Made by a program: the position numbers and the translations under genes | The notes under the pieces: model-generated | The model's input: the letters and a program-made list of their open reading frames with translations, nothing else | Databases searched by the model: none | What the model was told of the DNA's origin: nothing | Part shown: in pieces, positions 1 to 63,486 of the stretch | How positions within the stretch are numbered: the first letter of the stretch is position 1 | Layout: each line of letters begins with the position of its first letter | NCBI GenBank assembly: GCA_019749915.1 | Contig: JAIEPE010000044.1 | Span: 1 to 63,486, forward strand | Direction of reading: 5' to 3' | DNA length: 63,486 nucleotides | Source: Alphaproteobacteria bacterium | GTDB taxonomy: Bacteria; Pseudomonadota; Alphaproteobacteria; UBA9655

Positions 1-76
1 ACGACGCCCTCATGAGACCTCTAATTCGGACAATCCTTGTGCTATTTAGTTCGGACATTTTAAAGTGCTATTGACA
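1..76. mobile_element. Probable terminal segment of an IS21-like element lying to the left of the window
   Basis: Read on the minus strand from 76 towards 1, the DNA starts with TGTCAATAGCAC and holds two copies of a ~24-bp motif of the form AATAGCAC, then about 8 bases, then GTCCGAA. A terminal TGT and repeated motifs just inside the end are typical of IS21-family ends. No transposase is in the window, so the family name is inference. The end overlaps the last codons and the stop of the next gene, which suggests the element inserted there. Confidence 0.45.
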
Positions 77-559
77 CCAAGGAATATTTTGTATAGCTAA
101 ATCCGAGCCCTCTTCTTTATATTTTTGAAGAGAAGAACAAAGGCGACGGCAAAGCGGGATTTTTTCTTCTAACGGTAAGTGAGTCTCATTAAATTTATCA
201 ATCTTATTTTGACACCTTTCATTTGGGGAAAAAGTAACTATGTTCGCACTCTTAATTCCTGGCTTTGTTATTAATTCTTGAATAAGATGATCAAAGGGTT
301 GAGAACAATCTATATCTATAGAAATACTCCCTATTTTGATATGATACATCTTCCCCTCTTCATCTATCTGAACAGAAGTAGAGATTTCGTGAGCAAAAAT
401 CCCCTTCCTCCCTACTCTTATATAAGCATCATTTTCAAGCTCTATATCGATGACACTACGAGCTCCATGAACAGCACTTACGAGGGGTAACAATAAGTTC
501 ATTGAGGTTAGGCAGCTGAAAAGAAGTACTTTACTCAAAAAATTCATACAAGACATCAC
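68..559 (-). CDS. Small secreted protein of unknown function, C-terminus probably altered by an insertion
   Basis: I do not recognise the family. The 163-residue product begins with a clear signal peptide: hydrophobic residues run from about 7 to 29 and a likely cleavage lies near residue 29 or 33. The mature part holds five cysteines, including a CxxxC pair near residues 138-142, which suits a disulfide-bonded protein outside the cytoplasm. The first codon is GTG followed directly by ATG, with AAAGG just upstream, so the start is uncertain by one codon. The last residues (Trp-Cys-Gln-stop) fall in the repeat-bearing DNA that looks like an insertion-sequence end, so the native C-terminus has probably been replaced. 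Confidence 0.6.
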   Translation of the reverse strand: MMSCMNFLSKVLLFSCLTSMNLLLPLVSAVHGARSVIDIELENDAYIRVGRKGIFAHEISTSVQIDEEGKMYHIKIGSISIDIDCSQPFDHLIQELITKPGIKSANIVTFSPNERCQNKIDKFNETHLPLEEKIPLCRRLCSSLQKYKEEGSDLAIQNIPWCQ

Positions 560-963
560 TTTTACCTTTTAATGCAATTCCACAAAATAATTAGCTCCTT
601 TTAACATAAATAAAAACAATAATTCAACAATTAAATTGTCCTATTTTATACTTTAACAATTTAAAGATACTTTTCTCGTCTTATCGAGGAAATCTCGCAG
701 TCGAGGCGCCACCGAAATGTCAACCACTCCTTAGAGCACATCAAACGTAAATAATAACATAACTCTATCTTACAGCTATTTAGCTTTACTTAATTTCATC
801 ATCTTTGACAAGAACAAAAAAATAACAAACGATCAAATAAGAAGATTATTAAAATCATTATTATTTGAATAATTGTGATTATGAATTTAAAAATATTATT
901 AAATTTTATGAAAATGAAATTGCAGTCAAATTAACTTTCTTAATTTATTTTTGATTTAGTTTT
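560..963. other. AT-rich intergenic stretch
   Basis: About 400 bases without a convincing gene on either strand. It is strongly AT-rich, with one more GC-rich patch near 680-720. It contains the upstream region of the secreted-protein gene that ends at 559. I see no clear promoter, RNA gene or repeat. Confidence 0.5.
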
Positions 964-1452
964 TTAAATGTTGTTAATAAGTATAAGAAGGATCATTTCT
1001 TCTTGATCATCTAATTTGATAATAAACTGGATCAGTTTTTGCAGATTTTCCTCTATATCCTTAAGTGAAACCTCCACGTCCGTGCATAATAGTTTTGATA
1101 TGGCTAATATTGTCTCTCTTACCTCTTCGTTTTCTTGATCATTAAGATTTTCCAACATTTCAGCAAGTAAAGTGGTCCCCTTCTCTCTAAGTTTTTCATA
1201 AAATTGGTCTAGAGCAACCCCAGAATTACTGCTGCTCATACTTACCTGAGAACGACTAGATCCTGCAAAAGGATCCGCATCAGTATTCCCCGCAAGCGCA
1301 GACACTAAAGAAGGAGCAGATCTTTATCTTAATGAAGATGGCCTATAGGCTATCGTTTTAAGTTCATCTTTCTCTTGATCTGCTGCATAGATTCCCTTAG
1401 GAAAGAATATAATTCCAGACATCAATAGGGTTAATCTCAATTTCTTTAACAT
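964..1452 (-). pseudogene. Small secreted protein gene interrupted by an in-frame TAA
   Basis: Reading down from an ATG at 1452 gives a typical signal peptide (start MLKKLRLTLL, hydrophobic core, then an AADQ cleavage region near residue 24) and continues to residue 42. An in-frame TAA at 1326-1324 follows. The same frame then stays open for about 120 further codons to a stop at 964, passing a Ser-rich segment and an acidic helical C-terminal part. The C-terminal piece alone could start at a GTG at 1305, but it would then lack an export signal. The simplest reading is one 162-codon gene broken by a nonsense mutation. The protein family is not recognised. A sequencing error at 1324-1326 is the alternative. 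Confidence 0.6.
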
Positions 1453-1582
1453 GTTCACACCATTTACTATAATTTCCAACGTACATAAGATTATAATATT
1501 TAAAAAAATTCAAGATACTTTTTATTTTATGTAATATATTTTTTTAAATATACTGGAAATGAACAGCAAATAAAAAGGTAGA

Positions 1583-2044
1583 CTACCCCTTGGAACGCAT
1601 CAGACGGCCCTTTTCTCGCTGCCAATCCCGCTCCTTTTCAACGGTGCGTTTATCCGCTTTTTTCTTTCCCGACGCAAGGCCCAACTCTAACTTTGCAATG
1701 CCACGTTCATTAAAATAAAGAGAGAGGGGCACTAAGGTCATTCCCTTACGACGAATTGCGATCCAAATGCGGTTAAGCTCTCGTTTATGCACCAAAAGTT
1801 TACGACGACGCTTGGGATTGTGATTAAAGCGACTAGCCTCATTGTATTCAGGGATAAAGGAATTCACCAGATAAAGGGCCCCTTCTTCCTCCGTGGCATA
1901 GGATTCTGTAATACTCCCCTGCCCTTGGCGCAAGGATTTAACCTCACTCCCTTGGAGGATAATCCCTGCCTCAAGAGTCTCTTCAATATAATAATCAAAG
2001 CGGGCCCGTTTATTCAGGGCCACCACCTTTCTTTCCGATGTCAT
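1583..2044 (-). CDS. smpB: SsrA-binding protein SmpB
   Basis: SmpB binds tmRNA and brings it to stalled ribosomes for trans-translation. The 153-residue length is normal. The N-terminal NKRARFDYYIEET, the GSEVKSLRQG core, the basic HNPKRRRKLL stretch and the basic C-terminal tail are family signatures. I chose the ATG at 2044 because it gives the usual N-terminus (MTSERKVVALNKRAR) and its ATGA overlaps the dapA stop by four bases, implying translational coupling. An earlier in-frame ATG lies within dapA and would add ten unlikely residues. Confidence 0.93.
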   Translation of the reverse strand: MTSERKVVALNKRARFDYYIEETLEAGIILQGSEVKSLRQGQGSITESYATEEEGALYLVNSFIPEYNEASRFNHNPKRRRKLLVHKRELNRIWIAIRRKGMTLVPLSLYFNERGIAKLELGLASGKKKADKRTVEKERDWQREKGRLMRSKG

Positions 2045-2940
2045 CGCAGCCTCTCTGAAGCCGGGGGCATCCATAAACCCAGATTTTCTAAGGCATCTTC
2101 AATAGCCTTTTTCGTAGATTCTTGAAGAGGGGCATAGGGAAGACGATTTTCAGGGGACACGCCATACACAAGAGTCATGGCATATTTAAGGGGAGCAGGA
2201 TTTCTCTCCAACGTTAAAGCAATCAGCAAAGGAAACACTTTTTTCCATTGAGCCTTAAAAGCAGAAAGATCACCCATCCGCCAACTATCCATCAACTCAA
2301 CAAAATGTGTAGGCGCTACGTTAGCTACAGGTAAAATACCGCCATCGCCCCCCATGGCTAAAAAGGCGGCAAGCGGCTCATCATTGCCTGCGAGTAAACT
2401 TAAGCGATCTCCCAGTTGCTGTTTAAGCTCTGAAATCATGACAAAATTTGAAGAAGAATCCTTATACCCTTGAATAGCGGGACACTCCATAAGGCGCAGA
2501 AGGGTCTCTAGAGACATATCAACGGCTGTCCGAGCAGGATTGTTATAAATAATAATAGGAAGTTCAACGTTCTGACTGATCTTTTTATAATGGAGATAAA
2601 GTCCCTCTTGAGACGGTCTCACATACCAGGGAGTTATGATAAGAGCAGCGGTGGCACCAGCCTTTTGAGCCCGTTGAGTTTGAAAAATTGTCTCTTCTGT
2701 TGAGACAGCCCCTGTGCCCGCAATCACTTGTGCCTTTCCCTTACAAAGATTTGCACAAATTTCAATGATGCGTATTTTTTCTTCAGGTGTTAAAAATAAA
2801 TACTCACCTGTGCTCCCACAGGGAACCACACCCTTAACGCCAGCCTCAATTTGACACGAGACGAGCTCTTCTAATTTTTTTTCATCTACCTTCCCATTTT
2901 GGAATGGTGTAATGATAGCGGTATAAACATCTTGAAACAT
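2041..2940 (-). CDS. dapA: 4-hydroxy-tetrahydrodipicolinate synthase (DapA family)
   Basis: DapA condenses pyruvate with aspartate semialdehyde, the first committed step to lysine and meso-diaminopimelate. The 299-residue TIM-barrel protein has the pyruvate-binding loop GSTGE near residue 46, the YNNPARTAVD segment with the catalytic-triad tyrosine, and GYKDSSS with the Schiff-base lysine. The loop reads GSTGEY rather than the common GTTGES, so a related pyruvate-dependent aldolase or lyase is possible. The neighbourhood (smpB downstream, lytic transglycosylase divergent) is a common alphaproteobacterial arrangement around dapA and supports the call. The ATG at 2940 has AAGGG just upstream. 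Confidence 0.85.
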   Translation of the reverse strand: MFQDVYTAIITPFQNGKVDEKKLEELVSCQIEAGVKGVVPCGSTGEYLFLTPEEKIRIIEICANLCKGKAQVIAGTGAVSTEETIFQTQRAQKAGATAALIITPWYVRPSQEGLYLHYKKISQNVELPIIIYNNPARTAVDMSLETLLRLMECPAIQGYKDSSSNFVMISELKQQLGDRLSLLAGNDEPLAAFLAMGGDGGILPVANVAPTHFVELMDSWRMGDLSAFKAQWKKVFPLLIALTLERNPAPLKYAMTLVYGVSPENRLPYAPLQESTKKAIEDALENLGLWMPPASERLR

Positions 2941-2954
2941 GGAGACCCTTTTAA

Positions 2955-5096
2955 ATGAAGAGAATTGCTTGCTTAATATTACCCCTCTTTCAAAATCTCC
3001 ACAAGTCACTCTCCATTATTTTCTCAACACCTGACAAATTTTTCTCGTCGTCATTGCGAGCCCCCAAAGGGGGCGCGGCAATCCATGGATTCATTGGAAA
3101 GATGGATTGCTTCGTCGGGTCTTCGATCCTTCTCGCAATGACGAAAAAAACTGGTTTTCCTTGCTATATAGAAATCCGTCGGGTGGTAAGCATCATTTTA
3201 TGTCTTTCCTCCCCTCTTTATGCCCTTTCTCCTCAAATGGAACTTCAAAAGTGTAAACCGGCTCTTTTAGCTCAGCTCAATCAGCAAAAGCGAATCAAAG
3301 CTGAGGGCTGTCCCGTTTCACAAAAGTTGATTACCTGGCTTGGAATTATAAGAGATGCGGATCAATTTACACCAAAAGAGCTGACAGTTTTTCTGAATGC
3401 TAATAGCCATTGGCCCCACCATGAAAAGCTTTGCCGCCTTGCGGAAGAAACGATTACAAAGAAAGGCTCTCCCGAAGAAATATTTGTGTGGTTTGAAAAC
3501 CATCCTCCCCAAACTCCTTTGGGTGCCCTGGCCTATGCCAAAGTCCACATGCGCCTGAAAGAGAAAACGAAAGCGGCTAAGGTAATCCTCACGGCTTGGC
3601 GTACCATGGATATGACAAAAGCAGAGGAAAGCAAGTATGTCACCAGCTTTGGTCATTTGCTCCAAGAAAAGGAACACCTGGCACGGTTGAATATGCTTTT
3701 ATGGAATGGGGATATTCCAACAGCAAAACGTTTACTGCCGCATATTCCCATTGCAACGCGTAAAGTCGCTGAAATACGTCTTGCTTTTTTAGAAGGAAAA
3801 ACGACAGAGGCGTTAAAAAAGATGCAGACCCTTCCTGTCCAACTGCGGAACAATGAAGGTCTCTTATATGAAAAGGTAAAATACTATCGAAAACAGGATG
3901 AGGTCCAACCAGCAGTTCAAATTCTCATAAAAACCTCCGTAAGTCCCGCCCATGCATCTCAATGGTGGAAAGAGCGGAACTACTTTACCCGCGAACTTAT
4001 CGCGCTTCAGGATTACCAAGGAGCCTACAAACTTCTTAAAAATCATCGTCTTGAAGCAGGCTGCGAAGATTTTGCCACTGCAGAATGGCTTATGGGCTGG
4101 CTCTCTTTGCGCTTTTTAAACCGCCCTAATGAAGCTAAACAGCATTTTGAAACTATGCTGGCCAACGTCAAAGGAGCCATCAGTAAAGCCCGAGGAGCTT
4201 ATTGGATGGGACGCACTTATGAAGCTCAGAATAAAAACAAGCTCGCCGCCAACTGGTATAGAAAAGCCGCTAAGTATAAAACAACCTATTACGGACAGCT
4301 GGCCGCGGCAAAGATACACGATGCCCCCTACCCTTCTCTTGCAAAAGCTCCTTCTGCAACAGCAGAAGAGAAAAAGCGTTTTGAGAAAAAGGATATTGTA
4401 CAAGCAGCCCAGATTTTAAAGGGCCTCGGCAGCAGCGCATCCCATGAGTTGAGTAAATTTCTCCTCCACATCGCTGACAAGGCGGATAATAAGACAGAGC
4501 GTGAACTTTCAGTCATGTTAGCTCACGCCTATTCTCCTTATGATGTGGTGTGGACGGCGAAAAAAGCTGGCTATGCAGAGCCCGTCACCCTTGCCAAGGC
4601 CTATCCCACCCTTACCATCCCCAAAAGAGGTCAGCAGATTCCTGAGAAAGCATTCGTCATGGCGATCACCTATCAAGAAAGTCGTTTCAACCCTACGGCT
4701 GTCAGCTCTGCGGGAGCGACAGGATTGATGCAATTTATGCCCTCGACTGCATCTGAGGAAGCCAAACGCATTGGTATCAAACATGCGGATAAAAAACTCA
4801 CTGACCCCCAGCATAATGTAACTTTAGGGTCCTCTCACCTTTCCTATCTTTTAGGCAAGTTTGATAACTCCTACATCCTTGCCGCAGCGGCCTATAATGC
4901 AGGCACGACACCTGTCTATCGCTGGGTTGAAGAACGTGGCAACCCTCACACAGGTCCCGTTGATGTTGTGGATTGGGTCGAACTTATCCCCTATTCACAA
5001 ACTCGCGATTACGTCATGAGAGTTTTGGAAAACGTGACCCTTTATCGTAGCCTTGACGGTACGCCGAAGAAGACACTTATTGAGGATTTAAAATAA
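2955..5096 (+). CDS. slt: Soluble lytic murein transglycosylase carrying a 59-codon palindromic insert near its N-terminus
   Basis: This periplasmic enzyme cleaves peptidoglycan strands to 1,6-anhydromuropeptides. A long helical region (about residues 90-550, superhelical U/L-type) is followed by the SLT domain, with catalytic Glu575 in QESRFNP, then GATGLMQFMPST and AAAAYNAG. Residues about 20-79 are encoded by an inserted palindromic repeat. Joining the flanks gives a continuous signal peptide (MKRIACLILP, then LSIILCLSSPLYA), which argues that ATG 2955 is the ancestral start. Today a start at ATG 3138, inside the repeat, would also give an export signal ending at LYA. The gene is divergent from dapA. 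Confidence 0.88.
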   Translation: MKRIACLILPLFQNLHKSLSIIFSTPDKFFSSSLRAPKGGAAIHGFIGKMDCFVGSSILLAMTKKTGFPCYIEIRRVVSIILCLSSPLYALSPQMELQKCKPALLAQLNQQKRIKAEGCPVSQKLITWLGIIRDADQFTPKELTVFLNANSHWPHHEKLCRLAEETITKKGSPEEIFVWFENHPPQTPLGALAYAKVHMRLKEKTKAAKVILTAWRTMDMTKAEESKYVTSFGHLLQEKEHLARLNMLLWNGDIPTAKRLLPHIPIATRKVAEIRLAFLEGKTTEALKKMQTLPVQLRNNEGLLYEKVKYYRKQDEVQPAVQILIKTSVSPAHASQWWKERNYFTRELIALQDYQGAYKLLKNHRLEAGCEDFATAEWLMGWLSLRFLNRPNEAKQHFETMLANVKGAISKARGAYWMGRTYEAQNKNKLAANWYRKAAKYKTTYYGQLAAAKIHDAPYPSLAKAPSATAEEKKRFEKKDIVQAAQILKGLGSSASHELSKFLLHIADKADNKTERELSVMLAHAYSPYDVVWTAKKAGYAEPVTLAKAYPTLTIPKRGQQIPEKAFVMAITYQESRFNPTAVSSAGATGLMQFMPSTASEEAKRIGIKHADKKLTDPQHNVTLGSSHLSYLLGKFDNSYILAAAAYNAGTTPVYRWVEERGNPHTGPVDVVDWVELIPYSQTRDYVMRVLENVTLYRSLDGTPKKTLIEDLK
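3028..3185 (+). repeat. Family A palindromic element inserted in slt
   Basis: This 158-bp unit starts CACCTGAC and ends GTCGGGTG. It contains two arms, CGTCATTGCGAG to GCGGCAATCCAT and ATGGATTGC to CTCGCAATGACG, each with its own side hairpin, so the whole can fold as a cruciform. The flanks carry an imperfect direct repeat (CATTATTTT at 3014, CATCATTTT at 3191) whose copies are exactly 177 bp apart. The copy in nuoM has the same length and orientation on the plus strand. It keeps the slt frame open. Confidence 0.85.
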
Positions 5097-5151
5097 TTAA
5101 ACTGAATTTTGGATAAAAACTCTATTTTTATGTTTAGAAACAAAAAGTTAT

Positions 5152-5273
5152 CGTCATTGCGAGCGAAGCGAAGCAATCTATAAGAAACGAGGTATATACA
5201 CTATAATGATTAATTATTGAGTCAAGAAGTCAAAAAAGTGGATTGTCACGGAGCAAAGCTCTTCGCAATGACG
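5152..5273. repeat. Family A-related palindromic element
   Basis: This 122-bp unit begins CGTCATTGCGAGCG and ends CTCTTCGCAATGACG. Inner arms AAGCAATC and GATTGTCACGG surround an AT-rich core of about 65 bp. The inverted match extends outside the arms (ACAAAAAG on the left, CTTTTTGT on the right). It has the arm design of the slt and nuoM elements, but its core differs. It lies in the roughly 320-bp gap between two converging genes, where I see no gene. Confidence 0.7.
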
Positions 5274-5351
5274 TAGCTTTTTGTTTTTAAATGATTTTCT
5301 AATTATTAAGCTCAATGAACAAAATTTTGCGAGATCAATTTATAAAAGTAC

Positions 5352-5373
5352 CATCCCCGCCTTCGCGGGGATG
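5352..5373. repeat. Family C hairpin (CATCCCCGC / GCGGGGATG)
   Basis: A perfect 9-bp stem, CATCCCCGC with GCGGGGATG, and a short CTTC loop. The same hairpin forms the terminal repeats of the composite element near 23606-23768. It lies 3' of the converging genes and could also help terminate transcription, but there is no clean T-run beside it. Confidence 0.65.
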
Positions 5374-5416
5374 ACAGCAGTAGAAATTAGAGGTTCATTA
5401 TAGAAACACCCAGTGT

Positions 5417-7027
5417 TCAGTAATCATCATGATCAGCATTTGCGACGGGGTCAAGATTCAGCAAGACCGCTTTAAATGATATGCCAAGTTCTCTTTTATC
5501 AGCACTCATCCCTAAATCAAAAGGACTTTTCGCATTGGGGATTTCCAATTCGATTTCTGCTTGGTCAGCTTGAGGCAGACGGATTTCAATTGTGTGATCA
5601 TTATTGCCGGGTGCATACTCATACTGAGCAGCTTGCTCACCATTCACCTTTACGCTTAGGACTTGTGTATGATTAGCAGTTATAAGGCCAGTAGTATCAA
5701 AAAAAGTAATGCTGGAGGGACGGGGATACATACGTGCTAAAGGAAGAGTTATTTTAGCTATCTTTGCGTTAGTCCATATATGGTCACCCTCAGGGACAGA
5801 AAATCCACTTATTGATAGGTAGGGACTAGGTTCTCCCATAGAAAATACGGGATTCTCTACTTTCAAATCAGGCTCAACAGCAGGAGTTGAAGATGAGCTT
5901 GAAGATGATGGAAATGGATCAAGAGGAAAATCTCCTTCCACTCCAAATGAAAAGCCACTACTAGGCGCCGCAAATGAGCTGAGCAGCTCTCTTTCTTCCT
6001 CTAATCTTTGAGCTTCCTCTAACCTTTCAGTTCTCGCTAATGCACCCTCTACTTTTGGTGCTAACTCATTAAGTCTCTTAAGTAAAAGAGGAAGCATCTT
6101 AACCTGCTCCATAATTCTGAAGACTTCATTCATCTCCTCTCTTACAGGGTGGTTATAGTTGTAGAGATGAGTTGCGATCTTCTCTTCAAGCTCTAGGTAC
6201 TCGCCTGAAAGCACGTTGAATACTAAGAGAGGGCTATCTTTTATTAACTCGCGGTATTCTTCCAGAGAGAGAAGCCCTTCTTTGATCTTTCTATACCTAA
6301 TAACATACTTTATTATCTGAGGCTCATCTTCACTTTCACATATACTCTGGATACAGTGCAATGCATCATTTATTTTATTAACATCATTACTGTAAACGTC
6401 TTTAGGTAGTGTTTTTTCTATTTCACGTAACTCAGATAGCAAAGGACCTGCTTTTATACTCTCGGCTTCGGCGAAGATCTCTCTTTTTATTTCATCAATG
6501 TTTTCCGAGAGCTGATTGGCTCGTTTCTCTCTTTTTAGATAACCGGCAATCCCCTTAAGCTTATCTTCCTCGGTTGCACGCCAAGCCCATATCTTCTTTA
6601 TACTCTCAGCAATTTCCTTAAGATCTCGGCCTTCTTGCGAGTCTTCTGGATAGATGCCTGATTCTGAATATCCTTTAATATTCTCTAATTTTTCATAAGC
6701 CCCTCTTTGATATTCATTATGATAAAAATTAGCCGCGATCATATTCCTTTGTTCATTTGCAGCCTTATAAGCTTCAGCATCTTGCTCAGACAACAACGGG
6801 TTATCTATAAGAGTTCTCACAATCCTATACTTTGTAGTGAATGCCTCTTTAAGACCTTCGTTTTCTGTATAATTAATATTTTTCTCTAACTTTTCAGCTT
6901 TTGCTGTAAGAGATTTGGTTCTTTCTTCATGATCTGCGGGCAGTTCATGTATATTTAACTTCACGGCTTCCGCAAGCGTAGTGGTTGAGAGAAAAGATAC
7001 TGTTAAAAGAGTTAAATAACGTTTCAT
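5417..7027 (-). CDS. Large secreted protein: helical body, Ser-rich linker, C-terminal beta-sandwich-like domain
   Basis: A 536-residue protein of unrecognised family. Residues 1-19 are a signal peptide with likely cleavage after LAEA. Residues about 25-345 are charged and almost entirely helical, with many Glu/Lys and leucines spaced like a coiled coil. A linker near residues 360-390 is rich in Ser and Pro and includes seven serines in a row. The last 120 residues look like a beta-sandwich and contain NAKSPFDLG and KRELGISF. That pattern (SPxxLG, then RxLGI) resembles C-terminal accessory domains of some membrane glycosyltransferases, so carbohydrate binding is a guess. It belongs to the group of secreted proteins of unknown role at this end of the window. 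Confidence 0.7.
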   Translation of the reverse strand: MKRYLTLLTVSFLSTTTLAEAVKLNIHELPADHEERTKSLTAKAEKLEKNINYTENEGLKEAFTTKYRIVRTLIDNPLLSEQDAEAYKAANEQRNMIAANFYHNEYQRGAYEKLENIKGYSESGIYPEDSQEGRDLKEIAESIKKIWAWRATEEDKLKGIAGYLKREKRANQLSENIDEIKREIFAEAESIKAGPLLSELREIEKTLPKDVYSNDVNKINDALHCIQSICESEDEPQIIKYVIRYRKIKEGLLSLEEYRELIKDSPLLVFNVLSGEYLELEEKIATHLYNYNHPVREEMNEVFRIMEQVKMLPLLLKRLNELAPKVEGALARTERLEEAQRLEEERELLSSFAAPSSGFSFGVEGDFPLDPFPSSSSSSSTPAVEPDLKVENPVFSMGEPSPYLSISGFSVPEGDHIWTNAKIAKITLPLARMYPRPSSITFFDTTGLITANHTQVLSVKVNGEQAAQYEYAPGNNDHTIEIRLPQADQAEIELEIPNAKSPFDLGMSADKRELGISFKAVLLNLDPVANADHDDY

Positions 7028-7227
7028 GATGTCACCTTTCTAAAAAAATAATTTGATTAAATATAGTATTATAAATGATATATAGGAAGTCTTTTTTCAG
7101 TTGCAAGCCCTTTTTATAATAAAAAAAGTGTTAAAAGTGAGTTCCTTAAATAAAAATATTAAAGTTTTTACAAGTACTACAATGAAAAAGAACCATGATT
7201 GATAGAAAAAAATTGCTTATCTCTCAA
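7028..7227. other. AT-rich intergenic stretch
   Basis: Together with the repeat that follows, this fills the roughly 300-bp gap between two minus-strand genes. It holds the upstream region of the large secreted protein. No further gene or clear promoter was seen. Confidence 0.5.
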
Positions 7228-7313
7228 CCCCACGGTCTGGGCCGCGGGGCGTCAATGTGGAGCATGGCTTTAAACCGGTTTTGACGTCCCGCGGATTTAC
7301 CGCGGGATCCAGT
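7228..7313. repeat. Family B double hairpin downstream of the HAD-like gene
   Basis: Two GC-rich hairpins about 28 bp apart. The first runs from CCCCACGG to CCGCGGGGCGTCAA and the second from TTGACGTCCCGCGG to CCGCGGGATCC. The spacer contains GGCTTTAAACC, as does the copy near 23646-23734. The element starts within 20 bp of the stop codon of the preceding minus-strand gene. It may act as a terminator, but the shared spacer shows it is a repeat family. Confidence 0.75.
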
Positions 7314-7329
7314 CATTTTTTGGATCATG

Positions 7330-8217
7330 TTATTCATCATCAACCCCATAACCATCATAAAATTGCTCTCGTTCACAATCAGTTTCATAATCAGTAGAAG
7401 ATCCATTATCCGAATGGTGTTCGAAGGCAATCGGAGGTAAATCTGGGTGGGGATGACTCGAAGGAACTTGAGTGGAAGGGATTTGAGTCGAGGGATGTTG
7501 GCTTGCAGACGAAGAAAGCCCAGATACACTCGAAGAAGGAAGAAGATCAGCTGCGGGCGTTTTTAGATGGAAGAGCGTAAGAGAGCATCCCTCAGAACTG
7601 TGGCGCGTAGATGGAAAATCTTTTTCAATTATACCTAAATTATAACTATCATCATCAATTCCATATATATGCGAAAAGACCTTTCCAGGATAAACAATCT
7701 CGAGGGCAAAGACTTTCCTACGAAAATAACGAATTCTATCAAAATGAGTTACGGATTTTAAAGCAACAACTCTCCCATTTTTATATCCTCGAAGCTTAAT
7801 TGCTCCTTCACAACCTACAGAGAAGTCTTCTAACTCGGATTTCTGATAAGGTATGACATCAAAAAAATGACCTAATCCTAATTCTACAATAGCATTTTGG
7901 ACAACATCATCAAGGCTATCCCAAGCTGTGGCAATGACAACAGAAATTCCTTCTTTTTTAAAATAATCAAGAGCGCCTAAAATATTATCTTTTAATGTAT
8001 GCGGCGTGGCGTGTTGTGTTTCCCTTGTTACAACGCCATGACAATCAAGAATGATACCGATATCCTCAGCTTTTATTCCTGTTTCCCGAAGAATACGAAC
8101 GTGGGTTACGACGTCATCAATTGATTCAATAGGTATAGGGTCTGCATGGAGCGGCAAGAAGTTCATATTGAGGGTAAAAAGAAGGGTTACTGTAGCAAAT
8201 ACCTTTGATAAAAACAC
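7330..8217 (-). CDS. Secreted HAD-like protein with Ser/Pro-rich, acidic tail
   Basis: This 295-residue protein has a signal peptide (residues 1-25, ending LPLHA). Its central region has the order of HAD-phosphatase motifs: LDCHGVVT near residue 57 (motif I), VIATAW (motif II, a Thr in place) and YGIDDDSYN (acidic motif IV). It resembles the DUF2608-type secreted HAD proteins of intracellular bacteria. Motif I reads DxH instead of DxD, so the usual general acid-base aspartate is missing and phosphatase activity is doubtful. Residues about 230-275 are a Ser/Pro/Thr-rich low-complexity stretch and the C-terminus is acidic. A surface or host-directed role is inference only. Confidence 0.6.
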   Translation of the reverse strand: MFLSKVFATVTLLFTLNMNFLPLHADPIPIESIDDVVTHVRILRETGIKAEDIGIILDCHGVVTRETQHATPHTLKDNILGALDYFKKEGISVVIATAWDSLDDVVQNAIVELGLGHFFDVIPYQKSELEDFSVGCEGAIKLRGYKNGRVVALKSVTHFDRIRYFRRKVFALEIVYPGKVFSHIYGIDDDSYNLGIIEKDFPSTRHSSEGCSLTLFHLKTPAADLLPSSSVSGLSSSASQHPSTQIPSTQVPSSHPHPDLPPIAFEHHSDNGSSTDYETDCEREQFYDGYGVDDE

Positions 8218-8247
8218 AACAAATTCCTTTAAGTTTAAAATTTCTAA

Positions 8248-9645
8248 TCACTCCTCCAGCGTCTTAATGATCTCTTCACACATCTTTTTGGCATCGCCAA
8301 AGAGCATCAAGGTATGATCCTGATAGAAAAGATCATTATCCACGCCTGCATAGCCAGGAGCCATGGAGCGCTTCACAAACAACACGGTTTTGGCCTTATC
8401 CACATCCAAAATAGGCATCCCGTAAATAGGGCTTTTGGGATCAGTTTTTGCCGATGGGTTGGTCACATCATTGGCACCAATGACAAAGGCTACATCCGTC
8501 TGGGCAAAATCACGGTTAATATCTTCAAGCTCCACCACATCATCATAAGGAACGTTAGCCTCTGCAAGGAGGACATTCATATGCCCCGGCATACGGCCCG
8601 CCACGGGGTGGATAGCATATCTTACTTGAACGCCTTCACTTTTAAGGATATCCCCCATCTCACGCAAAGCATGCTGAGCTTGAGCCACAGCCATCCCATA
8701 GCCAGGCACGATAATGACAGACTTCGCATTTTTCATGATAAAGCCAGCGTCCTCAGAACTGCCCGCCTTATAGGGACGTTGTTCCTTGCCGCCACCTGCA
8801 GAAGCAGCCACTTGATCGCCGCCAAAGCCCCCCAAAATAATATTGAATATAGAGCGGTTCATTCCTTTGCACATAATATAGCTGAGGATAGCACCGGAGG
8901 CACCCACCAAGGCCCCTGTGATAATCAAAAGACTGTTACCCAAGGTAAATCCAATGCCAGCAGCAGCCCATCCGGAATAGGAGTTTAACATAGAAATCAC
9001 AACGGGCATGTCCGCTCCGCCAATAGGAAGAATTAAAAGGAAACCCAAAAGCAGGGAAACAAAAGTCACCGCCCAAAAAAGAGTATGGGATTCAGAGGCC
9101 GCAAAGAGACCAATCAACACCACAAGAGCAATGCCTAAGAGCGCATTGAGAGGATGTTGGCCTGTAAAAGTCAATGGATTACCAGAGACAAGGCCCTGAA
9201 GTTTAGCAAAAGCTACGACAGATCCTGTGAAGGTAATGGCACCAATAGAAACGCCGAGGCCCATTTCCACAAGAGAACCCACCGCAATGGAGCCGATATT
9301 CCCAATGTTAAAGGCATAGGGTTCAAGAAGGGCTGCAGCCGCTACGCACACAGCAGCAAGGCCCACAAGACTATGGAAGGCAGCGACCAACTGAGGCAAT
9401 GCAGTCATTTGAATTTTCTTGGCAATTACGGTTCCTATCACGCCGCCCACGATAAGGCCGGAGAGGATCCAGCCATAACTGGAGACGATGGGAGATGCGA
9501 GGGTTGTCCCAACGGCAAGGAGCATTCCTACAATTCCAAAGGTCAGACCTCGCTGTGATGTCTTGGCCGAGGAAAGACCTTGGAGCGCTAGGATAAAACA
9601 AACAGAGGAGATAAGGTAGGATAAGGCTGATAAATTTGCACTCAC
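8248..9645 (-). CDS. pntB: NAD(P) transhydrogenase subunit beta
   Basis: PntB carries most of the proton channel and the NADP(H)-binding domain of the membrane transhydrogenase, which uses proton motive force to make NADPH from NADH. The 465-residue protein has eight or nine membrane segments in the first 280 residues. The soluble domain III follows, with the GYGMAVAQAQ nucleotide-binding loop, AIHPVAGRMPGHMNVLLAEA and VIGANDVTNPSA. I chose the GTG at 9645 because it gives the family N-terminus MSANLSALSYL. It is the last gene of a three-gene operon and follows the small membrane subunit by about ten bases. Confidence 0.95.
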   Translation of the reverse strand: MSANLSALSYLISSVCFILALQGLSSAKTSQRGLTFGIVGMLLAVGTTLASPIVSSYGWILSGLIVGGVIGTVIAKKIQMTALPQLVAAFHSLVGLAAVCVAAAALLEPYAFNIGNIGSIAVGSLVEMGLGVSIGAITFTGSVVAFAKLQGLVSGNPLTFTGQHPLNALLGIALVVLIGLFAASESHTLFWAVTFVSLLLGFLLILPIGGADMPVVISMLNSYSGWAAAGIGFTLGNSLLIITGALVGASGAILSYIMCKGMNRSIFNIILGGFGGDQVAASAGGGKEQRPYKAGSSEDAGFIMKNAKSVIIVPGYGMAVAQAQHALREMGDILKSEGVQVRYAIHPVAGRMPGHMNVLLAEANVPYDDVVELEDINRDFAQTDVAFVIGANDVTNPSAKTDPKSPIYGMPILDVDKAKTVLFVKRSMAPGYAGVDNDLFYQDHTLMLFGDAKKMCEEIIKTLEE

Positions 9646-9655
9646 GATCACATTC

Positions 9656-9946
9656 CTATTTCTTTTTATTAAACATTTCAAGCATACGGCGGGTCACAAC
9701 AAAACCGCCAAAGATATTAATGGAAGCCATGACAACAGCCCCAAAGGCAAAAACTTGAGTCAGAGTATCTTGAGCCGATCCTGCTGCAAGCACAGCTCCT
9801 ACAATAATCACGCTCGAGATGGCGTTGGTTACGGACATCAAGGGAGAGTGAAGCGCAGGAGTTACTTTCCAAACTACATAATACCCCACAAATACCGCTA
9901 AAACAAAAACGGTCAGACCTAAAAGAAAGGGGGAAATCATTTCCAT
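9656..9946 (-). CDS. pntAB: NAD(P) transhydrogenase subunit alpha, membrane part
   Basis: This 96-residue subunit supplies the small membrane domain (three or four helices) that pairs with PntB to form the proton path. It has the family sequence [20 protein letters not shown] and a C-terminal [14 protein letters not shown]. In enterobacteria this part is fused to the soluble alpha domain; a separate gene, as here, is the common alphaproteobacterial arrangement. The ATG overlaps the stop of the upstream gene by one base. Confidence 0.94.
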
Positions 9947-11091
9947 TATTCAGCTCCTTTTTTCTCATTTCGCGTTTTGCCCTCATGGGTTAACGCAATG
10001 GCTTGGATGATCTCATCATCCCAATTAATTTTTAATGTTTTTGAATCCTTATCCATGCAAAGGGTTAAAAGATTCAAGAGATTGCGGGCATAAACGGCGC
10101 TGGCATCGGTTGGAATGCGTCCTGGCATATTCGCATACCCTAGAATTTTTACGCCATCCTTTTCAACCACTTCCCCAATGACGCTGCCTTCACAGTTTCC
10201 ACCAGATTCAACGGCTAAATCCACAATAACGGATCCGGGCTTCATTCCCTTCACCATATCAACTGTAATAAGGCGCGGCGCTGGCTTTCCCGGAATCAAG
10301 GCCGTTGTAATGACCACATCTGACTTTCCAATCACTTCCTTGATTTTTGCCGCTTGGCGAGCTTTGTAGTCCTTGCTCATTTCTTTGGCATAGCCGCCAG
10401 CTGCATCACCTGATTCTTCCGACTCCACTTCAACAAAAGTGCCGCCAAGGCTTTCTACTTGTTCTTTTGCAGCAGCGCGCACATCAAAGACGCTCACAAT
10501 GGCTCCAAGACGCTTGGCCGTGGCGATCGCTTGAAGACCAGCAACGCCTGCTCCTAAAATCAAAACTCGCGCTGGAGCAATGGTACCCGCGGCTGTCATC
10601 ATCATAGGAAAAGCCCGATGGAGGGCATTGGCTGCTTCAATTACCGCTCGATATCCCGCAAGGTTACTTTGGGAAGACAAGACATCAATGGCTTGAGCAC
10701 GAGTAATGCGCGGCGCAAGCTCAAGAGAAAAGGCCGTGATTTTGCGTTTGTTGTATTCTTCAATCAGCTCTGCCTTGGCATAGGGTTGAAGCATGCCAAT
10801 AAGCAGCACGCCCTCAGGCAAAAGTTTGACCTCATCCTCACCCCCATCTTTTTTGGTCATAGGCGGTAAAACTTTGAGAACGATTTTCGCCTTATCCAGG
10901 GTTTTTTCAGGGCTCGCAGCAACCTTGGCTCCTGCGGCTTCATAGTGACTATCAGGATACTGGGAACTGTCTCCTGCTCCCTTTTCAACGGTCACAGAAA
11001 AGCCAAGAGCGATCAGCTTTTTTACCGTCTCAGGCGTGGCCGCAACACGGGTTTCATAAGGTCTTTTTTCTTTTAAAACAGCAATCTGCAT
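9946..11091 (-). CDS. pntA: NAD(P) transhydrogenase subunit alpha, soluble NAD-binding part
   Basis: Domain I of the transhydrogenase binds NAD(H) and is related to alanine dehydrogenase. The 381-residue protein begins [20 protein letters not shown]. It has the Rossmann glycine motif [18 protein letters not shown] near residue 175 and the catalytic-loop region [15 protein letters not shown], and ends with the short tail usual for the split subunit. It is the first gene of pntA-pntAB-pntB. The gap of about 240 bp upstream holds the likely promoter and the left arm of the GIY-YIG element. Annotators may also use pntAA for this part. Confidence 0.94.
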
Positions 11092-11272
11092 ACCAGTCTC
11101 ATTTCATGAATTCATCTTGCCCTGACCCTAGCACAGAGATTTAAATTTGTGGAGAGGGTTGAGTATCATTTTTCAACTTTCTTCTTGATTGGCTCGAAAA
11201 CTCCCCTTATTGTTTTATAAAAACTTAATCAATAATAATAAGAAATGAAAAAAACAACTTATCATATATACT

Positions 11273-11313
11273 CGTCATTGCGAGCCTTGCGAAAGCAAGG
11301 CGCGGCAATCCAT
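11273..11313 (+). repeat. Left family A arm of the GIY-YIG element
   Basis: CGTCATTGCGAG, a side hairpin CCTTGC-GAAA-GCAAGG, then CGCGGCAATCCAT. This is the arm design of the left half of the elements in slt and nuoM. It ends about 20 bp before the GIY-YIG start codon and matches the right arm at 11621-11659 in inverted orientation. Confidence 0.85.
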
Positions 11314-11333
11314 GAGGTGATAAATATAACGCC

Positions 11334-11621
11334 ATGAAAATACCAATGGTTTACATTATGGCAAACACAAAGAATGGGACACTTTATACAGGAGTGACAT
11401 CAAATCTCATCAAGAGAGTTTATGAACACAAAGCAGGGATCATGAAAGGATTTACTCATAAATATAGTTGTAAAAATCTTGTCTTTTATGAACTACACGA
11501 CACAATGGAAACGGCAATTATACGCGAAAAACAAATTAAAGCAGGATCACGAAAAAAGAAAATTGAGCTTATTAAGACCATGAATCCTGATTGGAAGGAT
11601 TTATATACAAGTCTTATTTAG
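11334..11621 (+). CDS. Small GIY-YIG nuclease-fold protein framed by palindromic arms
   Basis: A 95-residue single-domain GIY-YIG protein (the YhbQ-like, short uncharacterised class). VYIMANTKNGTLYTG holds the paired-Tyr motif with YTG for YIG. The conserved Arg is in SNLIKRVYEHK, the metal-binding Glu in AIIREKQIK, and the class ending NPDWKDLY is present, so the active site appears intact. No proven cellular role is known to me for this class; a nicking or cleaving activity is expected from the fold. It stands alone between pntA and lpxB, bounded by the palindromic arms also found in gene-less elements in slt and nuoM. The stop codon abuts the right arm. GAGGTGA lies 14 bases before the ATG, farther than ideal. 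Confidence 0.9.
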   Translation: MKIPMVYIMANTKNGTLYTGVTSNLIKRVYEHKAGIMKGFTHKYSCKNLVFYELHDTMETAIIREKQIKAGSRKKKIELIKTMNPDWKDLYTSLI

Positions 11622-11659
11622 GTGGATTGCCGCGGCCCATAAAGGGCCTCGCAATGACG
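11621..11659 (+). repeat. Right family A arm of the GIY-YIG element
   Basis: TGGATTGCCGCG, a side hairpin GCCC-ATAAA-GGGC, then CTCGCAATGACG: the inverted counterpart of the left arm. The GIY-YIG stop codon lies at the first base of this arm. Together the two arms and the gene make a 387-bp unit. Confidence 0.85.
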
Positions 11660-12219
11660 TCCTCCCCAATCGTCATGGCGAGGAGCTTCGCTCCGTGGCC
11701 ATCCACCTTCACTGTTTCCATAGACTTGAATGGTGAAATGAATTGCCGCGCCCACCTTCGCCGAGGCTTCATTGCCCTGGCATCAATCAACACTGCCTAA
11801 ATACTCCCAAGCTTTATGTCTATCATTGGAGAGCCCTTCATCTTGTCCGTCTGGGGCAAGGACTCGAGCTTCCCCCCCTCAAGGATTTTCTGTCCTTGAA
11901 TGAGGTAGTTGATGCTCTGAATGGGGGTGAACATATGGTCAATTGCATGAAAAATTGTTATACATCCTCTACAAGAACGAGGATTGTATTCACTAATACA
12001 GAAACTCGTGATTTCTGGGAATTTTTTAATAGAAGTAATGTTAATGGACGTTCAAGGACCGATTTTTAAAGAAGAAATATATATTAAGCTGAAAAATGGT
12101 CAAAGCTCAATCTTGTAAAGGCGCCGTCCATTTTTCAGCTATTTTCTGGAAAGCACAATAAACCAATTTAAAAAGCACAGTTTCACTTGTAAAAGTGCCT
12201 TTTGTTTTAGTAAATTTCC
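11660..12219. other. Decayed, gene-free stretch with remnants of palindromes
   Basis: About 560 bases without a credible gene. It holds one more arm of family A (11671-11705: CGTCATGGCGAG, hairpin, CGTGGCCATCCA) and what may be its degraded partner near 11738-11785 (ATTGCCGCG ... TTCATTGC). An open frame of about 108 codons at 11743-12069 resembles no family I know and has no ribosome-binding site. Near the lpxB end lies a perfect 12-bp inverted repeat (GCTGAAAAATGG at 12088, CCATTTTTCAGC at 12128). Confidence 0.5.
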
Positions 12220-13428
12220 TCACTTGGAGGCTAGCTCACTAATTTTTATCTCAGAGATGGGAGCTTTCAAAAGATCGACAGCCTGGGCCATGGCTTTTAT
12301 TTCTCCCTCGCGGGCTTTTTCGTCCTTAAACAATTGGAGGAGGCCTCGCGCGATTTTATCTGCCTGGCAGTTTTCCTGGATGTATTCCGGGATCCAACCC
12401 ACTTTGACGTCCCGCGACTTGATCGCGGGATCCATATTACTTTCTCTGGACCCCGCGGTCATGCCGCGGGGCGTCAATAAGTCAGAAGTTAAGACCCCTT
12501 TCTCAAACCCAAGGAGAATATTCACCATACAAACATAAGGAATTTTAATGAGAATGTGGGCGATTTTCCCACTTAACACTCCAAGGGAATAGGCAACCAC
12601 AAAGGGAAGACGAGCCGCCGCCAATTGAAGCGCAACAGTCCCTGAAGCCGCAAGGCCAACGTAAGCCCGCTCAAAAGCCTCATTTCGCTTATCTTCGCCC
12701 TCAACAACACTAACCTCCACAGGCCATGTTTTAACTTGCTTTTCAATGGACTCCTTAAGGGCAGGAAGGGTGGGAATGATAACCTTAAGGCCAGGAATTT
12801 CCTTCTTCACAAGAGAGATCGTTTCCCCAAAAATAGGTAGAAGCATTTTAAGTTCTGAGCGCCGGCTTCCTGGAAGCACACATAAAAGGTTAGGATCCCT
12901 CTTGGGGGTCTTAAAGGTCATCCTTGCAATAGGATGGCCCACAAAAGTTGATTTAAGTCCATACTTTTCAAAAAGTGGAGGTTCAAAGGGATAAAGACAT
13001 AAAAGATGGTCTAAAAACTGTGCGATTTTACGCGCTCTTCCTGGACGCCAAGCCCACACCGTGGGGGCCACGTAATGAACTAACTTTGGTCTTGAAGGAA
13101 GTTTATGAAGACGCTTCATCACACGAAAAGAAAAGTCAGGGGAATCAATGGTGATCACCATATCAGGTTTAACCTCCTGAATGGTTTTGACGGTATAGCG
13201 CAAACGCCTAAGAAGGTTAGGAAGATCACGGAGAATACTAAAAATTCCCATTAAGGACAGCTCCTCCATAGGGAAAAGGCTTTCTAATCCCTCCGCTTTC
13301 ATAGCATCTCCACCGATTCCCATAAAACGGACACCCTGGTTTCTCTTCAGGGAAATTATCAGATCCGCCCCTAGCCTATCACCAGAAGGTTCTCCCGCAA
13401 TTAGAAAAATTAGCGTTCCGGATGACAT
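12220..13428 (-). CDS. lpxB: Lipid-A-disaccharide synthase carrying an in-frame palindromic insert
   Basis: LpxB joins UDP-diacylglucosamine and lipid X to form the lipid A disaccharide at the inner face of the inner membrane. The 402-residue protein has the N-terminal IAGEPSGDRLGADLI, VAPTVWAWRPGRARK, LPGSRRSE and the acceptor-site region AASGTVALQLA. Between MVNILLG and WIPEYIQENC it carries about 30 extra residues, most encoded by a family B palindrome (12404-12477). The family normally continues there directly from NxLLG into the PExxQ helix. The frame stays open. The start overlaps the lpxI end by 19 bases. It is the last gene of the lipid A block. Confidence 0.93.
   Translation of the reverse strand: MSSGTLIFLIAGEPSGDRLGADLIISLKRNQGVRFMGIGGDAMKAEGLESLFPMEELSLMGIFSILRDLPNLLRRLRYTVKTIQEVKPDMVITIDSPDFSFRVMKRLHKLPSRPKLVHYVAPTVWAWRPGRARKIAQFLDHLLCLYPFEPPLFEKYGLKSTFVGHPIARMTFKTPKRDPNLLCVLPGSRRSELKMLLPIFGETISLVKKEIPGLKVIIPTLPALKESIEKQVKTWPVEVSVVEGEDKRNEAFERAYVGLAASGTVALQLAAARLPFVVAYSLGVLSGKIAHILIKIPYVCMVNILLGFEKGVLTSDLLTPRGMTAGSRESNMDPAIKSRDVKVGWIPEYIQENCQADKIARGLLQLFKDEKAREGEIKAMAQAVDLLKAPISEIKISELASK
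12404..12477. repeat. Family B double hairpin inside lpxB
   Basis: A 74-bp unit bounded by TTGACGTCCCGCG on the left and CGCGGGGCGTCAA on the right. It is made of two hairpins (CCCGCG-ACTTGAT-CGCGGG and CCCCGCGG-TCATG-CCGCGGGG) with a short spacer. On the minus strand it is translated in frame as part of LpxB (segment TPRGMTAGS to KSRDVK). Other copies are at 7228, 23646 and 34469. Confidence 0.8.
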
Positions 13429-14261
13429 TGGGCACTCGCAAGAGCCACGATAAAAATCCCCTTGTCTTGCGCCAGCTTTATCATCTCTTCACGATTTAAC
13501 ATCAGCGTTCTCCCTGCCTCAATGGCAATGCCCCGCAACCCCGACTTTAAAGCGTTTTGAACTGTTTTTAATCCTATTGTTGGAAGATCCACCCTATTTT
13601 CTTGCTGGCGTTTCGCAACTTTCACTAAGACACCTCCCTTAGCCGAACGTTTTAACGGTGCCACACGCTCAATCAGACCATCGGTCCCTTCAATAGCTTC
13701 AATACCCAAGACAAGGCCTTCCTGAACCACAACGGCTTGCCCCACATCTGCCGGGCTTAAAGCAGACAAAACTTCAATACCCCGACCTATATCTTGCCAC
13801 GCCTGGTCATCGAGTTTTTCTGAAGTTAATAGACCTTCGGGTGCTAAAAGTTCCGTCAAGATATCCGTTGGCCCTACAACATGGTAGCCTTGAGCTTCAA
13901 CCATTTCGATAAGAAATTTTAAAAGATTATCATCACCAAGCGCTTTTTTTCCAAGCTTACCAAGCCATTTTATCCCTTCCCAATCGGGGCGAATTTCACT
14001 TAAAGCAGGACGGCTCATTGATCCCGCCGCAACAATTTCTTTGATATGATGGTCTTTAAAGCATTTTAAGGCTTTTCCCACCTCTCCAAAATTTAACCAA
14101 ACATGGGGTAAATCTTGAACAAATTCTTCGTCGGTCTGACCTTTAAAAGCAAGGACAATGTAAGGTCTTTTCTGACTTTTGAAAACTTCAACCAGAACGT
14201 GAGGAAGCTCTCCCCTTCCGGCTAAGAGCGCAATAGGAAGCTGACTAGCCGTTATCTGCAC
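13410..14261 (-). CDS. lpxI: UDP-2,3-diacylglucosamine pyrophosphatase LpxI
   Basis: LpxI hydrolyses UDP-2,3-diacylglucosamine to lipid X; it replaces LpxH in alphaproteobacteria. The 283-residue protein starts with the Rossmann-like LPIALLAGRGELPHVLVE. The DUF1009-type core includes AAGSMSRP, VVGPTDIL, GLVLGIEAIEGTDGLI and GLKTV, ending near the conserved EAGRTLML. I set the start at a GTG (14261) because a strong AAGGAG lies seven bases upstream at 14269-14274. Longer starts reach into lpxA. The gene lies between lpxA and lpxB, as expected for this pathway. Confidence 0.9.
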   Translation of the reverse strand: MQITASQLPIALLAGRGELPHVLVEVFKSQKRPYIVLAFKGQTDEEFVQDLPHVWLNFGEVGKALKCFKDHHIKEIVAAGSMSRPALSEIRPDWEGIKWLGKLGKKALGDDNLLKFLIEMVEAQGYHVVGPTDILTELLAPEGLLTSEKLDDQAWQDIGRGIEVLSALSPADVGQAVVVQEGLVLGIEAIEGTDGLIERVAPLKRSAKGGVLVKVAKRQQENRVDLPTIGLKTVQNALKSGLRGIAIEAGRTLMLNREEMIKLAQDKGIFIVALASAQCHPER

Positions 14262-15093
14262 GCGCAGGCTCCTTGGCCTCAATTGCTTCCGACTCCCATT
14301 CTTCATCGGGCAGGCTCAAACGCCGTTCAGGGTCTTCAGAAATAAAAGTAAGAAGTTCTTTTACGGTTTGAGCTTCCCCAAGAGTTTCACGAATCTGGGC
14401 AATTTTACTTTCAAGTGTTCCTGGGTATCTACGGGACAAAAGCTTAAAAGCATGACGTAGAGCATGAATTTCCGCACGCTCAAAACCACGCCGTTTCATT
14501 CCGATAAGGTTCAATCCCTCAAGGGCTGAACGCTTGGCCATAATCATGCCAAAAGGAATCACGTCTTCATTCACACCTGCGGTGCCAGAAATCATGGCAT
14601 AAGCTCCAATACGCACAAATTGATGAATCGCCGCCAACCCCCCAATATTCACAAAATCTCCAACAGTTACCTCGCCACCAAGGGTAGCATTATTGGCCAT
14701 AATAACATTGTTTCCTAGAATACAATCATGACCAATATGAGACCCAATCATAATATAACAATTGTTACCAACGATTGTTTTCATACGGCCATTAGCCGTT
14801 CCCCGGTGGATGGTGACATGTTCGCGAAGAATACACTTTTCCCCAATTTCAAGGGTAGAGTCTTCTCCCTTATAATGAATACTTTGAGGCGCAAGTCCTA
14901 AGGTTACAAAGGGGAAAACTTCCGTACCCGCACCAATAGTCGTATGACCTTCAACAACAACGTGAGAGTGAAGTTTAACGTTCTCTTTTAGCACCACATC
15001 AGGACCAATAAGGCAATAAGGGCCTATAGAAACGCCGTCTGAAAGCTTAGCCTTCTTATCAACGATGGCCGTCGGGTGAATTTGATTATACAT
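14245..15093 (-). CDS. lpxA: UDP-N-acetylglucosamine acyltransferase LpxA
   Basis: LpxA transfers a 3-hydroxyacyl chain from ACP to UDP-GlcNAc, the first step of lipid A synthesis. The 282-residue protein is a left-handed beta-helix of hexapeptide repeats over about the first 180 residues. The catalytic histidine lies in REHVTIHRGTANG. A helical C-terminal domain follows (GLNLIGMKRRGFERAEI and beyond). The length is slightly above the usual 255-270, from an acidic C-terminal tail. It follows fabZ closely and its end overlaps the lpxI start. Confidence 0.95.
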   Translation of the reverse strand: MYNQIHPTAIVDKKAKLSDGVSIGPYCLIGPDVVLKENVKLHSHVVVEGHTTIGAGTEVFPFVTLGLAPQSIHYKGEDSTLEIGEKCILREHVTIHRGTANGRMKTIVGNNCYIMIGSHIGHDCILGNNVIMANNATLGGEVTVGDFVNIGGLAAIHQFVRIGAYAMISGTAGVNEDVIPFGMIMAKRSALEGLNLIGMKRRGFERAEIHALRHAFKLLSRRYPGTLESKIAQIRETLGEAQTVKELLTFISEDPERRLSLPDEEWESEAIEAKEPARADNG

Positions 15094-15113
15094 GAAAAAA
15101 CCTTTATAAAAAA

Positions 15114-15599
15114 TTAATTATCAGCGATCATTGCTGTTTTAAGAGCCTCAGCAACAACCTCGCCATTAACCTTTGCAATGCCTTTAAAACGCCAGACATT
15201 ACCACGTCGATGGGTTCGGAAAACTTCCAAATGAAGCACATCACCCGGAAAGACCATTTTGCGAAAACGCGCTTCATCAATTCCCAAAAAATAAACAAGC
15301 TTATCTTCGTCATAAAGATTTAATGAGTGCATAGCAAGGGTCGCTGCCGTTTGAGCAAGAGCTTCAATAATCATGACCCCAGGCATCACAGCTTTCTTAG
15401 GAAAATGCCCCTTAAAATACCAATCATCTGCGGATGTTTTTTTAATGCCTACGGCACTTTCTCCAGGAATAACTTCTGTTAAGCGATCCACCATAAGCAT
15501 CGGTGGCCGATGAGGCAAAATACGCATAATTTGTTCCAAATTGATTTCAGGAAGTTCTTTACTTTCCACGGGGTCTACGTGTGCTTCTTGTGTCGTCAT
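15114..15599 (-). CDS. fabZ: 3-hydroxyacyl-ACP dehydratase FabZ
   Basis: FabZ dehydrates 3-hydroxyacyl-ACP in fatty acid elongation and competes with LpxA and LpxD for substrate, which fits its place in this block. The 161-residue hot-dog-fold protein has PHRPPMLMVDR, the catalytic His in WYFKGHFP and the catalytic Glu in PGVMIIEALAQ. About 20 residues precede the usual N-terminus. It lies between lpxD and lpxA with 12- and 20-base gaps. Confidence 0.95.
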   Translation of the reverse strand: MTTQEAHVDPVESKELPEINLEQIMRILPHRPPMLMVDRLTEVIPGESAVGIKKTSADDWYFKGHFPKKAVMPGVMIIEALAQTAATLAMHSLNLYDEDKLVYFLGIDEARFRKMVFPGDVLHLEVFRTHRRGNVWRFKGIAKVNGEVVAEALKTAMIADN

Positions 15600-15611
15600 A
15601 TTCTCTAACCT

Positions 15612-16649
15612 TTAACTTACTTTTTTCCGAGTATCTTCAACAAGTTTCTTCAAAACAGCGACTTGGCGAAAAAACGCCTTGAACGGCAGTGCAGGACTTC
15701 CCATCATCACTTCTTGAGGATCCACATCTCTCATAATGCCACATTTAGCGGCAAGGCGGGCCCCAGAGCCAATTTTAAGATTATCAGCAATGCCAACTTG
15801 CCCTCCGGCGGCTACATAATCGCCGAGTTTTGTACTTCCTGCAATCCCTGTTTGAGCCACCATGACACATCCCTTACCAAATTGGACGTTATGAGCCACC
15901 ATGACCAAATTGTCGATACGGGTTCCAAGGCCAATGATTGTATCTGCTCCACTGCCTCTGTCAACGGTTGTGTTGGCCCCAATTTCTACATAGTCATGGA
16001 TAAGGACGCGCCCTAATTGTGGCACAGGAACGTGTCCTCCCATATCCCCTGGGTCCATAAAGAACCCAAAGCCACTTTGACCAATGCGCGCGCCTGGCTT
16101 TATGTTCACACATTTTCCAATGACCGCATGGGAGATGGAAACGTGACTTCCAATGGTTGTATTTTCGCCAATAGAAACGCCGTCTTCAATAACCGTATAG
16201 GGCCCCACAATGACGCCATCACCAATCTCAGCATTCTCGCCGATGATAGCCAAGGGACCAATGACCACATCTTTGCCCAGCTTGGCAGAGGAATCAATAA
16301 TGGCTGTAGGATCAATCCTGCCGACTTTCTTCTCTTGAGAGTAGAAAGCAGTGGCTATCATTGCAAAAGAACGGTGGGGATACTTGGCAACAAGAAGAGC
16401 CATGTTTTCAGGGGCGCGCTCGGCCATTTCTTCCCCAAGAACACAAGCCAATGCCTTCGTGTCTTGTAAAAGAGCCTGGTATTTCGTGTTATGCAAAACC
16501 CCAATACACGTCGCATCTGCCTCATTTAAAGGCGCCACATCATGAATAAGGAGCGCGGGATCCCCTCTGTGGATCTCACATTGACCAATCTTTGCCAACT
16601 GCTCAAGCGTAAAGGGACCTTTTTTCTTAAAAAATCGCGGATCTGCCAT
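15612..16649 (-). CDS. lpxD: UDP-3-O-acylglucosamine N-acyltransferase LpxD
   Basis: LpxD adds the second hydroxyacyl chain to the glucosamine amine in lipid A synthesis. The 345-residue protein has the N-terminal uridine-binding domain (residues 1-110), a long hexapeptide-repeat beta-helix, the catalytic-His region NLVMVAHNVQFG and the C-terminal helix ending in the family-typical ALPFKAFFRQVAVLKKL. It is the first gene of lpxD-fabZ-lpxA-lpxI-lpxB; bamA, often just upstream in other bacteria, is not here. The promoter must lie in the short gap before the divergent toxin-antitoxin pair. Confidence 0.95.
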   Translation of the reverse strand: MADPRFFKKKGPFTLEQLAKIGQCEIHRGDPALLIHDVAPLNEADATCIGVLHNTKYQALLQDTKALACVLGEEMAERAPENMALLVAKYPHRSFAMIATAFYSQEKKVGRIDPTAIIDSSAKLGKDVVIGPLAIIGENAEIGDGVIVGPYTVIEDGVSIGENTTIGSHVSISHAVIGKCVNIKPGARIGQSGFGFFMDPGDMGGHVPVPQLGRVLIHDYVEIGANTTVDRGSGADTIIGLGTRIDNLVMVAHNVQFGKGCVMVAQTGIAGSTKLGDYVAAGGQVGIADNLKIGSGARLAAKCGIMRDVDPQEVMMGSPALPFKAFFRQVAVLKKLVEDTRKKVS

Positions 16650-16665
16650 AATTCCAAAATCTATT

Positions 16666-16777
16666 TATTGACTAGTGTAAACTATATAACGAGATTTGCC
16701 GTTAAAGACAAAGAGTTTTTTAACCCATATAATAAACACCTTGACAATTTATAAATCTAGTCTTAGACTAGTCAATA
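16666..16777. promoter_or_regulatory. Promoter and palindromic operators of the toxin-antitoxin pair (shared with lpxD upstream region)
   Basis: A -35 TTGACA (16741-16746) lies 17 bases before a weak -10 TAGACT (16764-16769). A palindrome, CTAGTC-TTA-GACTAG (16757-16771), covers the -10, as expected for antitoxin autorepression. The sequence ACTAGTCAATA (16767-16777) recurs in inverted form as TATTGACTAGT at 16666-16676, close to the divergent lpxD start. AGGAG lies before the antitoxin ATG. The repressor assignment is inference from family behaviour. Confidence 0.6.
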
Positions 16778-16795
16778 TAAGCTAGGAGATTTTCC

Positions 16796-17035
16796 ATGAT
16801 TGAAGTTAGCACTTATGAGGCCAAGACCCACTTATCTGAACTTTTACAAAAAGTTAAAAATGGAGAAAGAGTTCTGATTACAAAACACCATATTCCTATT
16901 GCCATGATGACCCCTGCTTTGTCGCAAAGGAAGAGATCCGTGGAAGAAACCATTGCAGCCATGAAACTTTTTAGAAAAGAAAATACTCTTAAGGGCCTTA
17001 AACTTAAAAATATGATAGAAGAGGGGCGCCGGTGA
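16796..17035 (+). CDS. Antitoxin, Phd/YefM type
   Basis: A 79-residue antitoxin. The N-terminal half has the Phd/YefM DNA-binding pattern: IEVSTYEAKTHLSELLQKVKNGERVLIT, then the HHIPIAMMTP strand. The C-terminal half is the basic, probably disordered toxin-binding tail. Antitoxins of this family bind a palindrome in their own promoter, and one overlaps the -10 here. The stop overlaps the toxin start in GTGA, which implies coupled translation. Confidence 0.88.
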   Translation: MIEVSTYEAKTHLSELLQKVKNGERVLITKHHIPIAMMTPALSQRKRSVEETIAAMKLFRKENTLKGLKLKNMIEEGRR

Positions 17036-17448
17036 CACGTTTCGTTCTTGATTGTTCACTCACAATGAGCTGGTGTTTCGAGGATGAAAAAAGTCCGATA
17101 GGAGATCAAATCCTTGATAAATTGACTCTTGAAGACCAAGAGGCAATTGTTCCTTCCTTATGGCGTCTTGAGATCGTAAATGTTCTGAACGTTGCTGAAA
17201 GACAAGAAAGGATCTCAACGGCACGGTCTCTTGTTTTTCTTGATTTTCTTTTAGAGCTTCCCATTATCGTTGATGAAACACCGCAAAATTTTAAAGATGT
17301 ACATCTTCTTTCAAAGACCTATGGTCTTAGCGCTTATGATGCAGTTTACCTTGATCTGGCAACGCGTGAACAAGTTCCTTTAGCAACATTCGATAAAAAA
17401 CTCATAAAAGCCGCTAATGAAGCTGGCGTTCCTCTTTTTATTCCTTAG
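17032..17448 (+). CDS. VapC-type toxin, PIN-domain ribonuclease
   Basis: A 138-residue PIN-domain protein, the toxin partner of the gene before it. The acidic residues expected for metal-dependent RNA cleavage are present: Asp in FVLDCSLT, Glu in LWRLEIVNVL, Asp in SAYDAVYLDLA and Asp in ATFDKKL. The site looks intact. The likely GTG start is four bases inside the antitoxin gene. VapC toxins usually cleave tRNA or rRNA; the target here is unknown. Confidence 0.87.
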   Translation: MTRFVLDCSLTMSWCFEDEKSPIGDQILDKLTLEDQEAIVPSLWRLEIVNVLNVAERQERISTARSLVFLDFLLELPIIVDETPQNFKDVHLLSKTYGLSAYDAVYLDLATREQVPLATFDKKLIKAANEAGVPLFIP

Positions 17449-17501
17449 CTAAAAGGATATTGCTGAAGAAACAGCTGTCTTCTCCTGAGTCATTTAAAAG
17501 C

Positions 17502-18083
17502 CTATGGCTTCCCAGCTTCCCATCTGGCAGAGATTTCAGCAACCCTTTGACCTAAATGTTTGGCTGTGAGTCTATCTGATTTTGGGGGAGCTGTCTCCGG
17601 ACCTTCATCTGCATTGGATTGCGCAAAAGCACCCCCAAAGGAACCCAACCTGTTAAGATCCTCTATTGAAGCTGTGGAGCTATTATTGCCTGGCATTAAT
17701 CCAAGACCAACCCAAATCATCCCATGCTGCTGAGACAAATTAAACATGGCATGGAGGCTCTGAAGCTTGTCACCATTTTGGGAGCCGGAATTAATAAATG
17801 CAGCGGCAAGCTTATCTTTCCACTTCATTTCCATCCATCTTTTTGAGGTTTTTTCAGCGAAAATCCAAAACCCGGCCGAGACAGATCCCATATAGGTAGG
17901 CGCTCCAAAAATGATGGCCGTAGCATGATCAAGATCATCCCAGTGGGAATCAACATCCTCTACGGAAATGAGTATACCTGTAGCCTTTTTACTCTCTTGA
18001 ACGCCTTCCAAAACAGATTCGGCTAATTTTTTTGTATGTCCGTATCCTGAATGATAAACAATAGCAACACTTGGTTTTGTCAT
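17502..18083 (-). CDS. Flavodoxin-like NAD(P)H-dependent reductase
   Basis: A 193-residue flavodoxin-fold protein. The N-terminal IVYHSGYGHTKKLAESV is the phosphate-binding loop for FMN; FGAPTYMGSVSAGFW and the FINSGSQNGDKLQSL segment match the WrbA and FMN-reductase group. It probably reduces quinones or other small acceptors using FMN. The substrate cannot be told from sequence. It stands alone, convergent with the toxin gene. Confidence 0.75.
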   Translation of the reverse strand: MTKPSVAIVYHSGYGHTKKLAESVLEGVQESKKATGILISVEDVDSHWDDLDHATAIIFGAPTYMGSVSAGFWIFAEKTSKRWMEMKWKDKLAAAFINSGSQNGDKLQSLHAMFNLSQQHGMIWVGLGLMPGNNSSTASIEDLNRLGSFGGAFAQSNADEGPETAPPKSDRLTAKHLGQRVAEISARWEAGKP

Positions 18084-18188
18084 TTTTCCCTCGTTTTTTA
18101 TTATTTGAAACCTATTCTACAATCAAACAACAGAAATGGAAAGCTTGTGGAGTAGCATTGTGGAGTAGCATAGAGTTATACTGATGCT

Positions 18189-21164
18189 CTACTCTTCCTC
18201 TAAATTAAATAGCGCCACATTGCCGCCACTGGCCATGGTGTTATAGCTGAAGGTCCGCTCCACAGCAAAACGCGGAAGATAATGGGGACCGCCGGCCTTG
18301 GGGCCGGTGCCGGAAAGACCTTCTCCGCCAAAAGGCTGAACCCCTACGACAGCGCCAATCATGGTGCGATTCACATAAAGGTTCCCCACACGGGCTTTGG
18401 TACGCACCTTTTCAATAGTGCTTTCAATGCGGCTCTCAAGACCCATGGTCAGACCATAGCCTTTGTGATTGATGGCAGTGATGACTTTATCAAGATCTCT
18501 GGCCTTAAAGCGCGCTACATGAAGGATAGGGCCAAAAACTTCCTGTGAAAGAGCCTCAATGCCTTGTATCTCAATAATAGAGGGGGCAACAAAGTTCCCT
18601 TCCAAATTCGGAAGAGGAGTGCGGGCCAAAGGTTTATGACGTTTTACATAAGCCTCTATTTGCTCTTGCGCCTCCTTATTGATCACGGGCCCTACATCCG
18701 TTGAAAGGAGTGCAGGATCGCCCACCGTCAGGTTTTCCATCGCCTCTCGCAGCATCGCAAGGGTTTGATCATAAATGTCGTCTTGAAGATAGAGAATTCT
18801 TAAAGCAGAGCACCGCTGTCCTGCACTTTGAAAGGCAGATACAATGACATCATCCACCACTTGCTCAATCAAGGCCGAAGAGTCCACGATCATAACATTA
18901 AGACCACCCGTCTCTGCAATGAACGGCACGATGGGCCCTCCCCGTTCTGCGAGGATTTTCTGAATGCTTTGAGCTGTGGAGGTGGAGCCGGTAAATACCA
19001 CACCACTGATACGCTGATCTTCAATTAAAGGTGTTCCAAAAACCTTGCTAGGACCGTGGAGAAAATGAAGAACTTCCTTGGGTACACCTGCCTCATGGAG
19101 AACCTTTATGGCATGCCAAGCAATCAAAGGTGTTGCTGATGCAGGCTTTGCGATCACTCCATTGCCTGCCACAAGAGCCGCCGTCACTTGACCCATAAAA
19201 ATAGCCAAAGGAAAGTTCCACGGACTGATACAAGCAAAGACACCCCGCCCCCTAAGGACCAACTGATTCAGCTCTCCCGTAGGGCCCGGAAGGGTCTGAG
19301 GCACCTCAAAATGTTTCAAGGCCTCGATAGCATAGTACCGACAAAAATCCATGGCTTCTCGAAGCTCGGCCACCGCATCAGGGAGCGTCTTCCCCGCTTC
19401 TTCAATCAAAAGGCCCAAGAAAAGCCCCCTCCGCTTTTCAATTATATCGGCCGCTCTTTTGAAAATTTCAGCCCGCTGAGAAGCTGGCACTTCATCCCAC
19501 GCTACCTGATGAGTTGTGGCTTGGTTCAAAGCGTCATTAAGATCTTTAAGGGTATTTTCTTTATGAGTGCCATACTCTCCTTTAGCCTTCTCAATCTCAG
19601 CTTTTAAGGTTTCTAAGGTTTTCCTGTCATTCAGATCATACCCTCGAGAGTTTTCTCGGTGAGGGCCATAGATATCTTTGGGAAAGGGAATCATGGGATG
19701 CTTGCCAGGAGAATGGGTTTCAAAGAACATCAGAGGATCCTCAACAATCTTCTCTGGAGACACCTTAGAATCATAGATCTTATGAACAAAAGAGGAATTG
19801 GCTCCATTCTCTAAAAGACGACGGACAAGATAAGGCAGCAGATCTCGATTATCTCCCACGGGAGCATACACTCTAACGGCGATGGGGTGGCTGTTACGAA
19901 CAACCGTATATAGCTCTTCTCCCATACCCTGTAAACGCTGGAATTCAATGTCCGTTCGATTCCCTGCCATCTCAAGGACGGCCGCCACCGTATAGGCATT
20001 ATGGGTTGCAAATTGAGGGTAAAGGATACCTTTGGCTTTTAAAAGCTGCTGAGTGCATGCAAGATAAGAAAGGTCTGTGGCAGCCTTTCGCGTAAAGACC
20101 GGATATTCAGAGTATCCCCCAACTTGGGCGATCTTAATTTCCGTATCCCAATAGGCTCCTTTTACAAGACGCACCATGAAAGGCTTTTTTGTTATCTCAG
20201 CTAATTCTTGCACCCATCCAATCACGGCAGGTGCACGGGTTTGATAGGCTTGAACCGCAAGACCAAACCCATCCCAGTTTGCGAGCTCTTTCGTCTCCGA
20301 AACAGCTTTAATCAAATCAAGGGACAACTCAAGACGGGCAGCTTCCTCCGCATCAATGGTCAGGGCAATCCCTGCTGTTTGTGCGCGTTGACACAGCTCA
20401 ATCAAATCCGGAAGAAGTTCTTTCATGACCTCATCGTAATGGGAAAGGGCGTAATGAGGGTGAAGAGCGGAGAGCTTTACAGAAATGCTGTCCCTCTCAT
20501 AGGGTGAATTCCCCGTTCCCTTTTGCCGCGCTAGAACCTCAATAGCATGAGCATAAGATTGCTTATAGGCCTTAGCCATAGAGGGGGTACGCGCCCCCTC
20601 CCCCAACATATCAAAGGAAAAACGATCTTGAGGCGTTTTAAGGCGGCGCTTTGATGCCGTTTCAATGGTTCGTCCCAAGATAAATTCCCGCCCCAAAAAG
20701 TACATAAAAGCACGAAAGAGGGCCAAATTGACGGGCTGAGCCATCGGCTCCAAGACTGAGGCTTGCAAAGTACTGATGATTTGAAGTCCCCAGCGAGAAA
20801 GCTTGAGTAAAGCATCTTCCTTAAATCCTCCCTTACGCCAATCAAACTGGAAGAGTTTATCTTCCAAAAGAAGACCGGCCGTATAGGAGTCAGGAATGCG
20901 CAAGAAAGCTTCTGCGAGAGCCATTAAGGAACGCCCCTCTGGCTCACTTAAGGGGAAGGCTTGCATAAAGCGTTGAATATTAAAAGTCCCCATAGGCAGG
21001 GCCCGCACGGCCTTAATCCATACTTTGGCTTGATGGGCAATAGAAGATGAGGAAGTTTCTAGACCCTTTAAATCTTTCGATAGAGCTTTGATCAATGCCC
21101 CCTCATCTTGGGACAAAAGATTTTCTAAATCCGGATAAGAAAGGGGAGACTCACTCCACATCAT
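18189..21164 (-). CDS. putA: Bifunctional proline dehydrogenase / glutamate-semialdehyde dehydrogenase PutA
   Basis: PutA oxidises proline to glutamate in two steps, passing electrons to FAD and quinone and then to NAD. In the 991 residues, a helical N-terminal part is followed by the FAD-binding barrel (about 190-460), with VRLVKGAYWDTEIK and FATHNAYTV. The aldehyde dehydrogenase part (about 510-980) has CISPWNFPLA, the catalytic ETGG and the nucleophile in AGQRCSALR. The ribbon-helix-helix DNA-binding domain of the trifunctional PutA is absent, so it should not repress its own gene. A second ATG is the next codon, so the start is uncertain by one residue. Confidence 0.95.
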   Translation of the reverse strand: MMWSESPLSYPDLENLLSQDEGALIKALSKDLKGLETSSSSIAHQAKVWIKAVRALPMGTFNIQRFMQAFPLSEPEGRSLMALAEAFLRIPDSYTAGLLLEDKLFQFDWRKGGFKEDALLKLSRWGLQIISTLQASVLEPMAQPVNLALFRAFMYFLGREFILGRTIETASKRRLKTPQDRFSFDMLGEGARTPSMAKAYKQSYAHAIEVLARQKGTGNSPYERDSISVKLSALHPHYALSHYDEVMKELLPDLIELCQRAQTAGIALTIDAEEAARLELSLDLIKAVSETKELANWDGFGLAVQAYQTRAPAVIGWVQELAEITKKPFMVRLVKGAYWDTEIKIAQVGGYSEYPVFTRKAATDLSYLACTQQLLKAKGILYPQFATHNAYTVAAVLEMAGNRTDIEFQRLQGMGEELYTVVRNSHPIAVRVYAPVGDNRDLLPYLVRRLLENGANSSFVHKIYDSKVSPEKIVEDPLMFFETHSPGKHPMIPFPKDIYGPHRENSRGYDLNDRKTLETLKAEIEKAKGEYGTHKENTLKDLNDALNQATTHQVAWDEVPASQRAEIFKRAADIIEKRRGLFLGLLIEEAGKTLPDAVAELREAMDFCRYYAIEALKHFEVPQTLPGPTGELNQLVLRGRGVFACISPWNFPLAIFMGQVTAALVAGNGVIAKPASATPLIAWHAIKVLHEAGVPKEVLHFLHGPSKVFGTPLIEDQRISGVVFTGSTSTAQSIQKILAERGGPIVPFIAETGGLNVMIVDSSALIEQVVDDVIVSAFQSAGQRCSALRILYLQDDIYDQTLAMLREAMENLTVGDPALLSTDVGPVINKEAQEQIEAYVKRHKPLARTPLPNLEGNFVAPSIIEIQGIEALSQEVFGPILHVARFKARDLDKVITAINHKGYGLTMGLESRIESTIEKVRTKARVGNLYVNRTMIGAVVGVQPFGGEGLSGTGPKAGGPHYLPRFAVERTFSYNTMASGGNVALFNLEEE

Positions 21165-21197
21165 CGGTAAAAGGTCCTTCTGTTTTTTGATTTTAAT

Positions 21198-22124
21198 TTA
21201 GGCACTACGACGAGGAATAGAGATATTTTTGAGATTATCTTCAATGTCCTTTTGGGAAGGAAGACTCACCTGAGCCCCTTTGGTCAAACACGCAAGTCCC
21301 CCGGCAACAACGGCTTTTTTAAGAGCAAGTTGCAGCTCAACTCCCTCATCCAAATTGGCCGCAAAGACGCCAACAAAAGCATCCCCGGCTGCAGTGGTAT
21401 CAATCGCATCAACTTGTAAGGCTCCAACTTCCCACGTGCCTTCGGGTGTGCAAGCAACCGCGCCTTCTTTCCCAAGAGTCACAATACATATGAGGTCATA
21501 ATTAGCAGCCACACGCTTGGCAACAATGGTGGGCGAGATCACATCAAACCCTAAATGAAGTCCTAAATAAGCAGCCTCACTTTGGTTCATAACCAAAACA
21601 TCCAAGGAATCAAGAATGTCATGAGGAATCGAATGAGCAGGAGCCAGGTTCAAGATAATACGCGTCCCATATTTTTTAGCACGACGGATGAGTTTCCAGT
21701 TTTCCTCAACAGAAGTTTCCATCTGGAGCACCAGAGTATTCCCCTTGGCCAATAGAAAATTTGGAATTTCCGATTCTTGATTTTCCAAATTCGCGCCCGT
21801 TGCAACGGTCACTTGATTTTCTCCATGGCCATCTACAGAAACAGTCGCGCACCCTGTTGGCAAGCTGAGGCTTTGCCCAATTCCCATCAACTCAATGCCG
21901 GTTGTCTTTAAGGAGTCTAGAATCATGCGTCCAAACTCATCATTTCCTACTTTACTGAATAATTTGACTTGCGCTCCCGCCTTCGCAGCAGCGACCGCTT
22001 GGTTACCTCCTTTACCTCCTGGAATTAATTGATAGCTAGGACAAAGGACCGTATCCCCTGGCCGCGGGAGTTTTTCGAGCTGCATAACCATATCCATATT
22101 CAGAGAACCAAAGACAACAATCAT
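21198..22124 (-). CDS. rbsK: Ribokinase-type sugar kinase
   Basis: A PfkB-family kinase of 308 residues that matches ribokinase best: GSLNMDMVMQL at the N-terminus, PGGKGGNQAVAAAKAGA, the substrate Asn/Glu region MNQSEAAYLG and the ATP/catalytic loop DTTAAGDAFVG. The loop has Ala where GAGD is usual, but the catalytic Asp is present. It would phosphorylate ribose or a related nucleoside-derived sugar. No ribose transporter is beside it. It follows about 30 bases before putA on the same strand and may be co-transcribed with it. Confidence 0.85.
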   Translation of the reverse strand: MIVVFGSLNMDMVMQLEKLPRPGDTVLCPSYQLIPGGKGGNQAVAAAKAGAQVKLFSKVGNDEFGRMILDSLKTTGIELMGIGQSLSLPTGCATVSVDGHGENQVTVATGANLENQESEIPNFLLAKGNTLVLQMETSVEENWKLIRRAKKYGTRIILNLAPAHSIPHDILDSLDVLVMNQSEAAYLGLHLGFDVISPTIVAKRVAANYDLICIVTLGKEGAVACTPEGTWEVGALQVDAIDTTAAGDAFVGVFAANLDEGVELQLALKKAVVAGGLACLTKGAQVSLPSQKDIEDNLKNISIPRRSA

Positions 22125-22195
22125 AGGCTTCTACCTCCCTAAAGGGGCTAAAGGTGGACAATTAAAGGAATAACAAATTTTCTCCTTTCATTCTG

Positions 22196-22220
22196 TCAAT
22201 CCCCACCCTCATGGGGATGA
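22196..22220. repeat. Degenerate family C hairpin
   Basis: CAATCCCC and GGGGATGAC flank a short loop, resembling the C hairpins near 5352 and 23606 but with mismatches. It lies in the gap upstream of ribokinase. Confidence 0.5.
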
Positions 22221-22379
22221 CAACCAGGGGAACTCTGCAATTTCCTTAGTTTCGAGTCCAAAGTATCAACGAACGGGTATGGGAGCAATGAAAATTTAGT
22301 TCACACTATAGACAAATCACTCAAAATCATGTGTTATAAATGGATAAAGTTATCATAAAATTTAAAATGGATAAGAAGC

Positions 22380-23549
22380 GTGCGACATATCAAACAAGAA
22401 GGACTTAAGGTTATTTTCCTTTGTTTGACGTTTTGTTTTCTCCTCGTCCATGATGTCTTAGCACGAAAAGATGCTTCCATTGTCATCTGTGCTGAAACTG
22501 GAAAAATCCACCATGAACACCAAGCCGATGTGGTAACCCATCCGGCATCGCTCACAAAAATGATGACTCTTTACATGACTTTTAAGGCATTAAGAGAAAA
22601 AAAACTCTCTCCTCATCAAACTCTCCCCGTCTCTCATCATGCCTCAAAACAAGCCCCTTGTAAGCTTTGGCTCAAGCCAGGGGCAACAATCACCGTACGG
22701 GAAGCCATTCTTGCTCTCATTACAAAGTCGGCCAATGATGCCGCTGTTGTTCTGGCCGAAGCTCTTGCCGATACAGAGGTCAAGTTTGCTCAAATTATGA
22801 CGCGCCAAGCTCAAAAACTGGGCATGACAAAAACCGTTTTTAAAAACGCATCGGGCCTCCCTAACATGCAACAAGTCACAACAGCGCGCGATATGGCTAC
22901 TCTCTCTCGTTCTCTCTATAAACATTTCCCGGATTTTTTTCATCTCTTTAAAACACCCAAGTTTGTTCATAAAGGTGTGGTTCACAATAATCACAATAAG
23001 CTTTTGCGATACCCAGACTTTGAGGGAATTAAGACTGGTTTCATTAATGCCTCTGGCTTTAATTTAGCGGCCTCCGTTGTTCGAAATAACAAACGGATTA
23101 TTGCTGTTGTAATGGGAGGAGAATCAGCACACCTCCGAGATAAGAAAATGCTAAAACTGGTTGAGGCAACCTTCATAAAAATAAAAGGAAAAAGGCCCTC
23201 TCTTCATAATGAAAGCAACTCTAACTCCATTGAGCATTTAATTCAAACCTTAGGGCCAGTCACTCCATCCCCCAAAAATCATATCACCCATGCGACCTTT
23301 CTTACAAAGAAAGGAGCTGTGAAAACCTTAAAAACAAAATACAACTCCGTTGATGAGATTTTGAATGTCATTGAAGATGATAAACCTAAACTCGTTAAAG
23401 CAAAGTCTTCTTCTACAAAAAAAACTCCAAAAACGACAAAATCCAAAGTAAAAGTTACATCCACGCAAAAACTTAAAGAAAAAAATAAAAAGGCTCCCAT
23501 GACAAATGCGAAAAACAAAAGCAAAAAAAAACGCTTAAAGCAAGCTTAG
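22380..23549 (+). CDS. D-alanyl-D-alanine carboxypeptidase family protein with a Lys-rich tail
   Basis: A serine DD-peptidase of the DacA/S11 family that trims the terminal D-Ala from peptidoglycan stems. Residues 1-28 form a signal peptide. The three active-site motifs are visible: SLTK in HPASLTKMMT, SAN in TKSANDAAVV and KTG in EGIKTGFINASG. After the catalytic domain (to about residue 275), the final 80 residues are a low-complexity tail very rich in Lys, Thr and Ser, where a DacA beta-domain and membrane anchor would normally be. The tail may bind anionic polymers, which is inference. The start is a GTG. Confidence 0.9.
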   Translation: MRHIKQEGLKVIFLCLTFCFLLVHDVLARKDASIVICAETGKIHHEHQADVVTHPASLTKMMTLYMTFKALREKKLSPHQTLPVSHHASKQAPCKLWLKPGATITVREAILALITKSANDAAVVLAEALADTEVKFAQIMTRQAQKLGMTKTVFKNASGLPNMQQVTTARDMATLSRSLYKHFPDFFHLFKTPKFVHKGVVHNNHNKLLRYPDFEGIKTGFINASGFNLAASVVRNNKRIIAVVMGGESAHLRDKKMLKLVEATFIKIKGKRPSLHNESNSNSIEHLIQTLGPVTPSPKNHITHATFLTKKGAVKTLKTKYNSVDEILNVIEDDKPKLVKAKSSSTKKTPKTTKSKVKVTSTQKLKEKNKKAPMTNAKNKSKKKRLKQA

Positions 23550-23605
23550 GAGTTCATCTGTCATGAGAAAAACGTTTTTAAGAGTACTTCAAAACCTCAG
23601 AGTTT

Positions 23606-23768
23606 GTCATCCCCGCGAAGGCGGGGATCCAGCTTTGCTTACCCATGGACCCCGCTGTCAAGCAGTGGGGCGTCAATGGTGAGTGTGGCTTTTAAACCAC
23701 CTTTGACGTCCCGCGGATTTACCGCGGGATCCAGTCATTTCCTGGATCCCCGCCTTCGCGGGGATGAC
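23606..23768. repeat. Composite palindromic element (C hairpins around a B double hairpin)
   Basis: A 163-bp unit bounded by perfect 27-bp inverted repeats. The left begins GTCATCCCCGCG and ends GGGGATCCAG; the right is its exact reverse complement. Each repeat is itself a hairpin. Between them lies a family B double hairpin (23646-23734, TGGACCCCGC to GCGGGATCCA) with the GGCTTTTAAACC spacer seen near 7228. The unit separates a ribosome-binding site plus ATG at 23548-23565 from the histidine-phosphatase reading frame. Confidence 0.82.
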
Positions 23769-23783
23769 ATTATTGGGAAGATT

Positions 23784-24401
23784 TTGAAATTTGCTACACT
23801 TATTTTTATTGGCTGCCTCTTGATAAGCAATTTCTCCTCTCTTAACGCAACCCCACGGAAAGTCATTATTACACGTCATGGGAATAAAGTTCCTGGAGGG
23901 TTTTGTCTATCTCTTCAAGGACTTGAACGGGCTTCTGCCTTTGTTCATTACTTCTCAGATTTAAATACTTACCAAGCATCGCCCATAACCCATATCTTTG
24001 CAGCCTCTAGGAAAGGAAAGAAACCTTACATAAGATGCGAGCAAACCTGTAAACCTCTGGCAGATTATTTAAAAATTTCCATGAACATCAACTATGCACC
24101 CGATCAACTTACAGAGGTAGCCAAAGAAATCCTTACAAATCAAAAATATGATGATGCCTCCGTTTTATTGTGCTGGGAGCATAACCATATCCCTCCTCTG
24201 ATTGTTGCATTGGGAGGAGATGATCCCGGCACTTGGGATGATAATATTTTCGATCAAGTCTATCTTCTGAGGTATAAAAAGGGGAAAAAACCTCAGGTTC
24301 AAAAAATACTACAGCAACTCATGTATGGGGACAGGGCCACTTTTTCTGCCACACCATCTCCTCTTCCAGAAATTGCTGTTCCTTGTCCGAAAGATTTCTA
24401 A
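23784..24401 (+). CDS. Secreted histidine-phosphatase-like protein; start region disturbed by a repeat
   Basis: The 205-residue product has a signal peptide (hydrophobic residues 4-20, then SSLNA) and the phosphoglycerate-mutase-like RHG motif in VIITRHGNK. A later LLCWEHNHIP supplies the second histidine region of the fold. The substrate is unknown. A TTG at 23784 is the best current start, with GGGAAG three bases before it. Upstream, AGGAG and an ATG at 23563 begin a signal-like sequence (MRKTFLRVLQNL) that now runs into the composite palindrome and stops at 23682, out of frame. The native gene probably started there, so expression is uncertain. Confidence 0.65.
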   Translation: MKFATLIFIGCLLISNFSSLNATPRKVIITRHGNKVPGGFCLSLQGLERASAFVHYFSDLNTYQASPITHIFAASRKGKKPYIRCEQTCKPLADYLKISMNINYAPDQLTEVAKEILTNQKYDDASVLLCWEHNHIPPLIVALGGDDPGTWDDNIFDQVYLLRYKKGKKPQVQKILQQLMYGDRATFSATPSPLPEIAVPCPKDF

Positions 24402-24402
24402 C

Positions 24403-24645
24403 ATGGCGGACTTAGAACCAGGCCTCTATCAACATTATAAGGGCAATTTTTACCAAGTCATTGGCCTTTGCAGGCACTCTGAATCCCTTGATATTTTAGT
24501 GGCTTACCAAGCGCTTTATGGAGATTATGGTCTGTGGATCAGGCCGCTTGAAATTTTTCAAAGTACGGTGGAGCTGAAAGGAAAACAAGTGCCGCGTTTT
24601 AAGTTCATAAAGTCCCTTAAAAGCGCACCGCCAACCTTACGGTAG
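24403..24645 (+). CDS. DUF1653 family protein
   Basis: A small 80-residue protein with the conserved DUF1653 layout: PGLYQHYKGNFYQV, the RHSES segment, YQALYGDYGLWIRPLEIF and VPRFKFI. The family is widespread and small; its biochemical role is not established to my knowledge. The ATG lies two bases after the histidine-phosphatase stop, so the two are probably translated from one mRNA. A longer start would lie inside the previous gene and lacks family support. Confidence 0.85.
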   Translation: MADLEPGLYQHYKGNFYQVIGLCRHSESLDILVAYQALYGDYGLWIRPLEIFQSTVELKGKQVPRFKFIKSLKSAPPTLR

Positions 24646-24660
24646 AAAGTTCTTCTTCAA

Positions 24661-24787
24661 TATACTCTTTGTCTTTCAAGTTTCGGGTGCGTTGCCCTTC
24701 GGGATTCGCCCTCTATCACGTATCAGAATACGCTCATCGGGCTTACCCTTGGGCGCCTACCCGACAATTTGAAATCCTTCGAGTATA
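24661..24787. repeat. Family D palindrome, expanded copy
   Basis: TATACTC...GTCTTTCAAGTTTCGGG at the left and CCCGACAATTTGAAATCC...GAGTATA at the right. The same ends occur 62-63 bp apart at 42688 and 49353; here the central loop holds about 65 extra bases, itself partly palindromic. It lies just after the DUF1653 gene and fills much of the roughly 260-bp gap before rplT. Confidence 0.75.
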
Positions 24788-24877
24788 GACTTATATTTTC
24801 ACATGTTTTATATAGAGGTGGACGTTAAGCTGAATTACCTCTCAGCGTCCATTTGATTTGCGCACAGTGATTTTTGA

Positions 24878-24903
24878 CACCTCTCCCACAATGGGGAGAG
24901 GTG
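24878..24903. terminator. Hairpin between DUF1653 and rplT ends
   Basis: A perfect stem CACCTCTCCC with GGGAGAGGTG around a short loop, followed on the plus strand by ATTCTTTT. It lies 3' of both the plus-strand DUF1653 gene and the minus-strand rplT. A similar stem lies after the peroxiredoxin gene near 49502-49525, so it is also a repeat. Terminator function is plausible but not proven. Confidence 0.45.
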
Positions 24904-24909
24904 ATTCTT

Positions 24910-25269
24910 TTAAGCCACTAAAGCCTTCTGCGCTTGATCCACAATGGTTTTAAAAGCTGCGGGCTCATGAATAGCAAGATCCGCTAAAACCTTACGATCA
25001 ATCTCAATCCCCGCTTTGATAAGTCCATTGATGAACTTTGAATAGGTCAAACCATGCTCGCGAGCGCCTGCGTTAATACGCTGGATCCACAAACCACGGA
25101 AATCACGCTTACGATTACGACGATCGCGATAAGCGTACTGTAAGGCCTTCTCAACACGTTGCAAAGCAATACGGTAGCAGCTCTTTGAGCGGCCACGATA
25201 CCCTTTTGCAAGCTTTAAAATCTTTTTATGACGAGCGTGGGCGGTTGTTCCACGTTTTACATGTGCCAT
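24910..25269 (-). CDS. rplT: 50S ribosomal protein L20
   Basis: L20 is needed early in 50S assembly. The 119-residue protein shows the basic N-terminal [29 protein letters not shown], followed by [21 protein letters not shown] and the globular C-terminal part with [12 protein letters not shown]. It lies 12 bases after rpmI and shares its promoter. infC, upstream in many bacteria, is not here. Confidence 0.97.
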
Positions 25270-25281
25270 ATCTCAATCCTC

Positions 25282-25482
25282 CTATATACCATAAGGCATA
25301 AAACGACGTACAATTTTAGCATCACATTCTCTCATGATTGTGGTGCCACGGGCAGTGCGGTTCATTTCATTTGAACGTTTCCGCATACCATGTCGTTTAC
25401 CGGCTTGAGCTGTTATGACTTTACCTGTCGCTGTTAAGCGAAAGCGCTTTTTAACGCTACTCTTTGTCTTTAACTTGGGCAT
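25282..25482 (-). CDS. rpmI: 50S ribosomal protein L35
   Basis: A 66-residue protein with the L35 signature: [17 protein letters not shown] at the N-terminus, [10 protein letters not shown] in the middle and [11 protein letters not shown] at the end. It is the first gene of rpmI-rplT. A promoter and a leader of about 90 bases lie upstream, which leaves room for the L20-mediated control known for this operon in other bacteria. Confidence 0.97.
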
Positions 25483-25611
25483 TTTCTCACTCTCTAAAGT
25501 TGTATAAATTAAGCTCCTTTTGGGAGCGCTCTAGGTCGGCATGCCCGGGAAAAAATCCCCTGCCTGGCTAGATGTGAAAGCATTTATATCAGGGCGTTCT
25601 TGAAAGTACAA
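25483..25611 (-). promoter_or_regulatory. rpmI-rplT promoter and structured leader
   Basis: On the minus strand, TTGTAC (25611-25606) and TATAAA (25588-25583) are separated by exactly 17 bases, a good sigma-70-type promoter. Transcription would start near 25576, giving a leader of about 90 bases. The leader contains GGGG-ATTTTTT-CCC and GCTCC-CAAAA-GGAGC hairpins. L20 leaders that mimic rRNA control this operon elsewhere; I cannot show that this one does. Confidence 0.6.
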
Positions 25612-25655
25612 GAAAATTTCAAAAAAAGCGTAATTTGGAGATAAGATCTTAAAAA

Positions 25656-26759
25656 CTATTCCTTTGCAGTTTTAGTCACTTCTTTAGGAGAGGATTCAAA
25701 CACTATATCACGTAAATACTTATAATGAGGATTAAGTTTACGATTAAGAATTTTAACATTTTTCTTTAGCATATACATATTCATTTTAAGGAGTTGTTTT
25801 TTTATTTTAGATTTCTTTGTTTTTTTGCTTCTCAAAATATCTATCCGAGAATCAAGGACTTGAATTTTATCCTCAAGTTTTTCCCTTTTTAATCTTCCTT
25901 TAGCTATTTTCTCTAATAACTTATCAAGATTAAAATCTTTTCTTCTTAACATAAACATCTTTAGAGGGGCCATGACTTCTTCTGTAGGATTTAAACTTGC
26001 ACTTTCTTTCTCTTTTTCAATATAATAACTTATAGTAAGGCTTAATAAATTAAGTTCTTCCTTAAGATTAATTCCTCCAAAACAAGACCCCCTCAGACTT
26101 GGATTCGCTCCATGAAGTAAAGCCCGAGCCCTTAAAGGATCAAAAACATCTTCTAAGTGGAAACTCGATGAATCTCCTGCTGCTAAGGGTGGATTTTTAT
26201 ACCCTCCCCACTTAATAATTTTATTAAAGTCAGCTCCTTTTTTTGCAAGTTTGTCAATAATTTCAAGTCGATTCTCAAGGGGCACATTTTGAGAAACTAC
26301 AGAGTATCGAGGATCTAAAGCCACATGCGCCAATGTATAAATCTGGCGATATCCCCAAACTACTAGCGCTTTATCATTCACATCCTCTACTACTGATAAA
26401 AATTTGCTTACTAAATCTCGTTTACCAAGAGAGATGGCTAACGCTAAAGGATTCGTCTGATTATAATAAACCCATGTAATCTTCTCATCTTTATATTTAA
26501 GGGAAGCTGGCCCCACCTTTGACGTTAGTTGGTTATTATCTAATTCATCTCTACTTTTTAAACTGCATAAATAGTTTAAATTTAAATACTTGGAAACAAT
26601 ACCATATCGCTTTGCAAGAGGGGCTGAATCAAAATCTTTTTCCACAGTTAACAAATAATCATCAATAGGGTCTGCTTGTGTTTTTAAAGTTGATATTAAA
26701 AAAGAGATTAATATAAATGATTTTAAAAGCAGATTGATTTTTTTCATTACTTTCACCAA
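25656..26759 (-). CDS. Secreted protein with degenerate ankyrin-like repeats
   Basis: A 367-residue protein not assigned to a known family. A signal peptide spans residues 5-29 (KKINLLLKS, then ISTLKTQA); the true start may be the ATG four codons in (26747). Residues about 95-215 show ankyrin-like helix pairs: NPLALAISLGKRDLVSKFL, IDKLAKKGADFN and ARALLHGANPSL. The C-terminal 100 residues are very Lys/Leu-rich and helical, probably a coiled coil. Ankyrin proteins with export signals are common in host-associated bacteria, so a host-directed role is possible but unproven. Adjacent genes are unrelated. Confidence 0.65.
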   Translation of the reverse strand: MVKVMKKINLLLKSFILISFLISTLKTQADPIDDYLLTVEKDFDSAPLAKRYGIVSKYLNLNYLCSLKSRDELDNNQLTSKVGPASLKYKDEKITWVYYNQTNPLALAISLGKRDLVSKFLSVVEDVNDKALVVWGYRQIYTLAHVALDPRYSVVSQNVPLENRLEIIDKLAKKGADFNKIIKWGGYKNPPLAAGDSSSFHLEDVFDPLRARALLHGANPSLRGSCFGGINLKEELNLLSLTISYYIEKEKESASLNPTEEVMAPLKMFMLRRKDFNLDKLLEKIAKGRLKREKLEDKIQVLDSRIDILRSKKTKKSKIKKQLLKMNMYMLKKNVKILNRKLNPHYKYLRDIVFESSPKEVTKTAKE

Positions 26760-26870
26760 TATTTAATAAATAATTTTTAACAGACGCTATATACAGCGAT
26801 AATATTTAACTTGTGAAATAGATTTAAGCGCTTTGTCAAGCGTAAATTCAAAAAATATTTAAAGAATGGG

Positions 26871-27521
26871 TCATTGGGAGAAATACTTTAAAAACCAGTC
26901 CCTTGCGATACCGGCCACCTTTTCAAGAGTCCCCGACTCCTCAAACAAATGGGTTGCCCCTTTTATAATCACAAGTTCTTTTGGACATCTGAGTTGGGAG
27001 AGAGCTTTTTCATTTAACTCAATCACAACCTCATCAAGCCCACCCACAAGCAAAAGAGTTGGCGCCTTCACTTTGGGAAGATGGGAATGAGCTAAATCAG
27101 GGCGCCCTCCACGAGAAACAATGGCTTTAATAAGATTGGATGTGCGCGTTTCAGCAATTAAGGCCGCAGCCGCCCCCGTGCTCGCACCGAAATATCCGAG
27201 GCTCAGGTGTTTTGTTGTCGGATTTTTTATGGCCCAATCGGTAGCTTTTTCTAAACGTTCTGCAAGAAGTTCTATATTAAAACGAAGCTCTCGCGTTCTT
27301 TCGTCAACCACTTCTTCTTCTGCAGTTAACAAATCAAAGAGCAACGTTGCAATCCCCGCCTGGTTCAAAACTTCTGCCACATATCGATTTCGAGGGCTTT
27401 TGCGACTACTTCCACTCCCATGAGCAAACAACACAAGTCCCTGCGCACCTTGTGGAATCGTCAACTCTCCTTCAAGATTAAGTTTACCAATTTGTATTTT
27501 TACAAGTGTTTCATCAGCCAT
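26871..27521 (-). CDS. Alpha/beta hydrolase (dienelactone-hydrolase-like)
   Basis: A 216-residue cytoplasmic alpha/beta hydrolase. It has the oxyanion-strand motif LVLFAHGSGSSRKSPRN, the nucleophile elbow GYFGASTGAAAA, the acid in LVGGLDEVV and the histidine in KGATHLFEE, so the catalytic triad is complete. Proteins of this kind are often annotated as dienelactone hydrolase or as a fusion partner of phosphoribosyltransferase. The substrate is unknown. It lies after birA on the same strand with a gap of about 55 bases and may be the last gene of that transcript. Confidence 0.8.
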   Translation of the reverse strand: MADETLVKIQIGKLNLEGELTIPQGAQGLVLFAHGSGSSRKSPRNRYVAEVLNQAGIATLLFDLLTAEEEVVDERTRELRFNIELLAERLEKATDWAIKNPTTKHLSLGYFGASTGAAAALIAETRTSNLIKAIVSRGGRPDLAHSHLPKVKAPTLLLVGGLDEVVIELNEKALSQLRCPKELVIIKGATHLFEESGTLEKVAGIARDWFLKYFSQ

Positions 27522-27576
27522 GATTCATATCTCTTCGTGAATTAAGTATGACAGATATAAGTTTTAAAAGTCTTAA

Positions 27577-28320
27577 TTAAGCCGCACTGGAGGAGTCAAT
27601 CTTATCCAAAACATCCCCTGCAATCAGCTCAAAACGCCCTTGGGGAGACTTAAGGATGAGAAGCCCCTCTTCCGTAATGCCTTCAAAAGTGCCGGTAAAG
27701 GTTTTCTCACCACAATCAAAGGCAATGGTTTGGCCTAGACGAGCAGCGCGTTTCATCCACAACCCATGAATAGGGATAAATCCTTCTTTTTTCCAAAGAG
27801 AAATGTAACGATCCAGAGAGGATGCCACGGAGTGCACCGTATCTTGAAGGGACAAATAAATCCCCTCATTTTCAAAGGAAGTTGCTGGAAAGCGTGTCTC
27901 TTCAGGGTAGGATTTCAAATTCAATCCACACCCAATCAAATAGGCCGTTTTTCCTTTTTCAGGAAGGTCTAGTGCTTCAAGTAAAAGCCCTCCCACTTTT
28001 TTTCCGTTGAGAAGAATGTCATTGGGCCATTTATAAGTGAGGCTTTCTGTCGGAGGCATAAGAGCACAGAGTTCCTCACCAATGGCAACACAGGCCACAA
28101 AAGAAAGTTGAGCGGCCTCTGAAAAAGGAAGAGTCGAATAGGTAGCATAGGTAAGATGTACATTACCTACGGCTGATCCCCACACTCGACCACGTCGACC
28201 ACGCCCTCCTGTCTGTCGAGAGGCTACAATAACTGTACCTTCTTCCGCTCCCAGCAATACCCGTGAACGGGCCTCATCCATCGTACTATTCAGAACGTCA
28301 AAAAAATAAAAAGATGTCAT
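27577..28320 (-). CDS. birA: Biotin--[acetyl-CoA-carboxylase] ligase
   Basis: BirA attaches biotin to carboxylase carrier domains. The 247-residue protein is the catalytic part only: TGGRGRRGRVW holds the biotinoyl-AMP loop, and KWPNDILLNGKKVGGLLLE and IGCGLNLK are present, followed by a small C-terminal domain. The N-terminal helix-turn-helix of the enterobacterial repressor form is absent. It lies nine bases after nuoN, a common alphaproteobacterial arrangement, and is probably transcribed with the nuo operon. Confidence 0.95.
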   Translation of the reverse strand: MTSFYFFDVLNSTMDEARSRVLLGAEEGTVIVASRQTGGRGRRGRVWGSAVGNVHLTYATYSTLPFSEAAQLSFVACVAIGEELCALMPPTESLTYKWPNDILLNGKKVGGLLLEALDLPEKGKTAYLIGCGLNLKSYPEETRFPATSFENEGIYLSLQDTVHSVASSLDRYISLWKKEGFIPIHGLWMKRAARLGQTIAFDCGEKTFTGTFEGITEEGLLILKSPQGRFELIAGDVLDKIDSSSAA

Positions 28321-28329
28321 AAACTCCTT

Positions 28330-29811
28330 TTAAATTGGAAGAGCGAGAGCCGCTCGCTGAGCAAGTTCAAGCATCCCGTTGGGAAACAAAAAGAATACTA
28401 AAATAATAGCAGCACAGACATTCAATACAACCATAATTTCTGGTGATAAAACAAGAAGTTGTCCATGGGACGCTGAAGGTGTTTCCGGAAGTTTATCAAA
28501 ATACATCACTTTGACAATTTTCAGATAATAATAAGCCGCCACAACCGATGTCAGCCCTCCAATAATCGCCAGGTAAAAAAGACCCGCCGAAATCGCTGCT
28601 TTAAAAACGTATAATTTTGCAAAAAAACCAGCAAGGGGAGGAATCCCGGCCATGGAAAACATAAAGACTGCCAAAACAAAGCTTAGCCTTGGGTGAAGCA
28701 TGGAAATCCCCTTTAAATCATCAACCTCTTGCACACCTTCTGGGGTTTTCCCTTTTAAGGACAATAGACAGGCAAAAGTACCAATAAACATGACAAGATA
28801 AATCGAAAGGTACACAAAAACGGATTGAATTCCCTCATCATTTCCAGAGGCAATTCCCATCAAAACGTAACCCATTTGACCAATCGCACTATAGGCCAAA
28901 AGCCGCTTTAGGTCAGTCTGCTGTAGGGCTGCAAACGCCCCTACAATCATGGAGGCAGCTGATATAAAAACCATCAAAGATTGCCATTCTCCATACAGCA
29001 CAAGGAAAGGGGACATCATAAGGCGCAAGGAAACAATCATGGCCGCAACTTTAGGCACCCCCCCAATAAATGCGGTAATGGGTGTGGGACATCCCTGATA
29101 AACATCGGGTGTCCACATATGAAAGGGAACAGCCGACACTTTAAAGGCAAGGGCAGCCATAATAAAAATAAGGCCCACAAAAAGACTTAAAGAGAGGTCA
29201 TTCACACTTTCTGCTCGAATAACAGAGGCGACAATGTCAAAATTTGTTGCCCCCGTAAAGCCATACATAAGGCTGACACCATAAAGAAAAAATCCGGTTG
29301 CAAAAGCGCCTAAGATAAAGTACTTCAACGCCGCTTCAGAAACGCGAGGATGATCGCGATGAAAGGCGGCAAGCACATAAAGTGACAATCCTTGCATCTC
29401 CATCCCTATGAACAAAATAATAAAATCATTGGCCTCCACCATCAAAAGCATGCCGAGAGTCGCTAATAAAATAAGAGGCGGGTATTCAAAGGAAGTCAAG
29501 TTTTCCCTCATCATAGAAGGCAACGACATAGCTAGAGTTCCTAAGGAGCCCAAAAGAATCAACGCTTTTGCAAAAAAGATAAAATCATCTTGCTTAATTT
29601 GTCCCTCAAAAGTCACCCAAGATTGTCCTACTTCATTTTGAAAAATCAAAAAGAATAAGGCGAGCCCTAATGCTACCAACCCATAATGAACGGAACGGCG
29701 AAAAGATCTTTTTTTAACAAAAGAGCCTTCCATCAAAATAAGAAGAGCTGAAAAAGCGAGCAGCATTTCAGGAAAGATTAAATTAAAATCTGGCATATAA
29801 AAACTGGTCAT
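28330..29811 (-). CDS. nuoN: NADH-quinone oxidoreductase subunit N
   Basis: One of the three antiporter-like membrane subunits of complex I. The 493 residues contain about fourteen membrane helices. Conserved features include GMEMQGLSLYVLAAF (the buried Glu), ALAFKVSAVPFHMWTPDVYQGCPTP (channel Lys and His region) and LKRLLAYSAIGQMGY. It is the last nuo gene, five bases after nuoM. Confidence 0.96.
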   Translation of the reverse strand: MTSFYMPDFNLIFPEMLLAFSALLILMEGSFVKKRSFRRSVHYGLVALGLALFFLIFQNEVGQSWVTFEGQIKQDDFIFFAKALILLGSLGTLAMSLPSMMRENLTSFEYPPLILLATLGMLLMVEANDFIILFIGMEMQGLSLYVLAAFHRDHPRVSEAALKYFILGAFATGFFLYGVSLMYGFTGATNFDIVASVIRAESVNDLSLSLFVGLIFIMAALAFKVSAVPFHMWTPDVYQGCPTPITAFIGGVPKVAAMIVSLRLMMSPFLVLYGEWQSLMVFISAASMIVGAFAALQQTDLKRLLAYSAIGQMGYVLMGIASGNDEGIQSVFVYLSIYLVMFIGTFACLLSLKGKTPEGVQEVDDLKGISMLHPRLSFVLAVFMFSMAGIPPLAGFFAKLYVFKAAISAGLFYLAIIGGLTSVVAAYYYLKIVKVMYFDKLPETPSASHGQLLVLSPEIMVVLNVCAAIILVFFLFPNGMLELAQRAALALPI

Positions 29812-29815
29812 CTAT

Positions 29816-31549
29816 TTACTGCCCATTTCTTAACAAAGCCACTTTAACACCGGACAAATTTTTCTCGTCGTCATTGCGAGCCCACGCAGTGGGCGCGGCA
29901 ATCCATGGATTCATTTGAAAGATGGATTGCTTCGTCGGGTCTTCGACCCTTCTCGCAATGACGAAAAATCGTTGCTTTCCTTGGTGTGTAAAAATCCGTC
30001 CGGTGGTGAGAAAAGCCACTTCAAGGGATTTCTTTGGATTAATCAAAAGATTCCCATCTACTTCAAGGGCCAAATTAAATTGATCAATCACCTTTGATAC
30101 AGAAGCCTCCGCCAGGATCAAAACCGGTGAGGGGTAAAGTCCAAAAAAAAGAACACTCGCCACAAGCGGCGCAAACACTATCTTCTCACGCCAATCAAGA
30201 TCTGTGAGCCCTTTAAGCTTGGGATGAGAAAGCTGTCCAAAAACAACCCTCCGATAAAGCCAAAGAGCGTAAGCGGCTCCCAAAACCATACCAGTCGTGG
30301 CCAGAAGAGTCGCCCATGTATTGGCTTGGAAAGCACCTAAGAGAACAAGAAATTCACCCACAAATCCGCTGGTACCAGGAAGACCTATTGAGGCCAAGAT
30401 AAAAAACATAAAGAATGTCGCATAGCGGGGCATGGTGTGAACAATCCCTCCATAATCAGCAATCTCTCGACTATGGAGCCGATCATAGACAACGCCTACG
30501 CAAATAAAAAGAGCAGCAGATACAAGGCCGTGACTCACCATTTGCATAATGGCCCCTTGAATGCCTTGAGGATCGGCCGTGAAAATCCCTAAGGTCACAA
30601 ATCCCATGTGAGCCACAGAGGCGTAGGCAATCAACTTTTTCATGTCTTTCTGCGCCAGAGCGACAAGAGAAGTATAGATAATTGCGATAATACTAAGAGT
30701 AAAAATCATGGGCGTGAAATAGGCAGAAGCCTCTGGGAATATGGGCAGTGAAAAGCGAATAAATCCATATCCGCCCATTTTCAAAAGAACTCCCGCTAAA
30801 ATAACTGACCCTGCCGTTGGGGCCTCCACATGCGCATCAGGCAGCCAGGTGTGAACAGGCCACATAGGAATTTTGACCGCAAAAGAAGCAAAAAAAGCGA
30901 GCCATAACCACGTTTGAATTTGAGGATCAAACGGTGTCACAAGGGCCGCAGGAATCGAGCTGCTCCCCACCTCAAAATAGATATAAATGATGGCCAGCAA
31001 GCTTAGAACCGACCCCAAAAGGGTATAGAGAAAAAATTTAAAGGCCGCATAAATGCGATTGGGTCCTCCCCAAATGCCAATGATCAAAAACATGGGAATC
31101 AACACACTTTCAAAGAAAAGATAAAAGAGGATAAAATCAAGGGCTGAAAACATCCCCAGCAAAAAGGTTTCCAAGACCAAAAAGGCCACCATATACTCGG
31201 GAACCTTGTCTTGAATAGACGTCCAGCTCACCAGCACACAAAGGGGGATGAGAAAGGCAGAGAGAATAAACAAAGGTAAAGAAATCCCATCCAGACCCAC
31301 ATGATAGCTCATGTTTAAGAGGGGCATCCATTGGAATTTATCCTGAAGCTGAAACTCAGAAGAGGTAACATCAAAATTCCACCATAAGGTCACGGCAAGT
31401 CCCAGGGTCACAAGGGAGGTCCACAAAGCCACCCAGCGGGCATTCATAGCAAGGGAAGTTTGCTTGTTTCCCCAGTTCAAGAGAATAGCAAAAGCTCCTA
31501 GAAGTGGGAGGAAAATGGCGATACTCAGCAGAGGAAGTGATGTTAGCAT
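29816..31549 (-). CDS. nuoM: NADH-quinone oxidoreductase subunit M with a 59-residue C-terminal insert
   Basis: An antiporter-like proton-pumping subunit of complex I. The main body of about 500 residues has LFYLFFESVLIPMFLIIGIWG (Glu of the channel), FASFAVKIPMWPVHTWLPDAHVEAPT and AYASVAHMGF, as in normal NuoM. The C-terminal part is unusual: residues from about FLTTGRIF to KNLSGVKV are encoded by a family A palindrome. Removing 177 bp between direct repeats restores the ending SLEVALLRNGQ. The extra segment is polar and would follow the last membrane region, so the subunit may still work. Confidence 0.95.
   Translation of the reverse strand: MLTSLPLLSIAIFLPLLGAFAILLNWGNKQTSLAMNARWVALWTSLVTLGLAVTLWWNFDVTSSEFQLQDKFQWMPLLNMSYHVGLDGISLPLFILSAFLIPLCVLVSWTSIQDKVPEYMVAFLVLETFLLGMFSALDFILFYLFFESVLIPMFLIIGIWGGPNRIYAAFKFFLYTLLGSVLSLLAIIYIYFEVGSSSIPAALVTPFDPQIQTWLWLAFFASFAVKIPMWPVHTWLPDAHVEAPTAGSVILAGVLLKMGGYGFIRFSLPIFPEASAYFTPMIFTLSIIAIIYTSLVALAQKDMKKLIAYASVAHMGFVTLGIFTADPQGIQGAIMQMVSHGLVSAALFICVGVVYDRLHSREIADYGGIVHTMPRYATFFMFFILASIGLPGTSGFVGEFLVLLGAFQANTWATLLATTGMVLGAAYALWLYRRVVFGQLSHPKLKGLTDLDWREKIVFAPLVASVLFFGLYPSPVLILAEASVSKVIDQFNLALEVDGNLLINPKKSLEVAFLTTGRIFTHQGKQRFFVIARRVEDPTKQSIFQMNPWIAAPTAWARNDDEKNLSGVKVALLRNGQ
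29848..30005 (+). repeat. Family A palindromic element inserted in nuoM
   Basis: A 158-bp unit starting CACCGGAC and ending GTCCGGTG, perfect 8-bp terminal inverted repeats. It has the same arms as the slt copy (CGTCATTGCGAG, GCGGCAATCCAT, ATGGATTGC, CTCGCAATGACG) and is highly similar throughout. The flanks carry AAAGCCACTTTAA (29835-29847) and AAAGCCACTTCAA (30012-30024), 12 of 13 identical, 177 bp apart. That pattern fits insertion with target-site duplication. Confidence 0.88.
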
Positions 31550-31558
31550 TCTGTCCCT

Positions 31559-33487
31559 TTATCCCCAAAAATACCAAGCCATCATGAGGGTAACCCCAAT
31601 AATCATGGCAAAAGCATAGTGATACACATATCCCGTTTGCAGGCGACACAAAAGGCCTCCGCTTGCCAGGCTCAAAAACCCAAGGCCATTTGGGCCAAGT
31701 CCATCAATAATCTCTCGATCCCCTTCTTTCCAAAGAACCTGACTTGTCTTAAGAGTTGGCGTGACAAACATCCAGTTATAAAGCTTATCAAAATACCATT
31801 GATGATACAAAAAGCTATAGAGGTATTTAAAAGTTTGAGAGAGCTTTTCTGGGAGTGAGCTTGTGAATTGATAAAGAAAGTATGCAATAGCTACGCCAAA
31901 AAGGGCGGCGATCGTCGGGGCCCAATGAACCCACCCCCCCACGTGATGGGCAGCTTTGATCACCTCATCTTGCGGCAAAACGAAAATAGCCATCCCCCAA
32001 AATGTGGTCTTCTCTCCAACGAAGAGAAGCTCTAGAAGGCTTCCAGAAAAAACAGCCCCTATAGCAAGGATAATAATGGGGATCAACATAATAAGGGGCG
32101 ATTCATGAATATGTCCCATAACCACATCATCTGCTTTTGGTTTACCATTAAAAGTTAACAGAAGAAGGCGCCAAGCATAAAAAGCAGTCAAAATAGCCGC
32201 AAAAATGCCTCCCCAAAAAGCAAACTGGCCTACGGGTAATTGAGACACCCAATCCGCTTCTAAAATCATGTCCTTTGAATAAAACCCGGCAAAAAAAGGA
32301 AGGCCAGCAAGAGCTAAACTTCCCACCCACATCACCGCATAGGTGACAGGAATAAAGCGCCAAATAGCGCCCATTTTTTGAATGTTATGCTCATCAGACA
32401 TAGCATGAATCACCGAGCCTGCTCCTAAGAAAAGGAGAGCTTTGAAAAAAGCATGGGTCGTCAAATGAAACATGGATGCGCTATAGGCAGAAAGGCCAGC
32501 CGCCATAAACATATATCCTAGCTGGCTACAGGTGGAATAGGCAATGATGCGCTTAATATCATTTTGCACGCAAGCAATGGTGGCGGCCATGATGGCTGTA
32601 AAAGTGCCGATGAGGGTAATAAACTCTCGCGCCAAGGGGGCATACTCTAAGATAGGCGAGATGCGAACAACTAAGAACACACCTGCCGTCACCATAGTGG
32701 CTGCATGGATTAGGGCTGAAACCGGCGTTGGACCTTCCATAGCATCAGGAAGCCACGTATGGAGGCCAATTTGCGCTGACTTACCCATAGCGCCAAAAAA
32801 GAATAAAAATGACGCCAAGGTTAGTGCTGGAACCTGCCAATTTAAAAAGGTGAATGTCTCCTGTTGATGTTCTTCCACAATTTCAAAAACCGCAAGAAAA
32901 TCGAGGGTTCCAAAAAGACTAAAGATGATGATAATACCAAGAACAAACCCAATATCTCCAATTCTATTAACCAAAAAGGCCTTAATCGCTGCCGCATTGG
33001 CGCGCTCCCGATCATACCAATATCCGATCAAAAGATAAGAGCACAACCCCACCCCTTCCCATCCAAAAAACATTTGAAGGAAATTAGGCGCCGTCACTAA
33101 GGTCAGCATGAAAAAAGTAAAGAGGCTTAAATACCCCATAAAACGCGGTATACCAGGGTCGCCCTTCATATAACCAATAGAATAAAGATGAACCATAAAA
33201 GAAACCAAGGTAACAACAGCCATCATGACAAGACTTAAACTGTCAATTTGAAGCCCCCAAGCCACATCAAATAATTCCACATGAATCCACGTAAAAAGTG
33301 AGACAACAAGGGTTTCCTCCTTTAATCCCATTTTAAAGAAGAGATAAAGGGCAAGACAAGTCGAGACGCCCATCAAAGCAGAGGTAGAAATTTGAGAAAA
33401 AGGATCTCCCAGTTTTTCACCAAGGCCACCTGCAAGGACAAATCCCAGAAGCGGCAAACACACAATGAGAAGGGCAAGTGTCGTCAT
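31559..33487 (-). CDS. nuoL: NADH-quinone oxidoreductase subunit L
   Basis: The distal antiporter-like subunit of complex I. Its 642 residues contain about sixteen membrane segments plus the long lateral helix near the C-terminus. Conserved features: GWEGVGLCSYLLIGYWYDR, GKSAQIGLHTWLPDAMEGPTP (lysine and proton-path residues) and IAYSTCSQLGYMF. The length is normal. It lies between nuoK and nuoM in the usual order. Confidence 0.96.
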   Translation of the reverse strand: MTTLALLIVCLPLLGFVLAGGLGEKLGDPFSQISTSALMGVSTCLALYLFFKMGLKEETLVVSLFTWIHVELFDVAWGLQIDSLSLVMMAVVTLVSFMVHLYSIGYMKGDPGIPRFMGYLSLFTFFMLTLVTAPNFLQMFFGWEGVGLCSYLLIGYWYDRERANAAAIKAFLVNRIGDIGFVLGIIIIFSLFGTLDFLAVFEIVEEHQQETFTFLNWQVPALTLASFLFFFGAMGKSAQIGLHTWLPDAMEGPTPVSALIHAATMVTAGVFLVVRISPILEYAPLAREFITLIGTFTAIMAATIACVQNDIKRIIAYSTCSQLGYMFMAAGLSAYSASMFHLTTHAFFKALLFLGAGSVIHAMSDEHNIQKMGAIWRFIPVTYAVMWVGSLALAGLPFFAGFYSKDMILEADWVSQLPVGQFAFWGGIFAAILTAFYAWRLLLLTFNGKPKADDVVMGHIHESPLIMLIPIIILAIGAVFSGSLLELLFVGEKTTFWGMAIFVLPQDEVIKAAHHVGGWVHWAPTIAALFGVAIAYFLYQFTSSLPEKLSQTFKYLYSFLYHQWYFDKLYNWMFVTPTLKTSQVLWKEGDREIIDGLGPNGLGFLSLASGGLLCRLQTGYVYHYAFAMIIGVTLMMAWYFWG

Positions 33488-33490
33488 CTT

Positions 33491-33799
33491 TTAACCCTTC
33501 ATCAGGGGGGCTTCCCCTACAGAAATATCACCGCGATTGCGAAAATAAACAACAAGTATGGCAAGGCCTATGGCTGCTTCAGCCGCCGCCACCGTCAACA
33601 CAAAAAGAGAAAATACTTGTCCTGTCAAATCACCAAGGTATTGAGAAAAGGCCACAAAGTTTATGTTTACTGCCAGAAGAAGAAGTTCAATGGACATTAA
33701 AATGACGATCACATTGCGACGATTCAAAAAGATTCCAATACTCCCAATCACAAAAAGGAGTGCTGCTACAATGAGATAATGATCGAGGCTTATAATCAC
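33491..33799 (-). CDS. nuoK: NADH-quinone oxidoreductase subunit K
   Basis: A small three-helix membrane subunit of complex I (102 residues). It has [20 protein letters not shown], with the membrane Glu of helix 2, and [16 protein letters not shown], with the second conserved Glu. The gene lies three bases before nuoL. Confidence 0.96.
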
Positions 33800-33822
33800 T
33801 TATTTTTCCACTTATTCTTCCC

Positions 33823-34437
33823 TCAAATTCCTGATCCACTTGGTATGTCCACAAGTCGCAAACTGTCTTTAGCTTGCCGGGCCTGCTGATCTCCAACTTT
33901 TTGTTTCCGAACGCCTTCTCGATGACGCAAGGTTAAAACAATGGCGCCGATCATCGCCACAAGTAAAATGAGCCCTGCTCCCTGAAAAGCAAGAGCATAA
34001 TGGGTATATAACAGATTTCCTAAAGCTTGTGTATTCGAAACATTGAGGGCCGTCATCGGCGCTGTGGTTAAATCAAAGGCCTCCGGAGAGGTGTGCCACC
34101 CTATCCCCATGAGAAGTAGCTCTGCCAACAAAACACCGCCAACAAGGGCAGCAATGAGAGAATAGTTTCTAATATTTTGTCGAATCTCCCCTAAATCGAT
34201 ATTCAGCATCATCACAACAAAGAGGAACAGAACCGCAACAGCCCCCACATACACCACAACCAAAATCATAGCAAGAAATTCGGCGCCAGCGAGGATAAAA
34301 AGGCCCGCCGCATTGAAAAAGGCGACAATCAAAAAGAGAACCCCATGAACCGTATTCCGTGAGGTCACCACCATAAGGGCAGCTGTCAGAAGTACGCCTG
34401 AGAAAACATAAAAAAGAAGGGCAGTTATGTTGAGCAT
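33823..34437 (-). CDS. nuoJ: NADH-quinone oxidoreductase subunit J
   Basis: A five-helix membrane subunit of complex I (204 residues). The conserved core is VHGVLFLIVAFFNAAGLFILAGAEFLAMILVVVYVGAVAVLFLFVVMMLN in outline; key pieces are GAEFLA and VYVGAVAVLFLF. A hydrophilic C-terminal tail of about 25 residues follows. A family B hairpin lies in the gap between this gene and nuoI. Confidence 0.95.
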   Translation of the reverse strand: MLNITALLFYVFSGVLLTAALMVVTSRNTVHGVLFLIVAFFNAAGLFILAGAEFLAMILVVVYVGAVAVLFLFVVMMLNIDLGEIRQNIRNYSLIAALVGGVLLAELLLMGIGWHTSPEAFDLTTAPMTALNVSNTQALGNLLYTHYALAFQGAGLILLVAMIGAIVLTLRHREGVRKQKVGDQQARQAKDSLRLVDIPSGSGI

Positions 34438-34468
34438 TATTTTCCTACCTCCCCTTTCTATCTTTACT

Positions 34469-34501
34469 TTGACGTCCCGCGATCAAGTCGTGGGGCGTCA
34501 A
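34469..34501. repeat. Family B single hairpin between nuoI and nuoJ
   Basis: TTGACGTCCCGCG, a six-base loop and TCGTGGGGCGTCAA. This is one half of the B unit found in lpxB. It fills much of the roughly 80-base gap between nuoI and nuoJ, the largest gap inside the nuo operon. Confidence 0.75.
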
Positions 34502-34518
34502 TTTTTCTTTATTCATCT

Positions 34519-35019
34519 CTACCTCCCTATGGCTTCTCGTTCAAGACGCTCGGCAATTTCAACTTCCCAACGATCCCCATTGGAGAGAAGCTTATCCTTA
34601 TCATAATAAAGCTCTTCCCGCGTTTCCGTTGAAAACTCAAAATTAGGCCCTTCTACAATGGCATCCACGGGACACGCTTCCTCACATAATCCACAATAAA
34701 TACATTTGGTCATATCAATGTCATAGCGGGTTGTGCGGCGGCTCCCGTCTTCTCGTTCCTCGGCTTCAATAGTAATGGCTTGAGAAGGACAAACGGCCTC
34801 GCAAAGTTTGCAGGCAATACAACGTTCCTCTCCATTGGGATAGCGCCTAAGAGCATGCTCACCGCGAAAGCGGACTGACAAGCTACCTTTTTCATAAGGA
34901 TACATTAAAGTCACTTTTTTCCTAAACATGTACTTTAAGGTTAAATACATGCCGGAGAGAAGATCTACCAGAAAGAAGGTTTTAAAAACCTTAAGGAGAG
35001 GATGTGAGGTCATCTTCAT
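34519..35019 (-). CDS. nuoI: NADH-quinone oxidoreductase subunit I
   Basis: The ferredoxin-like subunit of complex I, carrying two [4Fe-4S] clusters (N6a, N6b). In 166 residues it shows [16 protein letters not shown] and [16 protein letters not shown], followed by [18 protein letters not shown] chose ATG 35019 because it gives the usual N-terminus and overlaps the nuoH stop as ATGA; a second ATG lies two codons later. Longer starts would lie within nuoH. Confidence 0.95.
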
Positions 35020-36014
35020 GCCTTGATCGCTCCTAACATAACAATGACAGAGGCCGTGATTATAACCCACACAAGAGAGAAAGGAAGGAAAACCTTCCAC
35101 CCTAAATGCATCAGTTGATCATAACGATAGCGAGGGAACGTAGCTCTCACCCATAAAAATATAAAGAGAAGAAAGGATACTTTTAAGAAAAACCAGACGA
35201 CACCCGGAATCCAAGTCAAAGGAGCTATATCAAGAGGAGGCAGCCATCCCCCAAGAAAGAGAATTGTCCCCATGGTACTCATCAAAATCATGTTGGCATA
35301 CTCACCAAGGAAAAAGAGGGCAAAGGTCATGGAGGAATACTCAACGTTATAGCCAGACACAAGTTCTGCTTCAGCTTCTGGCAAATCAAAGGGTGCACGG
35401 TTTGTTTCTGCGAGGGCAGAAATGATAAAAATAACGGCCATGGGTAAATGAGGAATCACGTACCAAAGGCCTTTTTGGCTTTCCACAATGCTCGTGAGAT
35501 TCATGGATCCCGCCGAGAGTAAAACCGCAATAATCACAAGACCAATGGAAACTTCATAGGACACCATTTGGGCGGCTGACCTTAAAGCTCCCAGAAAGGC
35601 ATATTTGGAGTTACTTGCCCAACCGGCAATGATGATTCCATAAACACCAAGGGAAGAAATAGCAAAGAGGTACAGAACGCCCACATTGATGTTAGCGACA
35701 ACCCACCCAGGACTAAAAGGAATAACAGCCCACGCAGACAGACTTAATCCAAAGGTAATCAGGGGAGCCATAAGAAAAATCAACGGATTTGCTGGAGCCG
35801 GAATGATGGTTTCTTTATGGAGCAATTTTAATCCATCGGCAAAAGGTTGCAAAAGGCCAAACCATCCTACAACATTAGGCCCCACCCTTAACTGCATGGC
35901 AGCAATGACTTTTCGCTCCACAAGGGTCAAATAGGCAACGGCTAATAACAAAGGAACCACTATTAAAAGGATAGTACCAATAAGAGGCAGAAGAGATAAA
36001 AGAGCATCAAACAT
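35016..36014 (-). CDS. nuoH: NADH-quinone oxidoreductase subunit H
   Basis: The membrane subunit of complex I that forms part of the quinone site and links the two arms. The 332 residues hold about eight helices. Conserved features: [40 protein letters not shown] (the acidic quinone-channel loop), [17 protein letters not shown] and [15 protein letters not shown]. The start overlaps the nuoG end by eight bases. Confidence 0.96.
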
Positions 36015-38061
36015 GAGCTTTCTCCCATCCTAGAATTTGTTGAACACATTTAGCCATGGTCCTGGAATGGCGCGAAATAGAATCGGTCATATAAAAGTTT
36101 TGGATGGCAAATTCAAAGGGAATAGGATTTACATCTCCCTCACGACCAAAAGGTTTCCAGAACGAAGGTTGAATACGATCCACCTCATCAAAAAGAGGAT
36201 TTACCTCCACAAGCCTTGCTTGAATTTCCTTAGGAGTTGCATAGGGTAAGGACAACCCCAGCTTGTCGGACAATGCTTTAATAATCTTCCAATCTTCCTT
36301 AGCCTCACCGGGAGGAGGAGTCGCTTTCAAGGTTTTCTGAACCCGCCCTTCCGTATTAACATAGGTCCCTTCTTTTTCCGTATAAGCACAGCCAGGAAGG
36401 ATTACATCAGCCACCGTAGCCCCACGGTCGCCATGATGACCTTGATAAATCACAAAGGCTGACTCAAGGAGCCTTACATCGATTTCATCGGCAGCTAATA
36501 AATAAACTACTTCAATTTTTTTCTTTTTAGCTCCCTCTAATATTTTCTGAGCTCCATAACCCTTGGCTCCCGGAACAAAGCTCAAATCCAGTCCAGCCAC
36601 TCGACTTGCCGCTATTTGCAAGACATTAAACCCATTCCAAACTTTTTGGACAAAACCGTATTTATCTGCAATTTCTTGAGTCAGCCGTAAAATGACGTCC
36701 CCATCATCACGCCTTAAAGCGCCTTGCCCAAGAATCAATATTGGCTTTTTTGCTGTTTTCAAAGCAGAACAGATAGGGTGTTTTCCCTTCAAAATCTTTT
36801 CAAGAATCAATGGGTCATTTCCGAGATCACTTACAGGGTATCCCAAGGGATAGGTAGGACCAATGGAAGCCACAGGCAAATTATTGAACAGGTAATTTTT
36901 CCGAATCCGTGCATTAATCAGGGGTGCTTCCCACCGCGGGTTGGTGCCAATTAAGAGGCAAAAATCGGCCTGCTCAATACCCGCAATTGTCGTGTTAAAA
37001 AGATAACTACATCGCGGCCCCATGCCCACAGAACTGCCTTCTTGGCGGCAATCAACGTGAGGCGATCCCAGAGACGTCATTAAATCTTTAAGGGCAACCA
37101 TGGCTTCTGCATCCACCATATCGCCGGCAAGGGCCGCGATATGATCTCCGGGAACATGTTGCAAACGATCAGCAATCAAAGAAAAAGCTTCATTCCATCC
37201 CACAGGATGAAGCAATCCATCCTCTCTACGTGCATAAGGTTGATCAAGGCGTTGATATTTCAGGCCATCATAAGCAAAGCGAGTTTTATCAGAAATCCAT
37301 GTTTCATTGATTTCGTCATTTTGCCGCGGCAAAATTCGCATGACTTCACGACCTCGCGTATCTACACGAATGGCTGATCCCACCGCATCAAATACATCAA
37401 TAGAAGGCGTGTGAGCTAGTTCCCAAGAGCGTCCTTTAAAACTATAGGGTTTGGAGGTCAAGGCACCTACAGGACAAATATCAATCATGTTGCCGGAAAG
37501 CTCTGAGGTAACGGTCTTTTGGACGTAGGTCCCAATTTCCATATCCTCGCCCCGACCCATAGCACCTAATTCAGGAATACCCACAATTTCACTGGAAAAG
37601 CGCACACAGCGGGTACATTGAATACACCGGTTCATCGCCGTCTCAATCAGGGGACCAAATTCCTTATCGGGAACTGCCCGCTTATTAAGATCAAAGCGAC
37701 TGGAGCTTCTACCATAAGCCATGGTGATGTCTTGCAAATCACACTCTCCTCCCTGATCACAAATAGGGCAATCGAGAGGGTGGTTAATCAAAAGAAATTC
37801 TAAAACGCCTTTGCGGGCCTTTTTCACCATGGCTGAGTTGGTATGAACAACCATGCCTTCGCAAACGGGCATGGCACAACTGGCCACGGGCTTTGGCGTA
37901 TTTTTGACCTCTACAAGACACATACGGCAATTGCCCGCAATGGAAAGCTTGGGATGATAACAAAACACTGGGATTTCAATGCCCGCTTCCGCTGCCGCCT
38001 GAAGGACTGTCATATCATCAGGGACTTCAATTTCTTTATCATCAATCACAAGCTTTGGCAT
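36007..38061 (-). CDS. nuoG: NADH-quinone oxidoreductase subunit G
   Basis: The largest hydrophilic subunit of complex I (684 residues). The N-terminal ferredoxin domain has [15 protein letters not shown] for a [2Fe-2S] cluster. [18 protein letters not shown] and [14 protein letters not shown] bind [4Fe-4S] clusters, and a molybdopterin-type domain without cofactor role follows (from about residue 220). The alphaproteobacterial length is normal. It lies eight bases after nuoF. Confidence 0.95.
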
Positions 38062-38069
38062 TTTTTTCT

Positions 38070-39341
38070 CTAAGCTACATGGTTCATTTTAAGGCGTCGT
38101 TCAAGTTCAGGGCGAAAGTGACGGATAAGGCCTTGGACAGGCCATGCAGCGGCATCTCCCAAAGCGCAAATGGTATGTCCTTCAATTTCATAGGTGACTT
38201 CTTCTAAGACATCAATATCTTTAGGGCTCCCTATGCCGTCAGCAAGACGGATGAGCATACGCCATAGCCAGCCTGTGCCTTCCCGGCAAGGAGTGCATTG
38301 CCCACAGCTTTCATGCATATAAAATTTAGACAGGCGCGCAATCGCGCGAACAATATCCGTTGATTTATCCATGACGATCACGCCTCCCGTACCAAGGCCG
38401 CTTTTCACCTCCGCAAGGGACGTAAAATCCATTAAAACCTTCTCACATACATCCTTTGGAATCAGAGGAACGGAGGAGCCCCCAGGGATCACGGCCAAAA
38501 GATTATCCCATCCTCCCCGCACGCCACCGCCATATTTTTCAATCAGCTCTTTAAGGGGAATCCCCATAGCCTCTTCCACATTGCAGGGCGTGTTTACATG
38601 GCCGGAAAGACAATAAATTTTTGTTCCCGCATTATTGGGAGTTCCAATGCCCCCAAACCAAGACGCCCCCCGACGCAAAATAGTGGGAACAACGGCAAGA
38701 GTTTCAACGTTATTGACAATGGTAGGACACCCGTAAAGTCCTACAATAGCTGGGAAGGGCGGCTTCAGGCGCGGCATGCCTTTGCGGCCTTCGAGACTCT
38801 CTAAAAGCGCCGTTTCTTCTCCACAGATATAAGCGCCGGCGCCGCGATGAACATAAAGATCAAAGTCCCAGCCCGATTTGGCAGCATTTTTTCCCAAAAG
38901 ACCGGCCTTATAAGCTTCGACAATGGCCTCTTCCAAGTGATTGGCTTCCGCATAGAATTCTCCACGGATGTAAATGTAGCCCACATGAGCGCCTATGGCG
39001 ACGGCAGCAATAAGAGCCCCCTCGATCAACTTATGGGGTTCAAAGCGCAGAATGTCCCGATCTTTACAAGTCCCAGGTTCGCTCTCATCCGCATTGATAA
39101 CCAAATACCGCGGCGTTTTACCATCATCGGGGGGCATAAATCCCCACTTACGTCCTGTTGGAAAACCAGCCCCTCCCCTGCCCCGCAGGCCAGATGCCGT
39201 GATTTCTTGAATAATCCAGTCTTTCCCCTTTGAAATGAGCGTCTTTGTTTTATCCCAGTCACCTCGTGCTTCAGCCCCTTTCAAGCGCCAATCGTGGGTC
39301 CCATAGAGGTTGGTGAAAATGCGATCACTTACCTTTAGCAT
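38070..39341 (-). CDS. nuoF: NADH-quinone oxidoreductase subunit F
   Basis: The NADH- and FMN-binding subunit of complex I (423 residues). It shows [18 protein letters not shown] (NADH site), [15 protein letters not shown] (FMN region) and [15 protein letters not shown] with the N3 [4Fe-4S] cysteines. I set the start at 39341, which gives [14 protein letters not shown], the family N-terminus; the gene then overlaps the nuoE end by 17 bases. Confidence 0.96.
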
Positions 39342-39894
39342 GGGCCCTCCGTTTTTCAGGAGCCGAGCCCTGTCGTCCAATAGCTGAGCCGGGTTTTACC
39401 TTGCGGTCAGCTTTTAAATCTTCCAAAATCTTGAGGAAACTTTTCTCATCTAGATCTTCAAAATAATCGTCATTAATTTGCACCACAGGTGCATTAGCAC
39501 AGGCTCCAATGCACTCAACTTCTGTAAGAGTGAAGAGACCATCTTTCGTCGTTTCCTTATTTTCTATACCTAAGTGACGCTTACAGACGCCTTTTAAATC
39601 TTCACTGCCTCGCAACATGCAAGGTGTTGTTCCGCACACTTGAAGGTGATACTTGCCCATAGGTTTCAAATTAAACATAGTATAAAAGGTAGCCACCTCA
39701 TAGCCGCGAATCAAGGAGACTTCCAGCATTTCCGTAATAGCCTCAATGGCTTCTTTGGGAAGCCAGCCACCACATTGACGCTGAGCCAACTCAAATAGCG
39801 GTAAAATTGCGCTAGCTTTTCGATCAGGCGGATAGTGAGTCAAGATTTCCTTGACGCGCTCTGCATTTTCCTTTGAGAACTTAAAAGCCGTCAC
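39325..39894 (-). CDS. nuoE: NADH-quinone oxidoreductase subunit E
   Basis: The thioredoxin-fold subunit carrying the N1a [2Fe-2S] cluster of complex I (189 residues). The cluster cysteines are in [11 protein letters not shown] and [11 protein letters not shown]. The C-terminal 30 residues are a basic extension beyond the fold. Its start overlaps the nuoD end by four bases. Confidence 0.95.
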
Positions 39895-41075
39895 CGATCA
39901 ATCTCCCCAAAAACAATATCCAAGGACCCAATAATACTTGGTACGTCCGCCAGCATATGTCCTTTTGTCATAAAATCAAAGGCTTGCATAAAGGCAAAGC
40001 TGGGTGGCCTTATTTTACAGCGATAGGGCCTATTGCTTCCATCAGACACAAGGTAAACACCGAATTCTCCTTTAGGCGCCTCCACAACCGTATAGGTTTC
40101 GCCTTTGGGCACATGATAGCCTTCCGTATAGAGCTTAAAGTGATGGATCAGTGCTTCCATGGACGTCTTCATTTTTGCCCGTGGTGGTGGTGTCACCTTA
40201 TAGTCATCCACCTTCACGGGACCTTTGGGCATCTTCTCAAGGCACTGCTTTATAATTCGAACACTCTGACGCATTTCTTCCATCCGCACCAAATAACGGT
40301 CATAGCAATCGCCATTTTGCCCCACAGGAATAAAGAACTCTAATTGATCATAAATTTCATAGGGTTGATTTCGGCGTAAATCCCAAGCCACATTGGAGGC
40401 GCGTAACATGGGTCCCGTAAAACCCCAATCTAGAGCTTGCTCAGCAGTGACAGCACCTATATTCACAGTACGTTGCTTGAAAATGCGGTTATCCGTCAAC
40501 AGACCTTCCAAGTCATCAATCACCTTGGGGAAACGGTTTGCAAAAGCCATAATGTCTTCTGCTAAGCCTGGCGGTAAATCCTTATGTACACCTCCGGGAC
40601 GGAAATAGTTGGCATGAAGACGTGCCCCGGAAACTCGCTCATAAAAACCCATCAAAACTTCTCGCTCTTCAAACCCCCACAAAAGCGGTGTCATGGCTCC
40701 CACATCGATAGCCATGGTGGTGATATTCAAAAGATGGTTTAAAATGCGGGTGATTTCACAAAACAAAACGCGGATATACTTGGCGCGCGTGGGAATTTCA
40801 AGATTCAGTAATTTCTCAACGGCCAGCGCAAACACATGCTCTTGAGCCATGGGGGAGACATAATCCAAACGGTCAAAATAAGGAATGGCTTGAAGATAGG
40901 TTTTATACTCGATAAGTTTTTCTGTCCCACGATGCAAAAGGCCAATGTGGGGATCAGCCCGCTCAACCACCTCACCGTCCATCTCAAGGATAAGGCGCAA
41001 AACTCCGTGAGCGGCGGGATGCTGAGGCCCAAAGTTCATGGTAAAGCTTTGCTTTTGAGGAGCGTCCTTTTTCAT
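39891..41075 (-). CDS. nuoD: NADH-quinone oxidoreductase subunit D
   Basis: The 49-kDa-type subunit that forms the quinone site with NuoB (394 residues). The N-terminal [14 protein letters not shown] contains the quinone-site histidine. [26 protein letters not shown] and the C-terminal [16 protein letters not shown] are conserved. NuoC and NuoD are separate genes, as usual in alphaproteobacteria. It overlaps nuoC by one base. Confidence 0.97.
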
Positions 41076-41686
41076 CAGTTCTCCTCCTTGGCGGCACTGG
41101 CTTTAACGGCCGTCTCCATACCTTCCCAAGGACTTTCGAAATCAAAGGTCCGAAAAGCTTGGGGCAGTTTTACTGGCTCATAAACAACTCGCTTTTGTTC
41201 TTCATCGTAGCGCACTTCTACATAGCCCGTAAGCGGAAAGTCCTTGCGCAGAGGATGGCCTTCAAAACCATAGTCAGTCAGAATACGACGTAAATCGGGA
41301 TGATCTTCAAAGGGAATTCCATAAAGATCAAAGACCTCCCGCTCCCACCAATTGGCGCAATTATAAACCGATGTTACTGAGGGGACCGGCATACCTTCTT
41401 CCACCTGAACTTTGATGCGAAGGCGCCAGTTACGAACAAGACTTAAAAGATGATAAACTACATCAAAACGCGGAGAACGCCCCAGATAGTCTACTCCACA
41501 CACATCCATCAATTGGGAAAATTGAAAGGTTTCCGAATCTCGTAAATAGGTCAAAACCCGCGCAATGGCAGCTCGCTCTACGATAATAGAAAGCTCCCCT
41601 TTCTCAACGGACCAAGACACCAAATCCGTTTCAATTTCCTCTTCAATAAGGCGCCCTAAATCGTCAAGAGTACGTGGAATGGCCAT
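41075..41686 (-). CDS. nuoC: NADH-quinone oxidoreductase subunit C
   Basis: The 30-kDa-type subunit of the complex I peripheral arm (203 residues). The signature [42 protein letters not shown] is present in outline; key pieces are EREVFDLYG and HPLRKDFP. It lies three bases after nuoB. Confidence 0.96.
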
Positions 41687-41689
41687 CCT

Positions 41690-42268
41690 TTACCCTCGTG
41701 CAAAATGTTTTTCGCGTTGAATTTTTCGCTGCAACTGCAAAATACCGTAAAGCAAGGCTTCCGCCGTTGGCGGACATCCCGGCACATACACATCCACGGG
41801 TACAATTCGATCACACCCGCGGGTCACCGAATAGGAGTAATGATAATACCCGCCCCCATTGGCACAGGATCCCATGGAAATCACGTAGCGGGGCTCAGCC
41901 ATTTGGTCATACACTTTACGCAAGGCCGGCGCCATTTTATTGGTTAGTGTTCCCGCCACAATCATCAAATCCGCTTGACGGGGGCTGGGACGAAATACCA
42001 CACCAAAACGATCCAAATCATAGCGGGCTGCTGCTGTTTGCATCATTTCAATCGCACAGCAAGCAAGTCCAAAGGTCATGGGCCACAAGGATCCCGATTG
42101 TGCCCAAGCGGCTAGCTTATCCAATTGAGTGACCACAAAGCCTTGCTGAGTGATTTCTTGATTTAAAGTCTCCAGGAGAACATCAGGATTGATCCCTTCG
42201 GGAATGGCCTCTATACCATAGCCGGCTTCGAGAGCTTCCTTCGTGAGAAATGGTTTTTTTACTCCCAT
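41690..42268 (-). CDS. nuoB: NADH-quinone oxidoreductase subunit B
   Basis: The subunit that holds cluster N2, the last [4Fe-4S] before quinone (192 residues). The cysteines are in [24 protein letters not shown] and [14 protein letters not shown]. The N-terminal 35 residues are a variable extension. It overlaps the nuoA end by ten bases. Confidence 0.96.
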
Positions 42269-42660
42269 TCTAAAGCCCCTTTACGCCATTCATAAATAAA
42301 CCCAACAGTCAGAAGGAGAATGAAAAGCATCATAGAGAAATAGCCATAAAGGCCAATGTCATGGAGGGTAATCGCCCATGGAAAAAGGAACGCAATTTCA
42401 AGATCAAAAATAATGAAAAGGATCGCTATCAAATAAAATCGCACGTCAAACTTTAACCGCGCATCCGTAAAGGCCTCAAATCCACATTCATAGGGCGAAA
42501 GTTTTGCTGCATCCGGCTTACGCGGCCCACGTAAATAGGCCAAAAAGATCAGAAAGATCGAAAGACCAAAAGCAATTCCCATAAACACAAGTATGTTAAA
42601 ATAGTCCTCAAAATTCCCCTTTAAAGGGGTGGTCATCAAATGGCTAGAAGAAAAATCCAC
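42259..42660 (-). CDS. nuoA: NADH-quinone oxidoreductase subunit A
   Basis: A three-helix membrane subunit of complex I (133 residues) and first gene of the operon. It shows [43 protein letters not shown] in outline, with the conserved YECGF and FDLEIAFL. An ATG eight codons in is an alternative start. The promoter of the operon should lie in the roughly 200 bases before it, where a family D palindrome also sits. Confidence 0.96.
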
Positions 42661-42687
42661 GAGGTGTGCCCTATCGTTTTATTTGTT

Positions 42688-42749
42688 TATGCTCTTCGCC
42701 TTTCAAACTCCGGGTGCGTTGCCCGGCAACTTGAAATTCTTTGAGTATA
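42688..42749. repeat. Family D palindrome upstream of nuoA
   Basis: A 62-bp near-palindrome: TATGCTCTTCGCCTTTCAAA at the left and TTGAAATTCTTTGAGTATA at the right, around CCGGG-TGCGTTG-CCCGG. Other copies are at 24661 and 49353. It lies between nuoA and the next minus-strand gene and could terminate the upstream transcript. Confidence 0.75.
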
Positions 42750-42862
42750 GTCTTACAACGAAAGCGCCCTCTTGAAAACCAAAACTTGAGGAGATTTTGA
42801 AAGAGTTTCAAATTCTTTTAAAGAGTTTTTTTGTAAACCTATTGCTAGGGCAAGACAAAACT

Positions 42863-43147
42863 TTAATCCGCTTGAAAAACCCCATTCTTCAAATCCTTTT
42901 CAAACTCTGCAAGCCATGTACCCGCATTTGCCGGGCTGCGATAGGATTTTGATTTTTGGTGTTCCAAATGAGTTGCTGTTGTTTTAACAATAATTACATA
43001 GCTAAGGTCATTCATGTCCATTGCCTCTTGATCTTCAATAATTTCCAAAAGAAAATGATGGAGCTCATGACCATGGGCCGCCAAAATCTCAGAATAAGCC
43101 TGCTTTTCTGCTTCTGATAGCAAACCGTTTTCATCAAGAATGGGCAT
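42863..43147 (-). CDS. Hypothetical small acidic protein
   Basis: A 94-residue soluble protein of no family I recognise. It has no signal peptide or membrane segment. The first half is helical and rich in Glu and His (HGHELHHFLLEIIEDQEAMD); the second half includes SYRSPANAGTWLAEFEKDLK. It lies 17 bases downstream of a predicted small lipoprotein on the same strand. The open frame, ribosome-binding site (AAAAAGG before ATG) and ordered composition argue that it is a real gene. Confidence 0.6.
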   Translation of the reverse strand: MPILDENGLLSEAEKQAYSEILAAHGHELHHFLLEIIEDQEAMDMNDLSYVIIVKTTATHLEHQKSKSYRSPANAGTWLAEFEKDLKNGVFQAD

Positions 43148-43164
43148 ACCTTTTTCCCCTTCAA

Positions 43165-43308
43165 TTAATTAAGGACCCGAGGAACCTTTGTTTCTTCTTT
43201 TGGATCACAGACTTCCCCTGAGTAAGGGCCAGTCTCTGCACCTTTTTTTTCACAAGCCACCAACAGCGGCAATGAAAGGCTCATTAAAATTAAAAAATAT
43301 TTATTCAT
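43165..43308 (-). CDS. Small lipoprotein (47 residues)
   Basis: An ATG at 43308, preceded by GGGGAG about four bases upstream, opens a 47-codon frame. Residues 1-18 are a hydrophobic signal segment ending in the lipobox LVAC, so Cys19 would be lipid-modified. The short mature part (EKKGAETGPYSGEVCDPK and on) is polar and has one more cysteine. Tiny lipoproteins of this type (YifL/LptM-like) are common and often missed. LptM-like assignment is a guess, since lptD is not nearby; in many genomes a similar gene sits next to lysA, which here lies about 13 kb away. Confidence 0.65.
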   Translation of the reverse strand: MNKYFLILMSLSLPLLVACEKKGAETGPYSGEVCDPKEETKVPRVLN

Positions 43309-43369
43309 GATCTCCCCTCCCCCTTTTTCCTTTTTTCTATTAAAGCAAAAAAAGAAGATAAAAACAAGC

Positions 43370-44104
43370 TTAGCGACGTCCAGCCCACAGGAAATAGTTC
43401 ACATCCACCGAGGACGTAAATTCCCAACACCTCTTAAAGGGGAGAAATTGGAGCCCTATCACCTCCTGATTCCCCAGGCCTAAGCTTGCAAGTTTCTTCG
43501 ATAACTCCTCAGGTTTGATAAACTTCCCCCAGTCATGGGTGCCACGTGGAGCCCATCTTAATAGGTATTCGGCAGCCACAATTCCCAAAACGTAAGATTT
43601 AAGGGTTTGATTCAGAGTGGTTACAACCATGCCCCCTTGGGGCGCAAGCCGTGCCGCACAGACCTTAAGAAAAGCATCAGGATGATCCACGTGTTCAATG
43701 ATTTCAGAGGCCACAACAACATCAAAAGGAGGCGTATCTGAGGGCAAATCTTCCACAGCGCAGTCGATATAGGTGATCTTGAGGCCCATCTCCTTGGCAT
43801 GCATTTTGGCAACTTTGATATTTTCTTCCACAGGATCAATGCCCGTCACCTGAGCCCCAAGGCGCGCCAGCGGCTCACATAAAAGTCCGCCTCCACAGCC
43901 CACATCTAAAATACGCAAGCCTTTCAAGGAATGGATGACGTTGTCCTTAAGATTGAAATGAATATCAACTTTTTCCTTAATAAAGGCCATACGTAAGGGC
44001 GTGATGTCATGGAGCGCCTGGAAAGGCCCCTCCTCATCCCACCAGGTTCCACTGTGGGCTTTGAAGTGCTCCAACTCTGCTGTATTGCGCGTATTGAGTG
44101 TCAT
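43370..44104 (-). CDS. ubiG: Ubiquinone biosynthesis O-methyltransferase UbiG
   Basis: UbiG performs the two O-methylations of ubiquinone synthesis with SAM. The 244-residue class I methyltransferase begins with the family segment FKAHSGTWWDEEGPFQALHDITP. The SAM motif ILDVGCGGGLLCEPLARLGA is present, as are VVASEIIEHVDHP and the late GTHDWGKFIKPEEL. It is the first of several quinone-related genes in the window; coq7 lies about 4 kb away on the other strand. Confidence 0.96.
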   Translation of the reverse strand: MTLNTRNTAELEHFKAHSGTWWDEEGPFQALHDITPLRMAFIKEKVDIHFNLKDNVIHSLKGLRILDVGCGGGLLCEPLARLGAQVTGIDPVEENIKVAKMHAKEMGLKITYIDCAVEDLPSDTPPFDVVVASEIIEHVDHPDAFLKVCAARLAPQGGMVVTTLNQTLKSYVLGIVAAEYLLRWAPRGTHDWGKFIKPEELSKKLASLGLGNQEVIGLQFLPFKRCWEFTSSVDVNYFLWAGRR

Positions 44105-44229
44105 AATATTTCTTATCCTTTAAGGAGATGCCCTCTCCTCTGTAAACTCTGAGAAAAAATCTTGCAATTAGACATTTATGACACTACATACTAGATATTC
44201 TTAAAGAATTTTAAAGGGTTATTATTAAA

Positions 44230-45378
44230 TTGTCTGGTGCAGGTTTGAAAAAGGTCATGGCTGTTCTAACAGGAGGATTTGCCATTTTTGCTATGTTTTT
44301 TGGTGCAGGGAATCTGATTTTTCCCCTCGAGGCGGGAAAGCTCGCCACCAGTTCTTTTCTACCTTCTTTTTCTGGCCTTGCGTTAACAGGAATTCTCGTT
44401 CCCCTTTTAGGTTTGATCGCAACCCTTATCTACAATGGGAATTACCAAGATTTTTTTGATCGTTTTGGAAAAATTCCTGCTTTTCTTTTGATTCTTTTCC
44501 TTCTCCTGTTGATGGGTCCTTTTGGCGCCCTGCCTCGCTGCCTGACCGTTGCCTTTGGCAGCTTTTCCATGCTGTTTCCTACATTCCCCTTAATGGGATT
44601 TAGTTTTATTATGACAGGGGTTGTGTTTCTTTTGTGCCTCAATGAAAATCAAGTAGTGCCTCTTATGGGTGCCGTCCTTGCCCCTGCAAAAATACTTTCC
44701 GTAGGGTTAATCCTTTTTTTTGGCCTTCTCTTTGCAACCACACCAGAAACAGGAACCATGCCCACTACCGCAGCCTTTGAAGATGGTGTTTCAAAAGGCT
44801 ATCAAATGATGGATCTTTTAGCATCTTTCTTTTTCGCAACAGTCATTGTTCGCCATTTCCAAGTTAACTTTAATGTCGAGACAAATGGCTCTCCTTTTTG
44901 GCTTTCTCTTTATGCCATTCTGATTGGTTCAGGCCTTCTTTTTGCAATCTATTTTGCCTTAATTTATTTAGGAGCCACCTTTTCCAATGATCTTGGTCAA
45001 AATGCCCCCGAGCAATTTTTGAGCATCATTGCTTACCTTACTCTGGGAAATTTCGGAGGAAACTTGGTTTCTGTAGCCATCATCCTCTCTTGCTTAACAA
45101 CTGTTGTCGCTCTCACAACCGTTTTCTCTGATTATCTATTTGAACACATTTTTAAAAAGCGCCTGCCCCGCCTTTATTGTCTTATCCTGACCTGCATTGT
45201 TACTTTTTTCATGTCTAATCTTGGCTTCAGTGGCATCGTAAGCTTTCTTGCACCCATCTTGTCCTATCTCTACCCCTTGTTAATTGGTTTGACTCTTCTC
45301 AACATCACCACCTGGGCCTGGCGTCAAACCCGTTTTACAAAACTTCAAGCCGAAAAAAATGGGGTTTCCATAAGCTAA
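44230..45378 (+). CDS. brnQ: Branched-chain amino acid transporter, BrnQ/LIVCS family
   Basis: A Na+- or H+-coupled importer of leucine, isoleucine and valine in the inner membrane. The 382 residues give about eleven to twelve helices. GGFAIFAMFFGAGNLIFPLEAG near the N-terminus and GPFGALPRCLTVAFG are family hallmarks. It is shorter than the roughly 430-440 residues of the E. coli protein, close to the short forms of other obligate intracellular bacteria. The first codon is TTG; an ATG nine codons in (44257) is an alternative. An amino acid importer fits a host-dependent lifestyle. Confidence 0.85.
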   Translation: MSGAGLKKVMAVLTGGFAIFAMFFGAGNLIFPLEAGKLATSSFLPSFSGLALTGILVPLLGLIATLIYNGNYQDFFDRFGKIPAFLLILFLLLLMGPFGALPRCLTVAFGSFSMLFPTFPLMGFSFIMTGVVFLLCLNENQVVPLMGAVLAPAKILSVGLILFFGLLFATTPETGTMPTTAAFEDGVSKGYQMMDLLASFFFATVIVRHFQVNFNVETNGSPFWLSLYAILIGSGLLFAIYFALIYLGATFSNDLGQNAPEQFLSIIAYLTLGNFGGNLVSVAIILSCLTTVVALTTVFSDYLFEHIFKKRLPRLYCLILTCIVTFFMSNLGFSGIVSFLAPILSYLYPLLIGLTLLNITTWAWRQTRFTKLQAEKNGVSIS

Positions 45379-45423
45379 AATTTGATATACTGTGCCTTTC
45401 TTAATTTTAGATAGGATAGCGAA

Positions 45424-46989
45424 ATGACTTCTCATTCTCAGCCCATTTCCTTAAGATCTTGGATCGTCCTCCTTGCTGTGGGCGTTTTGATTTTCATCCT
45501 TAATATTGACTACACAGCTGTAAACCTGACTTTGGTTCCTATTGCGGAAGAGATTCAAACGGATCTGAATAATCTTCAGTGGCTTCTCAGCGCTTATGTT
45601 CTGGTGTGGGCTGCCTTTGTGATTCCTGCGGGGCGTCTAGCCGATATCTATGGGAAGCGGAATGCCCTTGTTGCGGGCCTTATTATCTTTATGGCGGGCT
45701 CTTGCCTCGCTGGCCTCGGACAATCCCTTGAGGTCTTGATTCTTGGACGTGCTCTTCAAGGTGTTGGCGCTGCGATTTTTTCAGCTCCTGCCTGGGCCTT
45801 TGTATTCACAACCGCCTCTCCTGAAAGGCAAGGTTTTGTCATGGGGATCATCCTTTCTTTTGGTGGCTTTGGCCTTGCCACAGGTCCCACCCTTGCCGGC
45901 CTTATCATTCAAGAGCTCAATTGGCGTTGGATTTTTTATGTTAATATTCCTTTAGGCTTCTTGGTCATTGCCATTCTTTTACTCTATTCTCAAAAGGACG
46001 AAGTAGCCTCCAATAAGCAAAAAGTTGATATTTTTGGAACACTTCTTTTAAGCGCGGGACTTTGCCTTTGCGTATATGCCTTAAACCAAATTGAAGTCTG
46101 GGGTCTACAAAGTCCTTTACTTTGGGGGATTGGTGCTTTGGGATTCTGTCTTTTGGGCGCTTACTATCTGCGAGATCGTGTACAAACGTTCCGTATGGTG
46201 CCACCTCATCTTTTCCGCAACAAGGCCTATATGGCTGCTACTGTGGGTGAATTCTTCATGGCCATCAATTTTTCCATGGTATTGGTACTGATGGGTCTCT
46301 ACCTCCAAAATACGCTGCATTACAGCAGCTATCAGGCAGGCCCTGTTTTTATCTCAATGACTATCAGCATGGGCTTTCTCTCCCCTATTGGCGGAAAAAT
46401 GATCGATACCTTTGGCATCCGAGGTCCCATGGTATTAGGGGCTCTTCTCACCTCCTTCGCCATGGCGATGATGGCCTTTTTAAATATTAATTCTTCCCTT
46501 TCCTATGTTGTGACAAGTCTCTTTTTTGTGGGAACAGGGTTAGGTATATACTTTACCGCTTGCAACACAGCCATGATGCGCTCTGTGCCACAGGAAGATT
46601 TGAATGTGGCTTCCGGTGTATTCATGATGTTCATGATGGTGGGCAATACCTTAAGCATTATTCTTTCCACAAGCTTTGTGGTGATGTTCGGACGGAACTA
46701 CCTTTGGAACGTTACTCAAGAGAAAGGAATGATTCTTGTTCCAGGGCAACACCAACAACTAGCCGAAATCATTTCCAAAGTTGAACATTCGGCAAACCAG
46801 CTGTCCAGCTTTTCTGCAGAGCAAATTCCTTTTCTCCTTCATTCTATTGATGAAGCCTTTGTATATGGTTTTTCTATTAACATGGCCATCGGTGCTTTTG
46901 CGGCCTTGATCTCTGCAAGTCTGACTCTGTGGGGGATTCGCTCCTTAAAAGCCCCGGTTACAGCAACACACGCTCAGGTCAGTTTGTAA
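45424..46989 (+). CDS. MFS drug exporter, DHA2 (EmrB/QacA) family
   Basis: A 521-residue inner-membrane proton antiporter with about fourteen helices. The family motifs are visible: VNLTLVPIAEEIQTDLNNLQWLLSAYVL in outline, GRLADIYGKRNAL (motif A in loop 2-3), LGRALQGVGAAIF (motif B) and SFGGFGLATGPTLAGLI (motif C). A periplasmic loop near residues 430-470 is usual for 14-helix members. No membrane-fusion partner is adjacent, so the substrate is unknown. It lies 45 bases after brnQ. Confidence 0.88.
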   Translation: MTSHSQPISLRSWIVLLAVGVLIFILNIDYTAVNLTLVPIAEEIQTDLNNLQWLLSAYVLVWAAFVIPAGRLADIYGKRNALVAGLIIFMAGSCLAGLGQSLEVLILGRALQGVGAAIFSAPAWAFVFTTASPERQGFVMGIILSFGGFGLATGPTLAGLIIQELNWRWIFYVNIPLGFLVIAILLLYSQKDEVASNKQKVDIFGTLLLSAGLCLCVYALNQIEVWGLQSPLLWGIGALGFCLLGAYYLRDRVQTFRMVPPHLFRNKAYMAATVGEFFMAINFSMVLVLMGLYLQNTLHYSSYQAGPVFISMTISMGFLSPIGGKMIDTFGIRGPMVLGALLTSFAMAMMAFLNINSSLSYVVTSLFFVGTGLGIYFTACNTAMMRSVPQEDLNVASGVFMMFMMVGNTLSIILSTSFVVMFGRNYLWNVTQEKGMILVPGQHQQLAEIISKVEHSANQLSSFSAEQIPFLLHSIDEAFVYGFSINMAIGAFAALISASLTLWGIRSLKAPVTATHAQVSL

Positions 46990-47071
46990 AGTTAGGGAAA
47001 GTGATGTTTACCCCTATTTTAATTGAACTTATCCACAGGACATGCTACCTCTCCAAGAGTTACAGTTAATG

Positions 47072-47077
47072 AAGGAG
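47072..47077 (+). promoter_or_regulatory. Ribosome-binding site that sets the start of the YqaA-type gene
   Basis: AAGGAG, five bases before the ATG at 47083. It favours this start over an in-frame ATG 20 codons upstream. Confidence 0.75.
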
Positions 47078-47082
47078 TAGGC

Positions 47083-47664
47083 ATGCTGCAAAGAAGTTAT
47101 AATTGGATCTTAAGTTTTGCAAATCATCCTTATGCCATCTGGATTCTTGCTGCTGTTGCTTTTGCTGAAAGTTCTTTTTTTCCTATTCCACCTGATCCCC
47201 TTTATATTGCGATGCTTTTCGCACGTCGCGATCGGATTTGGGAGTTGGCCATTATTTGCACCCTCTCTTCCGTTATTGGTGGCTGGCTTGGTTATGCCAT
47301 TGGCTACGGACTTTATGAGACCCTAGGCGAATTTATCCTCCAAGCATACGGCCTTCAAGGAGCCTTTGACCGTTTTCAGCACAGTTTCAATGAGTGGGGT
47401 TTTTGGATTGTAGCTTTAAAGGGCCTCACCCCCATTCCCTATAAAGTTGTGACGATTGCTTGTGGCGTGACGAGGCTTGATTTTACCTCCTTTACGATTG
47501 CATCTATTATTGCACGCGGCTTCCGCTTTTTCACACTGGCCGCTTTATTTTGGTATTTTGGGCCCAGCATTAAAGAGTACATCGACAAAAATTTAACTTT
47601 TGTCACCCTCACAGCCCTCGCAGCCCTTGTCGGCGGCTTTGGAATCATTTATGCTTTAGGATGA
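47083..47664 (+). CDS. YqaA-type DedA/SNARE-associated membrane protein
   Basis: A 193-residue inner-membrane protein with four to five helices. AESSFFPIPPDPLYIAMLFARR near residue 30 and GGWLGYAIGYGLYE match the YqaA branch of the DedA superfamily; LKGLTPIPYKVVTIACGVTRLDF is the conserved re-entrant loop region. DedA proteins are linked to lipid carrier recycling and membrane homeostasis; this branch is not biochemically defined. The start at 47083 is set by the strong AAGGAG. Confidence 0.82.
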   Translation: MLQRSYNWILSFANHPYAIWILAAVAFAESSFFPIPPDPLYIAMLFARRDRIWELAIICTLSSVIGGWLGYAIGYGLYETLGEFILQAYGLQGAFDRFQHSFNEWGFWIVALKGLTPIPYKVVTIACGVTRLDFTSFTIASIIARGFRFFTLAALFWYFGPSIKEYIDKNLTFVTLTALAALVGGFGIIYALG

Positions 47665-47696
47665 AAATAAAAAAATAAAGTAAATGGGAGGGGCTT

Positions 47697-48194
47697 ATGT
47701 GCTTAAAATATCTTCATTGCCTTACACCTCGAATCATGCTGGGAGTGTTAGCCCTCATCTGTGCAGGTGTCCTCATTGCTGCTTACATCATGGAAAACTA
47801 CTTTGACATTCATCCCTGTCAAATGTGTCTTTATGAGCGGGATGTTTTTCTAACAGCTGGTGGCCTTTCCTTGCTTTCTTTTTTTATCGTACCAATGCGC
47901 TTTAAGCCTTATGCCGTTTTGTTTATCGGGTTTATTTTTCTTTTTGGTGCAGGACTTGCGAGCTATCACGTGGCCATTCAACAGCAATGGGTTGAGCTGC
48001 CTTCTTTTTGTGCTGCCAACGATTTTAGCGCTTTTGAGTCTATTGAATCCTTGAAGGAGCAACTCTTAAAAACCCCCTTTGTACGCTGTGATCAAGTTAC
48101 TTGGAGCCTTTTTGGCCTGTCTCTTGCGGCTTATAATGCTCTTATTTCCCTTATCCTAGCTCTTTTCTGCGGGGTATGGTTTTGGAAAAAGTAG
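47697..48194 (+). CDS. dsbB: Disulfide bond formation protein B
   Basis: DsbB re-oxidises DsbA in the periplasm and passes electrons to ubiquinone. The 165 residues form four helices. The first periplasmic loop has the CxxC pair in IHPCQMCLYER; the second has Cys in LPSFCAAN and VRCDQV. The conserved Arg after the first pair is present. It is followed by coq7, whose start lies 19 bases inside this gene, so the two are probably co-translated. Confidence 0.92.
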   Translation: MCLKYLHCLTPRIMLGVLALICAGVLIAAYIMENYFDIHPCQMCLYERDVFLTAGGLSLLSFFIVPMRFKPYAVLFIGFIFLFGAGLASYHVAIQQQWVELPSFCAANDFSAFESIESLKEQLLKTPFVRCDQVTWSLFGLSLAAYNALISLILALFCGVWFWKK

Positions 48195-48694
48195 ACATTG
48201 CCCCCCTGCTGCGCGTCAATTTAGCAGGGGAATATGGGGCAAAGCGCATCTATGAGGGGCAATTAGATATTTTGAAAAACAGCCCTTCTGCGCCCCTTTT
48301 AAAACACATGAAAGCCCAAGAAGAGGTGCATTTACAAGCCTTTGAAGAGTGGGTTGTAAAAAACCGCGTGCGCCCTACCCTATTGCAACCGCTTTGGCAT
48401 GTCGCTGGCTATGCTCTCGGAGCCGGCACAGCCCTTTTAGGTGAAAAAGCTGCCATGGCTTGCACCGCGGCTGTCGAGGAAGTTATTAATGACCACTATG
48501 AAAAACAGCTGCACCGTTTGAAAAAGCAAAATCCACCCTTGAGGAAGATTATTAAAAAGTTCCAAAAAGAAGAACAGGAGCATCGAGACCTAGCCCTTGA
48601 AAAAGGAGCCGAAGAGGCTCCAGCCTATGCCCTTCTTTCCAAAGGAATTAAAACTGCCTCACGCCTTGCCATTTGGCTTTCCGAACGAGTGTAA
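48176..48694 (+). CDS. coq7: Demethoxyubiquinone hydroxylase Coq7/UbiF-type
   Basis: Coq7 is a di-iron oxygenase that performs the last ring hydroxylation of ubiquinone synthesis. The 172-residue protein has the metal ligands of the family: Glu in NLAGEYGAKRIYEGQ, EEVHLQAFEEW (ExxH), AAVEEVINDHYEKQ and EEQEHRDLA (ExxH). It overlaps dsbB. Together with ubiG it supplies the quinone used by complex I, DsbB and PutA encoded in this window. Confidence 0.95.
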   Translation: MVLEKVDIAPLLRVNLAGEYGAKRIYEGQLDILKNSPSAPLLKHMKAQEEVHLQAFEEWVVKNRVRPTLLQPLWHVAGYALGAGTALLGEKAAMACTAAVEEVINDHYEKQLHRLKKQNPPLRKIIKKFQKEEQEHRDLALEKGAEEAPAYALLSKGIKTASRLAIWLSERV

Positions 48695-48763
48695 GACAGT
48701 GCACTTGTAAAATGTGTTTGAAGGCACTAAGTTATAATAGCAATTGTTAAAGGAGAAAGAACT

Positions 48764-49351
48764 ATGAGCGTACTCGTTGGAAAACAAGCCCCCAATTTCA
48801 AAGCAAAGTGTGTGGTTAAGGACCAATGCACTGAGGTAGAACTTAAGGATTACAAAGGAAAGTATGTTGTTCTTTTCTTCTATCCTCTTGATTTTACTTT
48901 TGTTTGCCCCACAGAGCTTCATGCTTTTCAAGCTTGCCTTAAAGAATTCAACGACAATAACTGCGTTGTTTTGGGCTGCAGCGTTGATAGCCATTTCTCC
49001 CATATGGCCTGGCTGAACACTCCTAAGGAAAAGGGTGGCATTCAAGGCGTTACCTATGGCCTTCTTTCTGATTTGGGCGGCAATATTGCCCGTGACTATG
49101 ACGTTTTATCCCCTGAAGGCGTGGCCTACCGCGGTCTTTTCCTTATCGATTGTGATGGGGTTGTCCGTCATCAGGTGGTCAATGACCTGCCCTTAGGGCG
49201 CAGCGTGGAAGAAGCTTTACGGATGCTTTTGGCTTTACAACATACAGAAAAGCACGGGGAAGTTTGTCCCGCCAACTGGTCAAAAGGCAAAGATGCCATT
49301 AAAACAACCACAGAAAGTGTGGCTGATTATTTGGTTAAGGCCGCAAGCTAA
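48764..49351 (+). CDS. 2-Cys peroxiredoxin (AhpC/Prx1 type)
   Basis: A thiol peroxidase that reduces hydrogen peroxide and organic peroxides. In 195 residues, Cys48 in FTFVCPTEL is the peroxidatic cysteine and GEVCPANW near residue 167 holds the resolving one, so it is a typical 2-Cys dimer. Its reductant (AhpF or thioredoxin) is not encoded here. AGGAG lies eight bases before the ATG, and a TATAAT near 48733 is a plausible -10 without a good -35. A family D palindrome follows at once and may terminate the transcript. Confidence 0.95.
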   Translation: MSVLVGKQAPNFKAKCVVKDQCTEVELKDYKGKYVVLFFYPLDFTFVCPTELHAFQACLKEFNDNNCVVLGCSVDSHFSHMAWLNTPKEKGGIQGVTYGLLSDLGGNIARDYDVLSPEGVAYRGLFLIDCDGVVRHQVVNDLPLGRSVEEALRMLLALQHTEKHGEVCPANWSKGKDAIKTTTESVADYLVKAAS

Positions 49352-49352
49352 G

Positions 49353-49415
49353 TATACTCTTCGTCTTTTAAATTTCCGGGCAACACACCCGGAAACTTGA
49401 AATCCTTTGAGTGTA
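49353..49415. repeat. Family D palindrome after the peroxiredoxin gene
   Basis: TATACTCTTCGTCTTTTAAA at the left and TTGAAATCCTTTGAGTGTA at the right, around CCGGG...CCCGG. It starts two bases after the stop codon. Close copies are at 24661 and 42688. The rest of the roughly 300-bp gap to pdhC holds only the stem near 49502. Confidence 0.78.
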
Positions 49416-49501
49416 CCAATTTACTTTCTTAGACACAGCTTGAATCGCACCACTAAATAGAGCTACCTCATGAAAATTTATGAGTAAAATCAATGTCTTT
49501 T

Positions 49502-49525
49502 ACCTCTCCCCTTGTGGGAGAGGTG
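49502..49525. repeat. CTCTCCC stem-loop in the prx-pdhC gap
   Basis: ACCTCTCCC with GGGAGAGGT around a short loop, like the stem at 24878-24903. It lies between the convergent ends of the peroxiredoxin gene and pdhC, so it could be a shared terminator, but no long T-run is attached. Confidence 0.55.
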
Positions 49526-49650
49526 ATCTTATCTCAGCTGATAAATCAGTCTCTGTCATTAAAAAAGATTGAAAATTTTCATGAGATAGCCTTGCACCTC
49601 TAACTTCATATTTTTCTGATATGATAGGCTTTTAGAAATATCCTTAACCC

Positions 49651-50874
49651 CTACAAGATCATCATCACGGGATTTTCAATCAGGTCTTTAAAGGCCTTGA
49701 GGAAATGAGCCCCAAGGGCACCATCCACAACCCGGTGGTCAACGGAAAGAGTGCAAGTCATCACTGTTGCAGCGGTAAGAGTTCCATCCTTCTGAACAAC
49801 AGGACGCCTCTCTCCTGCACCTATGGCAAGAATACAAGCTTGAGGTGGGTTAATAATAGCTGAGAAATCCTTCACTCCATACATACCCATATTGGAAAGG
49901 CTAAAGGTTCCGCCTTGGAATTCCTCAGGTTTCAGCTTTCCTTCACGGGCACGAGCTGCAAGGTCTTTCATTTCCTTAGAAATTTCAGCAAGTCCCTTAA
50001 CTTCCGCATGGCGCACCACGGGCGTAATAAGGCCACCTTCAATGGAAACGGCCACAGCTACATCAGCAGAAGTATATTGATAAATCTGGTCATTAACCCA
50101 GGACGCATTGGCTTCAGGAATTCTTTTTAAGGTGAGCCCACACGCTTTAATAATAAAGTCATTCACGGAGAGTTTATAGGCCCCATCAGCACGGGCATTG
50201 ATTTGCTCCCGTGCTTTTAAAAGCGCATCAATTTGACAATCAATGCTGACATAAAAATGAGGAATGGTTGATTTGGCTTCCACAAGACGCTTTGCAATCA
50301 CTTTTCGTATGCTGGAGGGGGCAATGACCTCATATTCAGGCTCATAACCGGATAGAGAAACACTTGGCGCTGCAATCACACTGGAAACATTTGCGAATTC
50401 AACGTCCGCGCGAACAATGCGTCCTCGTGGACCTGATCCAGAAATGGAGAATAGACTTAGATTTTTCTCTTCAGCAATACGCCTAGCAAGAGGCGTTGCG
50501 AAAATCCGAGAGCCTGCAGGCGCTTCAGGAGTGACTACTTTTAAGTCCGGCTTTTTTTCAGGAGCCTTTGCCACTTCAACGGGTGCAGGGGCTTTTTCGA
50601 CTTTCATATTGGTAAGGGCAGAAGCCTCTTCCCCTTCTTCAAGAAGAAGACCGATCACTTCATTCACCTTCACATTTTCTGTGCCTTCAGGAATGATGAT
50701 TTTCCCAACTTTTCCTTCATCCACCGCTTCCACTTCCATGGTAGCTTTATCAGTTTCAATTTCAGCTAAAACATCGCCCGCTTTAACGGTATCACCTTCG
50801 CGTTTGTGCCATTTCACCAAGTTTCCCTCAGTCATGGTGGGTGAAAGAGCTGGCATTAAAATTTCAATTGGCAT
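49651..50874 (-). CDS. pdhC: Pyruvate dehydrogenase complex E2, dihydrolipoamide acetyltransferase
   Basis: E2 forms the core of the pyruvate dehydrogenase complex and moves the acetyl group to CoA. The 407 residues contain a lipoyl domain (residues 1-80, lipoyl Lys in IETDKATMEVEA), a short linker, the peripheral-subunit-binding domain (TPLARRIAEEKNL) and the catalytic domain ending in TLSVDHRVVDGALGAHFL with the catalytic His. I set the start at 50874 (MPIEILMPALSPTM), with AAAGGA about eight bases before it; a longer frame overlaps pdhB. There is no E3 gene in the window. Confidence 0.95.
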   Translation of the reverse strand: MPIEILMPALSPTMTEGNLVKWHKREGDTVKAGDVLAEIETDKATMEVEAVDEGKVGKIIIPEGTENVKVNEVIGLLLEEGEEASALTNMKVEKAPAPVEVAKAPEKKPDLKVVTPEAPAGSRIFATPLARRIAEEKNLSLFSISGSGPRGRIVRADVEFANVSSVIAAPSVSLSGYEPEYEVIAPSSIRKVIAKRLVEAKSTIPHFYVSIDCQIDALLKAREQINARADGAYKLSVNDFIIKACGLTLKRIPEANASWVNDQIYQYTSADVAVAVSIEGGLITPVVRHAEVKGLAEISKEMKDLAARAREGKLKPEEFQGGTFSLSNMGMYGVKDFSAIINPPQACILAIGAGERRPVVQKDGTLTAATVMTCTLSVDHRVVDGALGAHFLKAFKDLIENPVMMIL

Positions 50875-50888
50875 CCCAAATCCTTTTT

Positions 50889-51890
50889 TTAAGTACGATA
50901 ACATACAGCTTTCGCTGCTTCTACTATAGATTCAACTTGTGGAAGAGCTAAACGCTCCAAATTAGCCGCATAAGGCATTGGCACATCCGCGCCTGTCACC
51001 CGCATAACGGGGGCATCTAAATAATCAAAGGCACGCTCCATCATCAGCGCTGCCATTTCTGACCCAATGCCGGCGAAAGGCCAACTTTCCTCAATGGAAA
51101 CAATGCGGTTTGTCTTCATGACTGATTCAACAATTGTCTCCACATCAAGGGGACGAATGGTGCGCAAATCAATGACTTCAGCTTCAATTCCCTCTTCTGC
51201 CAAACGGTCAGCCGCCTCCAACGCCTTACCCACCATAATGGAAAAAGCTGTCAGAGTGACGTCTTTTCCTTCCCGTCTGACCAGAGCTTTTCCAATCGGC
51301 AAAACATAGTCCGGGTCTTGAGAGACATCATCAAAGCTCCGCCCATAGAGAAGTTCATTCTCTAAAAAAACAACCGGGTTAGGATCACGAATCGCGGCCT
51401 TTAAAAGAGCCTTGGCATCGCCAGCACTATAGGGGCTAATGACTTTCAATCCTGGGCAGTGAGCATACCAACTGGCATAGCATTGAGAATGCTGGGCTCC
51501 CACACGCGAGGCCGCGCCATTGGGGCCACGGAAAACAATGGGACAGCCCATTTGACCACCGGACATATAAAGGGTCTTTGCCGCCGAGTTAATGATTTGA
51601 TCGATGGCTTGCATAGAAAAGTTAAAGGTCATAAATTCCACAATAGGGCGAAGGTTGCCAAAAGCAGCCCCTACCCCAAGTCCTGCAAAACCATGCTCAG
51701 TGATGGGGGTATCCACAACCCGCTTGGCTCCAAACTGGTCCAAAAGGCCTTGGCTAACTTTGTAAGCTCCATTGTATTCAGCGACCTCTTCACCCATCAA
51801 AAAGACGGTCTCATCGCGGGTCATTTCTTCAGCCATTCCATCACGAAGAGCTTCTCTAACGGTCAGTGTGGCAAGGGATGAATCAGTCAT
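50889..51890 (-). CDS. pdhB: Pyruvate dehydrogenase E1 component, beta subunit
   Basis: The beta chain of the E1 heterotetramer that decarboxylates pyruvate with thiamine diphosphate. The 333 residues have [49 protein letters not shown] and [15 protein letters not shown]. It lacks the extra lipoyl domain found in some alphaproteobacterial E1 beta chains. I chose the ATG at 51890; one at 51920 overlaps the pdhA stop as ATGA and is also possible. Confidence 0.95.
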
Positions 51891-51916
51891 CGGTATATCT
51901 TCTCTTTGGTTTGCTG

Positions 51917-52903
51917 TCATTGGAGGGGGGCTTCCTCTTTAAGAATATCAGTATAAAGCTCTGAGGGATCCGGCTCAGGGGAAGTTTTTGAGAACTCAGC
52001 CACCTCTAAAACCGTTTCTTTCACCTCATCATCAATGGCTTTGATTTGAGCTTCTTTAATTTTCAAGGTTTCAATCATATAAGTTTTAAAATGATCGATG
52101 GGATCTCGATGGATTTTAACTTCTTCCACTTCTTCCTTTGAGCGATATTTTGCTGGATCAGACATGGAATGACCCCGATAACGATAGGTATCAAACTCAA
52201 GGATATAAGGTCCTTTTCCAGAGCGTGCGTGATCGGTGGCCCGCTGTGCTGCCTCTCTCACCTCTCCTAAGATCATCCCATCAACCTTTTCTCCAGGGAT
52301 TCCCCAGCCCTGGCCGCGGCCGTAATAGTTAGGCCCGGCTGAAGATCTCTCAACGGAGGTGCCCATGCCATAGTGATTATTTTCAATCACATAAACAACA
52401 GGAAGCTTCCAAAGAGCCGCCATATTATAGGATTCATAGACTTGACCTTGATTAGCCGCACCATCACCCATGGAGGCAATACAAATGCCCTTGTCTTCCT
52501 TGTACTTGTGGGCAAAGGCTAGACCTGTTCCAATAGGAATTTGAGCACCGACGATACCGTGGCCTCCAAAGAAATTTTTCTCTCGGCTAAACATATGCAT
52601 AGAGCCACCTTTTCCTCTGGAATAGCCCCCACTCCGACCCGTCAGCTCTGCCATCACGCCCTTGGGATCCATATCACAGGCCAACATATGTCCATGATCA
52701 CGATAGGCTGTAATGACCGTATCTTGAGGCTTTAAAACCGATTGGATCCCCACAACAACGGCTTCTTGACCAATATAAAGGTGGCAAAACCCTGCAATAA
52801 GCCCCATCCCATATAGCTGGGAAGCGCGCTCTTCAAAACGCCGAATTAAAAGCATGTCACGGTAAGCTTTTAAAGCTTCCTTTTGAGTAAGTGACTTTGG
52901 CAA
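51917..52903 (-). CDS. pdhA: Pyruvate dehydrogenase E1 component, alpha subunit
   Basis: The alpha chain of E1, carrying the thiamine-diphosphate motif [16 protein letters not shown]. It also has [34 protein letters not shown] and the phosphorylation-loop-like [16 protein letters not shown]. The 328-residue length is normal. It is the first gene of pdhA-pdhB-pdhC, which links glycolysis or host-derived pyruvate to acetyl-CoA. Confidence 0.96.
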
Positions 52904-52973
52904 AACATACCCTTTCCTATTATAATTTTATCTCTCATGGTTACTCAGAAATGGCCTCATTGACAACCCAATT

Positions 52974-53600
52974 TCAACCTAAATAAAGGCTTAAAAGCAT
53001 AAAAACTGAAAATCCAACCAACAAAATGCCTGATATACGATTGATCCACAGGAGTTGGGTATCTGAAAGCATATGATGCATGAGGTGAACTCCTGTGCTT
53101 AATGAAAACCACCAGGCAGTTGCCCCAAAAAAGACGCCCGTCACCAGAGTTAAACTCTGCGCAAAGGAATCATTCTCTGTTGAAACACCAACAGCAGCAA
53201 AGGCTGCTGCAAAGACAAGCAATGTGATGGGATTGGAGATGGTTAAGAAAAAAGCACTCATAAAACCGTGAAAAAGTGTTTCCTTTGACCCCCTGTCTAA
53301 ATCATCATGCCGCGGCGGGGCTCTGTAAATATAAACGCCAAGCCATGCCAAAAGAATACCCCCAAAAAATCTCAAAAATACGTTATAGGTATCAATAAAA
53401 TCTGAAATGGCAGCCAAGCTGAATCCCGCAACAGCCCCATAAAATGTATCGGCAACACCTGCACCTAGTCCTGTAGCCAAGCCCAATAAATAGCGCCCTG
53501 AAAGAGTGCGGCGAATACATAAAATACCAATAGGCCCAACAGGCGCTGCGATTAGAAAACCTATCAAAGCACCTTTAAAAAACAAAAGAGGAAATAACAT
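52974..53600 (-). CDS. LysE/RhtB family amino acid exporter
   Basis: A 208-residue inner-membrane exporter with about six helices. The N-terminal KGALIGFLIAAPVGPIGILCIRRTLSGRY is the family hallmark, and FLTISNPITLLVFAAAFAAVG is the conserved second half motif. The exported amino acid or derivative is unknown. I set the start at the ATG at 53600; the longer frame begins with a TTG at 53633 and adds eleven polar residues before the first helix. Confidence 0.85.
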   Translation of the reverse strand: MLFPLLFFKGALIGFLIAAPVGPIGILCIRRTLSGRYLLGLATGLGAGVADTFYGAVAGFSLAAISDFIDTYNVFLRFFGGILLAWLGVYIYRAPPRHDDLDRGSKETLFHGFMSAFFLTISNPITLLVFAAAFAAVGVSTENDSFAQSLTLVTGVFFGATAWWFSLSTGVHLMHHMLSDTQLLWINRISGILLVGFSVFMLLSLYLG

Positions 53601-53690
53601 GCCTTCACAAAACCTTGTTTTAATTTTAGACAAAGTACTGGAATTTTAAGGTTTAAGTCCAATGAATTTTTTCTCTTATAACTTTTAATC

Positions 53691-53996
53691 TTATTCCGAA
53701 GTTTTGCGCCTTTGTACTTTTTCTTTCATATATTGAGAAGGCTTGAAGGAAACAACACGCCGAGGAGTAATAATGGCCTCACGCCCAGTTTTTGGATTTC
53801 GTCCAACACGTTTTGCTTTTTGACGAGCATAAAAAGAGCCAAAAGATGAAATCTTTACACTTTTCTTTTGGGCCAAGGACTGAATCATATTCTCCAGAAC
53901 AAACTCTAAAAGATCACTTGCCTGTTGACGAGGCAAATCGACTTCCCTAACGAGAGTATCAACGATATCTGCGCGCGTAAGAGTCGAAGTCTTCAT
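53691..53996 (-). CDS. ihfA: Integration host factor subunit alpha
   Basis: IHF bends DNA as an alpha-beta heterodimer. The 101-residue protein has the HU/IHF fold with LTRADIVDTLVREVDLPRQQA, VKISSFGSFYARQKAKRVGRNPKTG in outline and PRRVVSFKPSQYMKEKV. RVGRNPKTG and the following arm residues fit IhfA rather than HU. The alpha assignment rests on similarity in outline; the partner gene is not in the window. Confidence 0.9.
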   Translation of the reverse strand: MKTSTLTRADIVDTLVREVDLPRQQASDLLEFVLENMIQSLAQKKSVKISSFGSFYARQKAKRVGRNPKTGREAIITPRRVVSFKPSQYMKEKVQRRKTSE

Positions 53997-54112
53997 AAAA
54001 TTTCCCTTTTTTTATATTATCGCCGTCATGATACCAAAAAATTAAGATAATTTACATCATTATTTCATCGCAAATGGGGAAAGTTAAAAATCTTCAAATA
54101 AACTATTAATAA

Positions 54113-55372
54113 CTATAAGATTTCCACATCTACCTTTCCATCATGAAAATGAATCTGAACCGTTTCATGGGATGAGAGCATAGACTTGGAAGAAACAAGT
54201 GTCTGCTCACCCTTTGTAACAAAGGCAAATCCGCGCTCAAGAACCCGTGTGTAGGAATAGCTCTCTAAAAGTTGAGCAAGAGCAATAAAACGTTGCCCAG
54301 CCTTCTGTAAAATATGCATTAAGGGAGGAGTAAGACGATGAGATAAATGTTCAAGAGCGGTCGTTTGGTGTTGTATACTCCTTACTTCCCCATTGACCAA
54401 TCGCTCGAATAACTCGTCCAGTTTTTGAGTACGCTCCTCAAGCCAAACGCCCAAAGGAGGCAGCCCTCGCCGTAAGGCTTCAAGCTGACTCTCATAAAGA
54501 GAAAGAGTGTGATTCAAATGGGTTGCAAGCTGAAGACCATATTGCAAAAAAGTTTGCGTTAACTGAGATTTGACGGGAACGGCAAATTCCGCAGCTGCTG
54601 TTGGAGTGGGAGCCCTTTTATCGGCGGCAAAATCAATAAGGGTCACATCGGTTTCATGCCCAACCGCTGAAATCACAGGAATATGACTTGCTGCAACGGC
54701 CCTGACGACATTTTCCTCATTAAAAGCCCAAAGATCCTCTAAACTTCCTCCTCCTCGCGCAATAATCAAAACATCAGGTTTAATTTCTAGCTCATTAAAG
54801 CCTTTAACTGCGGCTGCAATTTGCGAGGACGCTCCTTCTCCTTGGACAGCCACGGGCCATAGCATGACAGGAAGAGGGAAACGATCGGCAAGGCGATGCA
54901 AAATATCTTGAATGACAGCACCTGTAGGAGATGTAATAACTCCGATTCTCTCCGGAAGAAAAGGAAGCCGTTTTTTCAATGTCTCATCAAAAAGGCCTTC
55001 TGCCGCAAGTTTGCGTTTTCGCTCTTCTAAAAGTTTTAAAAGAGCTCCCTCCCCTGCAAGCTCCATTCCTTCAACAATAATTTGATACTTTGAGCGCCCT
55101 GGATAGGTTGTAAGCCTACCAATAGCAACAACCTCCATACCATCTTGAGGGTTCAAAGAAAGTCCTCCAAAACTGCCGCGCCAACACACGGCATCTAATA
55201 CAGCATCGTTGTCTTTTAAGGCAAAATACACATGTCCTGAGCTGTGACGTTTTAGGCCTGAAATCTCTCCCCGAACACGCACGCGAGAAAATCCTGCTTC
55301 AACGGTTTTTTTCAGTGCAAAAGAAAGCTCGGAGACGGTATATTCAGGTAGGGTTGAGGAGAGAGGAAGCAT
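54113..55372 (-). CDS. xseA: Exodeoxyribonuclease VII large subunit
   Basis: The large subunit of ExoVII, which degrades single-stranded DNA. The 419-residue protein has the N-terminal OB-fold (YTVSELSFALKKTVEAGF, VRGEISGLKRHSSGHVYFALKD in outline). The catalytic domain shows RIGVITSPTGAVIQDIL, IARGGGSLEDLWAFNEE, VGHETDVTLIDFAAD and RAPTPTAAAE, and a long coiled coil and C-terminal segment follow. I set the start at the ATG at 55372; an earlier ATG adds eleven unlikely residues. The small subunit xseB is not adjacent. Confidence 0.95.
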   Translation of the reverse strand: MLPLSSTLPEYTVSELSFALKKTVEAGFSRVRVRGEISGLKRHSSGHVYFALKDNDAVLDAVCWRGSFGGLSLNPQDGMEVVAIGRLTTYPGRSKYQIIVEGMELAGEGALLKLLEERKRKLAAEGLFDETLKKRLPFLPERIGVITSPTGAVIQDILHRLADRFPLPVMLWPVAVQGEGASSQIAAAVKGFNELEIKPDVLIIARGGGSLEDLWAFNEENVVRAVAASHIPVISAVGHETDVTLIDFAADKRAPTPTAAAEFAVPVKSQLTQTFLQYGLQLATHLNHTLSLYESQLEALRRGLPPLGVWLEERTQKLDELFERLVNGEVRSIQHQTTALEHLSHRLTPPLMHILQKAGQRFIALAQLLESYSYTRVLERGFAFVTKGEQTLVSSKSMLSSHETVQIHFHDGKVDVEIL

Positions 55373-55462
55373 AAAATAAAAGCCTTGTTTTGATATCGCG
55401 TACATCTTTCTCTAGAACTATAATCCCTAGAGAGAATCATTGATACCTCAATTTCTAACAAT

Positions 55463-56410
55463 TTAATTTATTAGCTTTATGACATCATCGTGAGAAATCC
55501 CTGTTACAGAAGCAATAAAACCAATATCCACTCCTTTAACGCGCATATTTCGTGCGATCTCTATTTTACTTTTCTCCTCCCCCTCAGCAAGTCCCTTCTC
55601 GAGACCTTGTTCTAAACCTTGCTGAACACCTCTTTTATAAACATCAGGTTTAAGATAATCTGCCAGTGTCATTAGCTTCTCCTCATCAACTGTTTTCAGC
55701 TCTTTAATTGTTTTAAACAAATCTTCCTGATGGGGTGTCTCGCCAAGCGCCACCACATAGGTGAGTACAGTACGAATATAACTCTCTTCTCCATTAGCTT
55801 CAAGAATTTTCAAATCTTGAATTATCTCCTTAAAAGAGGGCAGAATATTTGCATCATGAATATGCTTTAAAATCCGAGCCATTGTCCCATACCACAAATA
55901 TTTCCTCAACTCTTTATCAGAATTTTGCGTTAAATCGATGAGGTGATAAGGAGAGAAAAGGGTTTGTTTTGCAATTTCTCTCTCTTTCACAGGAAAAAGA
56001 TCAAAAAGATTTAAGGTGTGGGTATAGGGTCTTTTTCCCGTATAAAGGACAAGGGGATAAACAAGGGGCAATTCCTTTGTCTTTGTAGATCTTAAATGAT
56101 CTTCCATGACGCCTATCACATATTTTAAAAGACGAAAAGAAAGGAGGGGGTGGGACTGTGAGGCATGTTCTATCAAAAGATATAAAAAACCCGGCTTCCC
56201 ATTAAAATTAACTTTATAAAGAAGATCAATGATTTGAGATTTTAGCTTGTCATCGATATGACTTTCTCTTTGTAACTGAATGGAAGAAAAGTCGATATTT
56301 TCACGTACATGATCAGGCAAGTTCTTATGAAAAAACTCTTCAATAACCTTCTGATTGGTCATCAAGGAGCGCGTAAATCTATCGTGATGTGATAATCTAT
56401 TTCGAGCCAT
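55463..56410 (-). CDS. Rpn/YhgA-type putative recombination-promoting nuclease
   Basis: A 315-residue member of the Rpn (PF04754-like) group. The N-terminal HHDRFTRSLMTNQKVIEEFFHKNLP and the core IIDLLYKV...GFLYLLIEHASQSHPLLSFRLLKY follow the family pattern. The nuclease core normally reads D, then ExQ; here IEHAS has Ala where Gln is usual, so activity may be reduced. Near residue 270 a Gly/Glu-rich repeat (GLEQGLEKGLAEGEEK) precedes a short helix-turn-helix-like end. E. coli relatives promote recA-independent recombination; many copies elsewhere are mobile or domesticated. It is flanked by housekeeping genes. Confidence 0.8.
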   Translation of the reverse strand: MARNRLSHHDRFTRSLMTNQKVIEEFFHKNLPDHVRENIDFSSIQLQRESHIDDKLKSQIIDLLYKVNFNGKPGFLYLLIEHASQSHPLLSFRLLKYVIGVMEDHLRSTKTKELPLVYPLVLYTGKRPYTHTLNLFDLFPVKEREIAKQTLFSPYHLIDLTQNSDKELRKYLWYGTMARILKHIHDANILPSFKEIIQDLKILEANGEESYIRTVLTYVVALGETPHQEDLFKTIKELKTVDEEKLMTLADYLKPDVYKRGVQQGLEQGLEKGLAEGEEKSKIEIARNMRVKGVDIGFIASVTGISHDDVIKLIN

Positions 56411-56482
56411 TTATTATAATTATTGATTAAGGCTTTTTAAAACGATATCCACATTTCTATTGAATAGCAAGCCTTTTAAGAA

Positions 56483-57865
56483 CTATTTGTCTTTATCTAA
56501 AAGAATCTCGGGTCTATCAAGCAGATGCGGCGGAATTTTATCAAGAGAGATAAGATCTTCTAAACTTTGTTCTCGTGAAACATAATCATAAGCGCCTTCT
56601 CTCACAAATACGATACCCGGAAAGGGATGCTTATTATAGTTACTGGCTAAAGAGTGGGTATAAGCTCCCGTTGAAAAAACAACGAATACATCTCCAGCAG
56701 CGCAAGGAGGGAGGCAAATATTTTCTATTAAAATATCTCCTGTCTCACAACACTTCCCTACAATTTTATAGGGCCGTTTTTTTACAGAAGAGGTCATTTT
56801 ATTGGCGAGAACACCTGTATATTTAGCTTGATAAAGAGCAACCCTTAAATTATCTGTCATGCCTCCATTCACGGCAGCATAATGAACCGACTCGCTTCCT
56901 TCTTTAATGGTCCCTATGTTATAAAGGGTACATCCTGCTTGTCCGACGATAGAACGGCCGGGCTCAAGCATAAGGTCAGGTAAATCAATATTTTTCATTT
57001 TACATGTAAGAATCAGCTTTTCACAAAGCACTTTGACAAAATGGTGAATATCCGGCACGGAATCATGATCTTCATAAGCAATCCCAAGACCACCACCAAT
57101 ATTTAACTCTTCAACACAACGCCCCTTATTCTTTAAGAAAGCCAAGTACTCTCCCACTTTATCGAGGGCTTCCTCATAAAAAGAAGCCTTATGTATGTTT
57201 GACCCTAGATGAAAATGAATCCCTTTAAATTTAATATAACCGTTAGCACACACTTTTTGAAGATACTCAGGAATTCGATCTTGGTCTCTATAAAAGCCAA
57301 ACTTTGATTCTTTAACAGCGGTTGCAATATATTTATGAGTCTCAACCTCAACTTCAGGATTGATTCTCAATAAAATACCACATTCCCTCTTTAATTCTGA
57401 GGTAACTTTTTCAAGTAAGGTCAGTTCATCAAAGTTATCAACAATGATCCGCTTAATACCATACTTAACAGCAGCGGTGAGCTCCCTTTCCGATTTATTA
57501 TTTCCATGCATGATGATATTTTGAGGGAGAATCTTAGCCTTCTGCGCAATAAAAAGCTCCCCTTCTGAGCAAACATCAATACCAACTTCTTCTTGTTTGA
57601 GCAACAAGCCCATAGCTAGATTTAAAAAAGCTTTTGACGCATAGAAAACAGACGTAGATTTTGGATAAAAGAGCTTTAAGGCATTTTTATAAAGGCGCAA
57701 ATTCTCACGAATAGCCAATTCGTCAAAAACATAAAGTGGACGATCGCTCAAACCAGCAAGATGAACTAAATCAATCCCGTGAAGCGCTAAATGTCCTTTT
57801 TCATTGATAGAATAGCCATTTAATTTAGACCAAAGGCTCATTCTATCTTTTTCCTGAGCCTCCAC
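56483..57865 (-). CDS. lysA: Diaminopimelate decarboxylase
   Basis: LysA decarboxylates meso-diaminopimelate to lysine with PLP, the last step of the pathway that dapA begins. In 460 residues it shows the Schiff-base Lys in VFYASKAF, MHGNNKSERELTAAVKYG, HFHLGSNI, GGGLGIAY, EPGRSIVGQAG and CCETGDIL. It is longer than the usual 415-430 residues at both ends. The first codon is GTG with GGAAG seven bases upstream; an ATG eight codons in (57841) is also possible. The start is directly after the chpT stop. Confidence 0.93.
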   Translation of the reverse strand: MEAQEKDRMSLWSKLNGYSINEKGHLALHGIDLVHLAGLSDRPLYVFDELAIRENLRLYKNALKLFYPKSTSVFYASKAFLNLAMGLLLKQEEVGIDVCSEGELFIAQKAKILPQNIIMHGNNKSERELTAAVKYGIKRIIVDNFDELTLLEKVTSELKRECGILLRINPEVEVETHKYIATAVKESKFGFYRDQDRIPEYLQKVCANGYIKFKGIHFHLGSNIHKASFYEEALDKVGEYLAFLKNKGRCVEELNIGGGLGIAYEDHDSVPDIHHFVKVLCEKLILTCKMKNIDLPDLMLEPGRSIVGQAGCTLYNIGTIKEGSESVHYAAVNGGMTDNLRVALYQAKYTGVLANKMTSSVKKRPYKIVGKCCETGDILIENICLPPCAAGDVFVVFSTGAYTHSLASNYNKHPFPGIVFVREGAYDYVSREQSLEDLISLDKIPPHLLDRPEILLDKDK

Positions 57866-58510
57866 TTATTTTCTTCCTTTTATCTCTAAGAGCAATCCCG
57901 AAGGTAACTCTGTCTTGCGACATTCCAGAACACCATTAATTTTCCTAACTAAGGTATGAATCAAATAACAAGGAATTGTCCGAGGCGTGAGTTCACTTAA
58001 AGGAATTCTTCCTTCTAAAGTCTCAACCGTTCCTTGGTGCAAAATGACGGAATCCGTATTCAGTTGAAGTAAGAGTTTGGCGGATGTCTCATCAGGAAGG
58101 GTGACCTGAATCATCCCTCCCTTTGGCGCACATTCACTGACCCACAAGACAGAATTAAGAAGTAATCGGCCCCAATTTTCAAGAATCAAGTCTCCTTGAA
58201 AAGGGGTTTTCCACTCAAATTCGATTTTGCTTCGGGAAAAATAATTTTCGATGAGTGCCCGCGCTTCTCCAAAAGATGTGCGCTCTCCACTTGATCCAAA
58301 GGCTGTCCGAAAAAAACTTAATCGAGAAGAGGCAACTTGAGAACTATGCTGAATAAGACTAATAATTTCCTTAGAATCCTCAGACAAATCAACCATATTC
58401 TCTTGCAAAAGTTCCAGCCCCGTATTAATGGCGCCAATAGGCGTTACAAGATCATGACAAAGACGAGAAGAAAGAAGTTCGGCTAAACGAAGAGAAAATT
58501 CTGGTGTCAT
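57866..58510 (-). CDS. chpT: Histidine phosphotransferase ChpT
   Basis: ChpT relays phosphate from the hybrid kinase CckA to the cell-cycle regulator CtrA in alphaproteobacteria. The 214-residue protein begins with the family signature SLRLAELLSSRLCHDLVTPIGAINTGLELL in outline; the phospho-accepting His is in RLCHDLVTP. A degenerate Bergerat-type ATPase fold follows (LLLNSVLWVSECAPKGG). A TTAA-N7-TTAA site of the CtrA type lies 23 bases upstream of its start. It is adjacent to lysA, which probably shares the transcript. Neither cckA nor ctrA is in the window. Confidence 0.9.
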   Translation of the reverse strand: MTPEFSLRLAELLSSRLCHDLVTPIGAINTGLELLQENMVDLSEDSKEIISLIQHSSQVASSRLSFFRTAFGSSGERTSFGEARALIENYFSRSKIEFEWKTPFQGDLILENWGRLLLNSVLWVSECAPKGGMIQVTLPDETSAKLLLQLNTDSVILHQGTVETLEGRIPLSELTPRTIPCYLIHTLVRKINGVLECRKTELPSGLLLEIKGRK

Positions 58511-58532
58511 CTATAATTTCCCTATATATATT

Positions 58533-58547
58533 TTAATAACTTGTTAA
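58533..58547. promoter_or_regulatory. CtrA-type box between chpT and the RND pump genes
   Basis: TTAA-TAACTTG-TTAA followed by C matches the CtrA consensus TTAA-N7-TTAAC exactly. It lies 23 bases before chpT and 77 bases before the divergent pump gene. The surrounding DNA is AT-rich, so chance occurrence is possible. Confidence 0.45.
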
Positions 58548-58623
58548 CAAATTTTCTGGTAAACTGCCAGGATAAAGAAAAAACGATTAAAAATTTAAGC
58601 TTATTTTACATAGAGAACGCCAC

Positions 58624-59697
58624 ATGAAAACCTATAAAAAAATAATAATTGTTCTTGTTATCTGCGGACTAGGCCTCGCTGTCATCCTTTGGTTCAAAAG
58701 AGGAAAAGAAGTTGCAGAAATTACTTTTAAAGAGCCCACCCCTGTTGAGGCTATCCGTGCAAAGAGTGGCCCCATTCTCAGACGTGTCAATACGGTTGGA
58801 ACTCTTACAGCCATTCAATCCGTAGATCTTCGTCCTCAAGTGAATGGAAAAATTGAAAAAATTTATTTTCAAGGAGGCGCCCGGGTTAAGGCTGGAGATC
58901 CCCTCTTCAAAATTGAAGATGGATTATACAAAGCCAAAGTTGCTGAAGCGGATGCTCAACTTATGCTGAGCCATGAAAACTATAACCGTGTCACAAAACT
59001 TTTAGAGAAAAAGTTTGGTTCGCTCCAGGAAAGAGATAAAGCCTATGCAGAAATGATGGTTGCGCAAGCTCACCTAGATGAAGCTAAAATTCAACTTGAA
59101 AATACTCTCATCAAAGCTCCTTTTGAAGGCGTTATAGGACTTAGCGAAGTTAGCGTCGGTGCCCTTGTTTCAGAATCCGTTGAGCTTGCGAGTCTCGTGG
59201 ATTTAGATCCTATCAATGTGGACTTCAGCATTCCTGAGTCTTACCTTCCTTTTGTACATGAAGGGGATATAGTAGACGTTACCATAGAAGATTTTGATAT
59301 TCTCCCCATTGAAGCTACTATTAAAGCCATTGCTCCCGAAATTGAGGAAAATACACGTACCATTACCATTCGTGCTGAAATGCCCAATGCAAACCTTTCT
59401 TATCGCCCAGGTGAATTCGCACGAGTCCTCGTGCTTGCAGGAAAAATTGAAAATGCAGTTCTTATCCCTGCAACAGCCATCGAACACGAAGGAGAAGAAG
59501 AATATGTCATGCTCGTCGTAGATAATGTAGCCGTACGTTCCACTGTTAGTACAGGAATGAAAGACGGCAACGATGTTGAAATTACCCACGGCGTCAAAAC
59601 CAATGATTTAGTGGTTGTTGCTGGCCAATTTAAATTGAGAGATGGCGACGAAGTCAACATTGTTAACCTAGAAAAAGCAACCCCAGAGAAAAAATGA
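58624..59697 (+). CDS. RND efflux pump periplasmic adaptor (membrane fusion protein)
   Basis: The adaptor that links an inner-membrane RND pump to an outer-membrane channel. The 357 residues start with one membrane anchor (8-25). The barrel-sandwich hybrid (VDLRPQVNGKIEKIYFQGGARVKAGDPLFKI in outline), a short helical hairpin (about 100-145), a beta-barrel and the C-terminal membrane-proximal domain follow. ALVSESVELASLVDLDPINVDF is typical. Its stop overlaps the pump gene start by four bases. No outer-membrane channel gene is nearby. Confidence 0.92.
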   Translation: MKTYKKIIIVLVICGLGLAVILWFKRGKEVAEITFKEPTPVEAIRAKSGPILRRVNTVGTLTAIQSVDLRPQVNGKIEKIYFQGGARVKAGDPLFKIEDGLYKAKVAEADAQLMLSHENYNRVTKLLEKKFGSLQERDKAYAEMMVAQAHLDEAKIQLENTLIKAPFEGVIGLSEVSVGALVSESVELASLVDLDPINVDFSIPESYLPFVHEGDIVDVTIEDFDILPIEATIKAIAPEIEENTRTITIRAEMPNANLSYRPGEFARVLVLAGKIENAVLIPATAIEHEGEEEYVMLVVDNVAVRSTVSTGMKDGNDVEITHGVKTNDLVVVAGQFKLRDGDEVNIVNLEKATPEKK

Positions 59698-62600
59698 ATT
59701 TCATAGAATTTCTTATTCGCCGTCCTGTTTTAGCCACCGTGATGTCTATCATCCTTGTCATGATTGGCGGCGTCTCCTATACAAGGCTTTCTTTAAGGCA
59801 GTTCCCAGAAGTTGACAAACCCATTATCAGCGTAACGACATCCATGGAGGGAGCGAGTCCTCAAATTATTGAGGGCCAAATCACCCGCCCCTTAGAAGAA
59901 ACGCTGGGAGGCATTGAAGGTCTTGATTATATGACCTCACGCAGCGAAACAGAAAATAGCCTCATAAAACTTAATTTTAAGGTAGATCGTGACATTGATC
60001 TTGCCGCAGCAGACGTACGGGATAGACTCCAAAAAGTGCGTAATAAACTCCCGGATGAGGCTGACGATCCTCTGATCAAGAAGGCAGATGCAGATGCCGT
60101 GCCGATTATTTATCTTTCTCTTTTTAGCGATAGAAAGTCTGTCAATGACTTGGCTGACTATGCCCACCGCTTCTTAGAAAGTGAGCTCCAAACGATCAAA
60201 GGGGTTGCCAGTGTTGAGATATTTGGTGGTGGAAATCTTGAAATGCACCTGATTTTGGACCCCATTCGCCTCAATGCATATAAGGTTACTGCCACAGATG
60301 TCGCGGCGGCTTTAAAACGCCAGAATATTAAAAAACCTGCTGGCCGCCTTACAGGAGAAGAACGTGAATTTACTGTCACAACCAGCACTTCTCTTACTAC
60401 CCCTAACCAGTTTAATAACATGGTCATTGCGGAAAAAGAAGGACGAATCATCCGCCTTAAGGATGTCGGGTTTGCAGAACTTAATTCGGAAGACAAGCGT
60501 TTTTCATCTCGCTTTAATGGAAAAAATGCTGTCAGCATAGGTATTGTCAAGAAATCTGTTGCTAATCCTCTTGAAGTTAAGAAAGGTGTTATTGAGAAGG
60601 TTAATCAAATTCGCGAACACTTGCCTTTAGGAACTGAAGTCGAAATTTCTTCTGATAAAACGGTCTTCATACAAAAGTCCATTGAACATGTTTATCGCAC
60701 CATTTGGGAAGCTACCTTCCTTGTGGTCGTGGTTGTATTTATGTTCTTAAGATCCATTCGTGCCTCAATCATCCCTTTGGTGACCATTCCCGTTTCCTTA
60801 GTTGGAGCCTTTATCCTAATGTTCCTGTTTGGTTTTACCATTAACATTCTCACTTTATTGGCCCTCGTGCTTGCAATTGGACTGGTGGTAGATGACGCGA
60901 TCGTAGTCTTAGAAAACATCTATCGTTACATAGAAGAAGGGGAAGAACCTTTCGATGCCGCCATTAAGGGCGCCAAGGAGATTAGTTTTGCTGTAATCGC
61001 CATGACCCTAACGCTTGCTGCTGTTTACGCCCCTATCGCTCTTTCAAGCGGCATTACTGGAAGGCTTTTCACAGAATTTGCCCTTACTCTTGCGGGAGCA
61101 GTTATAATCTCAGGTTTTGTGGCTTTAACGCTAACCCCAACGATGTGTGCACACCTTCTTACTCACCATGATCATCAGGCACTTGAAGGGCATCGTTTTG
61201 CTGAAGTTTATCAAACTTTTTACGAAAAAACCGGATTATGGCTGGATAAACTCGATCAAGCCTATGCTGCTCTTTTAACCCTTGTTCTTCAAAAGCGCCT
61301 CTGGGTGGTGTTAGGAGGACTTTTTATTGCCCTTATTGGTCTTTATCTTGCTGTCTTCCAACTAAAACGTGAGCTTACTCCTGCCGAGGATCAAGGCGTC
61401 TTGAGAACAACAGCTGATCCTCCCTATGGAGCTACTTTAAAATATATTGAAAAATATGCCCATCAAATGGATAAAATCCTCTCTTCCGTACCTGAACTGG
61501 TCAAGCGCATGACAGTTGTGCAAGTTGGAGATTACACTTACTCAAATAACACGATGCTTCCTTGGGAGGAAAGAAAACGGAGTTGCAGTGAAGTTGAAAA
61601 AGCAATCACACCAGAACTTAAGAAAATCATTGGTCTTGACGTGCGACCAAGATGTGAAAGTCGTTCGGTTATTGGGGGTGGTAGCGGCTTTGACCTTTCA
61701 TTTGTGATTCAAACAACACGCTCTTATGAAGATCTTGCAGACCAAATGCAAAAAGTTTGGGCTGCGATGCTTCAACATCCGGGGATCGGAAATATTCGTC
61801 CTGACATGGGAGAAGCGGGTGAAGATTTCAAAGTTCAAGTTGATGTGGAAAAAGCGGCTACCTTAGGAATTGAACCAGATGTTGTCGCACAAACATTAGA
61901 TACCCTGATTGGAGGACGACGTTCTACTACTTTCGAGAGAGAAAGCAAACAATATCCAGTGCGTGTTTGGGTAGGAGAACAATTCCGAAGGTCCCCTGAA
62001 AATGTTTTAGAAATGACAGTGAAGGGGCAACGAAATAACAAAGAAACGCTTGTTCCTCTTAAGGATATCATTAAGGTTATGTCCACTGTAACTACGCCAG
62101 AAATTCGTCACTTTGAGGGCCTTCGTTCAGTCACTTTAGATGCCAACCTCAAAGATGGTTATGGATTAGGGCAAGTTTTAGAAGACATTAAGAAAGTGGC
62201 AGAAAAGATTCTTCCCGATGGGTATCAAACAACTGTTTCGGGAGAAACACGGGATTATCTTAAGGAAACTTATACTATCTATCTTATCTTTGGGCTCGCC
62301 CTTGCCTTTATTTTCTTGGTTATGGCTGCTCAATTTGAAAGCTTTATTGATCCCTTTATCATCATTCTGAGTGTGCCTCTTTCTTTGGCAGGCGCCTTAT
62401 TTACCCTATGGATTTTCCCCTCTGGCACCTTAAATATCTATAGTCAAATCGGTCTTGTTACTTTAATTGGCTTGATTACAAAGCATGGTATTTTGATTGT
62501 AGATTTCGCCAATAAACTTCAAATCCAAGGAAAAACAACTTTAGAAGCAGTTATTGAGGCCTCTCGCTTGCGCCTGCGTCCCATTCTCATGACAACATTT

Positions 62601-62807
62601 GCCATGGTATTTGGCGCCGTCCCTTTGGCTTATTCCAGTGGTGCAGGTGCTGAAACCCGCGAGCAAATTGGACTTGTGATCGTAGGGGGTATGTCCTTTG
62701 GAACCTTCTTTACCCTTTTTGTTATCCCAGTGGTCTATACATACCTCAGCCGGAAAACACTTCAGCCTTCATCAAGGAAAAACAAAAAAATGCTTAAAAA
62801 ACAATAA
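59694..62807 (+). CDS. RND efflux transporter, inner-membrane pump (AcrB/MexF-like)
   Basis: A proton-driven multidrug exporter of 1037 residues with the usual twelve helices and two large periplasmic loops. It begins MNFIEFLIRRPVLATVMSIILVM in outline. Conserved pieces are GLVVDDAIVVLENIYRYIEEG, where the paired Asp of helix 4 that carry protons are in VVDDAIVV, and TLIGLITKHGILIVDFANK in helix 10. The loop segments GASPQIIEG and IKGVASVEIFGGG are normal. The substrate cannot be told. It is co-translated with the adaptor gene. Confidence 0.94.
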   Translation: MNFIEFLIRRPVLATVMSIILVMIGGVSYTRLSLRQFPEVDKPIISVTTSMEGASPQIIEGQITRPLEETLGGIEGLDYMTSRSETENSLIKLNFKVDRDIDLAAADVRDRLQKVRNKLPDEADDPLIKKADADAVPIIYLSLFSDRKSVNDLADYAHRFLESELQTIKGVASVEIFGGGNLEMHLILDPIRLNAYKVTATDVAAALKRQNIKKPAGRLTGEEREFTVTTSTSLTTPNQFNNMVIAEKEGRIIRLKDVGFAELNSEDKRFSSRFNGKNAVSIGIVKKSVANPLEVKKGVIEKVNQIREHLPLGTEVEISSDKTVFIQKSIEHVYRTIWEATFLVVVVVFMFLRSIRASIIPLVTIPVSLVGAFILMFLFGFTINILTLLALVLAIGLVVDDAIVVLENIYRYIEEGEEPFDAAIKGAKEISFAVIAMTLTLAAVYAPIALSSGITGRLFTEFALTLAGAVIISGFVALTLTPTMCAHLLTHHDHQALEGHRFAEVYQTFYEKTGLWLDKLDQAYAALLTLVLQKRLWVVLGGLFIALIGLYLAVFQLKRELTPAEDQGVLRTTADPPYGATLKYIEKYAHQMDKILSSVPELVKRMTVVQVGDYTYSNNTMLPWEERKRSCSEVEKAITPELKKIIGLDVRPRCESRSVIGGGSGFDLSFVIQTTRSYEDLADQMQKVWAAMLQHPGIGNIRPDMGEAGEDFKVQVDVEKAATLGIEPDVVAQTLDTLIGGRRSTTFERESKQYPVRVWVGEQFRRSPENVLEMTVKGQRNNKETLVPLKDIIKVMSTVTTPEIRHFEGLRSVTLDANLKDGYGLGQVLEDIKKVAEKILPDGYQTTVSGETRDYLKETYTIYLIFGLALAFIFLVMAAQFESFIDPFIIILSVPLSLAGALFTLWIFPSGTLNIYSQIGLVTLIGLITKHGILIVDFANKLQIQGKTTLEAVIEASRLRLRPILMTTFAMVFGAVPLAYSSGAGAETREQIGLVIVGGMSFGTFFTLFVIPVVYTYLSRKTLQPSSRKNKKMLKKQ

Positions 62808-62912
62808 GTTATAAACATTTAAAGACTTTATCAACCTTTCCCTAGAAGAAAATTAACTCTCTTTCTCTATAATATAATTATGGCAAACGATTTAAAGAGA
62901 AGAGGAGAAGAG

Positions 62913-63080
62913 ATGGCTGAGATTATTGATTTAGATTTTTACAGGAAATTCCGAATAGTCTTGCCAATGCGCCCCAGTAAACTTGCAAAAACATCAAGTC
63001 TTATGACAACAAGGAGTTATATCCGACCCTTTCGTCGCAAACGCAGGCCTGATTCTGAAACACAGCAAAAAGAAAAATAG
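62913..63080 (+). CDS. Small basic protein of unknown function
   Basis: A 55-residue protein with AGGAG five bases before the ATG at 62913; an earlier ATG at 62880 adds eleven residues and has no good site. The sequence MAEIIDLDFYRKFRIVLPMR resembles short conserved leader-type proteins that begin MxxIIDLDxYRK, but I cannot name the family. The C-terminal half is very basic (RRKRRPDS) and could bind nucleic acid. It follows the pump genes by about 100 bases, and a long inverted repeat after it may terminate the transcript. Confidence 0.6.
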   Translation: MAEIIDLDFYRKFRIVLPMRPSKLAKTSSLMTTRSYIRPFRRKRRPDSETQQKEK

Positions 63081-63100
63081 GGAAACGCCCAATTCTAAAC

Positions 63101-63178
63101 CACTCTAATGAGTTAAAAAGATTGCTGCATAAAAACTAGCACGACTAGCTATTATGCAGCAGTCTTTTATTAGAGTGA
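63101..63178. terminator. Long inverted repeat, probable bidirectional terminator
   Basis: CACTCTAAT at 63101 and ATTAGAGTG at 63170-63178 form outer arms. Inside, AAAAGATTGCTGCATAA (63116-63132) pairs with TTATGCAGCAGTCTTTT (63152-63168) with a single mismatch. TAGC/GCTA sits in the loop. It lies between two converging genes. A-runs and T-runs at the stem fit terminator use in both directions. Confidence 0.6.
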
Positions 63179-63191
63179 AAAGAAAAATGAG

Positions 63192-63218
63192 CGAGGCCAG
63201 GACTTAATCCTGGCCTCG
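63192..63218 (-). terminator. Rho-independent terminator at the 3' end of the repeat-bearing ORF
   Basis: A perfect 11-bp stem, CGAGGCCAGGA with TCCTGGCCTCG, and a five-base loop. On the minus strand it is followed by CATTTTTCTTTTC. It overlaps the stop codon of the minus-strand open frame that ends at 63204, which supports that frame being the end of a real transcript. Confidence 0.7.
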
Positions 63219-63486
63219 AAAAAGATCGGGGGTAAAAATCTCAAGAGCTTGATTCTCTAGGAATCCATAGCTTTTAATGACAGAAACTCCTAACACGACC
63301 ATCAAAACACCACTCTCTTTACCAACACCACCACCATTACTCTTCAAAACACCACTCTCTTTACCAGCACCACCAATATTACTCTTCAAAACACCACTCT
63401 CTTTACCAACACCACCAATATTACTCTTCAAAACACCACTCTCTTTACCAACACCACCAATATTACTCTTCAAAACACCACTCTCT
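63204..63486 (-). CDS. Partial ORF: C-terminal end of a protein with 14-residue tandem repeats
   Basis: The minus strand is open from the right edge of the window to a stop at 63204. Four full copies and part of a fifth of a 14-residue unit (KSNIGGVGKESGVL, with few changes) are followed by a unique 32-residue end (VVLGVSVIKSYGFLENQALE to RGQD). The N-terminus lies outside the window, so neither length nor start is known. Repeats of this regular kind are seen in surface or adhesin-like proteins, but the reading frame could also be a by-product of a non-coding tandem repeat. The terminator at its end favours a transcript on this strand. Confidence 0.5.
   Translation of the reverse strand, partial: ESGVLKSNIGGVGKESGVLKSNIGGVGKESGVLKSNIGGAGKESGVLKSNGGGVGKESGVLMVVLGVSVIKSYGFLENQALEIFTPDLFRGQD
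63308..63486. repeat. 42-bp tandem repeat, at least four copies, continuing past the window
   Basis: Units start at 63308, 63350, 63392, 63434 and 63476 (last one cut by the window edge). Copies differ at only a few positions; the first has CCACCATTAC where later ones have CCAATATTAC, and the second has CCAGC for CCAAC. 42 bp is 14 codons, so length changes keep the frame. There are no spacers between the units. Confidence 0.92.

Follow-up and report, generated by a model that had tools for sequence, protein, structure and literature searches.

The window, by which we mean the whole stretch of 63,486 nucleotides analyzed here, carries a short GIY-YIG endonuclease gene between two hairpin arms of the same type (Table 1), in agreement with the original prediction. 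The left arm reads CGTCATTGCGAG-hairpin-CGCGGCAATCCA and the right arm TGGATTGCCGCG-hairpin-CTCGCAATGACG, and the two stand in inverted orientation with their CGTC ends outward. The stop codon TAG (11619-11621) had been placed on the first base of the right arm; this was off by about 2 bases, as the arm begins at 11623. A second, partly decayed arm pair follows on the right of the gene (11671-11771). Both arms around the gene have the hallmarks of CGTC REPs: of the unpaired CGTC/TGTC tag expected at one end, they show CGTC, and the stem starting with AT and followed by a CCA tail takes the form ATTGC...GCAAT-CCA. They consist of a 5-bp outer stem, an internal loop, and an inner stem, with a 4-nt loop in the left arm (the superfamily form has a stem of 8 to 9 bp and a loop of 4 to 5 nt); the 8-bp stem form is present at many other REP-GIY loci. 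A pattern count gives 38 CGTC REPs in the window's genome, and the exact 12-mer CGTCATTGCGAG occurs 40 times in its 2.08 Mb, the reversed-pattern control occurring 0 times. The unit is not a REP/RAYT unit, since the framed gene encodes a GIY-YIG protein and no HUH/Y1 tyrosine transposase, and the foot is CGTC, not GTAG.

Table 1. Features of the GIY-YIG locus and of the related elements in the window
Feature	Position	Strand	Evidence
GIY-YIG endonuclease gene, 95 aa, catalytic residues intact	11334..11621	+	Pfam PF01541, E 2.6e-15
Left CGTC-tagged REP, tag outward, tail gene-ward	11273..11312	+	Sequence; 1 of 38 pattern-found genome REPs
Right CGTC-tagged REP, tag outward, tail gene-ward	11623..11659	-	Sequence; 84% complementary to slt arm 3049-3085
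Second REP rightward (CGTCATGGCGAG...GGCCATCCA), first half of second dimer	11671..11705	+	Sequence; also at G000:C64
Decayed partner of second REP	11741..11771	-	Two copies aligned; C64 copy intact to CGTC tag
Left 98 bp of shared block, resembling leader of Transposase_31 (YhgA/Rpn-like) gene	11175..11272	+	Comparison with G014
168-bp MITE with internal REP dimer, 5' part of slt ORF	3023..3190	.	Empty site in G009, G010, G014; 9-bp target duplication CATTATTTT/CATCATTTT
168-bp MITE with internal REP dimer, 3' end of nuoM ORF	29843..30010	.	Empty site in G009, G010, G014; target duplication CAAAGCCAC/AAAAGCCAC

Other repeats are also present in the window. A palindromic repeat, TTTGACGTCCCGCGG-loop-CCGCGGGATCCAG, has three copies (7269-7326, 12392-12449, and 23691-23748) with a similar GTC...ATCCAG foot. 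Several units of a 42-bp tandem repeat (TCAAAACACCACTCTCTTTACCAACACCACCAATATTACTCT) occupy 63260-63469, and a 37-bp repeat (TATACTCTTTGTCTTTCAAGTTTCGGGTGCGTTGCCC) lies at 24661-24697, 42688-42724, and 49353-49389, the third copy being just 68% alike.

Previously, the elements in slt and nuoM were proposed to derive from the GIY element by loss of the gene. Both do contain these arms in the same order, but as the inner part of a longer, 168-bp element, which has terminal repeats and a target duplication of its own. The outer ends of this element (CTTA-CACC-GACAAATTT and AAATCCGTC-GGTGGTGAG) are conserved across 11 aligned copies; at least 7 of the 9 flanking bases agree on both sides in 8 of these 11, of which L024 and L025 share flanks and may represent one event, while one copy was not parsable. 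With terminal inverted repeats, a target duplication, no gene, and many copies (at least 14 of at least 142 bp in the window's genome, query copy included), the slt and nuoM elements are MITEs, and we rejected them as stripped copies of the GIY element on account of their own ends and 9-bp target duplications. They are best read as moved by a TIR-recognizing transposase, with the REP dimer as cargo. With at least 14 such copies, much of the 38 pattern-counted REPs is MITE cargo. In the window's genus, the GIY units L033, L034, L046, L047, and L051 have extra outer terminal repeats (AACCTGAGTTTTGGATAAGG; ACCTGACAAATTTT), and ACCTGACAAATTTT resembles the ends of the window's MITEs; the pattern would suit a nesting of MITEs and REP-GIY units.

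A second copy of the gene with its arms was found at G000:C64, encoding a protein 94% identical to that of the window, and a third paralogue in the window's genome (60% identity) has no such arm. The DNA common to both framed copies runs from about 11175 to 11771. This whole duplicated block was rejected as the mobile unit because the 98 bp at its left end look like the leader of a Transposase_31 gene, which is insertion-free in the relative G014, where the pntA-lpxB site holds a Transposase_31 ORF of 347 aa (PF04754, E 8.9e-48). The right side of the C64 copy continues into sequence resembling the 3' part of the same ORF. In G009, pntA adjoins lpxB, with no Transposase_31 ORF between them. 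The CGTC tag is therefore the most likely start of the element proper. The G014 ORF (L256, 2794-3837) has a long tail of Gly-Leu-Glu-Gln-Gly-Val-Gln-Gln repeats; in the window, the GIY unit takes up this pntA-lpxB site. A framed GIY gene also adjoins lpxB in Sinorhizobium meliloti (L294), as in the window, probably by coincidence.

The window protein has the fold and the catalytic Tyr-Tyr-Arg-Glu set of the GIY-YIG superfamily. Residues Y7, Y18, R28, H32, E65, and N84 are conserved in 162 to 165 of 165 relatives, and the enzyme thus appears to be under selection as a nuclease. The solved structures nearest to its AlphaFold model (pLDDT 95.9) are HIGLE, Slx1, UPF0213, and I-TevI, at Z scores of about 6 to 7, a middling range (about 7 for the branched-DNA nucleases Slx1 and HIGLE; 5.7 to 5.8 for I-TevI). 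The fold, the neighbors Slx1 and HIGLE, and the conserved active site together make structure-selective cutting at a hairpin foot plausible. The closest sequence relatives with a solved structure are the UPF0213/YhbQ proteins; the class profile matches structure 1zg2 with an E value of 9.8e-7. Ten low-scoring rows, including L209 and L212, form one starred branch that leaves out the window protein, so membership in UPF0213/YhbQ is not indicated, on a tree with few columns and many weak branches. In an NCBIfam search, the window protein and five UPF0213-like proteins remained unnamed above the cut-offs, and the annotated records examined name the class proteins just 'GIY-YIG nuclease family protein'.

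The similarity in fold to branched-DNA nucleases would also suit a housekeeping role, in which the nuclease removes or resolves replication-stalling REP cruciforms and its gene adjoins REPs by co-selection. In line with this, a 2013 survey of these repeats suggests that replication may be stalled by hairpins or cruciforms arising from REP dimers (Di Nocera et al., PMC3733652). Such a role leaves unexplained why the gene lies between the arms, why it occupies differing places in related species, and why one genome (G187) has up to 7 gene matches, fragments included. We consider it very improbable.

The pairing of gene and palindromes recurs well beyond the window. Three samples were analyzed: 80 named loci, which are the best 80 of at least 580; 74 loci of the phylum from 299 genomes, a high-scoring, non-random choice (29 first, the next 40 of 60, and five lower ones); and 23 loci of the order, matched in 14 of 17 genomes. 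Four of these 177 loci were dropped from the association counts for short flanks, leaving 173. The palindromes around the class genes have widely differing stems on like feet, that is, GTC and an AT-opening stem at one side and AT and CC at the other. A strict CGTC REP lies within 200 bp of the gene at 117 of the 173 loci, with a detector that fixes the GTCAT...ATCC foot and misses variant feet, and the full tag-outward frame of strict REPs was seen at 51. A model-free test, in which the upstream flank was aligned to the reverse-complemented downstream flank, gave an inverted match at 109 of the 173 (12 of the 23 loci in the order sample). One or the other signal is present at 152 loci, and at 21 neither the strict-REP detector nor the inverted-flank test was positive. 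Direct, non-inverted flank matches are also frequent (79/173) because REP dimers match both ways. The nearest REP has its tag outward at 73 of 94 loci upstream and 66 of 97 downstream (p 2.4e-10), and some units have the form dimer-gene-dimer.

UPF0213-like genes, which share the fold and come from the same phylum sample, served as the control: none of 30 distinct loci had a strict REP or inverted flanks, and the difference for strict REPs within 200 bp (117/173 versus 0/30) corresponds to a Fisher p of 1.9e-13. This control comprised 32 rows with two genes represented twice (L303/L210 and L305/L209), and 29 of its members were fetched for the purpose. L209, L210, and L212 had been chosen from the low set after their flanks were seen; the control without them stands at 0/29. 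Two tested members match UPF0213 structures in a single-sequence search (E 5.5e-16 and 1.5e-15). Among control ORFs taken from the same loci, 5 of 157 had inverted flank matches, as did 61 of 860 partner-swapped flanks. REPs themselves are not rare near control ORFs, as strict ones lie within 200 bp of 11/120 in the named, 5/20 in the phylum, and 0/8 in the order sample; framed control ORFs number 2/120, 0/20, and 0/8, respectively. The relaxed detector has a high background (59/120 control ORFs).

The low-scoring GIY-YIG set L203-L217 (0/15 with strict REPs) was rejected as a negative control, as 11 of its members are another clade with other palindromes. This second clade (VYILRCADGSYYTGLT... 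KGWSRAKKEALI; L203-L205, L207, L208, L211, and L213-L217) shows inverted flanks at 10 of its 11 loci, and most of these visibly consist of a different palindrome, TCATCCTGAG...CTTCGAAGGATGA.

The association was seen in Alpha-, Beta-, and Gammaproteobacteria. Single REP-GIY loci are recorded as Bacteroidota, Cyanobacteriota, Bipolaricaulota, and Dehalococcoidia, the last two on short MAG contigs whose assignment is less sure. Among nine named examples taken from 26 plasmid-collection records and partly read by eye, palindromes lie on both sides of the gene in N. gonorrhoeae, Azospirillum lipoferum, Aeromonas caviae, S. meliloti, N. aromaticivorans, Planktothrix, and Spirosoma. The N. gonorrhoeae locus is not a simple tag-outward frame, the Photobacterium locus has one REP, 331 bp away, and no REP was found at the locus of Rhizobium sp. 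K1/93. The 2013 survey reports CGTC REPs from five phyla, including the Neisseria repeat dRS3 and the Rickettsia repeats RPE-4 and RPE-6, and names Neisseriae, A. lipoferum, S. meliloti, and N. aromaticivorans for CGTC repeats (PMC3733652). For each of these four, one record has the gene with palindromes on both sides (partly by eye). By the outcomes named beforehand as refuting the original prediction, the picture is mixed: 21 of the 173 class genes are without detected arms, and there are REP-rich genomes in which the gene was not detected (below).

The association is also family-specific. Relaxed REPs flank the gene upstream and downstream at 98 of 177 loci, and at 63 of these the two stems agree in their first 5 nucleotides, the mean over 2000 shuffles being 18.8 and the maximum 30. 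A maximum-likelihood tree was built from 177 nucleases, after 15 of 192 rows were dropped for stops or short length, and labeled with six stem families, 'other', 'none', and the low set. These labels need 69 changes against 109.9 when shuffled, and none of 200 shuffles was as low; the tree has few columns and weak branch support, and near relatives contribute to the clustering. The TTGCG label needs 14 changes (33.2 shuffled), and the CCT label is not clearly clustered (8 versus 8.9). The REP stem family follows the nuclease lineage. The suggestion that nuclease and palindromes belong together is upheld by this specificity, by the recurrence across bacteria, and by the 0/30 at UPF0213-like loci.

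The same results bear on a further explanation, that a DDE transposase moves TIR transposons or MITEs in which the gene and its REPs are passengers, with no part for the nuclease in the movement. The REP dimers inside the 168-bp MITEs of the window's genus, with their 9-bp target duplications, and the outer terminal repeats at the GIY loci L033, L034, L046, and L047 speak for it. However, such repeats, looked at in the window's genus, occur there in few loci, while the flanking by REPs extends across phyla. Furthermore, UPF0213-like genes are unframed, and a passenger would not need a stem family that follows the nuclease tree. The passenger explanation appears improbable.

The original prediction also called for comparing the presence of the nuclease gene with the copy number of gene-less elements. 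Across the 299 genomes the two go together for the TTGCGAG family, as the gene is present in 14 of the 15 genomes with at least 10 such REPs and in 60 of the 284 others (Fisher p 1.4e-8). Presence here means a match with E up to 1e-18, fragments counted (G127, G105, G104, and G075), and many of the 299 genomes are incomplete. For the NCCNGCG families, the gene is present in 17 of 27 genomes with at least 10 copies versus 57 of 272 others, and in 5 of 9 with at least 20 copies versus 69 of 290 others. On the other hand, REP-rich genomes in which the gene was not detected exist, namely G303 (102 TTGCGAG copies), G053 (152 NCCNGCG copies), G181 (112), G069 (47), and G172 (46). Within the window's genus, the number of REPs does not go with the matching nuclease, and no TTGCG-type nuclease was found in G005 (55 copies; genome 83% complete) or G008 (29 copies).

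REP-GIY-REP units lie at non-orthologous places, and close relatives lack them at the corresponding position. In A. lipoferum 4B, sufB and sufC are 617 bp apart, and the space between them contains the gene flanked by one REP dimer to its left and another to its right. The corresponding gap is 91 bp in A. ramasamyi, 87 bp in A. oryzae, 129 bp in strain B510, and 55 bp in A. thermophilum, and neither a CGTC REP nor the gene was found at this site in these four or in A. argentinense. The A. ramasamyi flanks are 96.8% identical to those of A. lipoferum, and all 11 other Azospirillum records listed align to the A. lipoferum locus in the two flanks alone. In genus g12, of which 80 genomes were searched (G216 included), the gene interval of G216 measures about 870 bp, and that of G341, with a left flank 94% identical, 109 bp. 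Loci from 29 relatives were retrieved for this site; the gene is absent in all 23 with both flanks readable. Four of these 23 (G336, G350, G385, and G364; L225, L244, L247, and L250) have gene-less REPs in both orientations, 2 have REPs in a single orientation, and the remaining 17 lack strict REPs. Homology blocks between related loci end within 5 nt of a CGTC tag at 11 of 27 informative ends (2.4 expected) and away from a tag at the other 16, in 23 locus pairs that are not independent. Clear block ends are those of L107/L118 (left), L156/L157 (left), L039/L048 (both), L086/L100 (right), and L139/L163 (right).

These sites bring in the main rival to a mobilizing role, namely, that the protein acts as a free-standing homing endonuclease on REP dimers, into whose spacer its gene is copied after the cut; the REPs would be its target and would be spread by something else. 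The gene does sit at a dimer-spacer position at many loci. The gene-less REPs in both orientations at the G216 site suit homing at least as well, and since they occur in 4 of 23 relatives and not just in G336, they make mobilization slightly less and homing slightly more likely. Family-specific pairing fits equally. Besides, GIY-YIG homing endonucleases are well known (PMC1564403), and REPs are reported as insertion-sequence targets (PMC1525189). In contrast, A. lipoferum has two REP dimers and the gene where five relatives have neither, so REPs and gene may have arrived together. Some units are dimer-gene-dimer, which also speaks against homing, and the 2013 survey gives no other enzyme for CGTC REPs (PMC3733652). 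On this evidence, homing seems unlikely, although it deserves more weight than the housekeeping and passenger explanations.

We therefore favor, as reasonably probable, the reading that the window-class GIY-YIG protein is a dedicated endonuclease of CGTC REPs, analogous to RAYT but of unrelated fold, through which the REPs would move. The protein may recognize the hairpin foot, made up of the 5' tag GTC, first stem pairs that are usually AT/AT, and the 3' tail CCA, when a REP is extruded as a hairpin or cruciform. It would then cut at this foot, and repair of the cut would copy or insert REPs, REP dimers, or the gene-bearing unit elsewhere. The nuclease would thus play for CGTC REPs the part proposed for RAYT with GTAG REPs, using a hydrolytic GIY-YIG active site where RAYT uses a HUH tyrosine. 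A GIY-YIG enzyme alone is not known to have strand-transfer activity, which counts against mobilization, as does the large share of the REPs in the window's genome that sits in MITEs. Of the earlier proposal that the nuclease may recognize or move the arms, the association and the family match are borne out and movement is inferred, but the gene-less slt and nuoM copies have dropped out as derivatives.

The unit resembles REP/RAYT systems (REPtrons, REPINs) in that a nuclease gene is flanked by inverted REPs with a conserved foot, gene-less REPs are dispersed in the genome, and gene and REP families match. Unlike RAYT, which is a HUH tyrosine transposase working with a GTAG foot, the protein here is of GIY-YIG fold and goes with a GTC...CC foot. 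It shares the catalytic fold and a gene at differing genomic sites with homing endonucleases of the I-TevI class; however, the window protein, at 95 aa, is the catalytic domain alone, and its gene is REP-flanked and not in an intron or intein. UPF0213/YhbQ proteins, in spite of their sequence kinship, differ in having no palindrome frame around their genes. The repeats themselves match the CGTC REPs of the 2013 survey (PMC3733652) by the CGTC/TGTC tag, the AT-start stem, the CCA tail, and the mostly head-to-head dimers. According to that survey, CGTC REPs 'apparently lack a dedicated transposase' and were associated with no transposase; the present study adds a GIY-YIG partner. Among the matches listed, mostly from open-access literature with preprints largely outside it, we found no published link between GIY-YIG proteins and REPs.

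It is conceivable, with the case about evenly balanced, that short GIY-YIG nucleases are the missing mobilizers of CGTC REPs and that the second clade serves TCATCCTGAG...CTTCGAAGGATGA. Together they would make up a RAYT-independent class of REP nucleases that spreads hairpins via cleavage and host repair. The REP partnership gives a biological context to proteins annotated merely as 'GIY-YIG nuclease family protein'. With a family-matched nuclease, defined hairpin substrates, and laboratory-friendly carriers such as A. lipoferum and S. meliloti, the spread of CGTC REPs, for which the survey had no dedicated transposase (PMC3733652), becomes directly testable. If true, such a class of REP nucleases could explain a large share of the palindromic DNA interspersed in bacterial genomes.
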